From contig NZ_FNUC01000003.1 in assembly GCF_900106035.1 (NCBI RefSeq), forward strand, positions 3,217,501 to 3,281,500: DNA of 64,000 nt, read 5' to 3'. Each line of letters begins with the position of its first letter. Position 1 is the stretch's first letter. The notes below the pieces were generated by a model. That model saw only the letters and a program-made list of their open reading frames with translations. It had not been told where the DNA came from and did no database searches. Of this stretch, positions 1-64,000 are shown one piece after another. The DNA comes from Jiangella alba (GTDB lineage Bacteria > Actinomycetota > Actinomycetes > Jiangellales > Jiangellaceae). The translations under genes were made by a program, and so were the position numbers.

Positions 1-65
1 TCGTCGCCGCCGGCGTCCAGAGCACGGTGGACCGCCTCGACGTCGCGAGCGAGCATCTCTGTCAT
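1..65 (-). CDS. 5' end of an unknown gene leaving the window
   Basis: On the minus strand an ATG at 65 opens a frame that reads MTEMLARDVEAVHRALDAGG and stays open to the window edge. An AGGGTGG-like ribosome site lies just upstream; a second ATG at 56 is possible. About 21 residues are visible, too few to assign a family. It is divergent from the lanthipeptide locus, so whether it belongs to that locus cannot be told. Confidence 0.4.
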   Translation of the reverse strand, partial: MTEMLARDVEAVHRALDAGGD

Positions 66-445
66 CTCGCCACCCTATCTGCTTTAACTGAACCATCTGC
101 AACAACTATGCGTGTTCCCGCCCACGTGGCCAGGCATCACTCTCGGCAGGCTCGGCGGAGAGCGGAGCGGCCGACGGACGCCGAACCCAGCCGCCCGGCG
201 CCGTCGTACCCAGCCTGCCCCAGTCTCACGAGCAAGATCGTCACGGCGATCGCACACGATCTCGGGCGTCGAATCCCAAGTCCTGCCTGAGCCACGGTGA
301 AGCGGCTCAGCGATGCTTCGAGACCTCCGCTCGCCGGGGCGACTTCGGCGGGTCAGGCCGCCTTCGCCGCAGGGTTCCAGACCATCCCCCGACGCCAGAC
401 ATCGCGCCTGGGCTGGATTCGTTGTGACCCACGGCCGCAACCGTA
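66..445. other. Intergenic stretch, no gene seen
   Basis: No reading frame here has convincing composition or a recognisable product. The stretch separates the minus-strand gene leaving the window from the lanthipeptide promoter at 446. A weak 6-bp stem (TGAGCC/GGCTCA) lies near 290-312. Confidence 0.5.
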
Positions 446-474
446 TTGTCAACCCCCTGTCCCAGGCCTACGAT
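446..474 (+). promoter_or_regulatory. Housekeeping sigma promoter for the lanthipeptide precursor
   Basis: A TTGTCA -35 box (446-451) and a TACGAT -10 box (469-474) are separated by exactly 17 bases, close to the sigma-70/HrdB consensus. Transcription would start near 481, about 28 bases before the precursor ATG at 509. The precursor's ribosome site is the G-rich run ending near 501. Confidence 0.65.
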
Positions 475-508
475 CGAATTGTCGATCATGTCAACGGGGG
501 GTTTGATC

Positions 509-703
509 ATGGCAGACAACGACCTCAGCGCTCGCCTGGACAGGCTCGAGCAGTTGCTGGGACTACAGCGCATGAACGTCTCCGCCGACGCCGAGGGCGG
601 CAGGGGGTTCGCCAACAGCGGTGTCTCCGATCACTGCGGCAACAGCACGTTCAGCAACCACTGCGCCGTCATGCGTGCCGAGCCCGAGGTCGCACCGCAG
701 TAG
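509..703 (+). CDS. Class III lanthipeptide precursor peptide with two SxxSxxC motifs
   Basis: This is a 64-residue peptide beginning MADNDLSARL. The ATG at 509 is preferred over the in-frame TTG at 446 because a G-rich ribosome site precedes it and 446 lies in the -35 box. Residues 13-20 (LEQLLGLQ) match the amphipathic leader helix of class III lanthipeptides, which binds the synthetase. The core holds S37-x2-S40-x2-C43 and S46-x2-S49-x2-C52, two copies of the Ser-Ser-Cys arrangement that becomes labionin or lanthionine plus dehydroalanine in this class. A tail of about 12 residues follows (AVMRAEPEVAPQ). The synthetase begins 42 bases downstream. Family assignment rests on leader, motifs and neighbour; the ring type is inferred. 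Confidence 0.8.
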   Translation: MADNDLSARLDRLEQLLGLQRMNVSADAEGGRGFANSGVSDHCGNSTFSNHCAVMRAEPEVAPQ

Positions 704-745
704 CCGTAGCGCGCCCGGCATCCACAACAGAACACCGCTCTCGCG

Positions 746-2251
746 ATGCGCGCGCCGCAGTTCTTCTGGCACCCGTACTTCTTCGAGCCGCTGGCCACGC
801 GCCCGCCGACGCAGGAGTACCGCGACCACCTCGCGCAACTGCTCCCGGACACGTGGCTGATCAGCCGCCACGACGTCTGGCTGTACGCCGCGCCTGAGAA
901 GGCCCCGGACACGACGCAGCGGCAACAGGGTTTCAAGATCCACCTGTCCGCCGTGCCGCAGACCGCCTCGGCCGTCCTCGACGTCGCCGTGCCGATCTGC
1001 GCCGAGCGGCAGGTCGACTTCAAGGTCGCGGGTGATCCCGTGATCGTGCAGATCCTGAACTCCAAGCGGCAGTCCCGCGGCGGATCGGGCAAGTTCATGA
1101 CGATCTACCCGCCGGACGACGACACGTTCCGGGACCTGATCGAGCGGCTGCACCAGGCCACCCGGACGGCGAAGCTGGCCGGACCGCGCATCCTGTCCGA
1201 TCGGCCGTACAAGGGCAGCTCGATCGTCCATTACCGCTATGGCGGGTTCGCCTCGCCCAGGCGGGTCAACCTCGACGGCACCCACACGCCGTGCCTGGTG
1301 TCGCCGAGCGGCGAGTACGAACCGGACGACCGGCGGCCCTACTTCCGGCTGCCCGGCTGGATCGAGGACCCGTTCGGCGGCAGCGGCGAGATCGACGTCG
1401 ACTCCTCGCTCACCCTGAACGGCCGGTACTCCATCCAGTCGGCCGTCAGCTTCTCGAACGCGGGCGGCGTCTACGCCGGCACCGACACGACCACGGGGAC
1501 GCCGGTGATCCTCAAGGAGGCCCGCCCCTGCACACATCAGTGGAGCATCGGCGACACCACCTGGGACGCCGTCGACCTGCTGCGCCGGGAACACGCCGTC
1601 CTGCGGCGGCTCGCCGGCCTGCCATTCGTCCCCGCGGCCGTCGAACTGTTCGAGGACAGCGGGCACACGTTCCTCGCCGAGCAGCGGCTGCCCGGCCAGG
1701 ACCTACGCGGCTACTGGGCACGGAACGAGATCATCCTGGCGCCCTACATCCGCCGGCCGCAGCGCTTGGCCCGTTGGCTGCCGCAGTTCCGGCACGTGGC
1801 GGAACGACTCGTCGCGATGGTGCTCACGGTGCACGAGCGGGGCGTGCTCATCGGCGACCTGTCGCCTGCGAACGTCCTGATCGACGACGCCGGCCGGCGG
1901 CTGGGTCTGATCGACTTCGAGAGCGCGATCACGGCCGACGACGGACCGGAGATGCGCGGGTTCGCGGCAGCCTGGCGCACACCGGGGTTCGCCGCGCCGG
2001 GCCGCGAGCAGCGCGGCGGACTCGGTCCGCACGACGACCTCTACGCCGCCGCCATGGTGCTCTACCACGCGGTCGTGCCGGTGAACCCGCTCTTCGCGCT
2101 CGACCCCGAAGCCATGCGACGGTTCCTCGACCGGTTCGTCGAACTCGGCGTGCCCGAACAGGTCCGGCGGCTCATCCTGCTGCTCTCCGATGGTGAGGCC
2201 CAGGCGGCCCGGACGCTGCTGCGCGAGTGGCGCGACGAGGTCGCGACATGA
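746..2251 (+). CDS. Class III lanthipeptide synthetase, lyase and kinase domains
   Basis: This 501-residue protein phosphorylates Ser/Thr of the precursor and eliminates the phosphate to give dehydroamino acids. Residues 1-170 match the class III lyase domain, including SGKFMTIYP (114-122) and GPRILSD...YRYGGF. A Ser/Thr-kinase-like domain follows, with candidate ATP lysine K257 (VILKEA), catalytic loop GDLSPANVL (D371, N376) and metal-binding D390 in LIDFE. The family usually carries a C-terminal LanC-like domain in the same chain. Here the chain stops after the kinase and the cyclase is a separate gene overlapping by four bases (ATGA). Either the enzyme is naturally split or an indel falls at the junction. 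Confidence 0.88.
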   Translation: MRAPQFFWHPYFFEPLATRPPTQEYRDHLAQLLPDTWLISRHDVWLYAAPEKAPDTTQRQQGFKIHLSAVPQTASAVLDVAVPICAERQVDFKVAGDPVIVQILNSKRQSRGGSGKFMTIYPPDDDTFRDLIERLHQATRTAKLAGPRILSDRPYKGSSIVHYRYGGFASPRRVNLDGTHTPCLVSPSGEYEPDDRRPYFRLPGWIEDPFGGSGEIDVDSSLTLNGRYSIQSAVSFSNAGGVYAGTDTTTGTPVILKEARPCTHQWSIGDTTWDAVDLLRREHAVLRRLAGLPFVPAAVELFEDSGHTFLAEQRLPGQDLRGYWARNEIILAPYIRRPQRLARWLPQFRHVAERLVAMVLTVHERGVLIGDLSPANVLIDDAGRRLGLIDFESAITADDGPEMRGFAAAWRTPGFAAPGREQRGGLGPHDDLYAAAMVLYHAVVPVNPLFALDPEAMRRFLDRFVELGVPEQVRRLILLLSDGEAQAARTLLREWRDEVAT

Positions 2252-3420
2252 CCGGCGATCCGGTGAACGCGTTCGCCGCACTGCGCGACGAGACCATCGA
2301 CTACGTGCTGGCGACCGCTCAACCGCACCGGGCGGATCGCCTCTGGCCGGCCGACGCCGCCGTCTACTCCACCAATCCGCTGAACGTCGCCTACGGCGCC
2401 TGCGGGCCGGCCCTGCTCCTGAGCCGGGCCACGGCGACCGTCCCGGGGCCGGTCGTCGACTGGATGCTGGCGCAGGAGATCAGCTCGGACTCCTACCCGC
2501 CCGGCCTGTTCTTCGGGCTCGCCGGCGTCGCGTCCACGTTCGCCGAACTCGGTCTGGTCGACGAGGCGGCACGCGTTCTGCGTGAGCAGCGACGCTCGCC
2601 GTTGCTCTTCACCGATCCCGGCATCGCCGTCGGTGCCGCCGGCTGGGGACTCACCGACCTCCAGTTGTACGCCGTCACGGGCGAGCAGACGTACCTGGAC
2701 TGGGCCGTCCGGGCCGGGAACCACCTGATCGAGACGGGCGTCCCGCGCGGTGACGGAACCGCTTGGCGGTGCGGCGTTGACGATCGGGTCCACTACGGGC
2801 TCGGCTACGGCGCGAGCGGCGTCGCCCTCTACCTCCTGCGCCTCTACCAGGCCACCGGCCTGGACGACTACCTGGTCGCCGCGGCGCGCGGCCTGGCGTT
2901 CGATCTCGACGCGCGGGTGGAGACGGACCTGGGCTGGCTGTGGCACCGGTTCGAGGGCGACGACATGCTGCGCCCCTACTGGCTGCACGGAAGCGCGGGT
3001 GTGGGCAGTGTCGTCGTCCGCTTCTTCGCGGCCACCCGCGACGAGCACTACGCGGCGCTGGCGGCGCGGATCTGCACCGATGCCTACGTGAAGTTCACCG
3101 TCAGCCCGGGCCTCTTCGACGGGCTGTCCGGCGTCGGCGAGCTGATGCTCGACCTGTCGCTGGCCACGGGCGAGCCGCACTATGCCGGCTGGGCGCTGGA
3201 TGTGGCGGAGACGATCTCGTGGTTCGCCGTCGCGAAGCCGCAGGGGACGGCCTGGCCGAGCCGGTCACTGGACAAGATCTCCAACGACTACGCCACCGGC
3301 GCGGCCGGCATCGGGCTGTTCCTCACCCGGCTGCTGCACGGCGGGCCGCGGCCGTTCATCGATCCGCTCGTTCCAGCCGGTGCCGTCGCCGCACGCGAAC
3401 CAGGTCCGTCGACCGTCTAG
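2248..3420 (+). CDS. Separate LanC-like cyclase lacking zinc ligands
   Basis: This 390-residue protein starts at the ATG in the ATGA overlap with the kinase gene. It has the glycine-rich repeats of the LanC alpha/alpha toroid (AYGACGPALLL, GLFFGLAGVAS, GLGYGASGVALYLL, WLHGSAGVGS, GLFDGLSGVGELML). The positions that in true LanC carry the zinc Cys (WCYG) and Cys-His (CHG) read WLHG and FDG, so the metal site is absent, as in class III and unlike class IV. It should assist ring closure on the dehydrated precursor. No transporter or leader peptidase is visible nearby, so export and leader removal must come from outside the window. Confidence 0.85.
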   Translation: MTGDPVNAFAALRDETIDYVLATAQPHRADRLWPADAAVYSTNPLNVAYGACGPALLLSRATATVPGPVVDWMLAQEISSDSYPPGLFFGLAGVASTFAELGLVDEAARVLREQRRSPLLFTDPGIAVGAAGWGLTDLQLYAVTGEQTYLDWAVRAGNHLIETGVPRGDGTAWRCGVDDRVHYGLGYGASGVALYLLRLYQATGLDDYLVAAARGLAFDLDARVETDLGWLWHRFEGDDMLRPYWLHGSAGVGSVVVRFFAATRDEHYAALAARICTDAYVKFTVSPGLFDGLSGVGELMLDLSLATGEPHYAGWALDVAETISWFAVAKPQGTAWPSRSLDKISNDYATGAAGIGLFLTRLLHGGPRPFIDPLVPAGAVAAREPGPSTV

Positions 3421-3615
3421 CTGATTCGTTGCCCTCCGGGTCGAGGAGGGTCACCCGGTGCTGCTCGTCCTGCACGGTGTCGGCACGCCGGGCACGAGGG
3501 CGAGCAGCCGGGCGACCTCGGCCTCCTGGCACAGCGCGATGGTCGAGCTGTTCATGACCGACGTCGTCGGCATGCCGGCCGAAGGCGAGCGGCTCGTTCG
3601 GCCTGACCAGGGCGC

Positions 3616-3636
3616 ACGAGGACTGAGGGTCCTCGT
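3616..3636. terminator. Hairpin between convergent genes
   Basis: An 8-bp stem (ACGAGGAC/GTCCTCGT) closes a 5-base loop. It lies between the 3' ends of the cyclase gene (+, ends 3420) and the secreted-protein gene (-, ends 3664), so it can terminate either. The bases from 3421 to 3615 hold no convincing gene. Confidence 0.5.
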
Positions 3637-3663
3637 ATGCCCCGCCCATCTGCCGCTCCGCTG

Positions 3664-5631
3664 CTATCGCCGCCTGATTTGCAGGCTGTAGCTCAGTGCC
3701 GATGCCGTGGAGGCGATGTCGAGATCGTGGATCGTGCGCTGCTGCGCTCCACTGAACAGCTTGGTGGCCGACGCGGTGAGCGTGATCCGCAACGGTGCCT
3801 CGAGACGCAGCTCGAACGTTCCGCCGGCTCGTGCGACCCTGATCCCGACGGCCTGGGCGGCGACGCCGTTCTCCACCGGCGCCGCGCCGCCGCCGGCCAC
3901 CAGCCACGTCACGTCGTCGCCGGGGGCGATGACCAGCGGAACCCGTTCCACGAACGAGGACTCGTTGGTCTCGATGTCGATGGCGAGTTTGTTCGGCAGG
4001 CAGTGGAACGTCTTCGCGACCGAACCGCCGCTGGGCTTGTAGGCGTAGTACGTGTAGTCGAACGGCACTGCCTGGCGGACGTCCCCGCGGATCTTGAACA
4101 TCCGCGACTCGGAGTCGACGAAGTCGCGCGACAGCCGGGTGGACCACACGCTGTCGGAGGCCATCTGCGTCGCGACGAAGGCGCCGGTCGTGTGGTGGTA
4201 GAAGAACGACGGCCCCTTCGGCACGGTGCTGCCCCGCGGGATGTTCCCGTGGTGGCTGCCGAAGTAGTAGCCCTGCCGGTTGACGAACAGGTAGTGCTGG
4301 TCGTAGCGGGTGTCGCTGCGGGCCTCGACGAACGGGCGGCCGAAGTACGGGAAGGAGCGGATCGCCCGCATGCGCTCGTCGTAGGTGGCGAAGTTCTGCA
4401 CCCGCTGCTCGGAGTACCAGATGTTCATCGGGTCGACGGGGTTGCCCATCGGCACGAGCGGCTCGGTCGCGGCCGCCCACGTCGAACGGAGCCCTTCGAC
4501 GTGTTCGCGGTGCCAGTTCAGCGCGACCGCGATGGGGCTGTCGGGCGCCCACACGTTCAGCAGGTCGGGATAGCTGCTCTCGTCGGTGGTGCGGACGGCG
4601 GGCAGCGAGCGCATGGACAGCCGCGTGGAGATGCCGTTGACGGTGAAGCCGGCGCCGTCGGGCTCCCACAGGTAGTTGAAGCGGCACCAGTCGAAATGCT
4701 TCAGCTGCATCTGCTTGAGCCGCTCGTCGCCGTTGAGCTCGTAGAGCCGCGCGAGCATCCGCGGTGTGACGTAGAGCGAGTAGTGGGCGTCGAATGCGGC
4801 GGCCTCGTAGAGGTGGCCCGCGCCGTCGCTCTGGGCGTTCTCGACGTAGTAGGTCAAGCGATCCTCGTAGGCACGCATGATGCGCCGCGGCAGCAGATCG
4901 CGCAGCATCCAGACGCCCATCAGCGCCGGGATCACCTGGTTGGAGAACTCCGGGCCGATGGTCCAGACGTCCTCGTTCGCCGGGTCGAGCATGTAGTCGG
5001 CGGCGCGTTCCAGCGCCGCCAGCACCTCGGAGCGGAGGTCGTCGGCCCAGCCCACGCTCTCCAGCAGCAGCGCGGTCTCGCCCAGGAACACCAGCGCGTA
5101 CGCGGTGACGTCACGGTTGCGGTCGACGTAGCTCCACGCCGGGAACCAGCCATCCGGGCCCTGCAGGGAGAGGTAGAACCGAATGCCCGCGTAGATGCGG
5201 TCGCGCAGCGCGGGGTCCAGATAGTAGGGATTCCACTCGCGCTGCTGGGTGTAGAACCAGGTCAGCGTGTAGACGCTCTGCTGGATGTTCGCGTTGTACG
5301 GGACGAGCGGCGTGCGCCAGTAGCCGCCGTTGAACCAGCCGTAGGTCTCCTCGTTCTCGAGGTCCATCTTGTTGGCGAGGTCGGGCAGCGTCACCAGGAA
5401 TCTGGCCAGCCGCTGCTCCTCCGCAGCGAACTGACCGCGCACCAGGGTCGCCGGGTCGTACGGCGCGACGGGGGCGAGCGGGCCGCCCACCGCGGCAGCC
5501 GGGCCCGCGGCCGCCGCCGTCCCGGTGTGCGAGCCGAGCACCAGTCCCGTCACGGCGGACGCGCCGAGGCCCATGAGCGTGCGCCGGGTGAGGCTGCCGC
5601 CCGGTGTGGCGGACGTGTCGTTCGGGTCCAT
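3664..5631 (-). CDS. Tat-exported protein, probable alpha/alpha-barrel glycan-active enzyme
   Basis: This is a 655-residue protein starting at the ATG at 5631 (MDPNDTS). Residues 14-42 form a Tat signal (LTRRTLMGLGASAVTG, then an Ala-rich h-region). The body is rich in Trp and Tyr with helical hairpin repeats (ETYGWFNGGYWRTP, SLQGPDGWFPAWSY, GETALLLESVGW), like (alpha/alpha)6 toroids of polysaccharide lyases and unsaturated glycosidases. The last third looks like a beta-sandwich. No catalytic signature could be assigned. A LacI-type operator lies 20-39 bases upstream, and the divergent regulator and fucosidase operon suggest it attacks the extracellular glycan whose sugars they import. The function is inferred. 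Confidence 0.6.
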   Translation of the reverse strand: MDPNDTSATPGGSLTRRTLMGLGASAVTGLVLGSHTGTAAAAGPAAAVGGPLAPVAPYDPATLVRGQFAAEEQRLARFLVTLPDLANKMDLENEETYGWFNGGYWRTPLVPYNANIQQSVYTLTWFYTQQREWNPYYLDPALRDRIYAGIRFYLSLQGPDGWFPAWSYVDRNRDVTAYALVFLGETALLLESVGWADDLRSEVLAALERAADYMLDPANEDVWTIGPEFSNQVIPALMGVWMLRDLLPRRIMRAYEDRLTYYVENAQSDGAGHLYEAAAFDAHYSLYVTPRMLARLYELNGDERLKQMQLKHFDWCRFNYLWEPDGAGFTVNGISTRLSMRSLPAVRTTDESSYPDLLNVWAPDSPIAVALNWHREHVEGLRSTWAAATEPLVPMGNPVDPMNIWYSEQRVQNFATYDERMRAIRSFPYFGRPFVEARSDTRYDQHYLFVNRQGYYFGSHHGNIPRGSTVPKGPSFFYHHTTGAFVATQMASDSVWSTRLSRDFVDSESRMFKIRGDVRQAVPFDYTYYAYKPSGGSVAKTFHCLPNKLAIDIETNESSFVERVPLVIAPGDDVTWLVAGGGAAPVENGVAAQAVGIRVARAGGTFELRLEAPLRITLTASATKLFSGAQQRTIHDLDIASTASALSYSLQIRRR

Positions 5632-5650
5632 CAATCCTCCTCGTCGAGTT

Positions 5651-5670
5651 CTGATGCAACGCTGCATCAG
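5651..5670. promoter_or_regulatory. LacI-family operator, site 1
   Basis: CTGATGCAACGCTGCATCAG is a near-perfect palindrome; only the central bases deviate. It lies between the divergent secreted-protein gene (start 5631) and the regulator (start 5728). A matching site lies at 6799-6818, identifying both as operators of this regulator. Confidence 0.8.
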
Positions 5671-5727
5671 GCTGGCACCAGGACCAGTTCGTGTCAAGAA
5701 GGCGTCGCGACACATAGGATTCGCGCA

Positions 5728-6759
5728 ATGGTGACCGTCAAGGAGATCGCGGCGGCCGCCGGAGTCTCGCCGACCGTGGTGTCGGCCGTCCTGCACGGCA
5801 GCCGGCACGTCCGCGTGAGCGAGGCCACCCGTGCGGTCGTCCTCGCGAAGGTCGAGGAGCTCGGCTACACGACGAACTTCGCCGCGCGCTCGCTGCGCAC
5901 CGCGCGTTCCGGCGTCCTCGCCGTCGTCGCGCCGAAGTTGAGCAACCCGGTCTTTACGCCCATGCTCGACGGCATCCACGACGCCGCCGAGGAGCGCGGC
6001 TACGTGATCATGCTGGCCGAGGCCATGCGGCTGGTCGACGGCTCGCGCATGCTGGAGCGCATCCTCGGCCACGGGCAGGTCGACGGCACGATCCTGCGGC
6101 CCAGCGCCGATCTCGACTCCGCCGGGGTCCGGTCGATGCTGCGCCGCGAGGCGCCGGTCCTCGTGCTCGACGAAGTGGACGACCGCACGACGCCCTGGCT
6201 GGCCATCGACGACGCCGCCGCCGCGCGCGTCGCCACCGAGCATCTGCTGGAACGCGGGCACACCCGCATCGGCTTCCTCGGCGGCTGGCTGGGTCCGCAT
6301 GCCACGTTCCGGCCGCGCAAGGGCTTCCGCCACATCAACCTGCGCCGTCTCGACGGCTACCGCCAGGCCCTGCGCGCGGCGGGCATCGAGCCACGCGACG
6401 ACGACGTCATCGAGTCCGACTTCGCCGCCAGCGCCGGGCGCGACGCCGTCGAGCGGATCGTGGCGCTGCGCGACCGGCCGACGGCGCTCGTCGTCAACAA
6501 CGCCACCACCTCCGTCGGCGTGGTCGGCGGCGCCATCACCGCCGGCCTGCGGGTGCCGGACGACCTCGCCGTCGTCGCCATCCACGACATCGACGTCCTG
6601 GCCGATGTCGCGCCCAGGATCAGCGCGGTCCGGATGCCGATGTACGAACTCGGCCACGTCGGCACGACGCTGCTCGCTCGGGCGATCGAGGGCGAGACCA
6701 TCCCGTCGCAGGTCCTGGCCTCGCCGCCACCAGAACTGCTGCGACGCGAGACCACCTGA
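5728..6759 (+). CDS. LacI-family transcriptional regulator of the glycan locus
   Basis: This 343-residue protein starts at the ATG at 5728. The N-terminal helix-turn-helix reads VKEIAAAAGVSPTVVSAVLHG, with a hinge helix near AARSLRTARS. The periplasmic-binding-protein-like effector domain contains LSNPVF, RIGFLGG and the family's AVVAIHDID segment. It most likely represses the flanking operons through the operators at 5651 and 6799 until a sugar, perhaps a fucosylated oligosaccharide, binds. Its gene sits between the exported protein and the pyruvyl-transferase/ABC/fucosidase operon. The ligand is inferred from the neighbours only. Confidence 0.88.
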   Translation: MVTVKEIAAAAGVSPTVVSAVLHGSRHVRVSEATRAVVLAKVEELGYTTNFAARSLRTARSGVLAVVAPKLSNPVFTPMLDGIHDAAEERGYVIMLAEAMRLVDGSRMLERILGHGQVDGTILRPSADLDSAGVRSMLRREAPVLVLDEVDDRTTPWLAIDDAAAARVATEHLLERGHTRIGFLGGWLGPHATFRPRKGFRHINLRRLDGYRQALRAAGIEPRDDDVIESDFAASAGRDAVERIVALRDRPTALVVNNATTSVGVVGGAITAGLRVPDDLAVVAIHDIDVLADVAPRISAVRMPMYELGHVGTTLLARAIEGETIPSQVLASPPPELLRRETT

Positions 6760-6798
6760 TCGCCATTCCCCTGTTGACAGCGGAGCACCGCTGGGCGT

Positions 6799-6818
6799 TT
6801 GATGCAACGTGGCATCAG
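6799..6818. promoter_or_regulatory. LacI-family operator, site 2
   Basis: TTGATGCAACGTGGCATCAG shares TGATGC-N6-GCATCA with the site at 5651, with the same half-site spacing. It lies 20-39 bases upstream of the GTG at 6838, where bound repressor would block transcription of the transport operon. Confidence 0.8.
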
Positions 6819-6837
6819 CGACCGAGAAGGAGCCCCG

Positions 6838-8133
6838 GTGACCGACCCGGCCACGAACGGACCCACGATCCTGCTGCGATCGTCCTGGCAGACGCCGAAC
6901 ATCGGCGACGTCGCGCACACCCCCGGCGCGCTGCGGGCGCTGGCCCGGTACGCGCCGGAGGCGCGGCTGGCGCTCTGGCCGGTGGCCATCGGAGCGCGCG
7001 AACGGGCCATGCTCGCCGCCGCGTTCCCAGACCTGGACATCGTCGACGGCGACCTCCGGCCGGACGGCTCGGCGACCACCCCCGAACTGGCGGCCGCCCT
7101 CGACGCGGCGGACGTGCTGGTGCACGGGTCCGGGCCGAGCCTGGTCCGCGCCGACGACCTGCGGGTCTGGGCGGCGACGGGCAAGCCGTACGGCCTCTTC
7201 GGCGTCTCCGTCGACCCGCTCAACCCCATGTTCACCGGGACCCTCGACGAGATCGAGACCATGGTGCGCTCACTCGGCCGCGGCGGCATCGACGACCACC
7301 AGCTGGCCGTGCTCGACGGCGCCGCGTTCGTCTACTGCCGCGACTCGATCACCGAAGTGTTCCTGCGCTCGCTCGGCCTGACCGGCCCGGCGGTCGCGTT
7401 CGGCCCGGACGCCACCGTCGCGTTCGATCTGCTGGACGAGGAGGCGGCGGCCAGGACCAAGGCCCGCCACGGGCTGGCCGACGGCGCGTATCTGTGCGCC
7501 GTACCGCGGCTGCGGTGGACGCCGTACCACCGGATCCGCGGCGAGGCACCCACGCTGCTCGACGCCCGCCGCACCGCCTACAACGACCTCTGGGCCGGCC
7601 ACGACCTCGGTGTCCTCGCCGCGGCGGTCGTCGCCTATGTCCGGCGGACCGGCCACCCGGTGCTCGTCGCGCCGGAGATGTCCTACGCCGTCGAGCTGGC
7701 CGAGGAGCACTTCGGCGACGCCCTGCCGGCCGACGTGCGCCCGTACGTACGGGTGCTGGACCGGTTCTGGTCCGCCCCGGAGGCGATGACGGTCTACCGT
7801 GACGCCGAGGCCGTCGTCAGCCTCGAGTGCCATTCACCGCTCATGGCCATGAGCCAAGGGACGCCCGCCGTCTACGTCAGGCAGCCCACCGACACGCTCA
7901 AGGGCCGGATGTACGCCGATCTCGGCGTCCCGCACCGCAGCACCGAGATCGGCGACGGGCCGGTCCCGGTGGTCACCGCGCTGCAGCGGATCCTCGACGA
8001 TCCCGTGGCCGCGCGCGCGGAGACCGCGGCGATCCGCGACCGGGCGCACGACCGCCTGCGCGGGATGGCCGAGCACGTCATGGCCTGCGCCGCACCACTG
8101 ATCAGCCACACTGCTCCCCCGCTGGGGACCTGA
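6838..8133 (+). CDS. Polysaccharide pyruvyl transferase family protein
   Basis: This 431-residue protein is read from a GTG at 6838, preceded by AAGGAG; the upstream in-frame TTG and ATG lie inside the operator and are unlikely starts. The N-terminal TILLRSSWQTPNIGDVAHTP, the segment VLVHGSGPSLV and the later VSLECHSPLMAMSQGTPAVYV match the pyruvyl transferase family, whose classical members (CsaB, WcaK) add pyruvate ketals to sugars. It is the first gene of an operon that otherwise imports and cleaves sugars, an odd place for such an enzyme. It may instead be a glycosyltransferase-fold protein with another role. Confidence 0.75.
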   Translation: MTDPATNGPTILLRSSWQTPNIGDVAHTPGALRALARYAPEARLALWPVAIGARERAMLAAAFPDLDIVDGDLRPDGSATTPELAAALDAADVLVHGSGPSLVRADDLRVWAATGKPYGLFGVSVDPLNPMFTGTLDEIETMVRSLGRGGIDDHQLAVLDGAAFVYCRDSITEVFLRSLGLTGPAVAFGPDATVAFDLLDEEAAARTKARHGLADGAYLCAVPRLRWTPYHRIRGEAPTLLDARRTAYNDLWAGHDLGVLAAAVVAYVRRTGHPVLVAPEMSYAVELAEEHFGDALPADVRPYVRVLDRFWSAPEAMTVYRDAEAVVSLECHSPLMAMSQGTPAVYVRQPTDTLKGRMYADLGVPHRSTEIGDGPVPVVTALQRILDDPVAARAETAAIRDRAHDRLRGMAEHVMACAAPLISHTAPPLGT

Positions 8134-8146
8134 CAAGGAGTGAGCC

Positions 8147-9541
8147 ATGCGAACCGCAACGAAGCGCTCGTCCACACTCGCCGTCCTGCTCGCGCTGACG
8201 CTCGGCGTCGCGGCCTGCGGCGGCGACGGCCAGGACGATCCCACCCGGCCGGCCGCCGACGAAAGCGTCGATCTGGACGCCGACGTCACCATCACCGTCG
8301 GCGACCTGCCGCCGGCCAGTGAGCCCGAGGAACGGGAGTTCTTCGAGGGCCAGGTCGAGGCGTTCACGGCGGCCAACCCGAACATCACCGTCGAGGCCAG
8401 CGAGGAGCTCTGGGACGTGCAGACGTTCCAGGCCAAGGTCGCCGCCGGCGATCTGCCGGACGTGCTCGCGGTGCCGTTCACCGAGGCGAACTCGCTCGCC
8501 GAGCGTGGCCAGATCGCCGAGCTGTCCCAGGCCATGGACCTCGCCGGGCTGACAGCCGACCTCGACCCGAACCTCGTCGAACTGGTCAGCTCCGACGACG
8601 GCGGTGTCTACGCCGTCCCGACCGCGGCCCAGGCGCTGGGCCTCATCTACAACCGCGACCTGTTCGTCCAGGCCGGCCTCGACCCGGACGACCCGCCGCG
8701 GACCTGGGACGACGTTCGCGTGGCGGCCCGGCAGATCACCGAGGCGACCGGCGCCACCGGGTTCGCCACCATGACGACGGAGGGCCAGGGCGGCTGGATG
8801 CTGGCCGCCGGTGTCTACAGCTTCGGCGGCACGATCGAGAACGAGGACGGCACCGAGGCGACCTTCGACGACCAGCCGGCGACCGACTACCTGGAGCTGC
8901 TGCATGCCATGCGCTGGGAGGACCAGTCCATGGGCAGCAACTTCCTCTACAACGCCGCCGGACTGGTGGAGGACTTCGCGGCCGGCCGGGTCGGCATGTT
9001 CATCGGCTTCTCCGGGCTCTACCGACCGGCCGTGATCCGCAACGAGATGCCCGCCGAGAGCTTCGGCATGGGCCCGATGCCTGTCGGCGGCCACGCCGAC
9101 CCGACCGCCCTCACCGGTGGCGTCATCCAGGTCGTGAGCCCCGACGCGACGCCCGAGGAACGGGTCGCGGCGGTGAAGTGGATCGACTTCTTCTACCTCG
9201 GCCAGTTCACCGACGAGACGGTCGCGGTCACCCAGGCCGAGGCCGGCGCCGCGGCCGGTCAGGCGGTCACCGTCCCGGAGCGCCCGGCGGTGAGCCAGGA
9301 TGCGTACGACCAGTACTTCGAGTGGATCGCGCCGTACCTGAACGTGCCGATCGCCAACTTCGACACCTACATCCAGGCGTTCGGCGAGCAGACCCTGCAG
9401 CCCGAGCCGGCGGTGAAGGCGCAGGAGGTCTACAGCCAGCTGGACGTCGTCGTCCAGCAGGTGCTCACCGAGGAGAGCGCCGACGTCGGCACCGTGCTGG
9501 GCGAGGCGGCGACCGCGGTCGATCGGCTGCTGGGCCGGTGA
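8147..9541 (+). CDS. ABC sugar transporter, extracellular binding lipoprotein
   Basis: This 464-residue protein has a lipoprotein signal, MRTATKRSS then a hydrophobic stretch ending in the lipobox VAAC. Cys26 would be lipidated and anchor it outside the membrane. The mature part is a family 1 (MalE-like) binding protein with VPTAAQALGLIYNRDLF and a GGVIQVVSPDATPEERVAAVKWIDFF segment. It delivers a sugar or oligosaccharide to the two permeases immediately downstream. AGGAG precedes the ATG. The gene ends in a GTGA overlap with the first permease, so the two are translationally coupled. Confidence 0.9.
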   Translation: MRTATKRSSTLAVLLALTLGVAACGGDGQDDPTRPAADESVDLDADVTITVGDLPPASEPEEREFFEGQVEAFTAANPNITVEASEELWDVQTFQAKVAAGDLPDVLAVPFTEANSLAERGQIAELSQAMDLAGLTADLDPNLVELVSSDDGGVYAVPTAAQALGLIYNRDLFVQAGLDPDDPPRTWDDVRVAARQITEATGATGFATMTTEGQGGWMLAAGVYSFGGTIENEDGTEATFDDQPATDYLELLHAMRWEDQSMGSNFLYNAAGLVEDFAAGRVGMFIGFSGLYRPAVIRNEMPAESFGMGPMPVGGHADPTALTGGVIQVVSPDATPEERVAAVKWIDFFYLGQFTDETVAVTQAEAGAAAGQAVTVPERPAVSQDAYDQYFEWIAPYLNVPIANFDTYIQAFGEQTLQPEPAVKAQEVYSQLDVVVQQVLTEESADVGTVLGEAATAVDRLLGR

Positions 9542-10482
9542 CGGTGACGGCGCCCGCCGCGCTGGAGGCCGCGGCACCGCCGCGGCCCCAGCCCTCGCGG
9601 CGCGGCACACTGCGGTCGTGGGTGGCCCGCGGCGGGCTCACGAAGATCGCCTTCGCGCTCCCGCTGCTGTTCATCTTCGGGTACTTCTCGTGGTGGCCGA
9701 TCCTCGACGGCGTCGCGATGTCGGTGCAGCGCACCAACCTCGTCGACCCCGCCGAGTTCGTCGGCTGGAGCAACTTCAGCTACGTGCTCAGCGATCCGCT
9801 GCTGCCCAAGGCGATCGGCAACACGATCCTCTTCGCCGTGCTGTCGCTGCTGATCGGGTTCCCGGTGCCGCTGCTGCTGGCGACGTTCATGGCCGAGCTG
9901 CGCGGCGCCCGGCGCCTGTACAGCGTGCTGGCGTACCTGCCGGTGATCATCCCGCCGGTGGTGGCCGTGCTGCTGTGGAAGTTCTTCTACAGCCCGGAGC
10001 CGACCGGCCTGTTCAACACCGTCCTCGGCTGGTTCGGCGCCGGCCCGTTCGCCTGGCTGAACTCGGCCGGCACCGTGCTGCCGGCGATCGTCGTGGAGGC
10101 GACCTGGGCGTACTTCGGCAGCACGACGATCATCTACCTCGCCGCGCTGACGGCGGTGCGGCGGGAGCTCTACGAGGCGGCCGAGATCGACGGCGCCGGC
10201 ATCGTCCGCCGCACCTGGCACATCACGCTGCCGCAGATTCGCGGCGTCGTGCTGGTGATGCTGCTGTTGCAGGTCATCAACACGATGCAGGTGTTCACCG
10301 AGCCGTTCGTGTTCACCGGCGGCGGACCGAACAACGCGTCGACGACCATCCTGCTGATGATCTACGAGTACGCGTTCATCGAGGGCGACTACGGCGCGGC
10401 CACCGCGCTGTCCGTCCTGCTCGCGCTGTTCCTGGGCGTGGTCTCCGCCGTGTACTTCGCCGCCACCCGGAGGCTGAACTGA
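9538..10482 (+). CDS. ABC sugar transporter permease, MalF/UgpA type
   Basis: This 314-residue inner-membrane protein starts at the GTG overlapping the stop of the binding-protein gene. It has about six transmembrane helices, the first being IAFALPLLFIFGYFSWWPIL. The cytoplasmic EAA loop reads ELYEAAEIDGAGIVRRTWHITLPQI and docks on the ATPase. The C-terminal region ITTGGP-like FTGGGPNNASTTILLMIYEYAF is typical of this subfamily. It pairs with the next permease. No ATPase gene occurs in the locus. Confidence 0.9.
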   Translation: MTVTAPAALEAAAPPRPQPSRRGTLRSWVARGGLTKIAFALPLLFIFGYFSWWPILDGVAMSVQRTNLVDPAEFVGWSNFSYVLSDPLLPKAIGNTILFAVLSLLIGFPVPLLLATFMAELRGARRLYSVLAYLPVIIPPVVAVLLWKFFYSPEPTGLFNTVLGWFGAGPFAWLNSAGTVLPAIVVEATWAYFGSTTIIYLAALTAVRRELYEAAEIDGAGIVRRTWHITLPQIRGVVLVMLLLQVINTMQVFTEPFVFTGGGPNNASTTILLMIYEYAFIEGDYGAATALSVLLALFLGVVSAVYFAATRRLN

Positions 10483-11375
10483 TGTCGCCGCGGAGCTACG
10501 AGCGCGGCGCGATCTCGTCCGCGGACCGCAAGAACCCGCGGGTGCGGCTCTGGCTGGGTCTCACCCAGGCGCTGATCCTGATCGGGCTGCTGGTGGCCTG
10601 CCTGGGACCGTTGCTGTGGTTGTTCAAGGCCGCGGTCTCCAGCACCCAGGAGATCCTCGCCGACCCGTTCGGCATGCTGTTCAACGGCGAGTTCCAGGTC
10701 GGCAACCTGGCCCGCGCCTGGACCGACGTCAGAGTCGGCGACTACCTGCTCAACACCGCGTGGGTGGTGCTCGGTTCCTGGGTGGCGACGCTCGTCACCT
10801 GCGTCACCGGCGCGTACGTGCTCAGCGTGCTGCGGCCGAAGTGGGGCGGGCTGCTGTCGGCCGCGGTCCTCGCGACGCTGTTCATCCCGAACATCGTGTC
10901 GTTGGTGCCGCTGTACCTGACGGTGCTGGAGCTGCCCGGCCCCGGCTGGCGGCTGCTGGACACGTATTGGGCGGTGTGGCTGCCGCACGCGGCCAGCGCG
11001 TTCCTCGTCCTCATCGTCAAGCGGTTCTTCGACCAGATCCCGGCTGAGCTGTACGAGGCGGCCCGCATCGACGGCGCCGGCCCGGTCAGGGTGTTGTTCA
11101 GCATCGTGCTGCCCATGTCGCGGCCGATCCTGGGTGTCGTGTCGCTGCTGACGATCGTCGCTGCGTGGAAGGACTACCTGTGGCCGCTCCTCGTCCTGCC
11201 CGACCCCGGCAAGCAGCCGATCTCCGTCGCGTTGCCGAAGGTGGCCGACAGCTTCCCGCTCAACGTCCAGATGGCGGCGCTGTTCATCGCCGTCGTCATC
11301 CCGGTCGGTCTGTTCCTGGTGTTCCAGCGGCAGTTCCTCGACAGCGCCGGCAACGCCGGCGCGCTGAAGGGGTGA
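10482..11375 (+). CDS. ABC sugar transporter permease, MalG/UgpE type
   Basis: This 297-residue membrane protein starts in a one-base TGATG overlap with the previous permease. Its EAA loop is ELYEAARIDGAGPVRVLFSIVLPMSRP, and it has about six hydrophobic helices. It completes the membrane channel; energy must come from an ATPase encoded elsewhere, as for the MsiK-dependent sugar transporters of streptomycetes. The fucosidase gene follows after 7 bases. Confidence 0.9.
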   Translation: MSPRSYERGAISSADRKNPRVRLWLGLTQALILIGLLVACLGPLLWLFKAAVSSTQEILADPFGMLFNGEFQVGNLARAWTDVRVGDYLLNTAWVVLGSWVATLVTCVTGAYVLSVLRPKWGGLLSAAVLATLFIPNIVSLVPLYLTVLELPGPGWRLLDTYWAVWLPHAASAFLVLIVKRFFDQIPAELYEAARIDGAGPVRVLFSIVLPMSRPILGVVSLLTIVAAWKDYLWPLLVLPDPGKQPISVALPKVADSFPLNVQMAALFIAVVIPVGLFLVFQRQFLDSAGNAGALKG

Positions 11376-11382
11376 GGTCTCG

Positions 11383-12576
11383 ATGACGTTCGACCGCGAG
11401 ATCCCCGGCTGGTTCCCGGACGCCAAGTTCGGCATCTTCGTGCACTGGGGCGCCTACTCGGTGCCGGCGTGGGCGACGCCGATCGGGGAACTGGGCGCCG
11501 TCGACCACGACGAGTTCATGGTCCACTCCCCCTACGCCGAGTGGTATGCCAACACCACCCGGATCCCCGGCAGCCCGGCGGCGCTGCATCGCGCCCGCAC
11601 CTACGGCGACGCGCCCTACGAGGCGTTCCTCGACGCCTGGCGGGCGGAGCGGTTCGACCCGGCCGGCTGGGCTTCGCTGTTCGCCGGCATCGGCGCCCGC
11701 TACGTCGTCCTCGTCACCAAGCACCACGACGGCATCTGCCTCTGGGACGCGCCGGGCAGCGGCGGGTACAACAGCGTCGCCCGCGGCCCGCGCCGCGACC
11801 TCGTCGGCGACCTGGCCGGTGCGGTGCGCGACGCCGGGATGCGGTTCGGCACCTACTACTCCGGCGGGCTGGACTGGCACCAGAGCGACCTGCCACCCAT
11901 CAGCCGAGCGGCGCACCTCGACAGCCACCGGCCCGTCGACGCCGGCTACGCTGCCTACGCACGACGCCAGCTCGAGGACCTCATCGAGCGGTACCGGCCC
12001 GACGTTCTCTGGAACGACATCAACTGGCCCGACGCCGGCAAACCCGACCTGCCGGACGTGTTCCGCCGCTACTACGACACCGTCCCCGACGGCGTCGTCA
12101 ACGACCGGTGGGAAGCAGGCTGGGCTGACTTCCTCACCAGCGAGTACTCCGCACTCACCGATCGCGAGAGCACCGGACGGCCGTGGGAACACATCCGCGG
12201 CATCGGCCTCTCCTTCGGATACAACGCCAACGAGACCGCGGAGCACCACCTCACCGGAGCACAGCTCGCACACCGCCTCGTCGACGTCGTCACCCGCGGC
12301 GGCAACCTCCTGCTCAACGTCGGCCCGCGCGCCGACGGCACCATCCCCGACGAGCAGCTGAACCCGCTGCGCGGCCTCGGCGATTGGCTCGCCGCCCACG
12401 GCGACGCGATCTACGGCACCCGCCCGTGGCCAGGCCCGAACCTGCCCGGGATCGTCGGCTGGACGGCGACGGATACCCATGTCTACGCCCACCTCGCCCC
12501 CGACAATCCGGACGAGTACCCCCGCGTGGAGATCGCGACCCGGCCCGCTCAGGTCGGGCTGGACAGCGGGTCCTGA
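11383..12576 (+). CDS. GH29 alpha-L-fucosidase, C-terminus possibly shortened
   Basis: This 397-residue protein hydrolyses alpha-L-fucosides. The N-terminal FGIFVHWGAYSVPAW, the YVVLVTKHHDGICLWDA block and DVLWNDINWPD, which holds the likely nucleophile Asp, are GH29 signatures. No signal peptide is seen, so it acts in the cytoplasm on imported fucosylated sugars, fitting its place as last gene of the transport operon. Typical relatives continue through a C-terminal beta-sandwich. Here the chain stops soon after the sandwich begins (TDTHVYAHLAP...) and the recombinase region starts 90 bases on, so the 3' end may have been lost. Confidence 0.88.
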   Translation: MTFDREIPGWFPDAKFGIFVHWGAYSVPAWATPIGELGAVDHDEFMVHSPYAEWYANTTRIPGSPAALHRARTYGDAPYEAFLDAWRAERFDPAGWASLFAGIGARYVVLVTKHHDGICLWDAPGSGGYNSVARGPRRDLVGDLAGAVRDAGMRFGTYYSGGLDWHQSDLPPISRAAHLDSHRPVDAGYAAYARRQLEDLIERYRPDVLWNDINWPDAGKPDLPDVFRRYYDTVPDGVVNDRWEAGWADFLTSEYSALTDRESTGRPWEHIRGIGLSFGYNANETAEHHLTGAQLAHRLVDVVTRGGNLLLNVGPRADGTIPDEQLNPLRGLGDWLAAHGDAIYGTRPWPGPNLPGIVGWTATDTHVYAHLAPDNPDEYPRVEIATRPAQVGLDSGS

Positions 12577-12665
12577 CCGCAGCCTCGGCCAAGGGCGCCC
12601 GGCGTGCTCCGATGCCCCAGACGCAGAACACCTTCCTCCCCCGTACCGGGTGGGCTCAACGGGTC

Positions 12666-13715
12666 ATGACCACGATCTCCCGTGCCGGGACCGTCACCGG
12701 CTCACCGTCGACGATGGCTTCCACGGGTTCGGCTGTCGCGTTCGCCAGGAGCCAGATCACCTGGGTCGACCGGATGACGCGGGCGGCGTCGACCGGGCTG
12801 GACCCTGGTCAGACGTTGGCTCAGTACGTCGAGGCCATCGGTGATCGGTGGGCACGGCAGATCGACAAGACTTCGACGTTCGACGGGTACTCGTCCGGCC
12901 TCCGGCTGCGGGTGATCCCGGCCCTCGGGCATCTGCCGGTGAACATGATCACGGCCGGGCTGATCGACCGCAACCCGGCCGACGACCGCGCCCGCCGAAC
13001 CGCCGTCGGCCGTCGAACCGGCAACGATGAAGAGGAAGCACCGAACCCACGCGACTACGCGCTGCCCGACGTCGCCGCACTCGAAGAGCTGGTAGCCGAA
13101 GTGGCCAAGGCCGGGCGGCATCAGTGTTGGGGCGACATGGTGACCATGCTCGCCACCACGGCGATGCGGATCAGCGAAGCATCCGGCTTGGAAGCGCGCT
13201 ACGTCGACTGGTCGAACGGGATCATCAGGGTCGAGTGGCAGCTCTACCCCGGTCGAGGCGGCCTCGTTCGCAAGCGCACCAAAGGCCGGCGGCGGCGGAA
13301 GGTGCCGATCATCGAACCGCTGGTGCCGACACTAGAGCGGCTGATGGCGGACCGGAAGTCCGATGATCGACTGCTCTACGGTCCACGCGGCGGGGTGATC
13401 ACGACGGCGACCCTGCGCGATGCGACTCGCTGGGACGAGCTGGTGACGCGCCTCGGTCATCCGACGCTCGTCCGTCACGGCCTGCGGCACACCGCGCTGA
13501 CGTGGATGGCCGACGCCGGGATCCCGCTCGACGTCTTGCAGAAGGTCGCCGGCCACCAGTCCCCCGACGTGACCTCGCGCTACCTACACCCGGACCTGTC
13601 GGCCTTGAAGGCCGCCGGGGAGTCGTTCTCGGCGTGGTGGTCCCCATCTGGTCCCCGCCGACCTAAGCTGACGATCTTGAAGGGAGGTGGTGCCACAAGA
13701 GAAAACCCCCGCTGA
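12666..13715 (+). CDS. Tyrosine recombinase (integrase), probably internally deleted
   Basis: This 349-residue integrase, taken from the ATG at 12666, carries the full catalytic set: R168 (MRISEASGL), H271/R274 (HGLRHT), H297 (GHQS) and nucleophile Y306 (SRYLHPD). The core-binding domain begins normally (TLAQYVEAIGDRW) but jumps from MITAGLIDR directly to NPADDRA. Relatives have about 40 residues between those points, so a collapse between two GLIDR-like repeats is likely. Without that stretch DNA binding may fail. The gene ends 26 bases before a tRNA-like attachment sequence, the usual int-att order of actinobacterial integrative elements. Confidence 0.85.
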   Translation: MTTISRAGTVTGSPSTMASTGSAVAFARSQITWVDRMTRAASTGLDPGQTLAQYVEAIGDRWARQIDKTSTFDGYSSGLRLRVIPALGHLPVNMITAGLIDRNPADDRARRTAVGRRTGNDEEEAPNPRDYALPDVAALEELVAEVAKAGRHQCWGDMVTMLATTAMRISEASGLEARYVDWSNGIIRVEWQLYPGRGGLVRKRTKGRRRRKVPIIEPLVPTLERLMADRKSDDRLLYGPRGGVITTATLRDATRWDELVTRLGHPTLVRHGLRHTALTWMADAGIPLDVLQKVAGHQSPDVTSRYLHPDLSALKAAGESFSAWWSPSGPRRPKLTILKGGGATRENPR

Positions 13716-13740
13716 CCTGTGTCAACGAGGGCTGATCACA

Positions 13741-13778
13741 TGGTCGGGCTGACAGGATTTGAACCTGCGACCCCCTGG
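13741..13778 (-). other. Attachment-site remnant: 3' end of a tRNA-Pro-like gene
   Basis: On the minus strand this reads as variable region, T-arm and acceptor 3' strand of a tRNA: GGGGTCGCAGG, TTCAAAT loop, CCTGT, then CAGCCCG plus A and encoded CCA. The acceptor strand implies a 5' partner CGGGCTG, and a C at position 1 suggests tRNA-Pro. Beyond 13778 similarity stops and no anticodon or D arm follows, so it is not a functional tRNA. It lies just 3' of the integrase, as expected for an att copy made by integration into a tRNA gene. Confidence 0.75.
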
Positions 13779-14117
13779 ATAAAACCGCTGGTCAGAGCGG
13801 ATTTACGGTCATCTCGTAAGCTTGCGGATCCCCTGCTCTTAGCTGGGAACCGGTCGGTTCTCGCTTTCCGACTGTATCGGGTCTCTGAGTGTCGGTACGG
13901 GTTGTTTGCGATGGGTAAGCGATGGATCACAAGGTGGCGCCGTCTCAATCGAGAGCAATGCCGGCGACTCCAGCAGTGGCACCATCCTGGCGACCGCAAT
14001 CGGGCGCGCGAGCACGCTGCAGGGCCAGGACGGTCGATACATCCGAGCGCCGCGCAGTTGGACAACGGCGGTCGCGTGTACGGCAAGACGCCGGCGGCGG
14101 CTGATGGTGCGGGGCGC
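13779..14117. other. No gene seen next to the attachment fragment
   Basis: No frame here shows a plausible start, ribosome site or family resemblance. The reading frames that cross it merely read through the tRNA fragment. Probably decayed element DNA. Confidence 0.45.
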
Positions 14118-14510
14118 ATGTCAACGGCCCGCCTGGTCATCACCGCCGTCGCCATCGAAGGCCGTCTCGTCGCCCAAGTCGCTGCCGAGTACGCCGTGGC
14201 CCGCTCGTGGGTCTACGACCTCGTCGCCCGCTACCGAGCGGAGGCGAGGCCGCGTTCCCCCCGCGTTCCCGACGCCCCAACACCTCACCTGCCGCCACCC
14301 CGGCCGCCGTCGTCGAGCAGGTCCTGACCCTGCGCAAGAAGCTGTCCGACGCCGGCCTCGACTCAGGCGCCGAGACCATCGCCTGGCATCCGGAACACCA
14401 CCACGGCGTGCGCCTGTCACGCGTCACGATCCACCGCGTCCTGTCCCGCGAGGGAGCCGTGACACCCGAGCCGAAGAAGCGGCCCCGCAGCTCCTACATC
14501 CGCTTCGCCC
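14118..14510 (+). pseudogene. IS481-like transposase 5' remnant
   Basis: The frame from ATG 14118 reads an N-terminal helix-turn-helix typical of IS481-type transposases (VAQVAAEYAVARSWVYDLVARYR). Near 14235 the frame shifts and the same protein continues as SGGEAAFPPRSRRPN...VVEQVLTLRKKL...GAETIAWHPEHHHGVRLSRVTIHRVL, ending near KKRPRSSYIRF. The DDE catalytic domain is absent. The fragment is fused directly to an unrelated SDR remnant. Confidence 0.65.
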
Positions 14511-14751
14511 AGCACCTCGGCCCACGCGGCATCACTGTCAACGCCGTTCGTCCCGACCACCGACACCGACATGAACGCCGGCTGGTTGCGCGGCCACTCC
14601 GAGGCCATGGCCGGCGGCGTCGCGTTGCGCGCCCTCCGCCGCGTCGGCGGCCGCTGCCGACGTCGCCGACGTCGTCGCTCTTCTCGCCTCCCACGACGCC
14701 CGGTGGATCACGGTTCAGATCATCGACGCCACCGGTGGCGAGCGCCTGTAG
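14505..14751 (+). pseudogene. 3' fragment of a short-chain dehydrogenase gene with frameshifts
   Basis: Three successive frames spell the C-terminal part of an SDR oxidoreductase: AQHLGPRGITVNAV, then TDTDMNAGWLRGHSEAMAG, then AADVADVVALLASHDARWIT and ATGGERL with a stop at 14749-14751. GITVNAV and the ATGG end are SDR hallmarks. The catalytic Tyr-Lys region is missing, so this is a decayed 3' remnant joined to the transposase fragment. Confidence 0.7.
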
Positions 14752-14807
14752 GCGTACCCATCATCCGGTGACACGGGTTTCGAGTCGCGACACACTCGAC
14801 ACCCCCG

Positions 14808-14831
14808 GAGCCCGGCCCGACGGCCGGGCTC
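14808..14831. terminator. GC-rich hairpin
   Basis: A 10-bp perfect stem (GAGCCCGGCC/GGCCGGGCTC) with a 4-base loop, extendable by further C/G pairs with one mismatch. It lies between the SDR remnant (+) and the small minus-strand ORF ending at 14879 and could end transcription from either side. Confidence 0.5.
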
Positions 14832-14878
14832 TCGGGGAGTGCGGTGACTTCGGGTGGGGCGACTGTCGGTCCCGGGCC

Positions 14879-15031
14879 TCACATTCCGAGTCGTCGCTGT
14901 AGGGACTGGGCGTCTCTCGGGTATAGCCAGGTCTGCTCGGTGCGTACGCCGCCGAATCCCGCCGCGACACATTCGAGCGCTGTGTCGGCGGTCACGCGAT
15001 ACGACGCGCGTTGGGTTAGGACGCGAGTCAC
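14879..15031 (-). CDS. 50-residue ORF, unknown
   Basis: From GTG 15031 the frame reads MTRVLTQRASYRVTADTALE, then a segment with GGVRTEQTWLYPRD and the end SLQRRLGM. Composition is protein-like, unlike its opposite strand. It starts 6 bases after the stop of the ORF at 15038-15232, with only a weak ribosome site. The two could be a coupled pair or one gene split by a TAG codon. No family recognised. Confidence 0.4.
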   Translation of the reverse strand: MTRVLTQRASYRVTADTALECVAAGFGGVRTEQTWLYPRDAQSLQRRLGM

Positions 15032-15037
15032 TGTGAA

Positions 15038-15232
15038 CTACTCGACGACGCCGCCTAGGTCGTCGAGCTCGTCCGTGCCCAGGCCGGTCATGAGCGTGAC
15101 CGCCGCCGTGTCGCTGCCGTCGAGCCGCTCGAGAAGCTGCGCGCGTAGAACGGAGCCGTCTGGTCGCTCGAGAGAGATTCCAAGGCCCCGGATCGCTCCA
15201 GGGCCTTGGTCTATCCAGAAGGGATCAGCCAC
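15038..15232 (-). CDS. 64-residue acidic ORF, unknown
   Basis: The frame reads MADPFWIDQGPGAIRGLGIS and ends DELDDLGGVVE. It is acidic and protein-like in composition, with no recognised domain. An imperfect hairpin (CCAAGGCCC at 15180-15188, GGGCCTTGG at 15201-15209) lies inside it. It may be the first half of a gene continuing in the ORF at 14879-15031, separated by one stop codon. It sits in a zone of decayed genes, so it could itself be a remnant. Confidence 0.4.
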   Translation of the reverse strand: MADPFWIDQGPGAIRGLGISLERPDGSVLRAQLLERLDGSDTAAVTLMTGLGTDELDDLGGVVE

Positions 15233-15493
15233 CCGATGACCAGTCGGGAAGCTGGCAGAGCGTGCGGGGAAGGTTTTGGGCCGTGGAGACCCACGCGCAG
15301 ACGAGAAACGGGACGTCGGCCGTCGCGGAACCAGTGTGGTGGCTACTGAGGCCGGGCTGTGGTCGTGGCCGAGTTCATCGGTGCGCGGGTCAACCGCCTT
15401 GGGTCACCCTGCTCGGGGACCCGAGGGTCAGAGGTCATCGGTGCCGAGCCGGCTCCGCCCCGCTTGGCGCTGCTACAGCACTATGACGATCGG

Positions 15494-15532
15494 GCGGGCC
15501 CGGTCGGCGACGTCCTCGCCGACCGGGCCCGC
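15494..15532. terminator. Strong 17-bp hairpin
   Basis: Arms 15494-15510 and 15516-15532 are perfectly complementary over 17 bases around a 5-base loop (CGTCC). It lies 38 bases beyond the 3' end of the minus-strand membrane pseudogene, the right place for its terminator. Confidence 0.6.
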
Positions 15533-15569
15533 GCCGATGACCACAACCTCGAAGGTGGTCGCGGTCATC

Positions 15570-15831
15570 TCAGTGGTCCTTCTTCGCGACGCGGCCCAGG
15601 CGAAGCGCGGAGATGAGGAAGAAGACGCCGCCGAGCGTCGCGTATCCCGCAATCGAGGTCAGCTTCGCGTTCGGACCGTCGGCCATGAGGGCGAAGCTCG
15701 CGCCGGCCAGGACCGATATTCCGCCGCTGAGGATCATGGCCCACTGGCCACCGGGCCGGTACCGGCCCGGTGGCAACGACGAGTTGGACGAGCCCGGCGG
15801 TGATCGCCCAGACGCCCCACACGCGCAGCAC
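15570..15831 (-). pseudogene. Frameshifted small membrane protein gene
   Basis: One minus frame starts MLRVWGVWAITAGLVQLVVAT, a membrane helix. The sequence then resumes in another frame as GGQWAMILSGGISVLAGASF...TLGGVFFLISALRLGRVAKKDH with two more hydrophobic helices and a stop at 15570. Joined, they make one protein of about 90 residues with three to four helices, resembling small integral proteins that share a GGQW-x-MILSGGISVLAG-type segment. The frame change coincides with the perfect palindrome at 15747-15774. Either the gene was broken by that palindrome or there is an assembly error there. Confidence 0.6.
15747..15774. repeat. 28-bp perfect palindrome
   Basis: Two 14-base arms (GCCACCGGGCCGGT and its exact complement) meet without a loop. 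The palindrome lies exactly where the minus-strand membrane gene changes frame. Such a sequence may be a protein binding site, an extruding cruciform, a tiny insertion or a sequencing/assembly artefact. Confidence 0.85.
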
Positions 15832-15934
15832 CGCGGGGATGCCTGTCGTGGACGCGTGTCAGGGGTGGCGGATACGCTCGCCGCGCCGGCTGCGGTGGCA
15901 CCGGTCACTCGAGCGGCTGGGATGGAGACACGGG

Positions 15935-18900
15935 ATGACCCTCTTCCGGAAGGGACGTCGCGCGTCGGGGTCCCGCACGTTCGCCGAGGCGCTGGAGGCC
16001 GTCTTTGGGCGTGATCAGGACGGAAAGGCACGCGTCAGCTACGTGCTCACGGGCAGCCCCATCACGGCGTTGACGGGAGCGGGAAACGGAGGCCGCGCCA
16101 CATATCTGGATCGGCGCCGGCGACCCTTCGGGGAGCTCTACGCCAACGTCGTTGACGTGGACGCCGCAGTCCTGCGCCGCTACGGCCGGATCCTGGACGC
16201 CGTGCGTGGAGGGGCATCGTGGGGACTGTCCATGGGGCAGGTCGGCGGCGGCAACTGGTTCGAGCTGATGCTCACCCAGGCCGACGATGCAGCGGCGCCC
16301 AACGCCCCATTACCGATCACGTTCGCCGACCTGGCGCGCGCGGCGGCCGTGGACGGAGCAGATCCTGCCGATCTGATCCGGGCGACGCTCGAGCTCCCTC
16401 AGTACGCCCGCTACGCGCCGAATCCGGCGAAGATGCTGGCCCGACTGCCGGGGTATGCCGAGGCGCTGGTCGAACACCGGACGTTGGCCTCGGCAATTCT
16501 GACGACGGGCTCGGTGGATTCGCGGGTCCGCGTAGCCCAGGTAATCGGCGCTGCGTTATCCGCCGCGCAGCTCGAGGCGTTCACCGAGCCGTTGGCGGAG
16601 GCGGCGACCGCGTCCAGCACTCAGGTGAGAGAGGCGGCACGCGGGGTTCTGGCGCGGGTCCCCGACGCTGCGGTGGCGCCATTGCGGAGGCTGGCAGTCG
16701 AGGCGAAGCCGGACCAGCGTGGCCACGCAATCGACCTGCTCGCCGCGATGCCTGAGCAGCTTGGCTGGGCGCTGGAGACCGCTCGAGCCGACCGTGCCGC
16801 GACCGTGCGTGCCGTCGGCGCCCGATGGGAGGCGGCCGAGTCCGCGCCCGCCGAGGGCCAGCTGGAGCTACCGGAACCGGAGGAGCTGCAGTCATGGGGC
16901 CTTCCGCGGGCCGAGGCCGACGCGCTGGCCACGCAGGTCACCGAGGCGATCACAGCCGCCGTGGGTCGGCACAACGACCAGATCCGTGTACACCGGCAAA
17001 GCCTGCAGACCCACCCGCGGTTCCGTGGGGCTAAGGAACTCAGCCCGCCGTCCTCGGCCGACACCAAGGCGCTGGCCCGGTTCCTGGCGGCCAGCGCGCC
17101 ACCGTCGGTCCAGGACGACGCAGTGGTGGAGGTCCTGGGTGGGCATGTGGTCCAGCCGGTATTCGAGATCGCTCGCGACCGGCTCGACGCGGTCACCGCG
17201 GTCAAGCTGCTGGCCGGGCTGCACCTTCTGGTCGCCAACGATGCTCTCGACTCGCGGGCGCTCGACGCGCTCGAGGGCGTGCACGCGCGCACTGGCGGTC
17301 CGGATCTCTTGACTCTCCAACGGATGCTGGACCAGGTCGGCGTCTACGGCCGGGCGGCGATCTGGAGGTCATACTGCTCGGCGCACGGCACGAGGCTGGG
17401 ACGTGCCTGGCCCGACGAGCAGGTCTGGACGTTCGTGGCCGCCAACCTGGACTGGCTGCTCTCCGAGAACCCGGTCTCGGGACCGCGTTGGAACGTGGAC
17501 GAGCACGCCGTGTTCGTGGCGCTTGCGACACTGCCGGCGCCGCCGGCCCGGGTGATCGATCATCTGTACGCCCTGGCGGTCGGACCGAAGAAGGCCGACC
17601 GCGCTCCTGCACAGGCGGCCCTCGCGCGGGACCCGAACCGGGCGGTACGGGCCGCGACCGCGCTCGGGGACGGAAGGAGCGAGACCCGGCTGGCGGCGGC
17701 TCGGTGGCTGACCGAGATCGCCGACCCCGTGGTGTTGCCTGAGCTGCAGGCGGCTTGGAAGGGTGAGAGGCAGGACGTCGTTCGCGGCGCCCTGTTGGAG
17801 GGGTTGGTGGCAGTGGGTGAGGACGTCGAGACGTATCTCGACCCGGCGGCAGCCACGGTCACGGCGGAGAAGTTCGTCGCGAAGGGGATGCCGGCCTCGT
17901 TGTCGTGGCTGGACTGGGGCGCGGTTCCGGCCGTCACCTGGGCGTCGTCGGGCCAGCCGGTGCCGCGTGCCGTCGTCCAGTGGCTGTGCGCGATAGCGGT
18001 CAAGGCGAGGTCCCCCGAGCCGAACGCGGTGCTGCGCCACTTCGCCGAGCTGTTCGACCGGGACGACCGGGAGAAGCTGGCCCTTCACATGCTGGCGGGC
18101 TGGATCGCCGAAGACCTGAGACCCATCACCGCAGCCGAGGCGGAGCGGCAGGCGGCGGCGCACGCGTCGAGCTGGCACCACAGTTTCACCAGCTCGCCGG
18201 ACAGTCCCTATTACGGGATGAGTGTCGACGAGCTCATCGCGGCGTTGCTGCCCGGCTATGCGCGTCAGCCCGCCGGGTCGGCGACGGCGAGCAAGGGGCT
18301 GCTGGCCGTGGTTGCTGCGTGCGGCGGGGCCCAGGTCGTCGCGCCGGCCGAACGATACCTGCGCGAGTGGTATGGCCAGCGCGCCAGCCAGGGTAAGGCG
18401 CTGATCGGCATGCTCGCGTGGGTCGAGGATCCCGTGGCGACCCAGGTGGTCCTCGCGATCGGGTCCCGGTTCCGGACCAAGAGCTTCCAGGACGAGGCCG
18501 TTCGCCAGGCTCAGGCGTTGGCCGACCGCAAGGGCTGGACCGTTGACGAGCTCGCCGACCGCACGATGCCGACCGCCGGCTTCGACGAGCACGGCGTCTT
18601 GGACCTGCCGTACGGCGACCGGACGTTCACCGCACGGCTGCTGCCGGACCTGACCGTCGAGCTGCGCGACCCTGACGGCAAGACCATCAAGGCGCTGCCC
18701 ACACCGCGAGCCTCGGACGATGCGGACCAGGCCAAGGACTCGAAGAAGGCGCTCACCGCGGCCAAGAAACAGCTCAAGTCGATCGCCTCGCTCCAGACGG
18801 CGCGGTTGTACGAGGCGATGTGCACCCAGCGGTCCTGGCCGGCGGAGGACTGGAACCGCTACCTGCTGACGCACCCCGTGGTCGGTCCCGCGCTCCGCCG

Positions 18901-19540
18901 GCTGGTGTGGGTCGCCTGGCCCTACGGCGAGCCCGACGGGCACCAGAAGATGCTGGTGTTCCGGCCACTCGACGACGGCAGCCTCACCGACGTCGACGAC
19001 AACGAAGTCACTCTGCCCGCGAGCGGGCAGGTCGCGATCGCCCACGACACGCTGCTGACCCCGGACCAGGCGCAGGCCTGGGCGGAGCACCTGGCCGACT
19101 ACGAGGTCACACCGCTGTTCGAGCAGCTCGGGCGGGGCGTGCACGCGGTGACCGACCGGATGCGCACCCAGAAGGAGATCACCGACTTCAGGGGCCACCT
19201 GCTGATGACATTCGCCCTGCGGGGCAAGGCGCTGAAGCTCGGTTGGACGCGCGGACCGGCGGAGGACGGTGGCTGGTTCACGACCTACACCAAGCGGTTC
19301 CCCACGCTCGGGATCACAGCGATCGTCGACTTCACGGGGAACCCGCTGCCGGAGGAGAATCGGCTGGTCGCGCTGACGGGGCTCCACTTCGTGCGCCAGC
19401 CAGCCGAGGGGCGGTCGGTGCCGATCACCGTGGGGGAGGTGCCGGCTGTGCTGCTGTCGGAGTGCTGGCACGACATGCGGCTGATGGCGGCCGAGGGCAC
19501 CGGGTTCGACCCGGACTGGGAGAAGAAGGCGCAGTTCTGA
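15935..19540 (+). CDS. DUF4132 (YehI/MolR-like) protein
   Basis: This large protein, about 1201 residues from ATG 15935 (MTLFRKGRRASGS), is the first gene of a five-gene operon. The middle is built of helical repeat-like segments (FTEPLAEAATASSTQVREAARGVLARVPD; WLTEIADPVVLPELQ). The C-terminal part has the DUF4132 signature (LYEAMCTQRSWPAEDWNRYL...LVWVAWP, then VAIAHDTLLTPDQAQAW). The E. coli relative is YehI, formerly MolR. No enzyme activity is established for the family. The next gene starts immediately after its stop, and the context ties it to a MoxR/VWA chaperone-like machine. Upstream in-frame ATGs are disfavoured because that stretch overlaps the opposite-strand membrane gene. Confidence 0.85.
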   Translation: MTLFRKGRRASGSRTFAEALEAVFGRDQDGKARVSYVLTGSPITALTGAGNGGRATYLDRRRRPFGELYANVVDVDAAVLRRYGRILDAVRGGASWGLSMGQVGGGNWFELMLTQADDAAAPNAPLPITFADLARAAAVDGADPADLIRATLELPQYARYAPNPAKMLARLPGYAEALVEHRTLASAILTTGSVDSRVRVAQVIGAALSAAQLEAFTEPLAEAATASSTQVREAARGVLARVPDAAVAPLRRLAVEAKPDQRGHAIDLLAAMPEQLGWALETARADRAATVRAVGARWEAAESAPAEGQLELPEPEELQSWGLPRAEADALATQVTEAITAAVGRHNDQIRVHRQSLQTHPRFRGAKELSPPSSADTKALARFLAASAPPSVQDDAVVEVLGGHVVQPVFEIARDRLDAVTAVKLLAGLHLLVANDALDSRALDALEGVHARTGGPDLLTLQRMLDQVGVYGRAAIWRSYCSAHGTRLGRAWPDEQVWTFVAANLDWLLSENPVSGPRWNVDEHAVFVALATLPAPPARVIDHLYALAVGPKKADRAPAQAALARDPNRAVRAATALGDGRSETRLAAARWLTEIADPVVLPELQAAWKGERQDVVRGALLEGLVAVGEDVETYLDPAAATVTAEKFVAKGMPASLSWLDWGAVPAVTWASSGQPVPRAVVQWLCAIAVKARSPEPNAVLRHFAELFDRDDREKLALHMLAGWIAEDLRPITAAEAERQAAAHASSWHHSFTSSPDSPYYGMSVDELIAALLPGYARQPAGSATASKGLLAVVAACGGAQVVAPAERYLREWYGQRASQGKALIGMLAWVEDPVATQVVLAIGSRFRTKSFQDEAVRQAQALADRKGWTVDELADRTMPTAGFDEHGVLDLPYGDRTFTARLLPDLTVELRDPDGKTIKALPTPRASDDADQAKDSKKALTAAKKQLKSIASLQTARLYEAMCTQRSWPAEDWNRYLLTHPVVGPALRRLVWVAWPYGEPDGHQKMLVFRPLDDGSLTDVDDNEVTLPASGQVAIAHDTLLTPDQAQAWAEHLADYEVTPLFEQLGRGVHAVTDRMRTQKEITDFRGHLLMTFALRGKALKLGWTRGPAEDGGWFTTYTKRFPTLGITAIVDFTGNPLPEENRLVALTGLHFVRQPAEGRSVPITVGEVPAVLLSECWHDMRLMAAEGTGFDPDWEKKAQF

Positions 19541-19541
19541 C

Positions 19542-20651
19542 ATGACAGCCGCTCCGTTGCCAGGTGGGCCCGTGCTCCGGGCGCCGGCCGAGATCACCTA
19601 CGCCGACGAGCTCGCCGCCCTGGCGGCCGCCGACCAGGGGCCGCGTCCCGCCGGGTGGCGGCTGACGCCCCGGGCGGTCCGCGCGTTCGTCGTCGGCGAC
19701 CCCGCGCTGGGGGTGTCGCGGAAGTTCTACGGCGACGATCCCTTGGTCGACCGCTGCGTCGTGACGCTGATGAGCAACCGCGGTCTGCTCCTGGTGGGCG
19801 AGCCCGGGACCGCGAAGTCGATGCTCTCCGAGCTGTTCGCCGCGGCGATCTCTGGGGACTCGACGTGCACCATCCAGGGCAGCTCGGGGACTACCGACGA
19901 CCAGATCACCTACTCGTGGAACTACGCGCTCCTGCTCGCCGAGGGCCCCACACCGAGGGCCCTGGTCCGCGGCCCGCTCCATCAGGCCCTCGCCCGCGGC
20001 GCGGTGTGCCGGTTCGAGGAGGTGACACGGGTTCAGCCCGAGATCCAGGACGTCCTGATCGGGGTGATGTCGGACAAGCTCCTCCACGTCCCCGAGCTGG
20101 ACGATCCCGACTCGGTGGTGTTCGCCGCCCCCGGCTTCAACGTGCTGGCCACGGCAAACCTGCGCGACCGGGGCGTACACGAGATGTCCAGCGCGCTCAA
20201 GCGGCGCTTCAACTTCGAGACCGTCCGCCCCATCCGGGACCGGGACCTCGAACGTCGGCTGATCAGCGAGCAGACCGACGGGATGCTCGCGCACGCCGAT
20301 GTCGACACCCGACTCGGCCCCGACGTCGTCGACCTGCTGGTCACGGCGTTCCACGACCTGCGCGAGGGCGTCACGGAAGACGGCATCCAGGTGGAGCGGC
20401 CGACGGCTGTGATGAGCTCGGCCGAGGCGGTCTCGGTCGGCTACGCCGCGGCGCTCGACGCCCACTACTTCGGCGACGGTGCCGTCGGCGGCCAGCACAT
20501 CGCCCGCCAGCTGATCGGGACCGTGCTGAAGGACAACTCCGACGACGGCGCCAAGCTGCGGCACTACTTCGACGTCGTGGTCAAGCCTCGGGCCCGCCGG
20601 GACAAGGTGTGGAAGGCCGTCCTGCAGACCCGCCCCGAGCTCGAGCGCTGA
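19542..20651 (+). CDS. MoxR-type AAA+ ATPase (YehL-like)
   Basis: This 369-residue AAA+ protein has Walker A GEPGTAKS (86-93), an acidic Walker B-like RFEE (157-160) and sensor 1 in VLATANLRDRG. MoxR ATPases work with VWA-domain proteins to remodel or activate partner proteins, often by inserting metal or cofactors. The VWA partner is two genes downstream, and the order matches E. coli yehL-yehM-yehP-yehQ. The start is 1 base after the DUF4132 stop. Confidence 0.9.
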   Translation: MTAAPLPGGPVLRAPAEITYADELAALAAADQGPRPAGWRLTPRAVRAFVVGDPALGVSRKFYGDDPLVDRCVVTLMSNRGLLLVGEPGTAKSMLSELFAAAISGDSTCTIQGSSGTTDDQITYSWNYALLLAEGPTPRALVRGPLHQALARGAVCRFEEVTRVQPEIQDVLIGVMSDKLLHVPELDDPDSVVFAAPGFNVLATANLRDRGVHEMSSALKRRFNFETVRPIRDRDLERRLISEQTDGMLAHADVDTRLGPDVVDLLVTAFHDLREGVTEDGIQVERPTAVMSSAEAVSVGYAAALDAHYFGDGAVGGQHIARQLIGTVLKDNSDDGAKLRHYFDVVVKPRARRDKVWKAVLQTRPELER

Positions 20652-20664
20652 CCACCCGGCGACC

Positions 20665-23091
20665 ATGCCTCAGCCACTCTTCTCCAGCACCGAGGTCCGC
20701 GCCGTCGCGGCCCGGCTCGTCACCGACGAGCTCGTCATCGTGCCGGTACGGCACCACAGCCCGGCGTGTGCCGCGGCGGTCGAGGCCGCGTTCGCGCGGC
20801 ACCAGCCGTCGCGGGTCCTGATCGAGGGCCCACGCAGCTTCACCGACCTGGTCCCGCTGCTGTGCCATCCCGACGCCCGATACCCGCTCGCGGTGTACAC
20901 ATGGTCGCGGCCCACCCGGCGCTCGGCCGGGTCTGCAGGGGCCGGAGGCTACTACCCGTTTTGCGACTACTCCCCGGAGCTCGTCGCCGCCCAGCTCGGG
21001 CATCAGGCGGGTATCCCAGTCGGGTTCTGCGACCTCGAGGTTGGCGAACAGGCCGCGGCGGCCTCGGAGACGGTCCTCCCCGGCAGCGGCTCGTTGCAGC
21101 GCGAGGACGTCTACGAGCACAGCCGAACCTTGACCGCCCTCGCGTCCCGGCTGGGGTGCCGGGACCACGAGGACCTGTGGGAGCTTCTGTTCGAGGCGGA
21201 CCTGGCGCCCGTCGACCTCGACGAGCACCTGGCCCGGATGGCCGCGTACTGCCTGCTCGCCCGCGGCGACCAGACCACCGCCGACCTGGACCGCGAAGGC
21301 ACCCGGCAGCGCGAGTCCGAGATGGCCTGGCACGCAGCCCGGGCGCTGGCCGCACGCAGGCCGGGCGACGGCCCGGTGCTGATGGTGCTCGGCGGGTTCC
21401 ACGCCGTCGCCCTTCCCGATCTGCTCGCCGACCCGCCCGACCGGCCCACGTTCGAGCTCGGCCCGGCCGACGAGGGGGCCGCGCTGGTCCGGTACGGGTT
21501 CGACCGGCTCGAGCGGCTCAACGGGTACGCCTCCGGGATGACATCGCCGGGCTGGCACCAGCGGATCTGGGAGGAACGGCGCCACGGCAACCCGCCCGAC
21601 CAAGCCCGCCGCGCGGCAGCACTCACGGTGCTGCTCGACGTCGCGGAGCTGCTGCGGGGTCGCCATCACACGCCGGTCCCAACTCCCAGCCTGGCCGCCG
21701 CCCAGCACCAGCTCGGGCTGCTCACCGAGCTGCGCGACCATCCCGCGCCCCTGCGCAGCGACCTGCTCGACGCCGTCACCTCCTGTTTGGTCCAGGGCGA
21801 GGCCGACGTCGAGGGACGGCTGGTGCGCCGGGTCACCGGGCAGGTGCTGACCGGACACCAGGTCGGCGTCGTCCCGCCGGGCGCCGGCACCCCCGCCCTG
21901 GTGCGCGACACCCTCGACCGGCTGAGGGCGCTGCGGCTCGACACCGACGCCGCCGAACCCCGGAACCTGGCGCTCGACCTGTACCGCAACCCCGCCCACC
22001 GGCGCACCAGCCGCGCCCTACACGGGCTGCGACTGCTCGGGGTGCCGTTCGCCGACCACGTCGCCGGCCCCGACTTCGTCCGCGGCCGCGGCCTGGCCCG
22101 GCTGCAGGAGCGGTGGAGCTACCTGTGGTCCCCGGTCACCGAAGGCGTCCTCGCTGAGCTGTCCCTCCTCGGCGCCACGCTCCCCGAAGCCGTCGAGACG
22201 CGGTACGGGCACCTGCTCGAGGAGGCCACCGCCGAAGGCCGCGTGCCCGGCAGCATCGAAGCTACGTCGCTCCTCGCCCAAGGCGCCGTGCTCGGCCTGC
22301 ACGACGAGCTCGGGCCGGTCGTGACCCTGAACAGGGACGCACTCGCCGCCGAGACCTCGTTCGTCGCCGCCGTCATCGCGACCGCGACGCTGGCCCTGCT
22401 CGAGGAGGGACGCGAACCGCTCGAAGCAACCCGCCTCACCACCCTCCCGGACCTGGTTGCGGCTGGGTTCTCCCGTGCGCTCTACCTCGCCGCCGACCTA
22501 CAGGGCGACGAGCAGCCTGCCGACGATGTCGCCCACGCCCTCACCCGGCTCCGCGAGCTGCTTGCCTCACCGGCTGGGCAGGCCCTTGACCCCGATCCCT
22601 TCTGGGCGGTTGTAGACCACCTGCGGCGTCACCACGATCGGACCCTGGTGCGCGGCGCCGCCGCGGGGCTCGCTTCAACTGCGGGCCGGCTCCAGCTCGC
22701 GGACCTGGCGCGCGACGTCGCCGGCCACCTGGCCAGCTCGATGCCCCCGGGCGAGGCGGCCGGGTTCGTCCGTGGCCTGTTCGCGACGGCGCGGGAGACG
22801 GTCTGGCAGGAGTCCGGCCTCGTCGAGGAGCTCGACGGCCGCCTCGCCGACTGGGAGCAGGCCACGTTCCTGGCCGCCCTGCCGGACCTGCGCCTGGCGT
22901 TCGCCGACCTCACGCCGCGCGAGACCGACCGGGTGGCGGAACTGGTCGCCGCGCTCCACGGAGGCGAGAAGCCCGACGTCTCGGTTCGCCGCGACATCGA
23001 CGCCGCCACCATCGAGGCCCACGCCGCCGTCTCCGAGCTGGTGGTCGAGGCGCTCGAACGCGACGGCCTCGCCGGATGGGTGACGCGATGA
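20665..23091 (+). CDS. DUF5682 (YehM-like) protein
   Basis: This 808-residue protein opens with a conserved block, ELVIVPVRHHSPACAAAVEAA, followed by SRVLIEGPRSFTDLVPLL and a WHAARALAARRPGDGPVLMVLGGFHA segment, resembling an N-terminal alpha/beta domain. The rest is helical and acidic. DUF5682 proteins are known mainly as the third member of MoxR-VWA-SWIM operons and have no assigned activity. Its stop overlaps the VWA gene by four bases. Confidence 0.85.
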   Translation: MPQPLFSSTEVRAVAARLVTDELVIVPVRHHSPACAAAVEAAFARHQPSRVLIEGPRSFTDLVPLLCHPDARYPLAVYTWSRPTRRSAGSAGAGGYYPFCDYSPELVAAQLGHQAGIPVGFCDLEVGEQAAAASETVLPGSGSLQREDVYEHSRTLTALASRLGCRDHEDLWELLFEADLAPVDLDEHLARMAAYCLLARGDQTTADLDREGTRQRESEMAWHAARALAARRPGDGPVLMVLGGFHAVALPDLLADPPDRPTFELGPADEGAALVRYGFDRLERLNGYASGMTSPGWHQRIWEERRHGNPPDQARRAAALTVLLDVAELLRGRHHTPVPTPSLAAAQHQLGLLTELRDHPAPLRSDLLDAVTSCLVQGEADVEGRLVRRVTGQVLTGHQVGVVPPGAGTPALVRDTLDRLRALRLDTDAAEPRNLALDLYRNPAHRRTSRALHGLRLLGVPFADHVAGPDFVRGRGLARLQERWSYLWSPVTEGVLAELSLLGATLPEAVETRYGHLLEEATAEGRVPGSIEATSLLAQGAVLGLHDELGPVVTLNRDALAAETSFVAAVIATATLALLEEGREPLEATRLTTLPDLVAAGFSRALYLAADLQGDEQPADDVAHALTRLRELLASPAGQALDPDPFWAVVDHLRRHHDRTLVRGAAAGLASTAGRLQLADLARDVAGHLASSMPPGEAAGFVRGLFATARETVWQESGLVEELDGRLADWEQATFLAALPDLRLAFADLTPRETDRVAELVAALHGGEKPDVSVRRDIDAATIEAHAAVSELVVEALERDGLAGWVTR

Positions 23092-24224
23092 GACCGACCG
23101 ACCGTTGGCGGCTGGTGCTCGGCCGGTACGCCGACCAGCGGCTGCCAGCCCCGGCCGACGCCGACGGGGCCCGCTACGAGCGGGCCCTGGACTACCTGTA
23201 CGGGCGCGAGTACGCGGGCCGCGGTGGCCGGCCCGACGGCGCAGCCGAGGAACGTGAGGTCACAGCCGGCTCACTGGACCCGTCCGCCCCGTCGATCGTC
23301 GAGTGGCTCGGCGAGGTCCGCGAGTTGTTCCCCCGCGAGACCGTGGAGACCATCGAACGGCACGCCCTGGATCGGTACGGCCTAACCGAGCTGGTCAGCG
23401 ACCCGGAGGTGCTGGCCTGCATCGAGCCGAGCGAGGAGCTGCTCAAGACCCTGCTGTCCCTGAAGGGCCGGCTCGCCCCGGCCGTGCTGAGCCAGGTACG
23501 GCGGATCATCCGCACCGTCGTCGAGGACCTCCGCCGTCGCCTGGAGACCGAGGTCCGGCAGGCGTTCACGGGCAGGCTCAGCCAGCACCGCCACAGCCCG
23601 CTGCCGGTGGCGAAGAACTTCGATCCCCGGGGAACGATCCGGGCCAACCTGCGGCACTGGGACCCCGAACGGCGACAGCTCGTGGTCGAACGCCCGCTCT
23701 TCTTCCAGCGCAACGCCCGCCGGATCCCGTGGGAGGTCGTCCTCCTCGTCGACCAGTCCGGGTCGATGGTCGGGTCGGTCATCCACAGCGCCGTGATGGC
23801 CGGCATCCTCGCCGGGTTGCCCTCGTACCGGCTCCGGCTGGTCGTGTTCGACACCAGCGTCGTCGACCTGAGCGACGTTGCAGCCGACCCGGTCGAGATG
23901 CTGATGTCGGTCCAGCTCGGCGGCGGCACCGACATTGCCCAGGCGGTCAACTACGCCGGGCAGATTCTCGACAACCCCGCCCGCGCCGTGGTGGTACTCG
24001 TCAGCGACTTCTGCGAAGGCGGGCCGCCGTCCGAGCTCGTCGCCGCCGTCCGACGGCTCGTCGAGGCCCGCGTCACCGCCATCGGGCTGGCCTCGCTCGA
24101 CGGATCCGCCCACCCGCACTACGACAAGCAGATGGCCGGGCGGCTCGCCGACGTCGGTATGTCCATCGGTGCCCTCAGCCCTGGGCAGCTCGCCGAGTGG
24201 CTCGCGGAGGTGACCGCCCGATGA
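23088..24224 (+). CDS. VWA-domain protein (YehP-like)
   Basis: This 378-residue protein starts at the ATG of an ATGA overlap. A helical N-terminal region of about 200 residues is followed by a von Willebrand A domain with the MIDAS motif VDQSGSMVGS (D222-x-S224-x-S226), LGGGTDIAQAV and VVLVSDFCEGG. The metal site should bind a divalent cation and a partner's acidic residue. It is the expected partner of the MoxR ATPase upstream. It also ends in an ATGA overlap, so the operon is tightly coupled. Confidence 0.9.
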   Translation: MRPTDRWRLVLGRYADQRLPAPADADGARYERALDYLYGREYAGRGGRPDGAAEEREVTAGSLDPSAPSIVEWLGEVRELFPRETVETIERHALDRYGLTELVSDPEVLACIEPSEELLKTLLSLKGRLAPAVLSQVRRIIRTVVEDLRRRLETEVRQAFTGRLSQHRHSPLPVAKNFDPRGTIRANLRHWDPERRQLVVERPLFFQRNARRIPWEVVLLVDQSGSMVGSVIHSAVMAGILAGLPSYRLRLVVFDTSVVDLSDVAADPVEMLMSVQLGGGTDIAQAVNYAGQILDNPARAVVVLVSDFCEGGPPSELVAAVRRLVEARVTAIGLASLDGSAHPHYDKQMAGRLADVGMSIGALSPGQLAEWLAEVTAR

Positions 24225-26257
24225 GCGCGGAGGTGCTAGGGCGCGTCCGCGCGACGCTCGCGCGCTGGGACGACGAGGCATGGACGGCCGTGGCCAACCG
24301 CGGCCTGCTCCGCCGCGCCCGCAAGGACCTCGAGTCCGTCGCCGTCACCCTCGCAGAGGACGACGAGCAGAGAGACGCCCCGACGGTGGCCGTGGCCGTC
24401 GGCGACAACGTGGTCCGCATGGGCCCCAGCGGCCCGGCCGACGCGACGTGCACCTGCCCCAGCGCGGTGCTCTGCCAGCACATCATCACCGCCGGCCTGT
24501 GGCTCGCCGCCCAGCAGGAAGCGGACACGACCCCGTCGCTGTCTGACGAGCTGATGGCGCTGGAGGCCACCACCATGACCCGGTACGCCGGGCTGCCCGG
24601 CTACCGATGGGCGCACCAGCACCTCGACGACCTCGACCCCGACCACGCTCCGACGTTGTCGCAGAGCGGGTACCTCGCGGTCACGTTCGCGCAGCCCGAG
24701 CTCACGATCCGCTACCTCGGTGGCGGACTCGACGGACTCGTCCTGGACCAGAACGTCCCGCACCCCGAGCGCTACCGGGTCGCCGCGGTCCTGGCCTGGC
24801 AACGCGCCCACGGGCTCCGGTTGCCGCCACCACCGCCGCCGCGCTCCGGCTCCACGAAGTCCGGCCGCCCGGCCACGGAGACGGCGAGATCGCTTGCCGA
24901 GTCCAGGGCGCGGCTACGTACCACCGCCGGTGCCCTGCTGCGCGACATGGTGGCCGTCGGCGTCTCTCACCTCTCGCCCGCGATCCGCGACCGCGTCGTC
25001 ACCGCCGCCACCTGGGCCCAGGGCGTCGAGTACCACCGCCTCGCCCGGCTGCTGCGCCGCATCGGCGATCAGGTCGACCTCATGCTGGCGAGGTCCGCGG
25101 CCGCCGACGACCTCGCACTCCTGGGCGACGTCACCACCGCCCACGCCCTCGTCGCCGCCCTCGACGCCGCGGCCGCCACCGGCAGCGAGCCGGCCACCCT
25201 GCTCGGCCGGGCCCGCACCGCCTACGACCCGGTGCGCTCCCTCGACCTCATGGGGCTCGGCGGGTCGCCCTGGCGCACCGGATCCGGCTACCACGGCCTG
25301 ACGTGCGTGTACTGGAGCCCGTCCCGACGACGCATATACACCTGGACCGACACCCGGCCTGAGAACGTGCCCGGGTTCGACCCGCGACACCGCTGGGAGC
25401 AGCCCGCGCCCTGGACCGGGCTGACGACCCCGGCCGCCGCGGCGGGACGCCGGGTCGTGCTCACCCATGCGCAGGTCAGCCCGGATGGGCGCCTGTCCGG
25501 GGTCGAGGTCACCTCAGCCGCCGTGACCGCACTAGACAGCCGCGAGCTCATGGACCAGTTGCCCGTGCAGGACTCCTGGGAGACCCTCGCGCTCCCGCGG
25601 CCGCGCGCGCTCACCGACGTCTTCGACCCGACCGGGGCCTGGGCCGTCCTCCAACCGGCGCGCGCGCTGCCCGCCCGCTGGGACCCGTCCGACCAGACTC
25701 TCACCTGGACGCTCCTTGACCACCAGGGGGAGACCGCCGCCATGCGCGTGCCCTGGAGCAGGCTCCACGCCCACGCGATCGAACGCCTCGAGGCGCTCGG
25801 CAGCGGCCTCCCCGACGGGGCGCTCGTGGTCGCGCGGCTCCGCCGGACCCGCGGCCAGCTCGTCGGCGAACCCCTCAGTCTTGTGATGCCGGACCGTGCG
25901 CACCAGCCCGTCGACTCGCTCCACTTCGACCCGGGATCCGGCCAGGCCACGTCGAGCCTGGTCGACCGACTCCTCCGCTCCGGTGTCCCGGACCAGGCCC
26001 CAGCCGACGACGAACCCGCGGCCAGCCCGGTCCCCGCGGCGCTGGCGGAGCTCCGCGCCCTGGTCGAACAGGAGGCCCAGCGCGGCTGCACGGGTGCGCC
26101 CGCCGGCGCCGTCGTGCCCCGCCTCGCCACCGCACACGCCGCCCTGCGCAAGGTCGGCTTCCCGGTGTTCGCCGACCCTGACCGGTCCGTCGAGCCCGCA
26201 GAGGCGCTGCTCCGTTCCCTGTACCTGGTCCAACAGGTCGAGACGGCGCTGATGTAG
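24221..26257 (+). CDS. SWIM zinc-finger protein (YehQ-like)
   Basis: This 678-residue protein has a SWIM zinc finger at residues 77-87 (CTCPSAVLCQH; C77, C79, C85, H87), a motif thought to bind nucleic acid or protein. Long helical regions follow, and a YHGLTCVYWSPSRRRIYTWTD segment lies in the middle. It closes the five-gene operon, as yehQ does in E. coli. Comparative genomics has linked MoxR-VWA operons of this sort to biological conflict; direct function is not shown. The next feature is an insertion sequence 100 bases downstream. Confidence 0.88.
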   Translation: MSAEVLGRVRATLARWDDEAWTAVANRGLLRRARKDLESVAVTLAEDDEQRDAPTVAVAVGDNVVRMGPSGPADATCTCPSAVLCQHIITAGLWLAAQQEADTTPSLSDELMALEATTMTRYAGLPGYRWAHQHLDDLDPDHAPTLSQSGYLAVTFAQPELTIRYLGGGLDGLVLDQNVPHPERYRVAAVLAWQRAHGLRLPPPPPPRSGSTKSGRPATETARSLAESRARLRTTAGALLRDMVAVGVSHLSPAIRDRVVTAATWAQGVEYHRLARLLRRIGDQVDLMLARSAAADDLALLGDVTTAHALVAALDAAAATGSEPATLLGRARTAYDPVRSLDLMGLGGSPWRTGSGYHGLTCVYWSPSRRRIYTWTDTRPENVPGFDPRHRWEQPAPWTGLTTPAAAAGRRVVLTHAQVSPDGRLSGVEVTSAAVTALDSRELMDQLPVQDSWETLALPRPRALTDVFDPTGAWAVLQPARALPARWDPSDQTLTWTLLDHQGETAAMRVPWSRLHAHAIERLEALGSGLPDGALVVARLRRTRGQLVGEPLSLVMPDRAHQPVDSLHFDPGSGQATSSLVDRLLRSGVPDQAPADDEPAASPVPAALAELRALVEQEAQRGCTGAPAGAVVPRLATAHAALRKVGFPVFADPDRSVEPAEALLRSLYLVQQVETALM

Positions 26258-26420
26258 TTGCTCATTCGTTTGGGTGCCCGCAGCGTTGCGGCGCACCGAG
26301 CGATCGGAGGCGGGTATCCCGTCGGACGGCCCTACCCGCCACCTTCCAAATCCGGGTCTGCTGCACGATTGGGTGACATCTGATCTGCGTCGATGTGTCG
26401 GCGCTAGAAGGATGTGCATC

Positions 26421-26702
26421 GTGCCCAAGGAGTTCCGCGAGGACGTGATCCGGGTCTACCGCGGCTCGGATGCCTCGATGGCCCAGGTCGCGAAGGACTT
26501 CGGCATCTCGGCGTCGTGTCTGAAGCGATGGCTGACCATCGACGAACGAAAGTCATCGGCCAACTCGGGCTCGTCGCACCCGGTCGAAGAGTCGGACGCG
26601 CTGCGTGAGGCGAACAAGCGGATCAAGCTGCTCGAGCAGGAGAACGAGGTGCTGCGCCGCGCGGCCGCGCATCTGTCGCAGGCGCACCTGCCGGGAAAAT
26701 GA
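26421..26702 (+). CDS. IS3-family orfA (transposase DNA-binding subunit)
   Basis: This 93-residue protein from GTG 26421 has AGAAGGA at a good distance upstream; an ATG at 26412 is the alternative. It begins MPKEFREDVIRVYRGSDASM with a helix-turn-helix (QVAKDFGISASCLKRWL) and ends in a leucine-zipper-like helix (NKRIKLLEQENEVLRRAAAHL), the usual IS3 orfA layout. It ends in a TGA after which the orfB-like sequence continues in the same frame, not the shifted frame normal for the family. Confidence 0.75.
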   Translation: MPKEFREDVIRVYRGSDASMAQVAKDFGISASCLKRWLTIDERKSSANSGSSHPVEESDALREANKRIKLLEQENEVLRRAAAHLSQAHLPGK

Positions 26703-27571
26703 TACCGGCTCGTCCACGAGCTCGCTGGCGACGCGATTCCCGTTGCGGTGACGTGCCGGGTCCTCAAGATCGCCCGCCAGCCCTACTACCGCTGGCTCGC
26801 GAACCCGGTCACCGACGCAGAGCTGAGGGCGGCCTACCGCGCCAACGTGTTGTTCGACGCCCACCGCGACGACCCCGAGCTCGGCTACCGATTCCTGCTC
26901 GACGAGGCCGCGAAGCCGGTCAGGCCATGGCCGGACGGACCGCCTGGAAGTACTGCTCCCAACTGGGCTGGTGGAGCGCTTTCGGCAAGAAGCGCGGCTG
27001 CAACGGCAAGAAGCCAGGCCCACCGGTGCGCGACGACCTGGTGCTGCGCGACTTCACCGCGACCGCGCCGAACCAGCTGTGGCTCTCGGATATCACCGAG
27101 CACTGGACCGGTGAGGGCAAGCTCTACCTCTGCGCGGTCAAGGACGTCTTTTCCAACAAGATCGTCGGCTACTCCATCGACTCACGGATGAAGTCACGCC
27201 TGGCCGTCGCCGCGCTGGACAACGCGGTCGCTCGGCGCCGTGCTGAGGGCGGTTGTATCTGCACACCGACCGCGGCTCGCAAATTTCGGTCCAGGAAGCT
27301 GGTGCACCAGCTCAACCGACACGGCCTGGTCGGCTCGATGAGGCGCGTGGGCGCCGCCGGCGACAACGCCGCCATGGAGTCGTTCTTCTCGCTCCTGCAG
27401 AAGAACATCCTCGACCGCCGCACCTGGACCACCCGCGAACAGCTACGGATCGCCCTCGTGACCTGGATCGAGAGGACCTACCACCGACGACGCCGACAGG
27501 CCGCCCTCGGCCGGTTGACCCCAATCGAATACGAACTCATCATGAGCCCAGCCGTCGTCAAAACGGCCTGA
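26703..27571 (+). pseudogene. IS3-family orfB transposase, frameshifted
   Basis: The sequence runs YRLVHELAGDAIPVAVTCRV...DDPELGYRFLLDEAA, shifts frame near 26930 into GQAMAGRTAWKYCSQLGWW, and continues through the DDE domain: LWLSDITEHW (first Asp), a degraded HTDRGSQ block and NAAMESFF (Glu). Around 27250-27290 two compensating shifts break up the second Asp region, which reads correctly only in another frame (YLHTDRGSQ). Transposition from this copy is not expected. Confidence 0.75.
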
Positions 27572-27599
27572 CCCGACCTGTCGCCTATCCGTGCAGCAG

Positions 27600-28079
27600 C
27601 CCCGAGCGGCCGACAGACGCCGGGCCGAGCCGCTCACTCCGTGGTCGCCCGCGGACAGAGCTGGCGACCTCTTTGGTGTGAACGACGAACCTACACGCCT
27701 GTAACCTCGTGGGATTCGGATCATCGCAGCTCATGGACGCCGGACGACCCGCTCTCACCCCTTCTGGCCAAGCCTTGCAAGGAAGTCGTCACACGAATCG
27801 CACACGATCATGGACGGTCCTCTTGCTGCGCTGACGGGATCAGAACCGCCGCGCCACCTTGAGATCGCGACGTGGTCGCGCATTCCGTACCGGCTCTGAG
27901 CTGGCAGATACCCGCGGCGTCATCGTGAACCCTGGACACGACAATCGCCACACGACAGTCGTAGATCGTCCGACGACGGTGCTGATCGTCGGACTGCGCG
28001 CCGCTCGAAGCCAGTTCGCACGACGGATGCACCCAACGCACCCCGGAACGGCGTGATCGCATCGGTGTGCCTCGAACCG
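27600..28079. other. No gene seen between IS end and immunity remnant
   Basis: Short frames in this 480-base stretch have no plausible starts, ribosome sites or family resemblance. It contains a short stretch (ATCGCACACGATC) also found at about position 246. Probably decayed DNA. Confidence 0.4.
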
Positions 28080-28399
28080 TGGTCATTTGTGCATCGCATC
28101 CCGGACTCCGAGCTGAACCTCAGCATCGAAGCGGCTGCGGCCTCGCTCGCCCGCCAACATGATGACCGGCGCCCTCGACGTCGAACTGTCCGATGGTAGC
28201 CACGACACCCGTGCGCCGAGGGCGGCAAGCTCGACGCCACCTTCGACTACGACAACCCGCCCTACGGCGGCATGGCCGACGACCCCACGAACACCGGCAG
28301 CGCCGCCCAGGACCTGCTCTGTACGACCAAGAGCTGTTCCCGCGCGATGAGGCGAACTTGCCGGCTTGGCATCCGGCACGGCGAGCCGCCTCGAGCTGA
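28080..28399 (+). pseudogene. Remnant of an immunity gene related to the one at 48448-48909
   Basis: One frame reads LDATFDYDNPPYGGMADDP and, after a shift near 28317, another reads LYDQELFPRDEANLPAWHPA with a stop at 28397-28399. These match the C-terminal half of the 153-residue protein at 48448-48909 (AVYDYDTPPLGGM; FPRDEAHLPAWHPA). A weak match to its start (RIPDSELNLSIEAA) lies near 28090. No toxin gene stands next to it, so this is an orphan relic of a toxin-immunity locus. Confidence 0.7.
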
Positions 28400-28658
28400 G
28401 CAGTGCCTCACACCCGTCTGGCGAAAGATGATGCTCCGTCATTGATGCATGGCAGTCCGCGGCCCGTCATCTCTACGGTCCCGAGTGCATCCTCAACGCG
28501 ACACGCCGAGAGGCGCAGATCCTGAGCATGGCCATGCGGTGACGCTAGGATCTACCGCAGCTGCCTTGGTGGCCACATCACCCTCCTGCGGCTATGCACC
28601 TCGCTCAAGTTCGCAAGCAACCGTTTTCGCGTGGGTCGAGAATGCTGCTCGTGTTCTG

Positions 28659-28677
28659 TCTTGGCCTTAGGCCAAGA
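28659..28677. repeat. 19-bp palindrome upstream of the AAA+ gene
   Basis: TCTTGGCCTTAGGCCAAGA has 9-base arms around a single T. It lies about 94 bases upstream of the ATG at 28771, in an AT-richer leader. It may be an operator for the unfoldase operon or, less likely without a T-run, a terminator for decayed DNA upstream. Confidence 0.55.
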
Positions 28678-28770
28678 ATCCGTGCATATTTGGTTTAGTT
28701 CTGCTTGCTATTTCCGTCACAGGAAGATTTGAAGCGGAAGTCAGTTCATCAAGAGGGCACACGAAGCTAC

Positions 28771-30027
28771 ATGACACCTGAAGACAATCCCACCAAGATA
28801 CCTGCGCGCGTTGAGCATATTGACGACAAGGGTGACGTGCATCTTATGCTGCGCAATGGTTACGTGCATACCTTCAAGACGGACGACGATGACGATACAA
28901 GCTTTGAGGTCGGCGATGTCGTGCTTGTCGGGCCCGATTGGTACGATATTGAGCATACGAGCAGCGATCTTTGGTATTCGGAAAAATGGATCGGCGTCGT
29001 GCGACTGGTGCTCGACGAGGAGATCGTGATTTCGACCGGCGAGCGGTCGCCGCGGAGCTACCCTCGGCTGGCCGACCTGGACATCGAAGTAGGGTACACC
29101 GTTGAGGGCCGAGACCCCGACGGCGTTATCCGAGTGCTCGACACGCGCCCTATTCGCCAGATAGACCTTTCGCTGGATGAACCGACGGACCTATCCAACT
29201 TCAAGAAGATCAAACCGGAAGAACCCGACGAGGACTCGCCGAGTTTCGACGACTTCGGCGGCTATCGGGACATCGTAGAGCGCGCGGTTGAGTTGATCGA
29301 AGTGCCATTGAAACATCACGATAAGCTCACTAAGATCAACGCGAAGGGCATCAAGGGCGTCCTGTTTACTGGCCCCTCTGGTACAGGAAAGACCTTGCTA
29401 GCGGAGATCATTGCTCACCGGGCTGGGGCTACCTTTTACCTGATCCGAGGCCCCGAGATCATCAGCAAGTATCTAGGTGACAGCGAGGATTTGCTGCGGA
29501 AGATCTTCGATGACGCAAAGAAGAACGAGCCCGCAATCATCTTCTTCGATGAGATGGACAGTGTGGCGCCTCAGCGTGGCGGCGATTCCCATGAGGCTTC
29601 CCGCCGTCTGGTGGGCCAGCTGTTGACCCTGATAGATGGCTTCGACCGCAAGAAGAACATCATGGTCATCGCAACCACCAACCGGCCCGAGGACATCGAT
29701 AGTGCGCTCCGGCGCCCCGGTCGCTTCGACTGGGAGATCGCATTCCCGTTGCCGGAGGAGTCGGACCGCGAAGAGATACTGCGAATTTCGGCCCGCAGGC
29801 TCAACGTTGATAAGGGCCTGCCACACGAGATCATCGCGCACAAGACCAATGGCTGGTCGCCAGCTGAGCTCACTGCCATCTGGAGTGAGGCGGCGCTCCT
29901 GGCAGTGCAGGACCATCGCGACATCGTTCTTGAAGAGGACTACTTCGGCGGGTTCGAGCGCGTCGCTGCCCAGCGTGAGCAGGTAGCCAAGAGCAAGCGC
30001 CGTGAGCGGCAGGAGGGCAAGCGATGA
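28771..30027 (+). CDS. Cdc48/PAN-like AAA+ ATPase (unfoldase)
   Basis: This 418-residue classical AAA protein is read from ATG 28771; the TTG at 28705 is an alternative and no ribosome site is strong. Residues 8-130 look like beta-barrel or OB-like domains. The ATPase follows with Walker A GPSGTGKT (201-208), an aromatic pore loop (EIISKYLGDSE), Walker B IIFFDE (256-261), sensor TTN and arginine fingers RRPGR (314-318). These features are typical of hexameric unfoldases such as PAN and Cdc48. No protease domain is present. It ends in an ATGA overlap with the DUF6414-like gene, its likely partner. The DNA is visibly AT-richer than its neighbours, suggesting acquisition. Confidence 0.85.
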   Translation: MTPEDNPTKIPARVEHIDDKGDVHLMLRNGYVHTFKTDDDDDTSFEVGDVVLVGPDWYDIEHTSSDLWYSEKWIGVVRLVLDEEIVISTGERSPRSYPRLADLDIEVGYTVEGRDPDGVIRVLDTRPIRQIDLSLDEPTDLSNFKKIKPEEPDEDSPSFDDFGGYRDIVERAVELIEVPLKHHDKLTKINAKGIKGVLFTGPSGTGKTLLAEIIAHRAGATFYLIRGPEIISKYLGDSEDLLRKIFDDAKKNEPAIIFFDEMDSVAPQRGGDSHEASRRLVGQLLTLIDGFDRKKNIMVIATTNRPEDIDSALRRPGRFDWEIAFPLPEESDREEILRISARRLNVDKGLPHEIIAHKTNGWSPAELTAIWSEAALLAVQDHRDIVLEEDYFGGFERVAAQREQVAKSKRRERQEGKR

Positions 30028-31412
30028 ACCGGCTCAAGCAGTGGTGGCGTGGCCGTAAAGCCAAGGATGAAGAGGCGCCTGCCCCAGAACCCTGGTACGA
30101 GATGCGTGAATTCGTCTACCTAGACGAAGTCAGCGTCGTCAGCCTGCTGTCCTCACGAGAAGGCAAGGTTCCGAGCGAGTTCACCGATACGTCGACGAAT
30201 TCGTCCCGGGCACAACTTAGCGCCAACATTGGCGCGAATGCGGGCTTTGCTAAGTCGGAGATTGGGTCACAGCTGGAGTCCAGCGCGACAGAAGACACCA
30301 AGGTGGTCAGTCGCGCTACAATCCAAGCAATCTTCAAGCGTCTTTACGATGGCGAACTTGCTAGGGATCACCTTGCGATTGCTCCGATTCGCGACAACGA
30401 CAAGAAGCCGACTTCCAGCGATTCCGAGGCCATGCTCAGCGAGCCGTCCAGGGCGGGTGTGGCCCCGTGGACTATCAATGTAGCTAGCCTTCGTCGTGGC
30501 CAAATGGTAGAACTCGAGGTGGAGTTGTATGCTGACCCAGCCTTCAGAGTCAGCACCATTGCGTCCTCCTTCGCCGAGATGGTTAAAGACAGTAAGGAAC
30601 TGATCGGTCAACTCATGGAGCGCCACGAGCTGGACCAAGCGCTGGAAATTAATGCTCTTATTGAGAAATTGATGGCGGGCCTCGTACCGCTCAGATGCCG
30701 GGTCGCAAATTATGTGTTAGTCGGCGAGGACGACAACGCCGCTCTTGTGCATCGTGAGGTCGTCAAAAAAGTACCGGAGAACGAGCGCCGCGCGACAGTG
30801 GACGTTCAGCTGGTGGGCGTAACGGAGAAGTCACTCTATTGGAAGGACACACGACGGGTTCTGTTTGCGAAGGATCGGTTCCGCGTTCTCTGTCGACTGA
30901 ATGAGGATGGTATTGGAAGTGCGTGGCGCCCGGTAACTCTGGTCGATGTGCTCGGTGAAGTGGCGCCAGACTTTGGTGAGGTACTCGGAATCTTCGGCCC
31001 TGATGCCCTGCAGCAGATGGCGGATCGCTCGGCGCGTCAATCGCGGCTGATCGAACCACGCGTCGCGGCGCTGAGGAACTTCGGCGAGCTGATGGCGCTT
31101 GAGATGGATGTGAAGCTTACCGACGAAGACCTTGAGCAGATCGATTTGTTCGCGAGTGAGGGCGCGGAACTCTTCAAGTCGGTACACGACAGCCGGCCGG
31201 CATTCAGGGCAATTACCGAGTACATCAAGGATCGGTCCAGCGTGCCGTTCAACCCTGTAGCCGCCGCCAAGCTGCGAGCAGCCGCGGCTCAGCGGCAGGG
31301 CCTCCATCCAGGCGGCACGGCGATGGACGCGAGCGCCACCACGTTGGCCACGAAACTAACCCGGGAGACCGAGTACTTCCTGAACGCAGAGATCATCGCG
31401 ATCTACTGGTAA
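30024..31412 (+). CDS. DUF6414-like protein coupled to the AAA+ unfoldase
   Basis: This 462-residue protein starts in the ATGA overlap with the AAA+ gene. After a basic N-terminus comes MREFVYLDEVSVVSLLSSREGKVPSEFTDT, which resembles the start of DUF6414 proteins, a family of unknown function. No signal peptide or membrane helix is seen. A mixed alpha/beta middle (LRCRVANYVLVGEDDNAALV, LFAKDRFRVLCRLNEDG) and an Ala-rich C-terminus follow. Strict coupling suggests a substrate, adaptor or effector for the unfoldase. The family name is given from memory of the N-terminal motif and is the least certain part. Confidence 0.7.
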   Translation: MNRLKQWWRGRKAKDEEAPAPEPWYEMREFVYLDEVSVVSLLSSREGKVPSEFTDTSTNSSRAQLSANIGANAGFAKSEIGSQLESSATEDTKVVSRATIQAIFKRLYDGELARDHLAIAPIRDNDKKPTSSDSEAMLSEPSRAGVAPWTINVASLRRGQMVELEVELYADPAFRVSTIASSFAEMVKDSKELIGQLMERHELDQALEINALIEKLMAGLVPLRCRVANYVLVGEDDNAALVHREVVKKVPENERRATVDVQLVGVTEKSLYWKDTRRVLFAKDRFRVLCRLNEDGIGSAWRPVTLVDVLGEVAPDFGEVLGIFGPDALQQMADRSARQSRLIEPRVAALRNFGELMALEMDVKLTDEDLEQIDLFASEGAELFKSVHDSRPAFRAITEYIKDRSSVPFNPVAAAKLRAAAAQRQGLHPGGTAMDASATTLATKLTRETEYFLNAEIIAIYW

Positions 31413-31510
31413 GGCACGGCGCCCACGCAGCATCCTTCCGAGACCGGCGCGGGCCGTCGACGGCGTTGGGCAGTGCCGATCACCGGCACCGAGAGCTCGA
31501 TGATCGCTCC

Positions 31511-31850
31511 TCATCGTTTCCTCTCTATCGACCCGGCCGTAACGGGGACGCCTGCATGCCGGAGAGCGCTCCCAATGCTGCTTGGGTGATAGTCCAGCCG
31601 CTCCCCCCACGGCGACCAGCGCGAGCCCGAACTGTTACAGCTCGACGGGCTCGGCCTGCTCGCTGTCGGAGAGGACCTGCCGGAGGGAGCTTTGACACCG
31701 TGCTCACGCAGGAGCTTAAGGACAGTCTCCTTGCCAAGCTTGTAGCGCGTCACCGGTTCGGGACTCGGTACGCCTGCGTCGTGGTCGTAAACCAATTGCA
31801 TGACAATCTCAGACGTGAGGTGACGCCTGCGCGTGTACGTGCGTAGCTGC
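31511..31850 (-). pseudogene. Recombinase-type C-terminal fragment, frameshifted
   Basis: The minus strand reads LTSEIVMQLVYDHDAGVPS then TRYKLGKETVLKLLREHGV, then (other frame, with a stop) LSDSEQAEPVEL and GLALVAVGERLDYHPSSIGSALRHAGV. Two consecutive helix-turn-helix units of this sort occur at the C-terminal end of serine-recombinase or transposase-like proteins. The catalytic part is absent. It is a mobile-element relic inside the island. Confidence 0.5.
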
Positions 31851-32158
31851 CGAGCTGGTCTGTGCTCACGAGCCGGCCTCGGCTGCAGCTTCGGCTGTAC
31901 TAAATACAGTGGTCCTGGAAGTTCCGCATAGGAGGCAAGCACCTCGACATCCCGATGCCGAGCTGGGCCGACGCTGAAGACATGAGGGACCACACGAAGC
32001 CGTGCTCGACGTGCGGCGGCTCCTCGCGTCTGCGCCCATCCGCATGATGCGACGTTCGCCCTCGGCACCGGCGCCCGGCATCTCCGCGCACATCTGTGCC
32101 TGACCCATGGCCGCCTCAGTCCTCGAATGAACGCCGATCGAACGAGTTCAGGCATGGC

Positions 32159-33106
32159 TTAAATATTCGCGAGATAATCCCCGGGGTCTGTTGAAATACC
32201 TACGTGGCTAAGCTCATCCAACACCAATTCGAGAGTGCAAAACGGGCATTCGAAGCCCAGCACGAGCCAGAATTCGTCCACGAGAGCGATTGGCTCACCC
32301 TGCTCGGAATACTCAAACTCGCCATCTTTGCCGAGTTCGATCACACCAGAATTCTGACAGGCGGGACATGCAGTCCTTGGCGCTTCGCGTCGTTGCTGCA
32401 CAGCCACCTCGACAACCTGGCTCCATTTCTCTGTCGGACCTAGCTGCTCAATACGCCCCGCATACATCTCCTTGGCGCGAACAATCTTCGCAGCGACCAC
32501 GGCAGCCACCTCGCTGAAGTTCTGAGCAATCAGCGCATCCACAGCCGGAAGACAATCACCCCAGATCGCGACGCGCCCGCCGATCACGTCCGACACATTG
32601 TCCAGGAATTTTGCCATCGCGATGACGTGATCGAGTTGCTCTCGACCGTCAACGATGCCCATATGGGCAGCGGCGTTTCTAGCTGCAAGAACCCGGTTAA
32701 GTTTCTCAGTCGCGATTCCACGGTCGGGGAAGAGTCGAGCTAACATCACTATCGCGGCACTCGCATCAATAGTCCTGACCGCATCCTCGGGAACAGACTG
32801 TGCGTGCCGTCGGTTTCCTGTTATTGCCAAGAGCGACCTGCCGGTCTTATCTTTGGCCCCATCGGCAATCAACGCGGGCTCGACCGTCGCAATGCAGGCC
32901 TTCGCAGCAAGCTCGACCGCCGTGCCGCTGCTGAACGCTACGTCAAGAAGATCAAACCATTCCGTCGCGTCTCTGTTGCGCACCGAACGGCGGGCATGAT
33001 GCCCTGCAGCAGTTGCGAGCACAATGGAAAGCTCAGCATATGGCCGCCGCTTGTATCCGGTGGTCCAGCCAGCGCCAGTGACGAGAATCGATCGGTTCGT
33101 AAGCAC
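32159..33106 (-). CDS. HEPN-like protein with C-terminal zinc ribbon
   Basis: This 315-residue protein is read from GTG 33106, which has GAGGGGG six bases upstream; an ATG at 33157 is possible. The helical body (WFDLLDVAFSSGTAVELAAKACIA ... KLNRVLAARNAAAHMG) carries R143-N-A-A-A-H148, the Rx4-6H motif of HEPN ribonucleases, which commonly act as toxins or defence effectors. Two CxxC pairs (C247/C250 and C287/C290) form a likely zinc ribbon. The gene is convergent with the AAA+/DUF6414 pair and AT-richer than its surroundings. HEPN assignment rests on the motif and helical context, so it is an inference. Confidence 0.65.
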   Translation of the reverse strand: MLTNRSILVTGAGWTTGYKRRPYAELSIVLATAAGHHARRSVRNRDATEWFDLLDVAFSSGTAVELAAKACIATVEPALIADGAKDKTGRSLLAITGNRRHAQSVPEDAVRTIDASAAIVMLARLFPDRGIATEKLNRVLAARNAAAHMGIVDGREQLDHVIAMAKFLDNVSDVIGGRVAIWGDCLPAVDALIAQNFSEVAAVVAAKIVRAKEMYAGRIEQLGPTEKWSQVVEVAVQQRREAPRTACPACQNSGVIELGKDGEFEYSEQGEPIALVDEFWLVLGFECPFCTLELVLDELSHVGISTDPGDYLANI

Positions 33107-33249
33107 GTTGCCCCCTCGCCCATGAATCTGACCTAGCCAGGCTACAGATCGCGCCATGCCCAGGCACTGGACGCTTGCTTCTGTGAGCGTCCGCTGCCGG
33201 TAGCGGTCGGAGGCTCGGGGGGCAAGCGCCTCCCCGACGCTCGTTTCGC

Positions 33250-33273
33250 GTGAGGCGCACGGATTCGCCTCAC
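33250..33273. terminator. Hairpin after the small SOS-linked gene
   Basis: GTGAGGCG and CGCCTCAC form a perfect 8-bp stem with an 8-base loop, just beyond the 3' end of the minus-strand gene ending at 33286. Confidence 0.5.
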
Positions 33274-33285
33274 CTCTCCGTGAGG

Positions 33286-33591
33286 CTAGGTGTCGGTCGG
33301 GTTGATCGGTTCGGATTGGTAGACGTCGTCGGGTTTGACCCAGACGCCTCGTCCGGGGAGGCGGCCGGCGGTATCGTCGAGTTGGACGTAGCGGTGAGTG
33401 CCGCCCCAGCGGGTCAGGGTGCCGGACAGCCAGGCCTCGCTGACGGCGCCGTCGTGGTCGGTCCAGACGACGCGGACTCGGACGCGCCGCGGGCGGGGCC
33501 GGTCGGGGTAGCTGGCGGGGTCGTCCGGGACGTGGCGGTTCAGGACGTCGCGCCATCGCTGGACGTGCGGTGGCTGCTCGGGGTCGACCAT
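33286..33591 (-). CDS. Small protein divergent from dnaE2 behind a shared SOS box
   Basis: This 101-residue protein begins MVDPEQPPHVQRWRDVLNRH. Its C-terminal half (RVRVRVVWTDHDGAVSEAWL, then HRYVQLDD and GVWVKPDDV) looks like a small beta-barrel. No family was recognised. Its ATG lies 12 bases from the LexA-type box that also faces dnaE2, so it may be damage-induced. The longer in-frame extension at the 5' side would run through the box and is unlikely. Confidence 0.65.
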   Translation of the reverse strand: MVDPEQPPHVQRWRDVLNRHVPDDPASYPDRPRPRRVRVRVVWTDHDGAVSEAWLSGTLTRWGGTHRYVQLDDTAGRLPGRGVWVKPDDVYQSEPINPTDT

Positions 33592-33602
33592 GGCGCTACG
33601 AT

Positions 33603-33617
33603 AGAACATATGTTCGA
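33603..33617. promoter_or_regulatory. LexA (SOS) box between dnaE2 and the small divergent gene
   Basis: AGAACATATGTTCGA contains the perfect palindrome GAAC-ATAT-GTTC, matching the Gram-positive/actinobacterial LexA site. It sits between the two divergent starts, so DNA damage should relieve repression of both. Confidence 0.85.
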
Positions 33618-33661
33618 TGATCGCTTGTGGTGTGACGTCATGTGCGGTGGGGTGGTCCGGG

Positions 33662-36600
33662 GTGGGCTGGAACCCTCGGCCTGACATCGCGTGGAGCGAG
33701 TTCGAGCGGGCACTGACGTGGGGCAGCGGCTGGCGCAGCGACGGCGCGAAACTGCCGCCCCGCCCACGACCCGAACCACCGCCACCGGAGCCTCCGCGCA
33801 CGCCGCCGGCGGTGCCGTGGGCCGAGCTGCACTGCCACTCGGCGTACTCATTCCTGGACGGGACATCGGAGCCCGAGGCGCTGGTGGCCGAGGCTGTGTT
33901 CCAGGGTGTCGAGACGTTGGCGATCACCGACCACGACGGCATGTACGGGGTGGTGAAGTTCGCCGAGGCCGCCCGCGACGCCGGCATCGCCACCGTGTTC
34001 GGCGCCGAGCTGAGCCTGGAGCTGACCCGGCGGCAGAACGGCATCCCGGACCCCGAGGGCAGGCACCTGCTGGTGCTGGCCCGCGACCCTGACGGCTACC
34101 GGCGCCTGTCGGCGGCGATCTCGGCGGCGCAGCTGCGCGGCGGCAAGGGCCGCCCCGTCTACGACCTCGACGAGCTCGCGGCCGCGCACGACGGCCGGTG
34201 GGCGATCCTCACCGGCTGCCGCAAGGGCCTCGTCCCGGCCGCATTCGCCGCCGGCGGCCCGGCCGCCGCCGGCGGCCCGGCCGCCGCCGCGGCCGAGCTG
34301 CGCCGCCTGGTCGAGATGTTCGGCCGCGAGAACGTGTTCGTCGAGCTGATCGACCACGACCAGCCGCTCGACGACGACCGCAACGACGCCCTGGTCGAAC
34401 TCGCGAACGACGTCGGGGTCGGGGTGGTGGCGACGAACAACGTCCACTACGCCACCCCGACCGGCCACCGGCTGGCGCAGGTGCTGGCCGCGGCCCGGGC
34501 CACCACGAGCCTGGCCGAGCTCAACGGGTGGCTCCCGGTCGCCGGTGGGGCGTTCCTGCGCTCCGGTGAGGAGATGCGGGCCCGGCTGGCCCGCTACCCC
34601 GGCGTGCTGGAGACCACCGTCGACCTCGGGCGGACGTGCGCCTTCGACCTGAGTCTCATCCGCCCGGAGCTGCCCGACCGGGAGGTCCCGGGCGGGCACA
34701 CCGACGCCTCCTGGCTGCGCCACCAGGTCGCCACCGGCGCCGCCGCCCGCTACGGCCCACCCGGCCCGGACACCGAGCGCGCGTACGCGCAGATCGAGCA
34801 CGAGCTGCAGGTGATCGAGCAGCTGAACTTCCCCGGCTACTTCCTCATCGTCCACGAGATCACCCAGTTCTGCGCACGCGAGGGCATCTTGTGCCAGGGC
34901 CGCGGCTCGGCCGCCAACAGTGCGGTCTGCTACGCCCTCGGCATCACCGCCGTCGACCCCGTCGCGCACGGGCTGCTTTTCGAGCGGTTCCTCACCGACG
35001 CCCGCACCGGCCCGCCCGACATCGACCTCGACATCGAGAACGCCCGCCGCGAGGAGGTCATCCAGCACGTCTACGCCAAATACACCCGCCAGCGCGCCGC
35101 CCAGGTCGCCAACGTCAACACCTACCGGCCCAAGATGGCGCTGCGCGACGTGGCCCGCGCGCTCGGCTACAGTCCCGGCCAGGTCGACGGCTGGACCAAA
35201 CACGTCGGCTACTTCGAAACCGCCGTCCCCGACGACGCCGGCGTCCCCGACCAGGTCACCCACCTCGTCGAGCAGCTGCTGCGACTCCCCCGGCACCTGT
35301 CCATCCATTCCGGCGGCATGGTCCTGTGCGACCGCCCGGTCGGCGAGGTCGTCCCCGTCGAGTGGGCCACCATGCCCGGCCGGTCGGTGCTGCAGTGGGA
35401 CAAGGACGACTGCGCTGCCGCCGGGCTGGTCAAGTTCGACCTGCTCGGCCTCGGCATGCTCTCCGCACTACGCGAATCGTTCGACCTGCTCCGCGCCCAC
35501 CACGGCATCGACCTGGCCCTGCACACCGTCCCCGCCGGCGACCCCGCCGTCTACGACATGATCTGCGACGCCGACACCGTCGGCACCTTCCAGATCGAGT
35601 CCCGCGCCCAGATGGCCACCCTCCCCCGGCTACGGCCGCGGACCTTCTACGACCTCGTCGTCGAGATCGCCCTCATCCGCCCCGGACCCATCCAAGGCGG
35701 CTCCGTCCACCCCTACCTGCGCCGCCGCACCGACCGCGAACCCATCACCTACCCCCACCCCTCCTTCGAGAAAGCCCTGGCAAGAACGCTGGGAGTGCCG
35801 CTGTTCCAGGAACAGATGATGCAACTGGCCATGGACTGCGCCGGCTTCACCCCGGCCGAGGCCGACCAGCTCCGCCAAGCCATGGGCTCCAAACGATCCG
35901 AGGAACGCATCGCCGCGCTACGGGACCGACTCATGTCCGGGCTCGCCGCCCACGGCATCCCCGAACCGGTCGCCGAAGACCTCTACGGCAAACTCTTCGG
36001 CTTCGCGAGCTACGGGTTCCCCGAATCCCACGCCTACAGCTTCGCCTACCTCGTCTACGCCAGCGCCTGGCTCAAACGCCACCACCCCGCCGCGTTCACC
36101 GTGTCCTTGCTGAACAACCAACCCATGGGGTTCTACTCACCCCAATCACTGGTCGACGACGCCCGCCGCCACGGCCTCACCATCCGCGGCGTCGACATCA
36201 ACGCCAGCACCGCCTACGCCACCCTCGAGGACCACGTCCCCGTCACCCCCGGCCACCCACACGCCCCCACCGGCGACCAGCCGGCCATCCGGCTCGGCCT
36301 CACCAGCGTGCGCAACCTCGGCGACGACCTCGCCGAACGCATCGCCAACGGGCGCCCCTACACCGACATCGCCGACCTCGTCCGCCGCGCCGAAGTCCCC
36401 GAACCCGCCCTCGACGCCCTCGCCACCGCCGGCGCATTCGGCTGCTTCAGCCTCGACCGCCGCGCCGCCCTCTGGAAGATCGGCGCCATCGCCCACATCC
36501 GCCCCGGCCAGCTACCCCGCACCACCCCCAGCGACATCACCCCACCGCCACTCCCGGCCATGACCGCCGTCGAGCAGACCTTCGCCGACCTCTGGGCCAC

Positions 36601-36973
36601 CGGCATCTCCCCCGACAGCCACCCCATCCAACACATCCGCGACCACCTCACCGCCGCCGGCGCCACCCCCGCCGGCCACCTCCCCACCCTCCGCCCCGGC
36701 CAACGCGTCCGCGTCGCCGGGCTCGTCACCCACCGCCAACGCCCACCCACCGCCAGCGGCGTCGTCTTCATCAACCTCGAAGACGAAACCGGCATGATCA
36801 ACATCATCTGCCCCGCCACAATCTGGGAGAAACAACGACGCATCGCGCTCAACACCAACGCCCTGCTCATCGACGGCACCCTCGAACGCTCCGACGGCGC
36901 CACCAACCTCCTCGCCGCCCGCCTCACCCCACTCACCGTCGCCACCACCGGACGCAGTCGAGACTTCCGATGA
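33662..36973 (+). CDS. dnaE2: Error-prone DNA polymerase DnaE2 (ImuC)
   Basis: This is an alpha-type replicative polymerase of about 1103 residues used in SOS mutagenesis across lesions. The GTG at 33662 (VGWNPRPDIAWSEFERAL) is preferred because DnaE2 proteins begin MGW-x-NP...W-ELER; the ATG at 33617 abuts the LexA box. A PHP domain (WAELHCHSAYSFLDG; ITDHDGMYG) comes first. The polymerase domain contains GPPDIDLDIEN with two catalytic aspartates. A helix-hairpin and OB-fold end (VRVAGLVTHRQRPPTASGVVFINLEDETG) closes it. In many actinobacteria imuA' and imuB accompany it; neither lies next to it here. Confidence 0.93.
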   Translation: MGWNPRPDIAWSEFERALTWGSGWRSDGAKLPPRPRPEPPPPEPPRTPPAVPWAELHCHSAYSFLDGTSEPEALVAEAVFQGVETLAITDHDGMYGVVKFAEAARDAGIATVFGAELSLELTRRQNGIPDPEGRHLLVLARDPDGYRRLSAAISAAQLRGGKGRPVYDLDELAAAHDGRWAILTGCRKGLVPAAFAAGGPAAAGGPAAAAAELRRLVEMFGRENVFVELIDHDQPLDDDRNDALVELANDVGVGVVATNNVHYATPTGHRLAQVLAAARATTSLAELNGWLPVAGGAFLRSGEEMRARLARYPGVLETTVDLGRTCAFDLSLIRPELPDREVPGGHTDASWLRHQVATGAAARYGPPGPDTERAYAQIEHELQVIEQLNFPGYFLIVHEITQFCAREGILCQGRGSAANSAVCYALGITAVDPVAHGLLFERFLTDARTGPPDIDLDIENARREEVIQHVYAKYTRQRAAQVANVNTYRPKMALRDVARALGYSPGQVDGWTKHVGYFETAVPDDAGVPDQVTHLVEQLLRLPRHLSIHSGGMVLCDRPVGEVVPVEWATMPGRSVLQWDKDDCAAAGLVKFDLLGLGMLSALRESFDLLRAHHGIDLALHTVPAGDPAVYDMICDADTVGTFQIESRAQMATLPRLRPRTFYDLVVEIALIRPGPIQGGSVHPYLRRRTDREPITYPHPSFEKALARTLGVPLFQEQMMQLAMDCAGFTPAEADQLRQAMGSKRSEERIAALRDRLMSGLAAHGIPEPVAEDLYGKLFGFASYGFPESHAYSFAYLVYASAWLKRHHPAAFTVSLLNNQPMGFYSPQSLVDDARRHGLTIRGVDINASTAYATLEDHVPVTPGHPHAPTGDQPAIRLGLTSVRNLGDDLAERIANGRPYTDIADLVRRAEVPEPALDALATAGAFGCFSLDRRAALWKIGAIAHIRPGQLPRTTPSDITPPPLPAMTAVEQTFADLWATGISPDSHPIQHIRDHLTAAGATPAGHLPTLRPGQRVRVAGLVTHRQRPPTASGVVFINLEDETGMINIICPATIWEKQRRIALNTNALLIDGTLERSDGATNLLAARLTPLTVATTGRSRDFR

Positions 36974-37236
36974 CCAGCGAGAAAGCTCGCGCTGCATCAT
37001 GGACCTTCTTAACGACTCAGCAGCAACCGAGCAGCAGGAGTCCGCCCTGGGCCCATCGCACGGCAACCGGCGCGAGCTACGCGCCACGCGCGCGAGGCCG
37101 CGCGCTCGAGTGACCTGGGTATGCCCGACTCTTGATCCGGCTTCGAGCCGCGCCTCACACCTTGCTACAGAGAGCTTCGGATGTGGCCGGAATGCCGATG
37201 ACGATTCGCGGGCCTTGTCAGGCCGTTCCACTCCCG

Positions 37237-37269
37237 GGCGGCGATCCCTGGCTGCGCGGGATCGCCGCC
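37237..37269. terminator. 12-bp hairpin between convergent genes
   Basis: GGCGGCGATCCC and GGGATCGCCGCC form a perfect stem with a 9-base loop. It lies between dnaE2 (+, ends 36973) and the ADP-ribosylglycohydrolase gene (-, ends 37284). The rest of 36974-37283 shows no gene. Confidence 0.6.
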
Positions 37270-37283
37270 GGGCGAGCCTGGTG

Positions 37284-39239
37284 TCACTTGTCCCAGGGGA
37301 ACCGTGTTCGTCCGATCTGGGGCTGGCCGTTCTGAAAGCGGTCGGTACTGCAATAGGTGACGTGGCACTCGGTCGGTGGGGCTTCGTTCGTTCGGACGAG
37401 CTTGATGAGCAGTTCGTTCCATCCTTCGCGCACGGTCAGGACGGCGGAGGAGTCCTGCCGGCCTCCGTAGTTCGGGCGGATGGGGTGGTACCGATTGGCC
37501 GTGGTGTACTCGACGTCGTTGAACCAGAACTTGGCGGGTACGTTGGCCTCGATCGAGAGGTGCACGTCCACTTCGTACGGGCTCTCGAAGAACGCCTGTA
37601 GATAGTGCGCCCCGTCCGTTCCGTCCGTCCCGCACAGGTCGATGGCGTTGCCGATGCCGTAGAGCTCGCTCCATTCGCCGGGCCGGGACCCGGCGTCCGT
37701 CCGCGCTCCATCGGCGTTCTCGGGATCGTGGCGGGTGTCCAGCATCGCCTGGTCGTCGGCTCCGGCTGAACGTGGAACCGAGGTGATGCGGTACGCGTGG
37801 CGACCGACGAGGACGACGGGCACGGCGGGCAGGCGCGGCTGACGTTGCGGTGTGACCTTGACCAGGAGGTCGTTGGCGTTGCGCACCAGACCCCGCCGCG
37901 GCACGGGGAGGTTCCACCTGAGTTCGGAACTCTCACCTGCCGGAATGCGAACCTCGCGTGACTTCGCGATGTCCCAGCTGGACGGCACGAGCAGGTCGAC
38001 TTGGCCGACGAGGTCGTCGGCGCGCTTGTTGCGGAGCACGGTCACGAACTCGGCGGACCCGTCGGCGACGATCTCAGGCGACGGCCCATAGTCGACGTCG
38101 ACGTCGACGTCGACCCCGGCGAAAGGCACGATGCTGGCGCTGCGTCGCCAGAGCCGCTTCGATGCCTCGTCAGCGTAGAGGTCGGCCTCCTCGACGTGCA
38201 GGCGCCCATCCTCACCGAGCAGCCCTGCGGCTCTCAGGAAGCGCTTCGCGGTGTCGCGGATCCTCACGGTGAGGTCGTGGAGGTTGTTCGGGGCGGGGTT
38301 AGAGCCGTCGGAGAGGTGCCGCACACCGCCCCATGACTCGTTCGTGGCGATGATCGAGCTGAGCGGCTCGATCCACTTCTGCGGGAGCCCTGTGCGACCG
38401 GCGAGGATGCCGAGGTAGCTCCCGATGGATGCGCCGGATGAGTCCGTGTCGTATCCACAGTTGACGGTCTTGCAGATCCCATCGCCGAAGTCGGTGCCGT
38501 AGAGGAGGCCGATCACCTGGAATCCGAGGTTGATGGGCGAGTACTGCGCGTTGTAGTGGGGGGTCGCCGTGAGCACGGCTTTGCGGGCGGCCTTCCAGTC
38601 CAGGCCGGCGTCTACCGACTTGAGCACGGCGTAGATGGCACGAGCGGTCGCGCTGTCCGGGTCGATGTACGACAGTCCGATGTCGACCAGCTTGCGGCGA
38701 TCGGAGATCACGAACGCGGCGCATTCCAGGGCGGTGTTGAACAGCTCACCGTTGACCGACTCGCCGCCGGCGTGGTCACAGATCGCGTCGGCGTACGCGT
38801 ATCGGACGCCCACGCGCGGCGCGCCCGGCGTGATGCACGCCCAGATCTCCGAGCGGATCGGGCAACCCATGCAGTCGACGAACCAGTTGTTGTACGCGCC
38901 GCTGACAGGCGGCTCCAGCCCCAGCCGAAGGTTCGTCTTCGACATTCCGTACTCGTCCATGTTGTAGCCGATGTGGTCGAGCCAGTAGCGCGACAGGTCG
39001 CGCGCCGTGAGCGGCGGGCCGACTTCCTCGGCAGCCTTCAACCAGGCCAGCTGCATCTCCAGGTCGTCGTTGGGCATGCCGCCCTCTTGCAGCTCCGGAT
39101 ACCACCAGACGTCGAACGGCTCCTCTTGGCCGTACGGCGTCTCGAGGGGTCCGCCGAGAGTGCCGCCGGCATCCTTACCAAGCCAACAGCCGTAGACCTT
39201 GTCGTAGAACTCCGGGCCATCGAGGTCGATTGTGGGCAT
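37284..39239 (-). CDS. ADP-ribosylglycohydrolase family protein with C-terminal sandwich domain
   Basis: This 651-residue protein (ATG 39239) has the ADP-ribosylglycohydrolase fold in its first 340 residues: GCWLGKDAGGTLGG, PNDDLEMQLAWLKA with a metal-binding D-D pair, and CGYDTDSSGASIGSYLGILAG. Such enzymes cleave N- or O-glycosidic bonds to ADP-ribose. Family members in sugar operons may act on other ribosides or glycosides. About 300 C-terminal residues form beta-rich domains (LVPSSWDIAKSREVRIPAGESSELRW; AVLTVREGWNELLIKLV). It is the last gene of the left arm of the LacI regulon, two bases after the permease. The true substrate is unknown. Confidence 0.8.
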   Translation of the reverse strand: MPTIDLDGPEFYDKVYGCWLGKDAGGTLGGPLETPYGQEEPFDVWWYPELQEGGMPNDDLEMQLAWLKAAEEVGPPLTARDLSRYWLDHIGYNMDEYGMSKTNLRLGLEPPVSGAYNNWFVDCMGCPIRSEIWACITPGAPRVGVRYAYADAICDHAGGESVNGELFNTALECAAFVISDRRKLVDIGLSYIDPDSATARAIYAVLKSVDAGLDWKAARKAVLTATPHYNAQYSPINLGFQVIGLLYGTDFGDGICKTVNCGYDTDSSGASIGSYLGILAGRTGLPQKWIEPLSSIIATNESWGGVRHLSDGSNPAPNNLHDLTVRIRDTAKRFLRAAGLLGEDGRLHVEEADLYADEASKRLWRRSASIVPFAGVDVDVDVDYGPSPEIVADGSAEFVTVLRNKRADDLVGQVDLLVPSSWDIAKSREVRIPAGESSELRWNLPVPRRGLVRNANDLLVKVTPQRQPRLPAVPVVLVGRHAYRITSVPRSAGADDQAMLDTRHDPENADGARTDAGSRPGEWSELYGIGNAIDLCGTDGTDGAHYLQAFFESPYEVDVHLSIEANVPAKFWFNDVEYTTANRYHPIRPNYGGRQDSSAVLTVREGWNELLIKLVRTNEAPPTECHVTYCSTDRFQNGQPQIGRTRFPWDK

Positions 39240-39241
39240 TC

Positions 39242-40174
39242 TTAACCTTTCACTCCAGTGACGACAACGCCCTGGATGAACCAGCGCTGTGCAGCGAGGA
39301 ACAGGACGACGCAGGGAAGAAGGGCGATGAGAGCACCGGCCATCATGAGGCCGTAGTTCTGGGTGTGTTCGCTCGCGAAGTTCTGAAGTCCGACCGACAA
39401 GGGGAACTTGTCCTGGGACTGGACGTAGACCAGCGGACCCAGGAACTCGTTCCAGTACGCGAGGAACGAGAAGATCGCCGACATGACGAGCGCCGGTTTG
39501 GCCAGCGGCACGACGATCTCGAGGAATATCCGCACGCGCCCCGCGCCGTCGATGAGCGCCGACTCCTCCATCTCGACCGGGATCGAGAGGAAGAACTGGC
39601 GCAACAGGAACGTGTTGAAGGGCACCGCGAAGAAGGCCGGCACGAGGAACGGGAGGTAGGAGTCCAGCCAGCCGATCCAGCTGAACATCACGAATGACGG
39701 GATCAAGGTCGCCCAGCCCGGCACCATCATCGTCGCGAGCATCGTGTAGAACATCACGTCCCTGCCGCGGAACCGCAGCCGCGCGAACGCGTACGCGGCG
39801 ATCGAGCTGCCCAGCAGGTTTCCGATGACACCCACGACTGTGATGAAGATCGTGTTGCCGATGTAGCGCAGGAACGGTGCGTCGGTGAAGAGCTTGACGT
39901 AGTTCTCCCACGCGATCGGTGACGGGATCCACTCGATCGGAAACGAGTAGATCTGTGCCGGTTCCTTGAGGCTGGTCGAGACCATCCAGAGCAGCGGGAG
40001 CAGGAATGCGGCCGAACCCGCGACCAGCACCGCATAGCTGACGAGGTTGCGCAGGAGCCGCAGGGCCCGCAGACGGGGCACGGCTCGATGCCGCGAGGTG
40101 ACCGGGGTCGTTGCCCCCGCGCTGGGGGGCAACGACTCGTCGTGGGCCACGTGGGGATGCAGCGAGTGACTCAC
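39242..40174 (-). CDS. ABC sugar transporter permease, MalG type
   Basis: This 310-residue membrane protein (GTG 40174, MSHSLHPH) has about six helices, the first after residue 45 (YAVLVAGSAAFLLPLLWMV). Its EAA loop is EMEESALIDGAGRVRIFLEIVVPLAKP. It should pair with the MalF-type permease at 46193-47092, which lies on the other arm of this divergent locus; permease pairs are normally adjacent. It sits between the beta-propeller gene and the ADP-ribosylglycohydrolase gene, with gaps of 14 and 2 bases. Confidence 0.88.
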   Translation of the reverse strand: MSHSLHPHVAHDESLPPSAGATTPVTSRHRAVPRLRALRLLRNLVSYAVLVAGSAAFLLPLLWMVSTSLKEPAQIYSFPIEWIPSPIAWENYVKLFTDAPFLRYIGNTIFITVVGVIGNLLGSSIAAYAFARLRFRGRDVMFYTMLATMMVPGWATLIPSFVMFSWIGWLDSYLPFLVPAFFAVPFNTFLLRQFFLSIPVEMEESALIDGAGRVRIFLEIVVPLAKPALVMSAIFSFLAYWNEFLGPLVYVQSQDKFPLSVGLQNFASEHTQNYGLMMAGALIALLPCVVLFLAAQRWFIQGVVVTGVKG

Positions 40175-40188
40175 GACCGATCACCCGG

Positions 40189-41535
40189 TCACTTCTCGAC
40201 GTAGCGGACGGTGAGGAGCTTCTCCGTGGTCGTGTTGGCCGACACGATGAAGGCCTCGGGGACCTCGCTGAACCCAGGTGCCATGACTTCGAAGCCGGCC
40301 TTGAACGTCGGCGGCCAGCGACGAGCCTCGTGTGCCCGCGCCATCCACACGTAGGCGTTCACGGCGTGGTCTCGCGATCCCACCGTCGTCAGGATTTGAG
40401 GCAGCGGTGTCCATGAGCCCGGCATCGGCAGCGGAAGGTCGGTGTTGACCTGCCAGTCGACTCGGTCCGCGGGGATTTGAACATAGCATTGCGATCCCGG
40501 GCCGGAGGTCCGGATCTCCACACGGCCTTCGCCGACGCGCAGGGAACGGATGGGCTTGTCACAGTGCGCGGTCACCCCGCGATTGGTGGCCTCGTACCGT
40601 ACGGAATCTGCGGGTGAGTACCGGAACAGCATGGAGCCTGCGTGGAAGCCGCCGCCGCGTTCGGACGTGAAGTAGACATCTCCCGACGACGTCGCCGCGA
40701 CACCTTCCGGGTAGTCGAGATCGCGCAGCAGCACGGTCCGCGCGCCGCCGGTCGCGGGCACGACGCTCAGCTGCCCGGAGCTGCCTTGGTCGTCGTAGTT
40801 GCCCTCCTCGATGACGTAGACCTTGCCGCCAGCTTCGGCCACTCCGCGGACGCGCCACATGCCGCTCGCGAGCACCACTGGCGTCCAATCCGACTGAGAA
40901 ACCCGGGAAACGCGACCTGAGACGGACTCGCGCTCTTCCTCCGGAAGGCTCTCCGCGGAGTTCGGGTTCCCGTACTCGCCGAAGTAGAAGTTGCCGGCGG
41001 CGTCGACGGCCAGGCCCTGGGGTATGGCCAGGCCGCTCACCCGCGTCACCGCCTGGCCGTTGACGATCTCACGCAGCGTTCCGCTCTCGGTCGTGAAGAA
41101 CACGTTCCCGTTCGTGCCGATCGCGATGCCGGACGGCGTGTCCTGGGTGAGCGTCGCCAGCACCGTCACCTCTTTGGTGTCGACGTCGTATTTCTTCACG
41201 TTGAAGCAGCCATCGGTGTAGTAGATGTCGCCCTGCGACGACACCGCGATGCGCTGCACGCCGCACTCGAGGTAGTCCGCGGCGACGCTCACCTCGCCAG
41301 TCGCGTCCACGTTGCCGATGTATCGACCGTTGAACGCGGCGTAGTAGACGGAGTTGTCAGGGCCGAGGGCTACGCCGTAGCCGAAGGGGATGCCTTGGAC
41401 CAGGGGTGTGGCGGGGATGCCGTAGCCGGGGGTGCTCTGAGCGGGGCGACCAGGAGTGGCTGCGGGTGCGACGGAGCTGGCCGCGAGGGTGAGCGCGACT
41501 GCGACAGATGCCACTACCGATGTTCGGATTCGCAT
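40189..41535 (-). CDS. Secreted beta-propeller protein
   Basis: This 448-residue protein has a Sec signal peptide (MRIRTSVVASVAVALTLAAS, cleavage near APAA). Repeated blades of the NHL/SMP-30 type follow: GYGVALGPDNSVYYAAFNG, QRIAVSSQGDIYYTDG, SGIAIGTNGNVFFTTE, QGLAVDAAGNFYFGEYG, EGVAATSSGDVYFTSE. The C-terminal 100 residues form a separate domain (GVTAHCDKPIRSLRVGEGRV). It could be a lactonase-like enzyme or a glycan-binding protein acting outside the cell. It is co-transcribed with the oxidoreductases and the permease. Confidence 0.75.
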   Translation of the reverse strand: MRIRTSVVASVAVALTLAASSVAPAATPGRPAQSTPGYGIPATPLVQGIPFGYGVALGPDNSVYYAAFNGRYIGNVDATGEVSVAADYLECGVQRIAVSSQGDIYYTDGCFNVKKYDVDTKEVTVLATLTQDTPSGIAIGTNGNVFFTTESGTLREIVNGQAVTRVSGLAIPQGLAVDAAGNFYFGEYGNPNSAESLPEEERESVSGRVSRVSQSDWTPVVLASGMWRVRGVAEAGGKVYVIEEGNYDDQGSSGQLSVVPATGGARTVLLRDLDYPEGVAATSSGDVYFTSERGGGFHAGSMLFRYSPADSVRYEATNRGVTAHCDKPIRSLRVGEGRVEIRTSGPGSQCYVQIPADRVDWQVNTDLPLPMPGSWTPLPQILTTVGSRDHAVNAYVWMARAHEARRWPPTFKAGFEVMAPGFSEVPEAFIVSANTTTEKLLTVRYVEK

Positions 41536-41552
41536 GTGTTGCCTCCTTGCCG

Positions 41553-42551
41553 TCAGGTCTGGGGAGCGCAGGCGACGACCTCACCTGTCTGGATGGACGC
41601 GATGGCGCTCTCGATGAGCTCCAGCGCCCGGAGGCCGTCGTCGCCGGATGCGGAAATGGGCGCGCCGGTCCGTATCTCGTCGAGCAGTTGCCGGATACGG
41701 AAGCGGAGCGAGTGGTAGAAGCCGTCGATTCCGCCCAGGATCGGGTTCTGAACGACGGTCGTGTCCTCGGAGTCGTGACGCATGAGCGTCAGCCGCTCGT
41801 ACACGTTGTCGAGCACAGCGCGACCTTTCGAGCCGGCGATCTCGAATCGTTCGAACGGGTGAGAGGTGGTCATGTCGTAGCTGCCGTGCAGGCTGCCCAC
41901 GGCGCCGGAGGCGAACCGCAGGTTGATCGAGCAACTGGACCACGTGCTCGACCTGGAGGTCGGCTTGGTCACGAACGCCTGGAGTTCGACGATCTCACCG
42001 GCGAAGTGACGCAGGATGTCGAAGGAGTGGCTGTGCAGTTCGCGAAGCTGGAAGTACGGCGTCTCGTCAACCGGGTTGGCCACCCAGAGGTTGAACGCGA
42101 CCAGTAGCGGCTCGCCGATCTCGCCGGCGTCGATCCATTCCTTGAGCCGTCGTGCTGGGTGGACGAACCGGTGGTTGAGGTTGGTCGCGAGCACGAGACC
42201 TTGCCGCTTCGCCTCGTCGACCATCGTGCGTGCCTCGGCGATGTCGTTGGAGACCGGCTTCTCCACCAGCACGTGCGCGCCCGCCGCGAGCGCCTTCATC
42301 GTCGGTTCGAGATGCGCGCCGCCCTGCTCGAACCCCGCGGTGCACACCGAGACGAGGTCGACCTGCTCATTGGCGAGCATGTCGTCGACCGAGGCGTAGG
42401 TACGACAGCCCAGGCGCGAGGCCACGGCGTCGCGCTTCGCCTCGTTCCGGTCGACGGCGGCGACCAGCTCCGAATCCGCCTCCGAGGCGAAGACATCGGA
42501 CTGCATCTGCCCGATTCCGCCGAGCCCGACCACGGCTACCCGAGTGCTCAT
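41553..42551 (-). CDS. Gfo/Idh/MocA-family oxidoreductase
   Basis: This 332-residue protein starts at an ATG overlapping the stop of the dehydrogenase gene (ATGA). It opens with an NAD(P)-binding Rossmann motif (VAVVGLGGIGQMQ) and has the family's EKP motif (AGAHVLVEKPVSND), whose lysine is catalytic. The C-terminal domain contains ELHSHSFDILRHFAGE. Members oxidise or reduce sugars, inositols and related polyols. Here it likely works with the zinc dehydrogenase on the imported compound. Confidence 0.88.
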   Translation of the reverse strand: MSTRVAVVGLGGIGQMQSDVFASEADSELVAAVDRNEAKRDAVASRLGCRTYASVDDMLANEQVDLVSVCTAGFEQGGAHLEPTMKALAAGAHVLVEKPVSNDIAEARTMVDEAKRQGLVLATNLNHRFVHPARRLKEWIDAGEIGEPLLVAFNLWVANPVDETPYFQLRELHSHSFDILRHFAGEIVELQAFVTKPTSRSSTWSSCSINLRFASGAVGSLHGSYDMTTSHPFERFEIAGSKGRAVLDNVYERLTLMRHDSEDTTVVQNPILGGIDGFYHSLRFRIRQLLDEIRTGAPISASGDDGLRALELIESAIASIQTGEVVACAPQT

Positions 42552-43618
42552 CGAATGTCCTCCTGTTCGTCGCGGGTGAGCGCGACCTTCCCCGCCACCG
42601 CGGACTGGAAGACGTCGTAGGCGTCTTGTGCGCGGGACAGCGGGAACGTGTGCGTGAGCAGCCGCTCGACACCGATGCCGGCGCGCTGCTGCGACACCAT
42701 GTCCTCGATCTCGGCGAAGTGGTAGAACCACGAGCCCAGTAGCGCGACGTCACGTGAGATCAGCTCGCCGCTCGGACTGATCGGAACCGAGCCCTGCTCG
42801 CCCACGCAGACCACGACGCCGCCCGGCCGAACCGTCGCAAGCGCTGCCTTGAGCGAAGTCGGCCGGCCCGCGCACTCGATCGCGAGGTCCGGCGCGGCGC
42901 CGATCGCCGCGACGATCCGCTTCGCCTGTTCGTCAGCGGGCGCGAGCGAGTCTTCGGCCGACAGTTGCACCACCGTTGTCGCGCCGAGTCGTCGAGCAAG
43001 CTCCAAACGGTCCGCCGAGATGTCGACGGCGGTGACGTTCGCCCCGAGGTAGGTCTGCATCAAGACGTTCCCCAGGCCCACCGGCCCGACGCCGAAGACG
43101 ACACACGAGCCGGCAGCGCGCGTCCCCTCGGCAGTGGCTCCCACTCGCTTCGCGACATGGTGTGCCACTCCGAGTCCGTCGCCCGTGAGCAGCACACCCT
43201 GCTCCCACGTGATGTCGTCCGGGAGACGGAAGCACGCCAGAGCCTTGCTGATGATGTAGTCGGCGTGCATGCCCATGACGACGGAACGATCCGGGCAGTA
43301 GGTGTACTCGAGGCGTGCGCACGCGTCACACGCGCCGCAGCCCTGAACGGCGCTGACGCCGACCCTGTCACCGACCGCGACGGCGACCACGCCGTCACCG
43401 ATCGCGTCGACCGTGCCGACGGCTTCGTGGCCGGCGTTGAGCATCGGACCGTCGGCGTGCAGCCCGCCCAGCTCGCTTCCGCAGAGCACGGACATCGCCA
43501 CCCGGACCCGGACCTCTCCCGGCCCTGGCGTGGGGATCGGCTCGGTCCGAAGCGCGACCTTGCCCTTGCCTTGGAACCAGAGGGTCGAACCGACCCTCGT
43601 TCCTGTCGAATGCACCAT
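42548..43618 (-). CDS. Zinc-dependent alcohol/polyol dehydrogenase
   Basis: This 356-residue medium-chain dehydrogenase is read from ATG 43618, preceded by GGAAAGGG. It has the catalytic zinc region (LCGSELGG ... NAGHEAVG), four structural zinc cysteines in CGACDACARLEYTYC and an NAD-binding GVGPVGLGNVL motif. It should oxidise a hydroxyl of a sugar or polyol. It is the first gene of the left arm. Its promoter and operator lie in the 160-base gap shared with the divergent LacI gene. Confidence 0.88.
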   Translation of the reverse strand: MVHSTGTRVGSTLWFQGKGKVALRTEPIPTPGPGEVRVRVAMSVLCGSELGGLHADGPMLNAGHEAVGTVDAIGDGVVAVAVGDRVGVSAVQGCGACDACARLEYTYCPDRSVVMGMHADYIISKALACFRLPDDITWEQGVLLTGDGLGVAHHVAKRVGATAEGTRAAGSCVVFGVGPVGLGNVLMQTYLGANVTAVDISADRLELARRLGATTVVQLSAEDSLAPADEQAKRIVAAIGAAPDLAIECAGRPTSLKAALATVRPGGVVVCVGEQGSVPISPSGELISRDVALLGSWFYHFAEIEDMVSQQRAGIGVERLLTHTFPLSRAQDAYDVFQSAVAGKVALTRDEQEDIR

Positions 43619-43644
43619 CGCACCCTTTCCGGAACCACTTGTAT

Positions 43645-43656
43645 GTGAGCCCTTAC
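43645..43656. promoter_or_regulatory. LacI operator near the dehydrogenase start
   Basis: GTGAGCCCTTAC matches the perfect operator at 43755 in 10 of 12 positions. It lies between the dehydrogenase start (43618) and that gene's -10 box, where a bound repressor would block the left arm. Confidence 0.65.
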
Positions 43657-43671
43657 ACATCGGGCGGGACC

Positions 43672-43702
43672 TATCTACCCACATGCTCTCCTCGACCGTC
43701 AA
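43672..43702 (-). promoter_or_regulatory. Probable promoter of the left arm
   Basis: On the minus strand TTGACG (43702-43697) and TAGATA (43677-43672) are 19 bases apart, slightly long for a sigma-70 promoter. The operator at 43645 lies just downstream. Confidence 0.4.
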
Positions 43703-43712
43703 GGGCTGCCTC

Positions 43713-43742
43713 TTGACATGGACCAGCGCTGTCCGGTTCTAT
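43713..43742 (+). promoter_or_regulatory. Probable promoter of the LacI gene
   Basis: A perfect -35 TTGACA (43713-43718) is followed after 18 bases by a poor -10 candidate (TTCTAT). The perfect operator at 43755 sits just downstream, implying autorepression. Confidence 0.4.
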
Positions 43743-43754
43743 CTAGCATCGAAC

Positions 43755-43766
43755 GTAAGCGCTTAC
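43755..43766. promoter_or_regulatory. LacI operator, perfect 12-bp palindrome
   Basis: GTAAGCGCTTAC is a perfect palindrome with the central CG typical of LacI-family sites. It lies 15-26 bases upstream of the regulator's ATG. Confidence 0.8.
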
Positions 43767-43780
43767 AGATAAGGGGACTC

Positions 43781-44779
43781 ATGGCGACGATCTACGATGT
43801 GGCTGCCGCCGCCGGCCTGTCGATCGGCACGGTGTCGCGGTTCCTCAACGAGGGCTACGTGAGCGCAGCAAGCCGCCGCAAGATCGAACGCGCCATCTCC
43901 GAGCTCGGGTTCGTGCCGAGCGGAGCAGCACGCACGTTGTCGACCAAGAAGTCGCGACTCATCGGCTTCGTCGTCTCCGACATGAGCAATCCGTTCAGCT
44001 CCGAACTCGCCAAGGCAGTGCAGGAACGCGCGGACGAGCTCGACTACTGCGCCGTCACCTACGGAACGAACCACGACGACGGCCGTGCACGCAGGGGCAT
44101 CGAGACGCTCCGAGGCCACGGGGTCGACGGGCTGGTCGTCGGACTGCCTGAGTCGGCGCCGGCGAACGAGCTGTTGCGGTCGGTGGCCGAACAGGGCATC
44201 CCGCTCGTGCTCGTGGGCATGCGCGTCATGCACCCCAACTGCGACCGCGTCAGCACCGACACCTACGACGGCGCGATGCAGGCGATGGACCACCTCATCG
44301 ACCTGGGTCACGAGCGGATCGGTTTCATCGGAGCGGCCGATCAGGGCAAGGGGCGGCGGAGGGCCTTCGTCGATGCCCTCACGCGGACCAGCTCGGCCAT
44401 CGATCCCGAACTGATCGTCGAAGGACCGCTGACGCGGGAGGGCGGTCTCGAAGGCGCGTCCCGGCTTCTGTCCCTGGACCGCCCGCCGACGGCGATCTTC
44501 GCCACCAACGACGTGATGGCGCTGGGCGTGTACGAGGCGGCGTACCGCCAAGGGCTGCACGTTCCTCGTGACCTGTCCGTCGTGGGGTTCGACGACATCG
44601 ACCTCGCGCGCCACGCGGTGCCCGCGCTCACTACCGTCAGCCAGCCGAAGACCGAGATGGGCCACGAGGCGGTCCGGTTGCTGGAAGCGCGCCTGACCGC
44701 GGAGACGCCACCGTCGTCGAAGGAGACCTTGTTCCGGTGCGGCTTGGTCGTCCGCGACTCGACCGCTCCCCCATCCTGA
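43781..44779 (+). CDS. LacI-family regulator of the divergent sugar regulon
   Basis: This 332-residue regulator starts at ATG 43781 with the helix-turn-helix TIYDVAAAAGLSIGTVSRFLN and hinge AARTLSTKKS. The effector domain contains LIGFVVSDMSNPFSSEL, RIGFIGAADQGKGR and LSVVGFDDIDLARHAVPALT. Operators at 43645 and 43755 flank the divergent promoters, so it likely represses both arms and itself. The inducer is unknown; the dehydrogenases suggest a polyol or unusual sugar. Confidence 0.9.
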   Translation: MATIYDVAAAAGLSIGTVSRFLNEGYVSAASRRKIERAISELGFVPSGAARTLSTKKSRLIGFVVSDMSNPFSSELAKAVQERADELDYCAVTYGTNHDDGRARRGIETLRGHGVDGLVVGLPESAPANELLRSVAEQGIPLVLVGMRVMHPNCDRVSTDTYDGAMQAMDHLIDLGHERIGFIGAADQGKGRRRAFVDALTRTSSAIDPELIVEGPLTREGGLEGASRLLSLDRPPTAIFATNDVMALGVYEAAYRQGLHVPRDLSVVGFDDIDLARHAVPALTTVSQPKTEMGHEAVRLLEARLTAETPPSSKETLFRCGLVVRDSTAPPS

Positions 44780-44823
44780 CCACCCGCACTCCTCCAGCCA
44801 TTCAGCGACGAAAGGTAAGGCGG

Positions 44824-46158
44824 ATGAACGCATCGAAGCTGCCCCATGGCGTGGGCGCGATCATGTCTAGAAGGACTCTGCTCGGCGGCGCGACCGCCAT
44901 CGCCGGCCTCGGCGCGCTGTCGCTGCTGCCGGGCTGCTCGTCCACCACGTCCAAGGCCAAGGGAAACCTCGATATCTGGACCAATCATTCCGACGAGGAG
45001 GCAGCAGCGATCCAGGGCATCATCGACGAGTTCACGCAGGCGAACACCGATATCAGGGTCAACCTGCTCAACGTCGGCGACGCCACCCAGTACTACACGA
45101 AGATCAACACATCGGCGGTAGGGCGATCCCTCCCCGACGTGTTCTACGTCCGCACCTTCGACGTCGCTTCGCTCGCGGCGAAGGGCTTCCAGGTCTCCAT
45201 TCAGGACCTCGCCGACCAGAACGCCGAGGCCGTGGACGTGCCCGACCTGTGGCCCGCCCAAGTCGAGCAGATGTCGCTCGACGGCGAGATCTTCGCCCTG
45301 CCCTACGACTTCTCGAACAACGCTATCTACATCAACAAGACGATGTTCGAGGAGGAGGGCATCCCGCTCCCCACCGGCGAATGGGACTGGACCGAGTTCT
45401 GGGACACCGCAGCCCAGTTCGCGCGGACCACTAACGGCACGCAGGACCGCTGGGGTGCCAGCTACTACTTCAGCAGCTGGGTCTGGATCGGGTTCCTCGC
45501 GTCGAACGGCGGCCGCATGTTCAGCGACGACCTGGCCAGCTGCGTCGTCAACTCCCCGGAGAACATCGAGACCTTCGAACTCTTCCAGGCACAGCTGCAG
45601 AACGGCGCAGCACCCGCGCCGGGAGCGACGCCGGAGGGCGTCGACAGCTTCGGCGCCGGCCTCGTCGCCATGACCGTCAACGGATCCTTCGCGGTCCCCT
45701 ACATCCGCGGCGTGGTCGCCGACAAGTTCGAGTTCGACGTCGTCAGGATGCCCACCGGCTCCACCGGCCGGCGCGATGTCGCAACTGCCGGTGGCGCGTG
45801 GGCCATGTCGTCCAGCGCCAACCAGGAGGCGGCCTTCGCTCTCATGACGCACCTGTCCAGCGAGCAGGCTTTGAACACCCTCATCGCCGAGCCCACCCGT
45901 TCGATACCAGGCCGGCAATCCTCGGCCGAGGAGTGGACGTCCGTGGCGACGAGTTCTGGGCTACCGCCCGCGAACATCGAAGTCTTCGCCGAGCAGATGA
46001 ACACCGACGCCCTCAACCAGGCCTACCCCAAGTTCTGGACGGAGTTCGAGACCGCCTGGAACAACCGCACAGCAGGCATCGCCAACGGCGACTCCGTGCC
46101 CGAGGCACTGGCAGCGCTCGAAGAAGAGGTCAACCAGGCCGCGGCGCGGTACGCGTGA
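44824..46158 (+). CDS. ABC sugar transporter, binding lipoprotein (Tat signal)
   Basis: This 444-residue family 1 binding protein (ATG 44824) has a twin-arginine signal, SRRTLLGGATAIAGLGALS, ending in the lipobox LPGC; the cysteine anchors it outside the membrane. The mature part has typical features (LDIWTNHSDEEAAAIQGII; LPDVFYVRTFD; YDFSNNAIYINKTMFEEEG). Tat export implies folding before secretion. It is followed by a MalF-type permease. Confidence 0.9.
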   Translation: MNASKLPHGVGAIMSRRTLLGGATAIAGLGALSLLPGCSSTTSKAKGNLDIWTNHSDEEAAAIQGIIDEFTQANTDIRVNLLNVGDATQYYTKINTSAVGRSLPDVFYVRTFDVASLAAKGFQVSIQDLADQNAEAVDVPDLWPAQVEQMSLDGEIFALPYDFSNNAIYINKTMFEEEGIPLPTGEWDWTEFWDTAAQFARTTNGTQDRWGASYYFSSWVWIGFLASNGGRMFSDDLASCVVNSPENIETFELFQAQLQNGAAPAPGATPEGVDSFGAGLVAMTVNGSFAVPYIRGVVADKFEFDVVRMPTGSTGRRDVATAGGAWAMSSSANQEAAFALMTHLSSEQALNTLIAEPTRSIPGRQSSAEEWTSVATSSGLPPANIEVFAEQMNTDALNQAYPKFWTEFETAWNNRTAGIANGDSVPEALAALEEEVNQAAARYA

Positions 46159-46192
46159 GACGTCGGCACCACAGCGAAAGGAGACCTGGAGT

Positions 46193-47092
46193 ATGACCTC
46201 CATGACGGCGAAGCGTCGCGAGTCTGCGACCGGGTACCTGTGGTCGCAGGCCTGGCTCACAGGATTCATCCTCTTCGCTGTGGTGCCGATCATCGTGTCG
46301 CTCTACCTGGGCTTCACCGACTGGAACGGCGTACAGACACCACAGTGGGTCGGCCTGCAGAACTACAGGGAGATCTTCCGCGACCCGCTGTTCTGGCAAT
46401 CGTCCCGCGTCACCCTCGTCTTCGCACTGCTCTACCTCCCGGCCAGCATCGTCATCGGCTTCGCCATGGCGCTGCTGATGAACCAGAAGTTGCGAGGCAT
46501 CAGCGTCTTCAGGACGATCTACTATCTGCCGTCCGTCCTCTCCGGAGTCGCCGTCGCCGTGCTGTGGGGCTTCGTCTTCAACCGCGAGTTCGGCGTACTC
46601 AACTGGATCATCGGCTTGTTCGGCATCGCGCCCATCTCCTGGCTCAACGACCCGTTCTGGGTGCTCCCGGCCATGGTCATCATGCAACTCTGGGGCGTGG
46701 GCGCGAGCGTGATCATCTACCTCGGCGGCCTGCAGGGCATCCCCACGGAACTCTACGAGGTCGCTCGTCTCGACGGAGCCAACTGGTGGCGCACACTACG
46801 CGCGGTGACGCTACCGATGATGTCCCCCGTCTTCCTCCTGCAGATCGTGGTCGGAATCATCGGAACACTGCAGATCTTCACCCAGGCGTATGTGATCACG
46901 TCGGGCGGGCCGAACTACGGGACGTATTTCTTCTCGCTCAACATCTTCAACACGGCGTTCCAGCAGTTCCGGTTCGGCTACGCGAGCGCACTGTCCTGGG
47001 TACTGTTTCTCGGCATCGCCGCCATGACGGCAGTCGTGTTCCTCTCGTCGAAACGGTGGGTGTATTACGCCGGCGGCCGGGGACAGCGATAG
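46193..47092 (+). CDS. ABC sugar transporter permease, MalF type
   Basis: This 299-residue membrane protein (MTSMTAKRRESATGYLW) has about six helices and the EAA loop ELYEVARLDGANWWRTLRAVTLPMM, with ITSGGPNYGTYFFSLNIFNTAF near the end. AAAGGAGA lies upstream. Its MalG partner is on the opposite arm at 39242-40174. No ATPase gene is in the regulon. Confidence 0.9.
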   Translation: MTSMTAKRRESATGYLWSQAWLTGFILFAVVPIIVSLYLGFTDWNGVQTPQWVGLQNYREIFRDPLFWQSSRVTLVFALLYLPASIVIGFAMALLMNQKLRGISVFRTIYYLPSVLSGVAVAVLWGFVFNREFGVLNWIIGLFGIAPISWLNDPFWVLPAMVIMQLWGVGASVIIYLGGLQGIPTELYEVARLDGANWWRTLRAVTLPMMSPVFLLQIVVGIIGTLQIFTQAYVITSGGPNYGTYFFSLNIFNTAFQQFRFGYASALSWVLFLGIAAMTAVVFLSSKRWVYYAGGRGQR

Positions 47093-47110
47093 ACAGCGGG
47101 CACGGCATCC

Positions 47111-47131
47111 ACGAGCTCCCATCGAGCTCGT
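47111..47131. terminator. Hairpin after the MalF-type gene
   Basis: ACGAGCTC and GAGCTCGT form a perfect 8-bp stem with a 5-base loop, starting 19 bases after the permease stop codon. Confidence 0.6.
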
Positions 47132-47284
47132 GACGATCGTGCACAGGTCCCCGGCGACCGGCTAGCCGCGAAATGGCTGCCGCGCACCGCCGGGTCGCCG
47201 ACGTCGGCTGCGTCTCGATCACCGCGGCGGCCATACCTCGGTCAAATCGTCGGTTGGAGTGCACCGAGGATCGTAACCCCGCAG

Positions 47285-47527
47285 TCAGCGAAAGCGCCGA
47301 GTCGTCGGGTCGCTCAGAACCAGCGTCCTGAGCTGGTCGCAGGCCTCGCTCTCCGACTCGAACGCCATCTCAGCGGTGCGCAGGCCTCGCTCGGCGTAGT
47401 AGACCGCCCAGCCAGACGGCATCTGCTCCAGAACGTAGGCCTCGGTCGGCGTTCCGCCGTCCAGCGAGTAGCTGTCCGGGTCGATCTGCTCGGCGTCGAA
47501 CAGCGCTTGGAGTTCGGCCACGTTCAC
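47285..47527 (-). CDS. Small acidic protein, possible immunity protein
   Basis: This 80-residue acidic protein (MNVAELQALFDAEQIDPDSY) contains YSLDGGTPTEAYVLEQMPSG and VYYAERGLRTAE, a small alpha/beta domain. Similar short acidic proteins accompany secreted toxins in actinobacteria, and a nuclease toxin locus begins about 1 kb away. No toxin is directly adjacent. The immunity role is a guess from context. Confidence 0.6.
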   Translation of the reverse strand: MNVAELQALFDAEQIDPDSYSLDGGTPTEAYVLEQMPSGWAVYYAERGLRTAEMAFESESEACDQLRTLVLSDPTTRRFR

Positions 47528-47621
47528 CGGCTCAACCTACGCCTCCTGGCCGACGCAGCGCCGGTGGTGGCCGCGCCGACCCACCTGTGGTGGCAAGGAC
47601 GCCGGCGTCGAAGGAGTATCG

Positions 47622-48440
47622 ATGGGCTTGATCGGTGCACGAGAATCCCATGCTGTGACGGGCGATCTGCACCTCTGGGTGCGCTACGACGGGGAGGAGA
47701 CGCTGCCTGTGGGCGACGCCCGTACCCGGTTCCGGTGGACGGCCGAGTCCGTCGATGGCAACACCCGGGGCTGGTCTGCGTCCGGCCCGATGTATGGGCC
47801 GCCCGGCACGAAGGTGACGAGCGCGGACGCCTTGCAGGCGATCGCCTGGTCGCTGGCCAAGGCTGCCGAGGGAGAGGGGCCAGGGGTCGGCATGCTCGGC
47901 GACTACCCCGACTGGCTGATCGAGATCGCGCGCCGAAATGTCGAGGAGTTGCACGCAACTGTGGCCGCGACGGGCTCTGTCGCGGCGGCTGAGCGGGAGA
48001 CAGCCAACGACCTCGACGGACCCGAGGCCGACCTGCTGGCGGTCGAGGTCGCGCGCGAGGTACTGCGCCGGGCACACGACATTCTCGCGGCCGATATCGG
48101 GCGTGCCGAAGACATCGCCGTAGCTCACGATGTCGCCGAACGGGCGAACCCAGAGGTCGTGATCGCCCATCCCGACGACCCGTTCGACCTGCCGCTCTAT
48201 GAAGGGCGTGCCGCCGAGGCGCACCTGCGCCTCGGGCCAGGCGTCTACCCGGCCCGAGACAAGCAGGACGTCTCCGAGATGGTCGTGGTCGTCGGCACGT
48301 CGCCGTTCTCCGACACCGGGCTGGCCTCGGCCGCATTCCCCGCCCTCAGCCAGGCCTCTCCCCCACGGCGTGCCCGGTTCATGCCGATGGGCCAGTCAAC
48401 GAACGGCGCGGACCGCCCAGACCCGGGCATCGATCGCTAA
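47622..48440 (+). CDS. Unknown 272-residue protein in the toxin-immunity locus
   Basis: Read from ATG 47622 (MGLIGARESHAVTGDLHLWV), the protein has a beta-rich first third (HLWVRYDGEETLPVGDARTRFRW; SADALQAIAWSLAKA) and an acidic helical middle (PDWLIEIARRNVEELHATVAAT, EVAREVLRRAHDILAADIG). The C-terminal 60 residues look disordered. No family was recognised. It is convergent with the nuclease/immunity pair and divergent from the small acidic gene. Two segments may be separate fused elements. Confidence 0.55.
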   Translation: MGLIGARESHAVTGDLHLWVRYDGEETLPVGDARTRFRWTAESVDGNTRGWSASGPMYGPPGTKVTSADALQAIAWSLAKAAEGEGPGVGMLGDYPDWLIEIARRNVEELHATVAATGSVAAAERETANDLDGPEADLLAVEVAREVLRRAHDILAADIGRAEDIAVAHDVAERANPEVVIAHPDDPFDLPLYEGRAAEAHLRLGPGVYPARDKQDVSEMVVVVGTSPFSDTGLASAAFPALSQASPPRRARFMPMGQSTNGADRPDPGIDR

Positions 48441-48447
48441 GCTGAGC

Positions 48448-48909
48448 TCAGGCGGACGTTCCGGCGCGGGCCGGGTGCCAGGCCGGCAGATGCGCCTCGT
48501 CACGCGGGAACTGCCGGTGGTCCTTGAGCATCAGCGCCTCGTCGGCGTCGCCTCCGGCGTTGGGATCGTCGTCATCGACCATGCCGCCCAAGGGCGGGGT
48601 GTCGTAGTCGTAGACGGCTCTCACCACCGAGCGGTTGGCGGCGTCGACGGTGAACGTGGCGTTCCACCAGGTACCTTCGCCGGGCGTGTACATGGCCTTA
48701 CGCAGTGCCCGGGCGGCGTGGTTGGCGTCGTCCGGAGGTTCGAGGTCCTCCGTGCTGCCGTCGGGCATCGTGGCCTCGAAGCTGCTCTCGATCAGGTCGC
48801 CGGCGGCCGTGACGTCCAGCGTCAGCGTGTTCCAACCACCCGGCACCTCGTCCGCGGCGATCATGGCTTCTCCAACCGCCTTCTCCAGCGGCTGATCGGG
48901 GATGCTCAC
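48448..48909 (-). CDS. Probable immunity protein for the nuclease toxin
   Basis: This 153-residue acidic protein (MSIPDQPLEKAVGEAMIAAD) overlaps the nuclease gene's stop by four bases, the usual toxin-immunity arrangement. Central strands (NTLTLDVTAAGDLIESSFEA; TWWNATFTVDAANRSVVRAVYD) and the end FPRDEAHLPAWHPA resemble YezG-like immunity proteins of secreted toxins. A broken relative is present at 28080-28399. The YezG link is tentative. Confidence 0.7.
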   Translation of the reverse strand: MSIPDQPLEKAVGEAMIAADEVPGGWNTLTLDVTAAGDLIESSFEATMPDGSTEDLEPPDDANHAARALRKAMYTPGEGTWWNATFTVDAANRSVVRAVYDYDTPPLGGMVDDDDPNAGGDADEALMLKDHRQFPRDEAHLPAWHPARAGTSA

Positions 48910-49745
48910 GATGTCTCCTCCGGCGGGTCGTTGTAGAGCGTCACCTTACGGCTCTTCTCGCCCTCGATCTTGTAGTAGACGCTAATCCAAACCGGCCGCC
49001 GCGAATCCTCGTCGAAGGCCAGCTTGAGCTTTAGGTCGACGGTCTTGCCGCGGCGGACGGCGCGGCCCCAGCGCCGTTCCAGAGCCGCGAACTCCTCCCG
49101 GTTCAGCGTCTGACTCATCGGCACGAGGTTGAGCTTGTCGCCGATGCCGCCGAGCATTCTGGCGATCAGGTGGCCGGCATCGTCGCCGTCGAGCTTCCCC
49201 GTCAGCGTCCGCTGTGCGTACTTGTTCCGCTTCCCGGGTGCAGAGCCGGTTAATGTCGCCTCTGTGATGACCACCCGGCCCTGTTCGTCGGTGGTGTACA
49301 CGACCGCCTGGTCGTCGACGACGATGACGTGGTTGGCTGGCGGATTCCGCCGGATCCGAGCATCGGTCCGACTGGTACTCGAGATGTGGATGACGGGAAG
49401 TCGCTGAGGCGGCTGCTCGTGGGACGGAACGGTCGTCGAGACGGGCGGAGCGTCGCCGTCGACCGGGCGGATCACGTGCTCCAACTCGTCGATCGCCCCC
49501 GACAGGACCGAGCCGAGTTCGTCGCCCAGGCCGCGGACGTCGGCGAGCATCCCGCGCACGATCGGGTCAAGATCGGCTGCCGCGCCCTGGGCGGGTGTTC
49601 GCCGGGTGGCACGCTCGACCAGGCGGCGTAGGTTCTCCGCGTCGCCGGTCAGGATGTCGATCACGCTGTCGACCTCATGCGGCACGGCTTCGTCTCGCAC
49701 CTGCCGCAGCCCGTCCGCGCCGTCTCGGATGGGCCGATCACTCAC
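48906..49745 (-). CDS. DNA/RNA non-specific endonuclease toxin domain protein
   Basis: This 279-residue protein (GTG 49745) has a helical N-terminal third (SVIDILTGDAENLRRLVERATR). Its C-terminal domain matches the non-specific endonuclease superfamily common in polymorphic toxins: GDDAGHLIARMLGG with catalytic H192 (the usual DRGH reads DAGH), NLVPM with N206, LN at 214-215 and E223. No secretion signal, WXG100, LXG or PAAR domain is evident, so its delivery route is unclear and it may be a displaced toxin cassette. The paired immunity gene follows with a four-base overlap. Confidence 0.8.
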   Translation of the reverse strand: MSDRPIRDGADGLRQVRDEAVPHEVDSVIDILTGDAENLRRLVERATRRTPAQGAAADLDPIVRGMLADVRGLGDELGSVLSGAIDELEHVIRPVDGDAPPVSTTVPSHEQPPQRLPVIHISSTSRTDARIRRNPPANHVIVVDDQAVVYTTDEQGRVVITEATLTGSAPGKRNKYAQRTLTGKLDGDDAGHLIARMLGGIGDKLNLVPMSQTLNREEFAALERRWGRAVRRGKTVDLKLKLAFDEDSRRPVWISVYYKIEGEKSRKVTLYNDPPEETS

Positions 49746-49868
49746 ACGACCACCGCCCCTGTTCGTGGTCAGACGAGGATCTCACAGCGGTTGGTGTCGA
49801 GAAGCTGGTTCCGCCTCGCATGCAACGTCGAGTCTGGGCCAGGTGTTTGACTTGGTGGGAGGTGTGTG

Positions 49869-49973
49869 GTGGGCGATGTGGAGGCGCCGAGTTTCGACGC
49901 GTGGGCGCGCGTGATCGGACCGCGACTGCGGCGTGCGGCTCTGCTGCTTACCGGGAACGTCCACGACGCTGAC
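49869..49973 (+). pseudogene. SigE-family sigma factor, 5' part (interrupted by IS)
   Basis: From GTG 49869, after a GGGAGG ribosome site, the frame reads VGDVEAPSFDAWARVIGPRL then RRAALLLTGNVHDAD, the start of sigma region 2 in SigE-family ECF factors. It is cut at 49973 by the insertion sequence. Removing the insertion and one GAC duplicate joins it in frame to 51310-51726, giving a complete 173-residue sigma factor. Confidence 0.85.
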
Positions 49974-50013
49974 TGAACCGCCCCGGGATGTCCGGACACT
50001 TCGGATCGTGTCT

Positions 50014-50943
50014 CTACCCGGTCGGGATGAGACGGTTTCGTGCAGCGTAGTGTGCGGCTTCGACTTCGATCGGTGTGAGGTCGTCGATGGATTCGTGGGT
50101 TCGCTCTTGGTTGAACCAGTGGACCCAGTTGAGGGTTTCGAACTCGACGTGCTCGACGTCGCGCCAGGGTCCCTCGTGGCGGATCAGCTCAGTCTTGTAG
50201 GCGCCGATCTGGGACTCGGCCATGGCGTTGTCGTAGGCGTCACCCACCGAACCTACCGATGCGTCCACGCCGGCCTGCAGTAGCCGGGTGGTGAAGGCGA
50301 ACGAGGTGTACTGGGAGCCGGCGTCGGTGTGGTGGACCAGGCCGGACAGGTCGGTGATGCCGGCCTGGCGGCGTGACCAGATGGCGTGTTCGAGGGTGTC
50401 GAGCACGAGTTGCGTGCTCATGCTGGTTGCTGCTCGCCAGCCGACGATCATCCGGGAGAACACGTCGAAGATGAACGCGACGTAGACGGTGCCGGACCAG
50501 GTCGCGACGTAGGTGAAGTCGGCCACCCACAGCTGGTTCGGGCAGGTGGCGGTGAAGTCGCGATCGACCAGATCGGCTGCTCGGGCGTCCTTCGGGTCAG
50601 GGATCGTTGTCCGCGTTCGCTGGCCCCTCAGCGCGCCCTGCCAGCCGTTTGCTGTCATCAGCCGCTCGATCGTGCACCGAGCCACGTCATGGCCGGCTCG
50701 GCGCAGGTGCAGCCACATCTTGCGGGCACCGAACCGGGCGACGAACCGCTGCTCACGCGCCGCGGCGATCAGTTCGATGATCTGCGTGTCGCGCAGCGCC
50801 CGCTTCGACGGCTCACGGCTGCGGACCTCGTAGTAGGTGGACGGGGCGATCTTGATCCCGTGCTCGGACAGCACGCGGCAGATCGGCTCGACCCCGAACT
50901 CCTCACGGTGTTCGTCGACGAACGCCGTCAGAACCTGGACGGG
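50014..50943 (-). CDS. IS3-family orfB (DDE transposase catalytic part)
   Basis: The frame overlapping the end of orfA reads VQVLTAFVDEHREEFGVEPI, has an HTH_21-like segment (RKMWLHLRRAGHDVARCTIERLM) and then an rve integrase core with the D, D, E triad: LWVADFTYVATWSG (first Asp), GLVHHTDAGSQYTS (second Asp) and DNAMAESQIGAYKTEL (Glu). It has no good start of its own and is probably made by -1 frameshifting from orfA. The given 5' end is therefore approximate. Confidence 0.85.
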   Translation of the reverse strand, partial: PVQVLTAFVDEHREEFGVEPICRVLSEHGIKIAPSTYYEVRSREPSKRALRDTQIIELIAAAREQRFVARFGARKMWLHLRRAGHDVARCTIERLMTANGWQGALRGQRTRTTIPDPKDARAADLVDRDFTATCPNQLWVADFTYVATWSGTVYVAFIFDVFSRMIVGWRAATSMSTQLVLDTLEHAIWSRRQAGITDLSGLVHHTDAGSQYTSFAFTTRLLQAGVDASVGSVGDAYDNAMAESQIGAYKTELIRHEGPWRDVEHVEFETLNWVHWFNQERTHESIDDLTPIEVEAAHYAARNRLIPTG

Positions 50944-51257
50944 CGGTCGAGCTCCGCCGCGAAGAAAGCCGACGCACTCTTGAGGATCTCGTTCGCCCGG
51001 CGCAGCTCGGCCACCTCGCGCTTGAGCTCCCGGATCTCCGCCAGCTCCTGTGTGGTCCTGCCCGGCCGGGAACCGCCATCGACCTCGGCCTGACGGACCC
51101 ACTTACGCAACGTCTCGGCCGACCCGATCCCGAGCTTGCCCGCGATCGTGCGGATCGCCTCGAACTCACTCGAGAACTGCCCCTGCTCCATCGACTCCGC
51201 TACCGCCCGGACCGCCCGCTCACGAAGCTCACGCGGGTACTTGCTGGGACGCGCCAT
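50928..51257 (-). CDS. IS3-family orfA
   Basis: This 109-residue protein (ATG 51257, MARPSKYPRELRERAVRAVA) has a helix-turn-helix (IRTIAGKLGIGSAETLRKWVRQAE) and a leucine-rich coiled coil (QELAEIRELKREVAELRRAN) for dimerisation. A TTG five codons upstream is an alternative start. It ends LDRPSRF, overlapping orfB in the -1 frame, consistent with a programmed frameshift making the fused transposase. Confidence 0.85.
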   Translation of the reverse strand: MARPSKYPRELRERAVRAVAESMEQGQFSSEFEAIRTIAGKLGIGSAETLRKWVRQAEVDGGSRPGRTTQELAEIRELKREVAELRRANEILKSASAFFAAELDRPSRF

Positions 51258-51306
51258 GACCTCATCCTCCAACTAATGAAGTCTCCGGACATCCCGGGGC
51301 GGTTCA

Positions 51307-51726
51307 GACGATCTCGTTCAGGACGCGCTGGTGCGCGTGTTCGCGAAGTGGCGGCGCATCCGCGACATGGAGAACCCCGACTGCTACGCACAACGGGTCC
51401 TGGTCAACCGGCATTTGTCGCTCGAAGGTCGGTTGCAGCGGTTCAAGGCGCGGCGTGAGGTCCTGATCGGCAGCGACCCGGCCGCGGGGCCACCGTTGGA
51501 TGCAGCGCTGATCGCGCGGGCCGACCTGCGGCGGGCGTTGCTGACGCTTGGGCCGCGGCAGCGGGCGGTGATCGTGTTGCGCTACTACCTGGACCTCCCA
51601 GATGCGGAGGTCGCCGAGATCCTCGGCTGCAGTGCGTCCACGGTGCGCAGCCAGGCACACCGGGCGCTGGCGGCGTTGCGGCGCAGCGTCGAGGTCGATG
51701 AGTACGACATCGAGAGCGGGAGGTGA
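51307..51726 (+). pseudogene. SigE-family sigma factor, 3' part
   Basis: Starting at the second GAC copy, the frame continues DDLVQDALVRVFAKWRRIRD through region 2 and into region 4: LGPRQRAVIVLRYYLDLPDAEVAEILGCSASTVRSQAHRALAALR, a helix-turn-helix that reads -35 elements. It ends at 51726, just before the anti-sigma-like gene. Separated from its 5' part, it cannot make a working factor unless it is expressed from the insertion sequence's edge. Confidence 0.85.
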
Positions 51727-51730
51727 CCTC

Positions 51731-52486
51731 ATGCTCACTGCAGAGGAACGGGCGATTTCGGACGCATTGAAGGAGTCGACGGCTGACATCGACTTCGACG
51801 ACGCGATGCTCGCCGAGGTGGTTGACCGAGGACACCGCCTGCGCTGGCGAAAGCGCACGTTGGGTGCGGCCTTCGCCGCCGGGACAATCGCGCTCGCAGG
51901 AGCGGGAGTCGTCCAGGTCTGGGATCGCCCCGACAGCGGCCCGGTGGCCGCGCCCGAGGCCACCGCGTCGCCCACGACGCCGGCCAGGCCGAACGCGGTG
52001 ATGCTCGAAGCGTTCGAGACCACCAGGTCCGTAGTGGAGCCGCTGCTAGCGGTGAACGACTCCCGCTACCGCGAGGAGCAGTTCCAGCTCGCGCTGAACA
52101 ACGAGACCGGCGATGCAATCCTCTATCTCCCGTACACAGGACGCATCGATCCCACGGAGGTCGGCGTCATCGACGTCGAGCAGCTGGGCACCGACGCGGT
52201 CTCCGCGGCCCGGGCCACGCCGGGCGCCGCACCGGTAGTCCCGGTGATCGGCGTCGCGCTCTTCGACGAACTCAGCGCTGTGTCCGCGCGTCTGTTCGCC
52301 ACCCGCGCGCAGTGGCAGACCGAGCCCAACGGCGTTCTCTGGACCGTACCGGAACCCGACACCGTCAGCATCGGCGTCGGCGTCACCGCGCTCGAGGTCG
52401 CCGCGAATCTGCCCCCGACCATGCAGCTCGCCTCCGGCGCCACGGCCACCATCCGCATCGAGAAGTCCTCCATCCACTTCGAATGA
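51731..52486 (+). CDS. Anti-sigma-like single-pass membrane protein
   Basis: This 251-residue protein (ATG 51731) starts four bases after the sigma stop. A short cytoplasmic N-terminus (MLTAEERAISDALKESTADI) is followed by one transmembrane helix (LGAAFAAGTIALAGAGVVQV) and an outside domain with strands (QFQLALNNETGDAILYLPYT; ATIRIEKSSIHFE). Membrane proteins in this position behind SigE-family sigma genes usually act as anti-sigma factors. With the sigma gene split by the insertion, its expression and partner are probably lost. Confidence 0.7.
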   Translation: MLTAEERAISDALKESTADIDFDDAMLAEVVDRGHRLRWRKRTLGAAFAAGTIALAGAGVVQVWDRPDSGPVAAPEATASPTTPARPNAVMLEAFETTRSVVEPLLAVNDSRYREEQFQLALNNETGDAILYLPYTGRIDPTEVGVIDVEQLGTDAVSAARATPGAAPVVPVIGVALFDELSAVSARLFATRAQWQTEPNGVLWTVPEPDTVSIGVGVTALEVAANLPPTMQLASGATATIRIEKSSIHFE

Positions 52487-52549
52487 CCTTGAGTACTCCC
52501 GCGTGCAGCCGCCCGCGACCGACATTGCCGGCGGCCCTGACGTCTGACG

Positions 52550-55500
52550 TCAACGCTGGCCCTGGTCGACCTTGACGGGTTCATTGACGATGCCCCCCGC
52601 GCTGACCTCGGGCCTGTTCAGTGCGCGTGCCTCTCGCAGAGCTCGCTCGGCGCGGTGGAAGTCGATGAGTTCGCGATCGTCAGTGGGCCTCGGGCCGGTG
52701 GGGTGATCGTCGGTGACGCCACGAAGGTCGCGGTAGGCGGCGATCAGGCGGACGCAGTTGGTCCAGGCTCGGTACGCGGCCGGCTCGCGCGGGCGTCGGC
52801 CGCATCGACGCACCCACTCCTGATCGTCGGCAACCGCGGCGGCGGCGAGCTCGTCCGCGCGGTGCTCGATGAGTCCGTCCAGTTCGGCGAGGGCGGCGTT
52901 GACGTCGTCGGCGATCAGGCCGGCCGCCCGTGGGATGAGGCCGACGATGAGCCGCTGCCGTCCTGGCACGGTTCGTGGGGCGCGGCTGGCGTCGGTGAGC
53001 CGGCGCACTCGATACCGCAGGACGGTCGTGAGGTCGTCAACCTCGTCCAGCCGCCCGGAAAGCACTGCTTGTCGTGTCACCGCGGCCGGGTTGAACCCTG
53101 CTGCCCAGGCCCGGCGCAGCGTGCTGACGAGCGAGCCGAACGCTTCGCTGCTGACGACGGTCTCCAGCCGGTCTTCATCCAGCCCGGCGTCGGAGAGCAT
53201 GGTGGCGACGTGGTCGGCCTGGGCGTGCTCGGCGATGGTCTCGTACTCGGCGGCGAGCTGAGAGAGGCTGCTCCAGTGGTCTTGCTCGGCGGCGAGGGTC
53301 TCGTGGGCAGAGAGCTCGCTGCCAGTGTGCTTGAGAACGGCGCGCAGGATGTCTCCCGCTGTCGGATCCTCGATGCCCGCTTTCTGGTGGTCTTCCAGAT
53401 GGGCGCGGTCGGTGGCGACGTAGGCGATGTTGCTGTGGCGGCCGCGGGTCATCGCCACGTAGAGCGCTTCTCTGGTCATGGAGCTGGAACCGACGATGAC
53501 GTGCGCGGTGTCGACCGTGCTGCCCTCGGCGCGATGGGTGGTGATCGCGTACCCGAGGTCGAGGTACTCGGCGACGTACCAGGCCGGGAGCGTGACGGTG
53601 CCGTGCCAGGTGCTGCCGGCCCGGCGCATGCTGACGGCGCCGTCGAGGTGGCAGGCGGTGACGACCCAGCGGTCGCCGTTCTTCACCCAGCTGCGGCCGA
53701 TGCTGAGCCTGCGCTCATTGCGACGGGTGATGACGACGTCGCCTTGGCCGGCGCGGTTGCCGTCGGCCAAGGCGACGCCGGTGTCGGCGACGAGACCGGC
53801 GAGGACCCGGTCGTTGCGGGCGCGCGCGTTGAGCGCCGCGACGGTCTCGCTGTCCTCGGCGATGAGCGACGTGATGCGACCGGCGTCCAGGTCAGCCTGC
53901 CAGGCCCGGTACGCGGCCTCGAGCATCTCGTCGTGGTCGCCGCCGGCCACCCGCCCGCGCTTCTGGTAGGTCGCGACGGCGCTGGGCCGACCCAAGCGGA
54001 GGCTCAACGACGCCGACTTCTCCCACCGATGGACGAACCGGCGCGCGTCGGTGAGCCGCGGCGCGTCGTCGCGTGACCGCGCCAGCAGCCCGAACGCCCC
54101 ACTGGTGTCGACGGCATCGAGCTGCGCCCAGTCCCCCACCAGCACCAGCTTCGCGCCCGCCTCCGCCACGTGCGCGGCGATAGCGTCGAGCGCGAACGTC
54201 CCGGCCAGCGACGCCTCGTCGAGTACGACGAGCTGCCCCGGACGCAGATCCCACCGCCCATGCCGGTGCTCGTGCAGCCACTTCGCCGTCGTCTCGGTCT
54301 CGACCCCGAGGTCGGCGGCGAGGACCTCGGCCGCCGTGGCTGACGGCGCGAGGCCTATGACGTGGCCGGTGCCCGGCTGTGCCTCCCAGGCGCGGCGCAG
54401 CCCGCTGAGCGTTGTCGTCTTGCCCGTCCCGGCCGGCCCGACGAGCACGTCGACGACGCGTGCGGAGGTAGCGAGCTTCTCGACTGCGAGCACTTGGTCG
54501 GCGGCGAGCACGACGCCGTCGTCGTGGTGGCCGACCCCGCGTGCGACGACCTCCAGGTCGACGGTCGGCGCAGTACGGGTGTTGGCCAGCCGCAGGAGCC
54601 GATCCTCGGCAGCGAACACGGCCGCCGAGGAGTACACGGCGCCGTACTTGGGCCGGAAGACGCTCGATCCGTCAGCGCGCTGGAAAGCCTCTGGCGTGGA
54701 CGCCAGCTCCGGCGGCGTCAGACGTAGCGACGCCTTCTCTGCCGCGTCGACGACCAGCCCAATGACGGCCTCCCGGTCACTGGTCGTCGCGAAGCGCAGG
54801 TGCATCAGCTGCCGGGACGTCTCGGCGTGGAGATTCCACCTCCGCCAGGTCGGCCGCCGGTCCCCCACTCGTTCGACCACAATGGCCGCCAGCTGCACCA
54901 GTTCGTCCTGCGGCAGGTCGTCGGCACGGAGGACGGCGCGCCCGTTCCCCGCCGCGATGAGGTTCGACGTCCAGGCGACTGGGTCGGTATCGACGAGCGG
55001 GCCTGCACGGGTGCGCCACAGTGCAGTCAGCTCGGACAACGAGCGCACCGTCTTGTCCGGACGCGTGGCCAGCGTCGCCTGCTGTCGCAGCCGCAACACC
55101 GTTCGTTGCGAGGGGCGCCGGCCGTGCGACCGGACGTACGCGTCGATGAGCCGGTCCTTCTCCACCTCGATGTCCGCGGCCCGAGAAGAGAACTCGCGCA
55201 CCAGCTCGTCGCCGACCCCGGCGATCTCCCAGGCCGGATTGCGGTCCCGGCCGCGGTCTCGCTGTTCCCACTGGACGCCGAGATCGCGGGTGAGCGTGTC
55301 GGCCAGGACGGCGTTGTAGTGCTCGGACAGCGCGACCACGGCCGCGTGCATCGGCCGGCCGTCGAGCGTGCGCCACACGCCGTCGCGGCCCTGCACACGA
55401 TTGGCGATGACGACGTGCGTGTGCAGCTGCGGATCCGCGGCTCTGGAGTCGTAGTGGTCGAACGCCGTCGCCACGACGCCGCGGGTCTCGACCTGTGCGA

Positions 55501-56071
55501 CACCGCCACGGCCGGTACGCGTCATCGCGACGTCGCGTTCCAGCATGTCGATGACGTCGGCGACGGCGGCGTGATGTGCCTGCACGATCAGCGCCTGGGA
55601 CCCGATGTCGGCGAGCGCCCAGAGCACCGAGACCGATTTGGGCACCGAGAACGTGTAGTCGTAGCCGGCCACCGTCCGTGGACTCGAGCGCGCCTCTTCC
55701 TCCGCCGTGAGCTCCTGGATGCGCATGTCGCGCTGTTCCGGCGAGAGCGCAGGATCGAGGGCGGCCGTGCGGATGGCGATGCGTTCGGCGAGCGGCTTGA
55801 ACTGGAAGTATGCCCGTCCCAGCGGTTCGTCCGTCAGTGGGTCGTGGCCCTCGCCCAGCAGACGGCGTAGCTGCCGCTCGGTCACCACGTCGCCGGGCGC
55901 CAGTGACCCGTCGCCCAGACCGCCGACCCCGGTCCCGATCCAGTAGCCGGGCGGAGTGCCCTTCTCCTGGTAGTACCGGGTCAGCGGCGTCGACAGCGAC
56001 CGGTCACCATCGCCGGCCGCCACCGACGTCAGCAGGTACCGATATCCCGCGCCCGCGCTCATCACCCGCAT
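52550..56071 (-). CDS. MobF-family relaxase-helicase (TraA/TrwC-like)
   Basis: This protein of about 1173 residues nicks and unwinds DNA for conjugation. The ATG at 56071 (MRVMSAGAGYRYLLTSVAAG) is chosen because MobF relaxases begin with a SAG-x-GY motif; an in-frame TTG/GTG lies further up. Candidate catalytic tyrosines are Y33/Y34 (TRYYQEKG). The three-histidine metal site is H206, H217, H219 in DHYDSRAADPQLHTHVVIAN. A RecD-like helicase follows with Walker A GPAGTGKTTT, Walker B VVLDEAS and motif VYVAMTRGR-like ALYVAMTRGRHSN. It ends about 60 bases from the anti-sigma-like gene. No TraG/VirD4 or type IV secretion genes occur in the window. Confidence 0.93.
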   Translation of the reverse strand: MRVMSAGAGYRYLLTSVAAGDGDRSLSTPLTRYYQEKGTPPGYWIGTGVGGLGDGSLAPGDVVTERQLRRLLGEGHDPLTDEPLGRAYFQFKPLAERIAIRTAALDPALSPEQRDMRIQELTAEEEARSSPRTVAGYDYTFSVPKSVSVLWALADIGSQALIVQAHHAAVADVIDMLERDVAMTRTGRGGVAQVETRGVVATAFDHYDSRAADPQLHTHVVIANRVQGRDGVWRTLDGRPMHAAVVALSEHYNAVLADTLTRDLGVQWEQRDRGRDRNPAWEIAGVGDELVREFSSRAADIEVEKDRLIDAYVRSHGRRPSQRTVLRLRQQATLATRPDKTVRSLSELTALWRTRAGPLVDTDPVAWTSNLIAAGNGRAVLRADDLPQDELVQLAAIVVERVGDRRPTWRRWNLHAETSRQLMHLRFATTSDREAVIGLVVDAAEKASLRLTPPELASTPEAFQRADGSSVFRPKYGAVYSSAAVFAAEDRLLRLANTRTAPTVDLEVVARGVGHHDDGVVLAADQVLAVEKLATSARVVDVLVGPAGTGKTTTLSGLRRAWEAQPGTGHVIGLAPSATAAEVLAADLGVETETTAKWLHEHRHGRWDLRPGQLVVLDEASLAGTFALDAIAAHVAEAGAKLVLVGDWAQLDAVDTSGAFGLLARSRDDAPRLTDARRFVHRWEKSASLSLRLGRPSAVATYQKRGRVAGGDHDEMLEAAYRAWQADLDAGRITSLIAEDSETVAALNARARNDRVLAGLVADTGVALADGNRAGQGDVVITRRNERRLSIGRSWVKNGDRWVVTACHLDGAVSMRRAGSTWHGTVTLPAWYVAEYLDLGYAITTHRAEGSTVDTAHVIVGSSSMTREALYVAMTRGRHSNIAYVATDRAHLEDHQKAGIEDPTAGDILRAVLKHTGSELSAHETLAAEQDHWSSLSQLAAEYETIAEHAQADHVATMLSDAGLDEDRLETVVSSEAFGSLVSTLRRAWAAGFNPAAVTRQAVLSGRLDEVDDLTTVLRYRVRRLTDASRAPRTVPGRQRLIVGLIPRAAGLIADDVNAALAELDGLIEHRADELAAAAVADDQEWVRRCGRRPREPAAYRAWTNCVRLIAAYRDLRGVTDDHPTGPRPTDDRELIDFHRAERALREARALNRPEVSAGGIVNEPVKVDQGQR

Positions 56072-56396
56072 CGACACCGTCACCGACCACAGGTACGCGG
56101 CCGCGATCAGTACCTGTGCGGCCGAGGCTCCTGGCAATCGCCAGGAGTGCGTTAGCCCCGAGCTTGAGGCCGTTCCAGCACGTCAGCAGCACGACGAGGT
56201 TCAACCAGCCGGTGCCGCCCCACTCCAGGACCTGAACGCACAGGGCGGCGACAGCGAAGTGGCCAGCGGCCAGAGACGCAGCCAGGACGCCGGACCGCAT
56301 GGTGGGCCGGTCGCGCAGTCGTCGCACGTGACGGTTGGTCGGGAACCTCTGCGACCAGCTGTAGACGGCGGTACCGAGGTTGAGGAGAAGGTTCAC
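56004..56396 (-). CDS. Small membrane protein upstream of the relaxase
   Basis: Read from GTG 56396 (VNLLLNLGTAVYSWSQRF), this protein of about 130 residues has two transmembrane helices (GVLAASLAAGHFAVAALCVQVL and WLNLVVLLTCWNGLKLGANAL). Its last 20-25 residues overlap the start of the relaxase gene and look like out-of-frame relaxase coding sequence, so the true end may be earlier, or a frameshift may lie near 56130. Small membrane proteins occur next to relaxases in actinobacterial elements, but no family was recognised. Confidence 0.55.
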   Translation of the reverse strand: MNLLLNLGTAVYSWSQRFPTNRHVRRLRDRPTMRSGVLAASLAAGHFAVAALCVQVLEWGGTGWLNLVVLLTCWNGLKLGANALLAIARSLGRTGTDRGRVPVVGDGVDAGDERGRGISVPADVGGGRRW

Positions 56397-56611
56397 GTTG
56401 CAGCCTCCGACGTCGCGGGCGCACCCATGGATCATGCGGATGGCCGGATCCGTCGCCCCGAAGGAGCGTCCTACAACGTCGATGACACCGACCTGGAAGA
56501 GTTCTCACTCTACCGCGACGGCCCTGTCGCAGCACGCGACAGCGATGCGACACCGCAGCGACGCGACCGCGCCAGCGGCCGGCGACGCCAGGGGCCGCCA
56601 GGCCCCCGTCG

Positions 56612-56782
56612 GGCAAGTGCAAGACGTGTGCAGTTCTACGCACTTGCCTGAGGCGGGGCACAGCCGGGCGCGTAGAACTGCGGGAGACCAAAGTCGCTGT
56701 GCACGGGTGGCGCTCGGCAGCGTGCCGGTCCAGGGTGGACGCGGTTGTGCCCCAGCCTGATTCGGACAGGCTGGGGCACAAC
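56612..56782. other. Cluster of inverted repeats, candidate oriT
   Basis: Three strong inverted repeats lie in 170 bases of non-coding DNA upstream of the relaxase: GGCAAGTGC/GCACTTGCC (56612-56620, 56640-56648); GCAGTTCTACGC/GCGTAGAACTGC (56630-56641, 56670-56681); and a perfect 16-bp hairpin with a 7-base loop (56744-56759, 56767-56782). The first two interlock, so alternative structures are possible. Transfer origins of MobF relaxases are usually close to the relaxase gene and rich in such repeats. The last hairpin alone could be a terminator. The rest of 56397-56901 shows no gene. Confidence 0.5.
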
Positions 56783-56901
56783 GCATGCGCACCGGTTCTC
56801 AGTGCTTCCGGCTCTTGTGCTCCTCCTGAGCGAGGTAGAGCCACGAGGCGGGCGCGTGCCACGATGCGCCGATGTCGTCGACGGAGACCACCGACACCAG
56901 C

Positions 56902-58299
56902 TCACCGCACAGGTGGCAGACGCCTACGAACGCCATCGGCACGGTCAGTCCTGGAACGGGTGCTCGGTGATGATCCGCTCGACGTCGGCCAGCTCGTAGC
57001 CCAACCGGCGAGGGCGCGCAGGTGATCCGCAGCCTCGCGGGTCGGGTTGCGCCACGAGTGGCGGTCGAGTCCTGCCTCCACGGCGGCGAGGACCACGCCG
57101 AGCGCGAGGACCTGCGCGCGTGCCGGGGTGGCTTTCTCGGCCGCTTCGAGGATCGGGGACTGGCCGTGGCTCAGCGGTTTGTCGTGGCCGAGCAGCACGG
57201 CGAGCAGCTGGTTGTTGTCGCGGACGGCCTTGCCGACGTAGTAGTTGCTGGCCAATGTGGTCCGCAGGATGTGCTGAGCGGCGTCCTTTGGCGCGGTCTT
57301 GCGGGTGAGGAACGTGCGCAGCCACTCGCGGCGGACCTCCTCGGCGGCTGCCCACGCCTTGTTGGTGGCGACGAGCTCCCGGCGTTCGTGCTTCTCCTCC
57401 TCGGTCATGGGGCCGGTGACCCGTTCGTTGCGGTGCTGGTGCCCGTGCATGCGCCAATCGGCGCACATCCACCGCAACATGGTCCGCTCCTCGCGCAGGT
57501 GGATGATCTGCGCGCCGTGGCCCTCGCACTCGGCATGCGAGTCCTCGGTGAACACCTTCCCGTCGCCGTCGAGCAGTTCGTACAGCTCGGCGGTCTCCGG
57601 AGCGTAGTGGGCTTCGCTGTCCAGGACCCGCACCCCCTGCTCGGCCAAATCGGCCGCGCGGGCCGCGACGGCCTCGCGCTCGACGCGGTGCAGACGCTCC
57701 TTGTGCGCGACGTGGTCGAACCCGCCTTCGGTTGCGGCCTCGATCAGCCGGGACACGGCCTCCTCGTCGTCGGAGAACTCCGTCAGAGCGGCCGCCTGAT
57801 CCAGGGTCAGCGGGTGCTCACTGAGCGCCTTCGTCGCGGTCGCGTCGGCACGGACGGTCAGTGCGACCTCGACCTGGGCCTGGGTGGTGCTGACCTTCTT
57901 GGCGATCGTCTTCTCGCTGAGGCCGAGCAGGTGCAGCTGCTCGAACGCGGCCGCCCGGTCCGCCTCGTTGACGCCTGCGCGCTTGTCGTTCTCGACGAGT
58001 TGCTTAATGATCCGGTCGGCCTTCGCCGTCTTCTCCGCCTCGGCCCGGTTCTTGGCCACGAGGGCGGGGATCGTCGCCCGCCCGGCCTTGATCGCGCCGA
58101 GCGTGCGGCGCTGACCCCACACGAGCTCCAAGCGGCCCGCGTGCTCACCCTCGGCGAGCCGGTAGGTCGTCACCGGAGTGATGACACCGTGGTTCTTGAT
58201 GGAGGCCACGAACTCGTCGTCCAGCACCACGTCGGTGCGGATGTTCTCCCCGATGAGGATGTCCTTCGGGTCAACCTCGATGATCTCTTCGTACTGCAC
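56902..58299 (-). CDS. ParB/Spo0J-family nuclease-like protein, C-terminus frameshifted
   Basis: This protein of about 465 residues (GTG 58299, after GGAAGGAG) has the ParB N-terminal domain (VDPKDILIGENIRTDVVLDD; LELVWGQRRTLGAIKAG with the GxRR motif) and a helix-turn-helix (LLGLSEKTIAKKVSTTQAQV). Such proteins handle plasmid or element partition and may regulate transfer. The C-terminal coding potential moves to another frame near 57003, where it would end LGYELADVERIITEHPFQD. A one-base indel has therefore probably altered the last 30 residues. It lies between two inverted-repeat clusters. Confidence 0.85.
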   Translation of the reverse strand: MQYEEIIEVDPKDILIGENIRTDVVLDDEFVASIKNHGVITPVTTYRLAEGEHAGRLELVWGQRRTLGAIKAGRATIPALVAKNRAEAEKTAKADRIIKQLVENDKRAGVNEADRAAAFEQLHLLGLSEKTIAKKVSTTQAQVEVALTVRADATATKALSEHPLTLDQAAALTEFSDDEEAVSRLIEAATEGGFDHVAHKERLHRVEREAVAARAADLAEQGVRVLDSEAHYAPETAELYELLDGDGKVFTEDSHAECEGHGAQIIHLREERTMLRWMCADWRMHGHQHRNERVTGPMTEEEKHERRELVATNKAWAAAEEVRREWLRTFLTRKTAPKDAAQHILRTTLASNYYVGKAVRDNNQLLAVLLGHDKPLSHGQSPILEAAEKATPARAQVLALGVVLAAVEAGLDRHSWRNPTREAADHLRALAGWATSWPTSSGSSPSTRSRTDRADGVRRRLPPVR

Positions 58300-58392
58300 G
58301 TCCGTGCTCCTTCCGGTCAGTTGTGCCGTGCGGTCGGGGGCGTTTTGTGCCCCTGACCGGCGGCGTGCCGGTATCACGGCCGTAGAGGCTCG

Positions 58393-58491
58393 CAATCAAG
58401 GGGCGGCCGAAGGTCGCTCGCGCAGCGACGCCAAGATGTTTTGGTGGCAATGCGATAGCGAACCACCAAAAGATCTTGGCGCCCTTGATTG
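58393..58491. repeat. Nested inverted repeat upstream of the parB-like gene
   Basis: Outer arms CAATCAAGGG/CCCTTGATTG (58393-58402, 58482-58491) enclose inner arms GCCAAGATGTTTTGGTGG (58430-58447) and CCACCAAAAGATCTTGGC (58463-58480), which pair at 17 of 18 positions. It starts 94 bases upstream of the parB-like start. It could be a ParB-type centromere, an operator, or a second transfer or replication site. Confidence 0.7.
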
Positions 58492-58499
58492 TGAGTCGG

Positions 58500-58817
58500 C
58501 CGTGATACGGGCGGGTGAGACGCGAGGCCTACCTAGGCGGGCGCCTTGGTCGCGTCCCCAGCCAGGCACATGCCGGCGGACCGGCCCGGCGGTGATGCGT
58601 ACTCACCGGCCGGGGCGCGCTCGCTCATCTGGGGAGTCGTCAATCAAGCGCGCCAGCTACAGGTCCGGACGGCCCGTGTCGAGAGCGAGATCCCAGAGCG
58701 TGAGCCCGTAACTCACCGCCGTCATCAGCGCGGCGCCGTGCAGCAGGGAGCTCGGGCGTGGCGCTCCACTCAGCGGGCCAAAAGTTCGGACGGCTGAGCA
58801 GCCCCGGCGAAGACGGC
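58500..58817. other. No gene seen
   Basis: The short frames here lack starts with ribosome sites and have shadow-like composition. Nothing beyond ordinary GC-rich spacer is recognised. Confidence 0.4.
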
Positions 58818-59594
58818 CTAGCTCGTCGACGTCGTTCGACGGCGCCGCCGGCTTCTCCACAGGTACTCGATGTTCGCGGCGAGGCCAGCTAACACCACGG
58901 CAGAAAGGAACGCTACGCCGGCGAGCTCCGCGATCGACAGACTTCGCAGATCAGTATCTGGCGAATCAGGGGCCCCCGTCGGGGCCTCGGTCGGGACTTC
59001 AGTCGGCGTCTCGCTCGGGGACTCGCTCGGCGTCTCGCTCGGGGACTCGCTCGGGGACTCGCTCGGCGTCTCGCTCGGGGACTCGGTCGGCGTGTCAGTT
59101 GGCGCATCGCTGGGGGCGCTCCCGCCGGTCTCGATCGTCAGCTGGCCAGACTGCGTGAGAACTGCCGCTCCGAGGACACCGATCAACGCCGCAAGGAAGG
59201 CCCCGATCAAGCCATTGACGAGCGGCCGCCTCCAGTCGGCCCGCGGCCGAGACGGCATATCCTCATCGTCCACCGTCGCGTCAGAGATCTCGTCCGAGCT
59301 CTCATTGGTGCTCTCGTCCTGGGCTTTGACCGCCGCTATGCGGATGGTCGCCAAACGTGCCATCTCGCCTGCGACCGTCGTCATGGCGTCTTGAAGTTCG
59401 CGACGCCCTGGCGATCTGGTCAACAACTGATCGTGTGCCGAGCGCAGTTGCTCGATGCGGCGGCGCAGTCGACCCTGGGCAGTGAATTCGTGAATCCAGC
59501 GCCCGGCGCCTAACAGGCCCGTAATGGCCACAACGAGCGCCGCGGCTTCTCCCACGGGCGAACCGTAGCGGGCACCCAGGATAGAACTGGGCAA
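58818..59594 (-). CDS. Two- to three-helix membrane protein with a Ser-Pro-Glu-Thr repeat linker
   Basis: This 258-residue protein has an N-terminal helix (VGEAAALVVAITGLLGAG), a cytoplasmic coiled-coil-like part (GRLRRRIEQLRSAHDQLL), a second helix (PLVNGLIGAFLAALIGVLGAAVL), a repetitive acidic linker of about 50 residues (SETPSESPSESPSE type) and a last helix (ELAGVAFLSAVVLAGLAANI) with a basic tail. The start is uncertain: TTG 59594 or GTG 59555. No family recognised. The linker would lie outside the membrane. Its neighbours are element genes. Confidence 0.65.
   Translation of the reverse strand: MPSSILGARYGSPVGEAAALVVAITGLLGAGRWIHEFTAQGRLRRRIEQLRSAHDQLLTRSPGRRELQDAMTTVAGEMARLATIRIAAVKAQDESTNESSDEISDATVDDEDMPSRPRADWRRPLVNGLIGAFLAALIGVLGAAVLTQSGQLTIETGGSAPSDAPTDTPTESPSETPSESPSESPSETPSESPSETPTEVPTEAPTGAPDSPDTDLRSLSIAELAGVAFLSAVVLAGLAANIEYLWRSRRRRRTTSTS
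59000..59090. repeat. Short tandem repeat coding the Ser-Pro-Glu-Thr linker
   Basis: Units such as CTCGGGGACTCGCTCGG recur about six times, in register with the reading frame (6-residue ESPSET-like units). Such repeats readily change copy number, varying the linker length of the membrane protein. Confidence 0.7.
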
Positions 59595-59768
59595 GGCCGA
59601 CAGAAGTACCGCAAGTACGTCCTCCCGCGAGTTCAGGTCCTAGGGACTCAGGTCGTCGCAGCGCCCTTGTTCCGGATGCTCCGACACCGGCCTTCCATGC
59701 GGCAGTGCGGATCGCCTCGCCCACTTCTCCCTCGACGAGCATCGGCCGACGGGACAGGAGAAGCGCAG

Positions 59769-60866
59769 GTGGCGACCAGTGGCGACAGGGCGGCCGCTCG
59801 TGAGGAGCGCATGGCGGAGCACGGCGCCAAGCTCGAATCGGCAGTCGAGGACCTGGTCACGGGTGAGGACTGGATCAGAGCGATCCGGTTCGCGGCGAAC
59901 TTCCGCTCGCGGTCATTCGGCAACACGCTGTTGATCTATGTCCAGCACCACCAGGCATACCTCGAGGGCCGCGTTCCCGAACCGATGCCAACGTTCGTCG
60001 CCGGCTACAAGCAGTGGCGGAAGCTCGGCAGGTCGGTCGACCGAGGGCAGTCCGGGTACGCGATCCTCGCGCCGGTCACTCGGCGGTTCGCCACGACCGA
60101 TCCAACCGATCCGAGATCATGGCGTCGACTCGACCGTGGCGAGAAAGCTCGACCGGGCGAGGTCGTGCGTAGCAAGCTCGTGGGGCTCAAGCCCGCCTAT
60201 GTGTGGGACCTCAGTCAGACTTCCGGCCGCCCGATACCCGAGCAGCCGGCCCCACAGCTGCTGAGAGGCCAAGCCCCGGAAGGACTCTGGGACGGACTCG
60301 CGGCTCAAGTCGAGGCCGCCGGCTTCACGCTGAGCCGGGTGCCCAATGCCGCCGCCATCCGCGGCGTCCATGGAGTCACCAACGTCCAGAACAAGACCGT
60401 GAAGATCCGCGCCGACGTCGATGACGCCGCGGCGGTCAAGACCTTGGCGCACGAACTGGCCCACGTCGTGCTGCACGCCAAGCCGGACGGGATGATCAAC
60501 GTCATGCATCGCGGAATCGCCGAGGTGGAGGCCGAGTCGGTGGCGATGATGATCGGTGCGAGCTACGGGATGGACACCAGCGACTACTCGGTGCCGTACG
60601 TTTCCACGTGGTCGAACACCGTCGCCGACGCTGAACCACTGCAGGTGGTCCGTGCGACCGGCGAACGCGTCCGCCGAACCGCACTCGCGATCCTCGATCA
60701 GCTCCCCGAACCGCCGGTCGGTGACGGCCTGCCGCCCGGCCTCGATTCGCCAGCACCCTCGACCACGGCGCGGAACGGCGAAACGCCGGCGAGTCGCGTC
60801 CAGCGACCCACCGGCGTCCCCGAGCCCGATGGCCTACAGCCTCGCGTCCCGCCCGCCGCGCGTTGA
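59769..60866 (+). CDS. ArdC-like protein: ssDNA-binding domain plus zinc metalloprotease
   Basis: This 365-residue protein is read from GTG 59769, eight bases after AGGAG. The N-terminal half resembles ArdC's single-stranded-DNA-binding domain (FRSRSFGNTLLIYVQHHQAY; FVAGYKQWRKLGRSVDRGQS). The C-terminal half has a gluzincin motif HELAHVVLH and a downstream Glu (GIAEVEAESVAMMIG), typical of the fused metalloprotease. ArdC proteins protect incoming conjugative DNA from restriction. The last 40 residues are Pro-rich and disordered. It lies opposite to the neighbouring genes, as cargo of the conjugative element. Confidence 0.85.
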   Translation: MATSGDRAAAREERMAEHGAKLESAVEDLVTGEDWIRAIRFAANFRSRSFGNTLLIYVQHHQAYLEGRVPEPMPTFVAGYKQWRKLGRSVDRGQSGYAILAPVTRRFATTDPTDPRSWRRLDRGEKARPGEVVRSKLVGLKPAYVWDLSQTSGRPIPEQPAPQLLRGQAPEGLWDGLAAQVEAAGFTLSRVPNAAAIRGVHGVTNVQNKTVKIRADVDDAAAVKTLAHELAHVVLHAKPDGMINVMHRGIAEVEAESVAMMIGASYGMDTSDYSVPYVSTWSNTVADAEPLQVVRATGERVRRTALAILDQLPEPPVGDGLPPGLDSPAPSTTARNGETPASRVQRPTGVPEPDGLQPRVPPAAR

Positions 60867-60877
60867 CTCTTCAGCCG

Positions 60878-61162
60878 TCAGACGGAGGCACTCACCTGAC
60901 GCGCCGCGGCCTCGACGAGCGACGCCCCGATGGCTTCGGCCTCGTCCGGCCGAAGCTCCAGCACCACGGACGGGCCACATCGTGGCGCGGCCGTCAACTC
61001 GACCTGGTCGTGGCCAGCCTCGGAACCGACGAGGTTGACGCCCAGCAGCCACCGATCGCGGCCGGCCACGACCGACGTGACGTATTGGCGGTGGGTGCGG
61101 TGTTCGCCGGCCTCGTTGCACCATTTGAGGACGCATTCCTGCGGTGGCGTGGTGGTGGTCAT
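60878..61162 (-). CDS. 94-residue element-associated protein, unknown
   Basis: The protein begins MTTTTPPQECVLKWCNEAGE and has strands WLLGVNLVGSEAGHDQVELT and the end PDEAEAIGASLVEAAARQV. It starts in a four-base overlap with the gene upstream, so the two are co-translated. Two Cys near the N-terminus may bind metal with His residues (CNEAGEHRTH). No family recognised; such pairs occur in actinobacterial mobile elements. Confidence 0.65.
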   Translation of the reverse strand: MTTTTPPQECVLKWCNEAGEHRTHRQYVTSVVAGRDRWLLGVNLVGSEAGHDQVELTAAPRCGPSVVLELRPDEAEAIGASLVEAAARQVSASV

Positions 61163-61713
61163 CGCGGTAGCTCGCTCTCGTGGGTGAAGAAATGGCGGAC
61201 GTGGTCGAGTTCGGCCTTGACGGTGCTGAGCTGGTCGAGGGCCTGCTGGTAGCCGGCCAGGTGCTGCTCGGCGACGTTGACGGCGCCGGCGGCGCGGTCG
61301 AGCAGCTGGTGGCCGGTCTCGGCGACGAGGATGCGACCGGCGCGCCAGTCGATCTTGCCGCGGTAGCCGAGCACGAGCCCGCCGAGGCGTTCGGTGAGGG
61401 CGTCGAGACGGGCGATGATCTGCTCGTCGGACAGCCCGGGCAGGTACCGTTCGCGGGCGTCGGCGAGCACCGCCGGGGTCCAGCCGGCGCGCTGGGCGGT
61501 GTCGGCGATCTCGCGCAGCTGCCGGGCGAGGTCGCGCGCCTCGGACGGGGTGAGGGAGACGTCGGCGCGCTGGCCGGAGTCTTCGGGTTCGAGGTGGATG
61601 TCGATGGTCGGGCCCTCGGAGTCGTGCCAGGCGACGATCTCGCCGACCTCGTCGCTGACGAACGGTTGGCGCACGATGACGTCGCGACGCTCTTCATGGT
61701 GTGTGCTGACCAC
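61159..61713 (-). CDS. 184-residue element-associated protein, unknown
   Basis: Read from GTG 61713, with GGAGGAG just upstream; ATG further on is possible. The first 60 residues form a small beta domain (GEIVAWHDSEGPTIDIHLEP; RADVSLTPSEARDLARQLREIA). This SEARDLARQL end resembles the PDEAEAIGASL end of its partner, so the two proteins may share a domain. The rest is helical (LSDEQIIARLDALTERLGGL; HLAGYQQALDQLSTVKAELD). Function unknown. Confidence 0.65.
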   Translation of the reverse strand: MVSTHHEERRDVIVRQPFVSDEVGEIVAWHDSEGPTIDIHLEPEDSGQRADVSLTPSEARDLARQLREIADTAQRAGWTPAVLADARERYLPGLSDEQIIARLDALTERLGGLVLGYRGKIDWRAGRILVAETGHQLLDRAAGAVNVAEQHLAGYQQALDQLSTVKAELDHVRHFFTHESELPR

Positions 61714-61739
61714 GGATCTCCTCCGTTGTTCCGTGCGGA

Positions 61740-61925
61740 TCAGCTCGCGCGCTCGGCGGTGCAGTGCATCGAACTCCGGAACCGGCGCCACTCCGATGTG
61801 CGCACGAAACCGAGTGACGCCAGGACGGCGTCCCAGCCGGCGACATGCACGACAGGCCCGTCGACTGAGTCCCGAGCGACGAACTGCTCCCGCGCGACCT
61901 CGACTGACCGACCGCAACAACTCAC
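61740..61925 (-). CDS. 61-residue ORF, possible small element gene
   Basis: From GTG 61925 the frame reads MSCCGRSVEVAREQFVARDS and VVHVAGWDAVLASLGFVRTSEWRRF, protein-like in composition. The ribosome site is weak. It precedes the two-gene unit above on the same strand. No family recognised. The rest of 61926-62085 shows no gene. Confidence 0.4.
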   Translation of the reverse strand: MSCCGRSVEVAREQFVARDSVDGPVVHVAGWDAVLASLGFVRTSEWRRFRSSMHCTAERAS

Positions 61926-62085
61926 CGCGCGACACCTCTACGCGAGCTTCGGCGCCACCACTCAATCCTCCTGAAGGAGGTCCTCAACACTCCATGACCG
62001 ACGTCGTCGGTTCCTGGCGCCAGCAACCACGCTACGTCTGGCACGCGCACGAAGCAAGGCCCACCTTGCCTGCCATGCTCGATTG

Positions 62086-62295
62086 GTGCCGATCACGATC
62101 GACGGGCAGGAATACATGGATCGAGCTGAGCTCGCCACGTATCTCGGCGTCGAGCAGGACACCATCAGCGCCTGGGCTAGCCGCGGCACCATGCCCAAGC
62201 CAGCCCGCTACGTCGGGCGCTCGCCCTTGTGGCTCGTCAGTGAGATCGACGTATGGAACGCAGACCGGCCGGGCAAGGGCTGGCGCGGCAAGTGA
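62086..62295 (+). CDS. Small helix-turn-helix protein, excisionase/AlpA-like
   Basis: This 69-residue protein (GTG 62086; a TTG one codon earlier is possible) contains a MerR-like winged helix-turn-helix: YMDRAELATYLGVEQDTISAWASRGTMPKPARYVGRSPLWL. Proteins of this type act as excisionases or small regulators in actinobacterial integrative elements. Its position at the edge of the conjugative segment, before chromosomal-looking genes, fits a border gene, although no integrase stands next to it. Confidence 0.7.
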   Translation: MPITIDGQEYMDRAELATYLGVEQDTISAWASRGTMPKPARYVGRSPLWLVSEIDVWNADRPGKGWRGK

Positions 62296-62299
62296 TCGC

Positions 62300-62785
62300 T
62301 TACCGCTCCCCCGGCGCCGCGTAGTAGTCGGCGAGCATCACGGACGGCCACTCGGGCTCGCTGACCTCGCCACGTGGACCCATAGCGGCGAACCACGGCT
62401 TGACGTCCAGGACCGGCGTCCCGTCGACGGCGTCGAGATCTTCGACGTGCAGATCGAGGCCGTCCACCTCGAGCAGCCGGCACCGGGAGACACCCAGCCA
62501 GTTGAGCCGGCGCATGTTGCGGTGACCGAACGTGCCGACCTCCGGCCAGTCCGGGTTGTCCCGCGGGCGCCGGGCGCCGAGATTGAGGTCCGTCGGATCG
62601 GTGAGGTGGAAGCGGAACACCACCTCGAGGTGTGAGAACGCGTCGAGCCCCTTGACGGCGTCGCTCGTGAAGCGCTCGCCGTCGATCCTGATGATCGAGC
62701 GTGTGCCGCCCCAGTAGTCGTCGGTCGGCTCGACCCGGCCGCCCACGACGTGAGCGACGGGCACGACCTCGTACGACTCAGCCAT
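62300..62785 (-). CDS. TrmO/TsaA-like tRNA methyltransferase
   Basis: This 161-residue protein (ATG 62785, after AGGAGG) matches the TrmO family, which uses S-adenosylmethionine to methylate t6A37 in tRNA-Thr. Signatures are YEVVPVAHVVGGRVEPTDDYWGG, LDAFSHLEVVFRFHL, PRDNPDWPEVGTFGHRNMRR and DVKPW. The fold is a beta-barrel. The next gene ends 34 bases upstream on the same strand. Confidence 0.85.
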   Translation of the reverse strand: MAESYEVVPVAHVVGGRVEPTDDYWGGTRSIIRIDGERFTSDAVKGLDAFSHLEVVFRFHLTDPTDLNLGARRPRDNPDWPEVGTFGHRNMRRLNWLGVSRCRLLEVDGLDLHVEDLDAVDGTPVLDVKPWFAAMGPRGEVSEPEWPSVMLADYYAAPGER

Positions 62786-62819
62786 CGATACCTCCTGGGA
62801 GCAACCTGACGCTGCCCGG

Positions 62820-64000
62820 TCAGGACGCCGCCGCACTCACGGTATCGAGGTAGTCCGTCGCCCGCGCGTCCAGATCGACGGCCGCGGGGAGCTTGGCGCG
62901 ACGGTACGGCGCCAGGGCGGCGCGCATGTCGAGGACGACCTGCCGAGTCCTGCCGGAGTCCACGCCGTCCATCGCGTCCAGCGACGTCGACCAGGTCGCG
63001 ACCGCACCGTCGACGTCGCCCTGGCGCAGTTGCACCGAGCCGAGGTATCCGAGCGTGACCGCATGCGTCCGGGTGAACGCGCTCGCTTTCCGCGTGCGCA
63101 CGCTGCGGGCGAACTGCTGCTCCGCGCCGGCGAGGTCACCGAGGTCGCGGAGCGTGCAGGCGGTCTCGTGTGCCAGGCTCGCCTCGCCGAAGAAGAACAC
63201 GCGGGCCGGCTCGGCGTCACCAGAGCCAGTAGCGGCAAGGTCGTCCTCGGCGCGATTCAACGCCGCTGCAGCATCGGCCTCGCGACCGGCACTGGCCAGC
63301 GCCCGCGCGTGGACGACGCCCAGCAGGGCGCGCTCACGCGGGACCGCCATTGCGTAGCGCTCGCCGTCGACCGAACCGTCCGCCAACTGCAGCGCACGTG
63401 AGGGCTGGCCGAGGTCGACGGCCTGGTGCGCCATCGCCCGAAGCACGTGTCCGGCCAGCGGCGCGTCGCCAGCTTCGTCGGCCAGCTCCACCGCGGTGCG
63501 GAAGTCGCGCCAGGCGACGTCGTGGTCGCCCGCGTCGAAGGCCATCCAGCCGGAGAGATAGGCGAGCTCGCCGGCGGCGGAGAACATCGCACTCCGCACC
63601 CGATCGCTGTGGAAGGTGCCGTCGAGGAGAGGCGCGACATGGGCAGTGAAGTACTCGACCGCGGTCGAACGCGCGTGCCCGCCGCCCCGGCGCTGGTCCA
63701 TGCGAGAGAACAGGCCGACCATGTCGAGAACGGCGTCGACCTCGCCTTTGCCAATCCGCGACCGGCCAGATGGTCCGCCGAGAACGTCGCGGCCAGCGCC
63801 TGGAAGGGCGACCGCTGCGGCTCCGAACGCAAGGGCTCCCAGTGCCTGCCTGCGCTCGATCTCCACGTCGATGCTCCCAACGTTCGCCGTCTCGTCCGCC
63901 GACACCGGCAGCCTACTGAGCAGTCCTGCGTCGGCCGGCATTAGGACGACGCGACCGTCGACGAGGACTGGGACGGCCACGGATGGCGTCGTCCCGGCCG
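62820..64000 (-). CDS. TPR-repeat protein, N-terminus outside the window (probable HTH regulator)
   Basis: The frame is open to the window edge; a GTG at 63980 (MAVPVLVDGRVVLMPADAGL) is a possible internal start but upstream codons stay open. The visible 390 residues hold a short linker (RRQALGALAFGAAAVALPGA) and TPR-like helical repeats (AVEYFTAHVAPLLDG; AWRDFRTAVELADEAGDAPLAGHVLRAMAHQAVDLGQPSRALQLAD; AVTLGYLGSVQLRQGDVDGAVATWSTSLDAM). This matches actinobacterial XRE-type regulators whose HTH precedes such repeats. The HTH is not visible here. Confidence 0.7.
   Translation of the reverse strand, partial: AGTTPSVAVPVLVDGRVVLMPADAGLLSRLPVSADETANVGSIDVEIERRQALGALAFGAAAVALPGAGRDVLGGPSGRSRIGKGEVDAVLDMVGLFSRMDQRRGGGHARSTAVEYFTAHVAPLLDGTFHSDRVRSAMFSAAGELAYLSGWMAFDAGDHDVAWRDFRTAVELADEAGDAPLAGHVLRAMAHQAVDLGQPSRALQLADGSVDGERYAMAVPRERALLGVVHARALASAGREADAAAALNRAEDDLAATGSGDAEPARVFFFGEASLAHETACTLRDLGDLAGAEQQFARSVRTRKASAFTRTHAVTLGYLGSVQLRQGDVDGAVATWSTSLDAMDGVDSGRTRQVVLDMRAALAPYRRAKLPAAVDLDARATDYLDTVSAAAS

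Follow-up and report, generated by a model that had tools for sequence, protein, structure and literature searches.

Labyrinthopeptins, whose synthetase is LabKC, follow a labionin logic built on S-x2-S-xn-C. The same logic is seen in a precursor core encoded in the 64,000-nucleotide stretch of Jiangella alba DNA analysed here (the window), with a shorter spacing to the cysteine than in labyrinthopeptin and with two enzyme proteins in place of the fused LabKC. In class V lanthipeptides, kinase and lyase are separate proteins and a LanC-like cyclase is absent.

Papers are cited below by PMC number. A class III synthetase is described as one protein for both dehydration and cyclisation (PMC7268733). 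Such single proteins are described as combining three cooperating active sites. Among the known systems closest to that of the window is ThurKC. Of solved structures, it matched the lyase-kinase best by sequence; for the cyclase it ranked first by Foldseek and was tied with CuvL by VIA-align. ThurKC likewise comprises a lyase, a kinase with a DFE motif and a zinc-less cyclase, with a domain boundary at the position of the window's split, and the window cyclase model aligns to its residues 487–862. It differs in being one natural polypeptide, its in-trans activity having been seen for excised domains acting on a truncated substrate (PMC10604976). When ThurKC was cut at 486/487, the lyase-kinase alone gave no modification; when both pieces were mixed, the truncated substrate was modified and no stable complex was seen (PMC10604976), so the natural pair may act as a transient complex. 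The ThurKC residues examined were K108, K117, K257, E279 and the DFE motif (PMC10604976). Their counterparts, as paired by alignment, are all present in the window lyase-kinase (K107, K116, K257, E282 and the DFE motif D390-F391-E392).

Durhapeptin, of the SapB/AmfS type, resembles the window peptide in having S-x2-S units, two in tandem, behind an LxLQ-type leader. Its motif is SXXSXXXC, with x3 where the window has x2, and it has one DurKC enzyme and a transporter gene in the cluster (PMC13380574). Noursin, described in a paper that also mentions the use of LabKC, shares a class III enzyme and a histidine in the core, but carries one labionin plus a His-butyrine crosslink, has S-x3-S spacing and is made by a single NorKC; its cluster includes an S9 protease and a transporter (PMC10206099). 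Class I systems resemble the window in placing dehydratase (LanB) and cyclase (LanC) on separate proteins (PMC7268733); they differ in an unrelated glutamylating dehydratase and a zinc cyclase.

The three-gene locus and its enzyme class

Precursor, lyase-kinase and cyclase genes form a co-directional trio in the window, with the following features:

446..474, plus strand: putative sigma-70-like promoter TTGTCA-N17-TACGAT, 9 of 12 consensus matches, beginning where similarity to Jiangella endophytica DNA starts
509..703, plus strand: precursor peptide gene, 64 aa, read as an ORF with ATG at 509–511
746..2251, plus strand: stand-alone lyase-kinase gene, 501 aa, RamC_N plus protein kinase by domain matches, ATG at 746, stop TGA at 2249–2251
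2248..2251, plus strand: four-base ATGA stop/start overlap of the lyase-kinase and cyclase genes by ORF reading, GTGA in J. endophytica
2248..3420, plus strand: stand-alone LanC-like cyclase gene without zinc ligands, 390 aa, ATG at 2248

An earlier sequence-only reading had placed the start at 446. That position is an upstream TTG coinciding with the -35-like hexamer, and the precursor ATG lies at 509–511. The promoter, a consensus match, was the only sigma-70-like site in 300–3700, against a mean of 0.1 in shuffles. An inverted repeat (GATCGA-ATTG-TCGATC, 472–487) overlaps the end of the -10 box and is imperfect in J. endophytica; it is a possible operator or due to chance. A scan of positions 1–6000 against Rfam gave no match at the gathering score.

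The lyase-kinase matched RamC_N (190 bits) and Pkinase (47.6 bits), and the cyclase matched LANC_like. Both halves matched the class III LanKC model NF038151 (NCBIfam, 833 positions), the lyase-kinase over 8–453 and the cyclase over 485–832. Summed by our own arithmetic, the halves scored 679 bits against a cut-off of 575 with the class III model, and 581 bits against a cut-off of 650 with the class IV model. Each half alone fell below the class III cut-off, as halves should, and class III scored above class IV for both, in agreement with the class III assignment made from the sequence. A RamC_N-type lyase and a DFE protein kinase, as in class III, were both found. The single protein of class III was not: there are two ORFs with an ATGA overlap, and the synthetase is therefore called a split variant and not a plain LanKC member. 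The cyclase had also been claimed to lack the LanC zinc ligands. It has L246, F290 and D291 in those columns, and none of the 21 cyclases of the clade described below has a Cys, Cys or His of the triad there. Class IV (LanL) was ruled out by the cyclase without zinc-binding Cys/Cys/His and by the lower model score, and class V by the presence of RamC_N and Pkinase in one protein together with a LANC_like protein. The J. alba genome itself gave one LanKC-type match; three further matches were weak and lay in the kinase part.

Distribution of the split and portability of the trio

Two frames could also arise by a sequencing or assembly error, or by decay of a fused gene. The description of class III synthetases as single proteins speaks for such an origin, as does the fact that single-base errors can split a frame in GC-rich DNA. 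This is hard to hold because a second species shows the same split: J. endophytica (L005; related loci are given L numbers) has the same three genes, with proteins 77% (lyase-kinase) and 80% (cyclase) identical, and keeps the four-base overlap with another start codon (GTGA for ATGA). In a comparison of the two species, both enzyme genes show dN well below dS (0.14 and 0.49 for the lyase-kinase, 0.12 and 0.41 for the cyclase), and elsewhere in the clade the genes stand in a different order or the cyclase is encoded on the opposite strand. An error or decay is accordingly given next to no weight, and a sequencing correction at 2230–2260 that would restore one frame is very unlikely in view of J. 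endophytica and the wider clade. On present evidence, the split between lyase-kinase and cyclase is judged genuine and not a sequencing error. The two polypeptides with their overlap, as first read, were recovered, and genome searches found the twin motif beside separate enzyme genes in J. endophytica and at further loci. The split is real, but not confined to the window genome.

A protein search with the lyase-kinase gave 170 matches, 120 of them listed. The first 93 (P0001–P0093, window included) were 414–559 aa long and had RamC_N and no LANC_like, some of the short ones possibly being contig-end fragments; the first LANC_like-bearing match among those listed was P0095. The corresponding cyclase search was confined to 0.55–1.75 of the query length and says little on the split because fused enzymes were beyond its reach. 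Pattern matching in named genomes gave 533 stretches, of which 453 encode relatives. A separate lyase-kinase was found in 16 of the best 80 of these 453, to which the window and L104 add two. The split of L035, outside the window clade, is doubtful, since its parts share a single frame interrupted by a stop.

The window falls in a clade of 21 rows, 17 split and four fused, with SH-aLRT support of 90 in a first tree and 91/90 in a 28-row tree. Its members are labelled Actinomycetota, Chloroflexota, Pseudomonadota, Bacteroidota, Acidobacteriota, Gemmatimonadota and Myxococcota, several of these labels resting on metagenome bins. The 28-row tree, in which some rows have odd composition and L019 is a long branch, requires at least four changes between split and fused (a direction-free count; well supported branches demand three of them). 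A topology with all split rows in one group was rejected for these rows (p-AU 0.00175, for a group chosen after the first tree had been seen). The order precursor-kinase-cyclase is found in the window, L005, L006, L008 and others; precursor-cyclase-kinase is found in L021 and L022, and cyclase-precursor-kinase in L014. The cyclase lies on the other strand in L007 and 2.8 kb further on in L017, and in L006, L008 and L018 the enzyme parts share a single frame interrupted by a stop. Lyase-kinase distances correlated with cyclase distances (Mantel r 0.96, n = 21 with four fused; 0.94, n = 16 with near-copies removed), as would be seen for partners travelling together. A fused relative nested in the clade, L009, has the core STLSIGCSTYSLGC, nearly the same as the core STQSIGCSTYSVAC of the split L010, L011 and L104.

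Against the 21.5-kb J. endophytica locus, cassette-related DNA similarity extends over 446–3365 at 82.6%, and the flanks are unrelated to that locus except for one 79-base match elsewhere. Judged by this comparison, the trio is a portable three-gene cassette. In the genus (12 genomes with its own), a high-similarity lyase-kinase was found in two, the J. alba genome (G000) and G007, where the match has the coordinates of L005; G003, G005 and G006 gave only distant matches in frames of about 900 aa. In the class, three of 393 genomes (own included) matched the lyase-kinase at 1e-90. No empty insertion site was seen in the genus genomes compared for the window flanks; in G004 the upstream and downstream flanks are on different contigs.

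Class III clusters are commonly without a protease (PMC8960859). Neither a lanthipeptide transporter nor a leader protease was recognised among eight proteins encoded upstream of the window cassette or shortly after it, nor among three further downstream (a LacI regulator, a sugar-type importer solute-binding protein at 8147–9541 and an alpha-L-fucosidase), nor among 30 neighbour proteins of 12 relatives. These neighbours were taken by a simple ORF rule from part of each neighbourhood, and seven of the relatives' 30 had no Pfam match. The neighbours of the window and the 12 relatives included regulators, oxidoreductases, a helicase, hydrolases and the sugar-type solute-binding protein; no gene common to them was recognised. 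A transposase-like match near L007 was below cut-off.

Just past the cassette, the 106 bases at 3424–3529 are 97% identical to another place in the same genome (G000:C4:2042060-2042166) and 89–96% identical to places in G002, G009 and G010. This is a repeat or a piece of a gene bordering the cassette. A 655-aa ORF on the minus strand (3664–5631) gave no Pfam match at 0.001; its DNA is 87–89% identical in G004 and G007, where no such cassette lies nearby.

Precursor peptides and predicted product

The 64-residue precursor has the leader LEQLLGLQ and a core of two S-x2-S-x2-C units, S37/S40/C43 and S46/S49/C52, exactly as had been claimed, with a histidine directly before each cysteine (SDHC, SNHC). 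T47 is a fifth Ser/Thr within the units, so a loss of four waters is not the sole expectation. The precursor scored below cut-off with the class III precursor models NF038159 (22.5 bits, cut-off 30) and RamS (17.9 bits, cut-off 24.3). The published class III precursor motif is SxxSx{2,5}C with an LxLQ-type leader (PMC11251773); both parts were found in the window precursor, and x2 is the short end of the published spacing range. Compared with its J. endophytica counterpart, the precursor gene has dN 0.021 and dS 0.69, with 19 synonymous and three nonsynonymous changes and one codon gap. All three nonsynonymous changes lie in the first 32 aligned codons and none in the other 31, which bear the core. 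The core is under selection.

The leader together with the serine-only twin motif was counted 20 times in 1.54 Mb made up of the window and 80 related loci, a set selected for LanKC-type genes. All 20 lie upstream of a lyase-kinase, cyclase or fused gene, no more than about 1.5 kb away. First-order Markov-resampled copies (4.63 Mb) had none. The serine-only twin without the leader occurred 27 times (six unrelated by eye), against two in the resampled copies. A protein search with the precursor returned only the window's own protein, and precursors were therefore taken from ORF scans of the loci. The hunt covered 84 loci with a spacing-blind rule, the precursor being picked by eye among the matches; 15 loci gave no ORF and several more only unlikely ORFs.

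At least one [ST]-x2-[ST]-x2-C was present in 21 of 21 clade loci and two in 18, counts in which the near-copies window/L005, L010/L011/L104, L021/L022 and L015/L016 are not independent. The exceptions are L012 and L017, with one x2 and one x3, and L020, with one motif; L015, L016 and L019 have less regular motifs. Outside the clade, twin tight motifs were found in L033 and L036. Single ones include WSTISNHC in the gamma-proteobacterial L026–L028 and L042, and others are in L049, L061, L067, L072, L074 and L077. SapB/AmfS-like loci have x3 spacing (for example L050, L052, L060, L063, L069 and L082). The twin tight motif of the first reading is therefore real, but the x2 spacing is not peculiar to the window peptide: clade-wide presence, single motifs outside the clade and the published range rule it out as a unique feature.

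Some loci showed further arrangements. In the gamma-proteobacterial L026–L028, L031 and L042, one to eight tandem precursors with a single tight motif (WSTISNHC, WSTFSVNC) lie upstream of a fused LanKC. At 9691–9894 of L007 a second precursor-like tail, GNSTISNHCLEAQK, follows a run of N, and Nonomuraea cypriaca may have two precursors. The precursors at 262–405 of L021 and 4805–4948 of L022 are identical and the lyase-kinases nearly so, in two metagenome bins that bear the labels Bryobacterales and Gemmatimonadetes, by mis-binning or recent transfer.

The locus is read as a class III-type three-gene lanthipeptide cassette whose synthetase is two proteins acting as follows, with a probability of about 0.86. 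The leader helix would dock the precursor on the lyase-kinase, the kinase would phosphorylate S37, S40, S46 and S49, and perhaps T47, and the lyase would eliminate phosphate to give dehydroalanine (dehydrobutyrine at T47). The separate, zinc-independent cyclase would join in trans, possibly in a transient complex that forms on the peptide, and would add each cysteine to dehydroalanines of its own S-x2-S-x2-C unit. The translational overlap would favour equal amounts of both proteins. The most likely product of the two proteins acting in trans is predicted to be a peptide with two small, non-overlapping rings, lanthionine or labionin. Its leader would be removed by an enzyme encoded elsewhere, and the peptide would presumably be exported and serve a biological role.

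Two other outcomes bear on the product. The cassette might yield dehydrated, largely uncyclised peptides, the cyclase mainly activating the lyase-kinase, as the impaired dehydration of ThurKC cyclase mutants and the inactivity of its lyase-kinase alone would allow (PMC10604976). This is improbable, given the tightly spaced cysteine found in the precursor of each of the 21 clade loci and the presence of F290 and D291 in the window at the positions of ThurKC F770 and D771, whose replacement by alanine gave no ring signal (PMC10604976). Somewhat less improbable, though still unlikely, is that the histidines bind metal or form a His crosslink, which would make the product something other than an ordinary lanthionine or labionin peptide. 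S-x2-S-x-HC is shared by the window, L005, L007, L021 and L022, and outside the clade by L026–L028, L042, L049, L061 and L077. Noursin binds copper and carries its His-butyrine crosslink (PMC10206099), and SxxSxHHC peptides and an enrichment of histidine in single-Cys peptides have been described (PMC11251773). Compared with noursin-type LanKC-Hbt substrates, the window core has T47 and H42/H51. Its spacing is unlike that of noursin (S3, S7, residue 8, H11, C15), the noursin synthetase differs as well, and most clade members are without that histidine (e.g. IGC, NNC, NGC). The two-ring lanthionine or labionin peptide is preferred to both.

Detection and meaning

In searches of open-licence PMC papers, none was recognised as describing a naturally split LanKC. 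Several such proteins are named 'class III lanthionine synthetase LanKC N-terminal domain-containing protein' by NCBI, and the split proteins are therefore already catalogued. In one survey, a locus is assigned to class III or IV only if the LanC-like protein itself matches a kinase model, and the 'unclassified' set holds 1392 after filtering (PMC7268733). By this rule split loci would fall in the unclassified set. The cassette looks like a real, little-noticed class III variant that recurs across several bacterial phyla.

A wider reading is put forward tentatively, as somewhat short of an even chance: the clade would be a phylum-spanning class III subclass with a minimal, portable A-K-C cassette, a naturally two-protein synthetase, several changes between split and fused forms and a clade-wide twin S-x2-S-x2-C, without a linked transporter or protease, and the window's branch would make twin S-x2-S-x-H-C rings that could bind metal. 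One-protein mining rules are a blind spot in which such loci would stay unclassified. The compact twin-ring cores are, within the open-licence literature searched, an unexplored family of predicted products. A natural two-protein set would open the puzzle of ThurKC trans-activity, in which the parts are active together and form no stable complex, to study in an evolved pair, for which the fused L009, with almost the same core as its split relatives, is a comparison partner.
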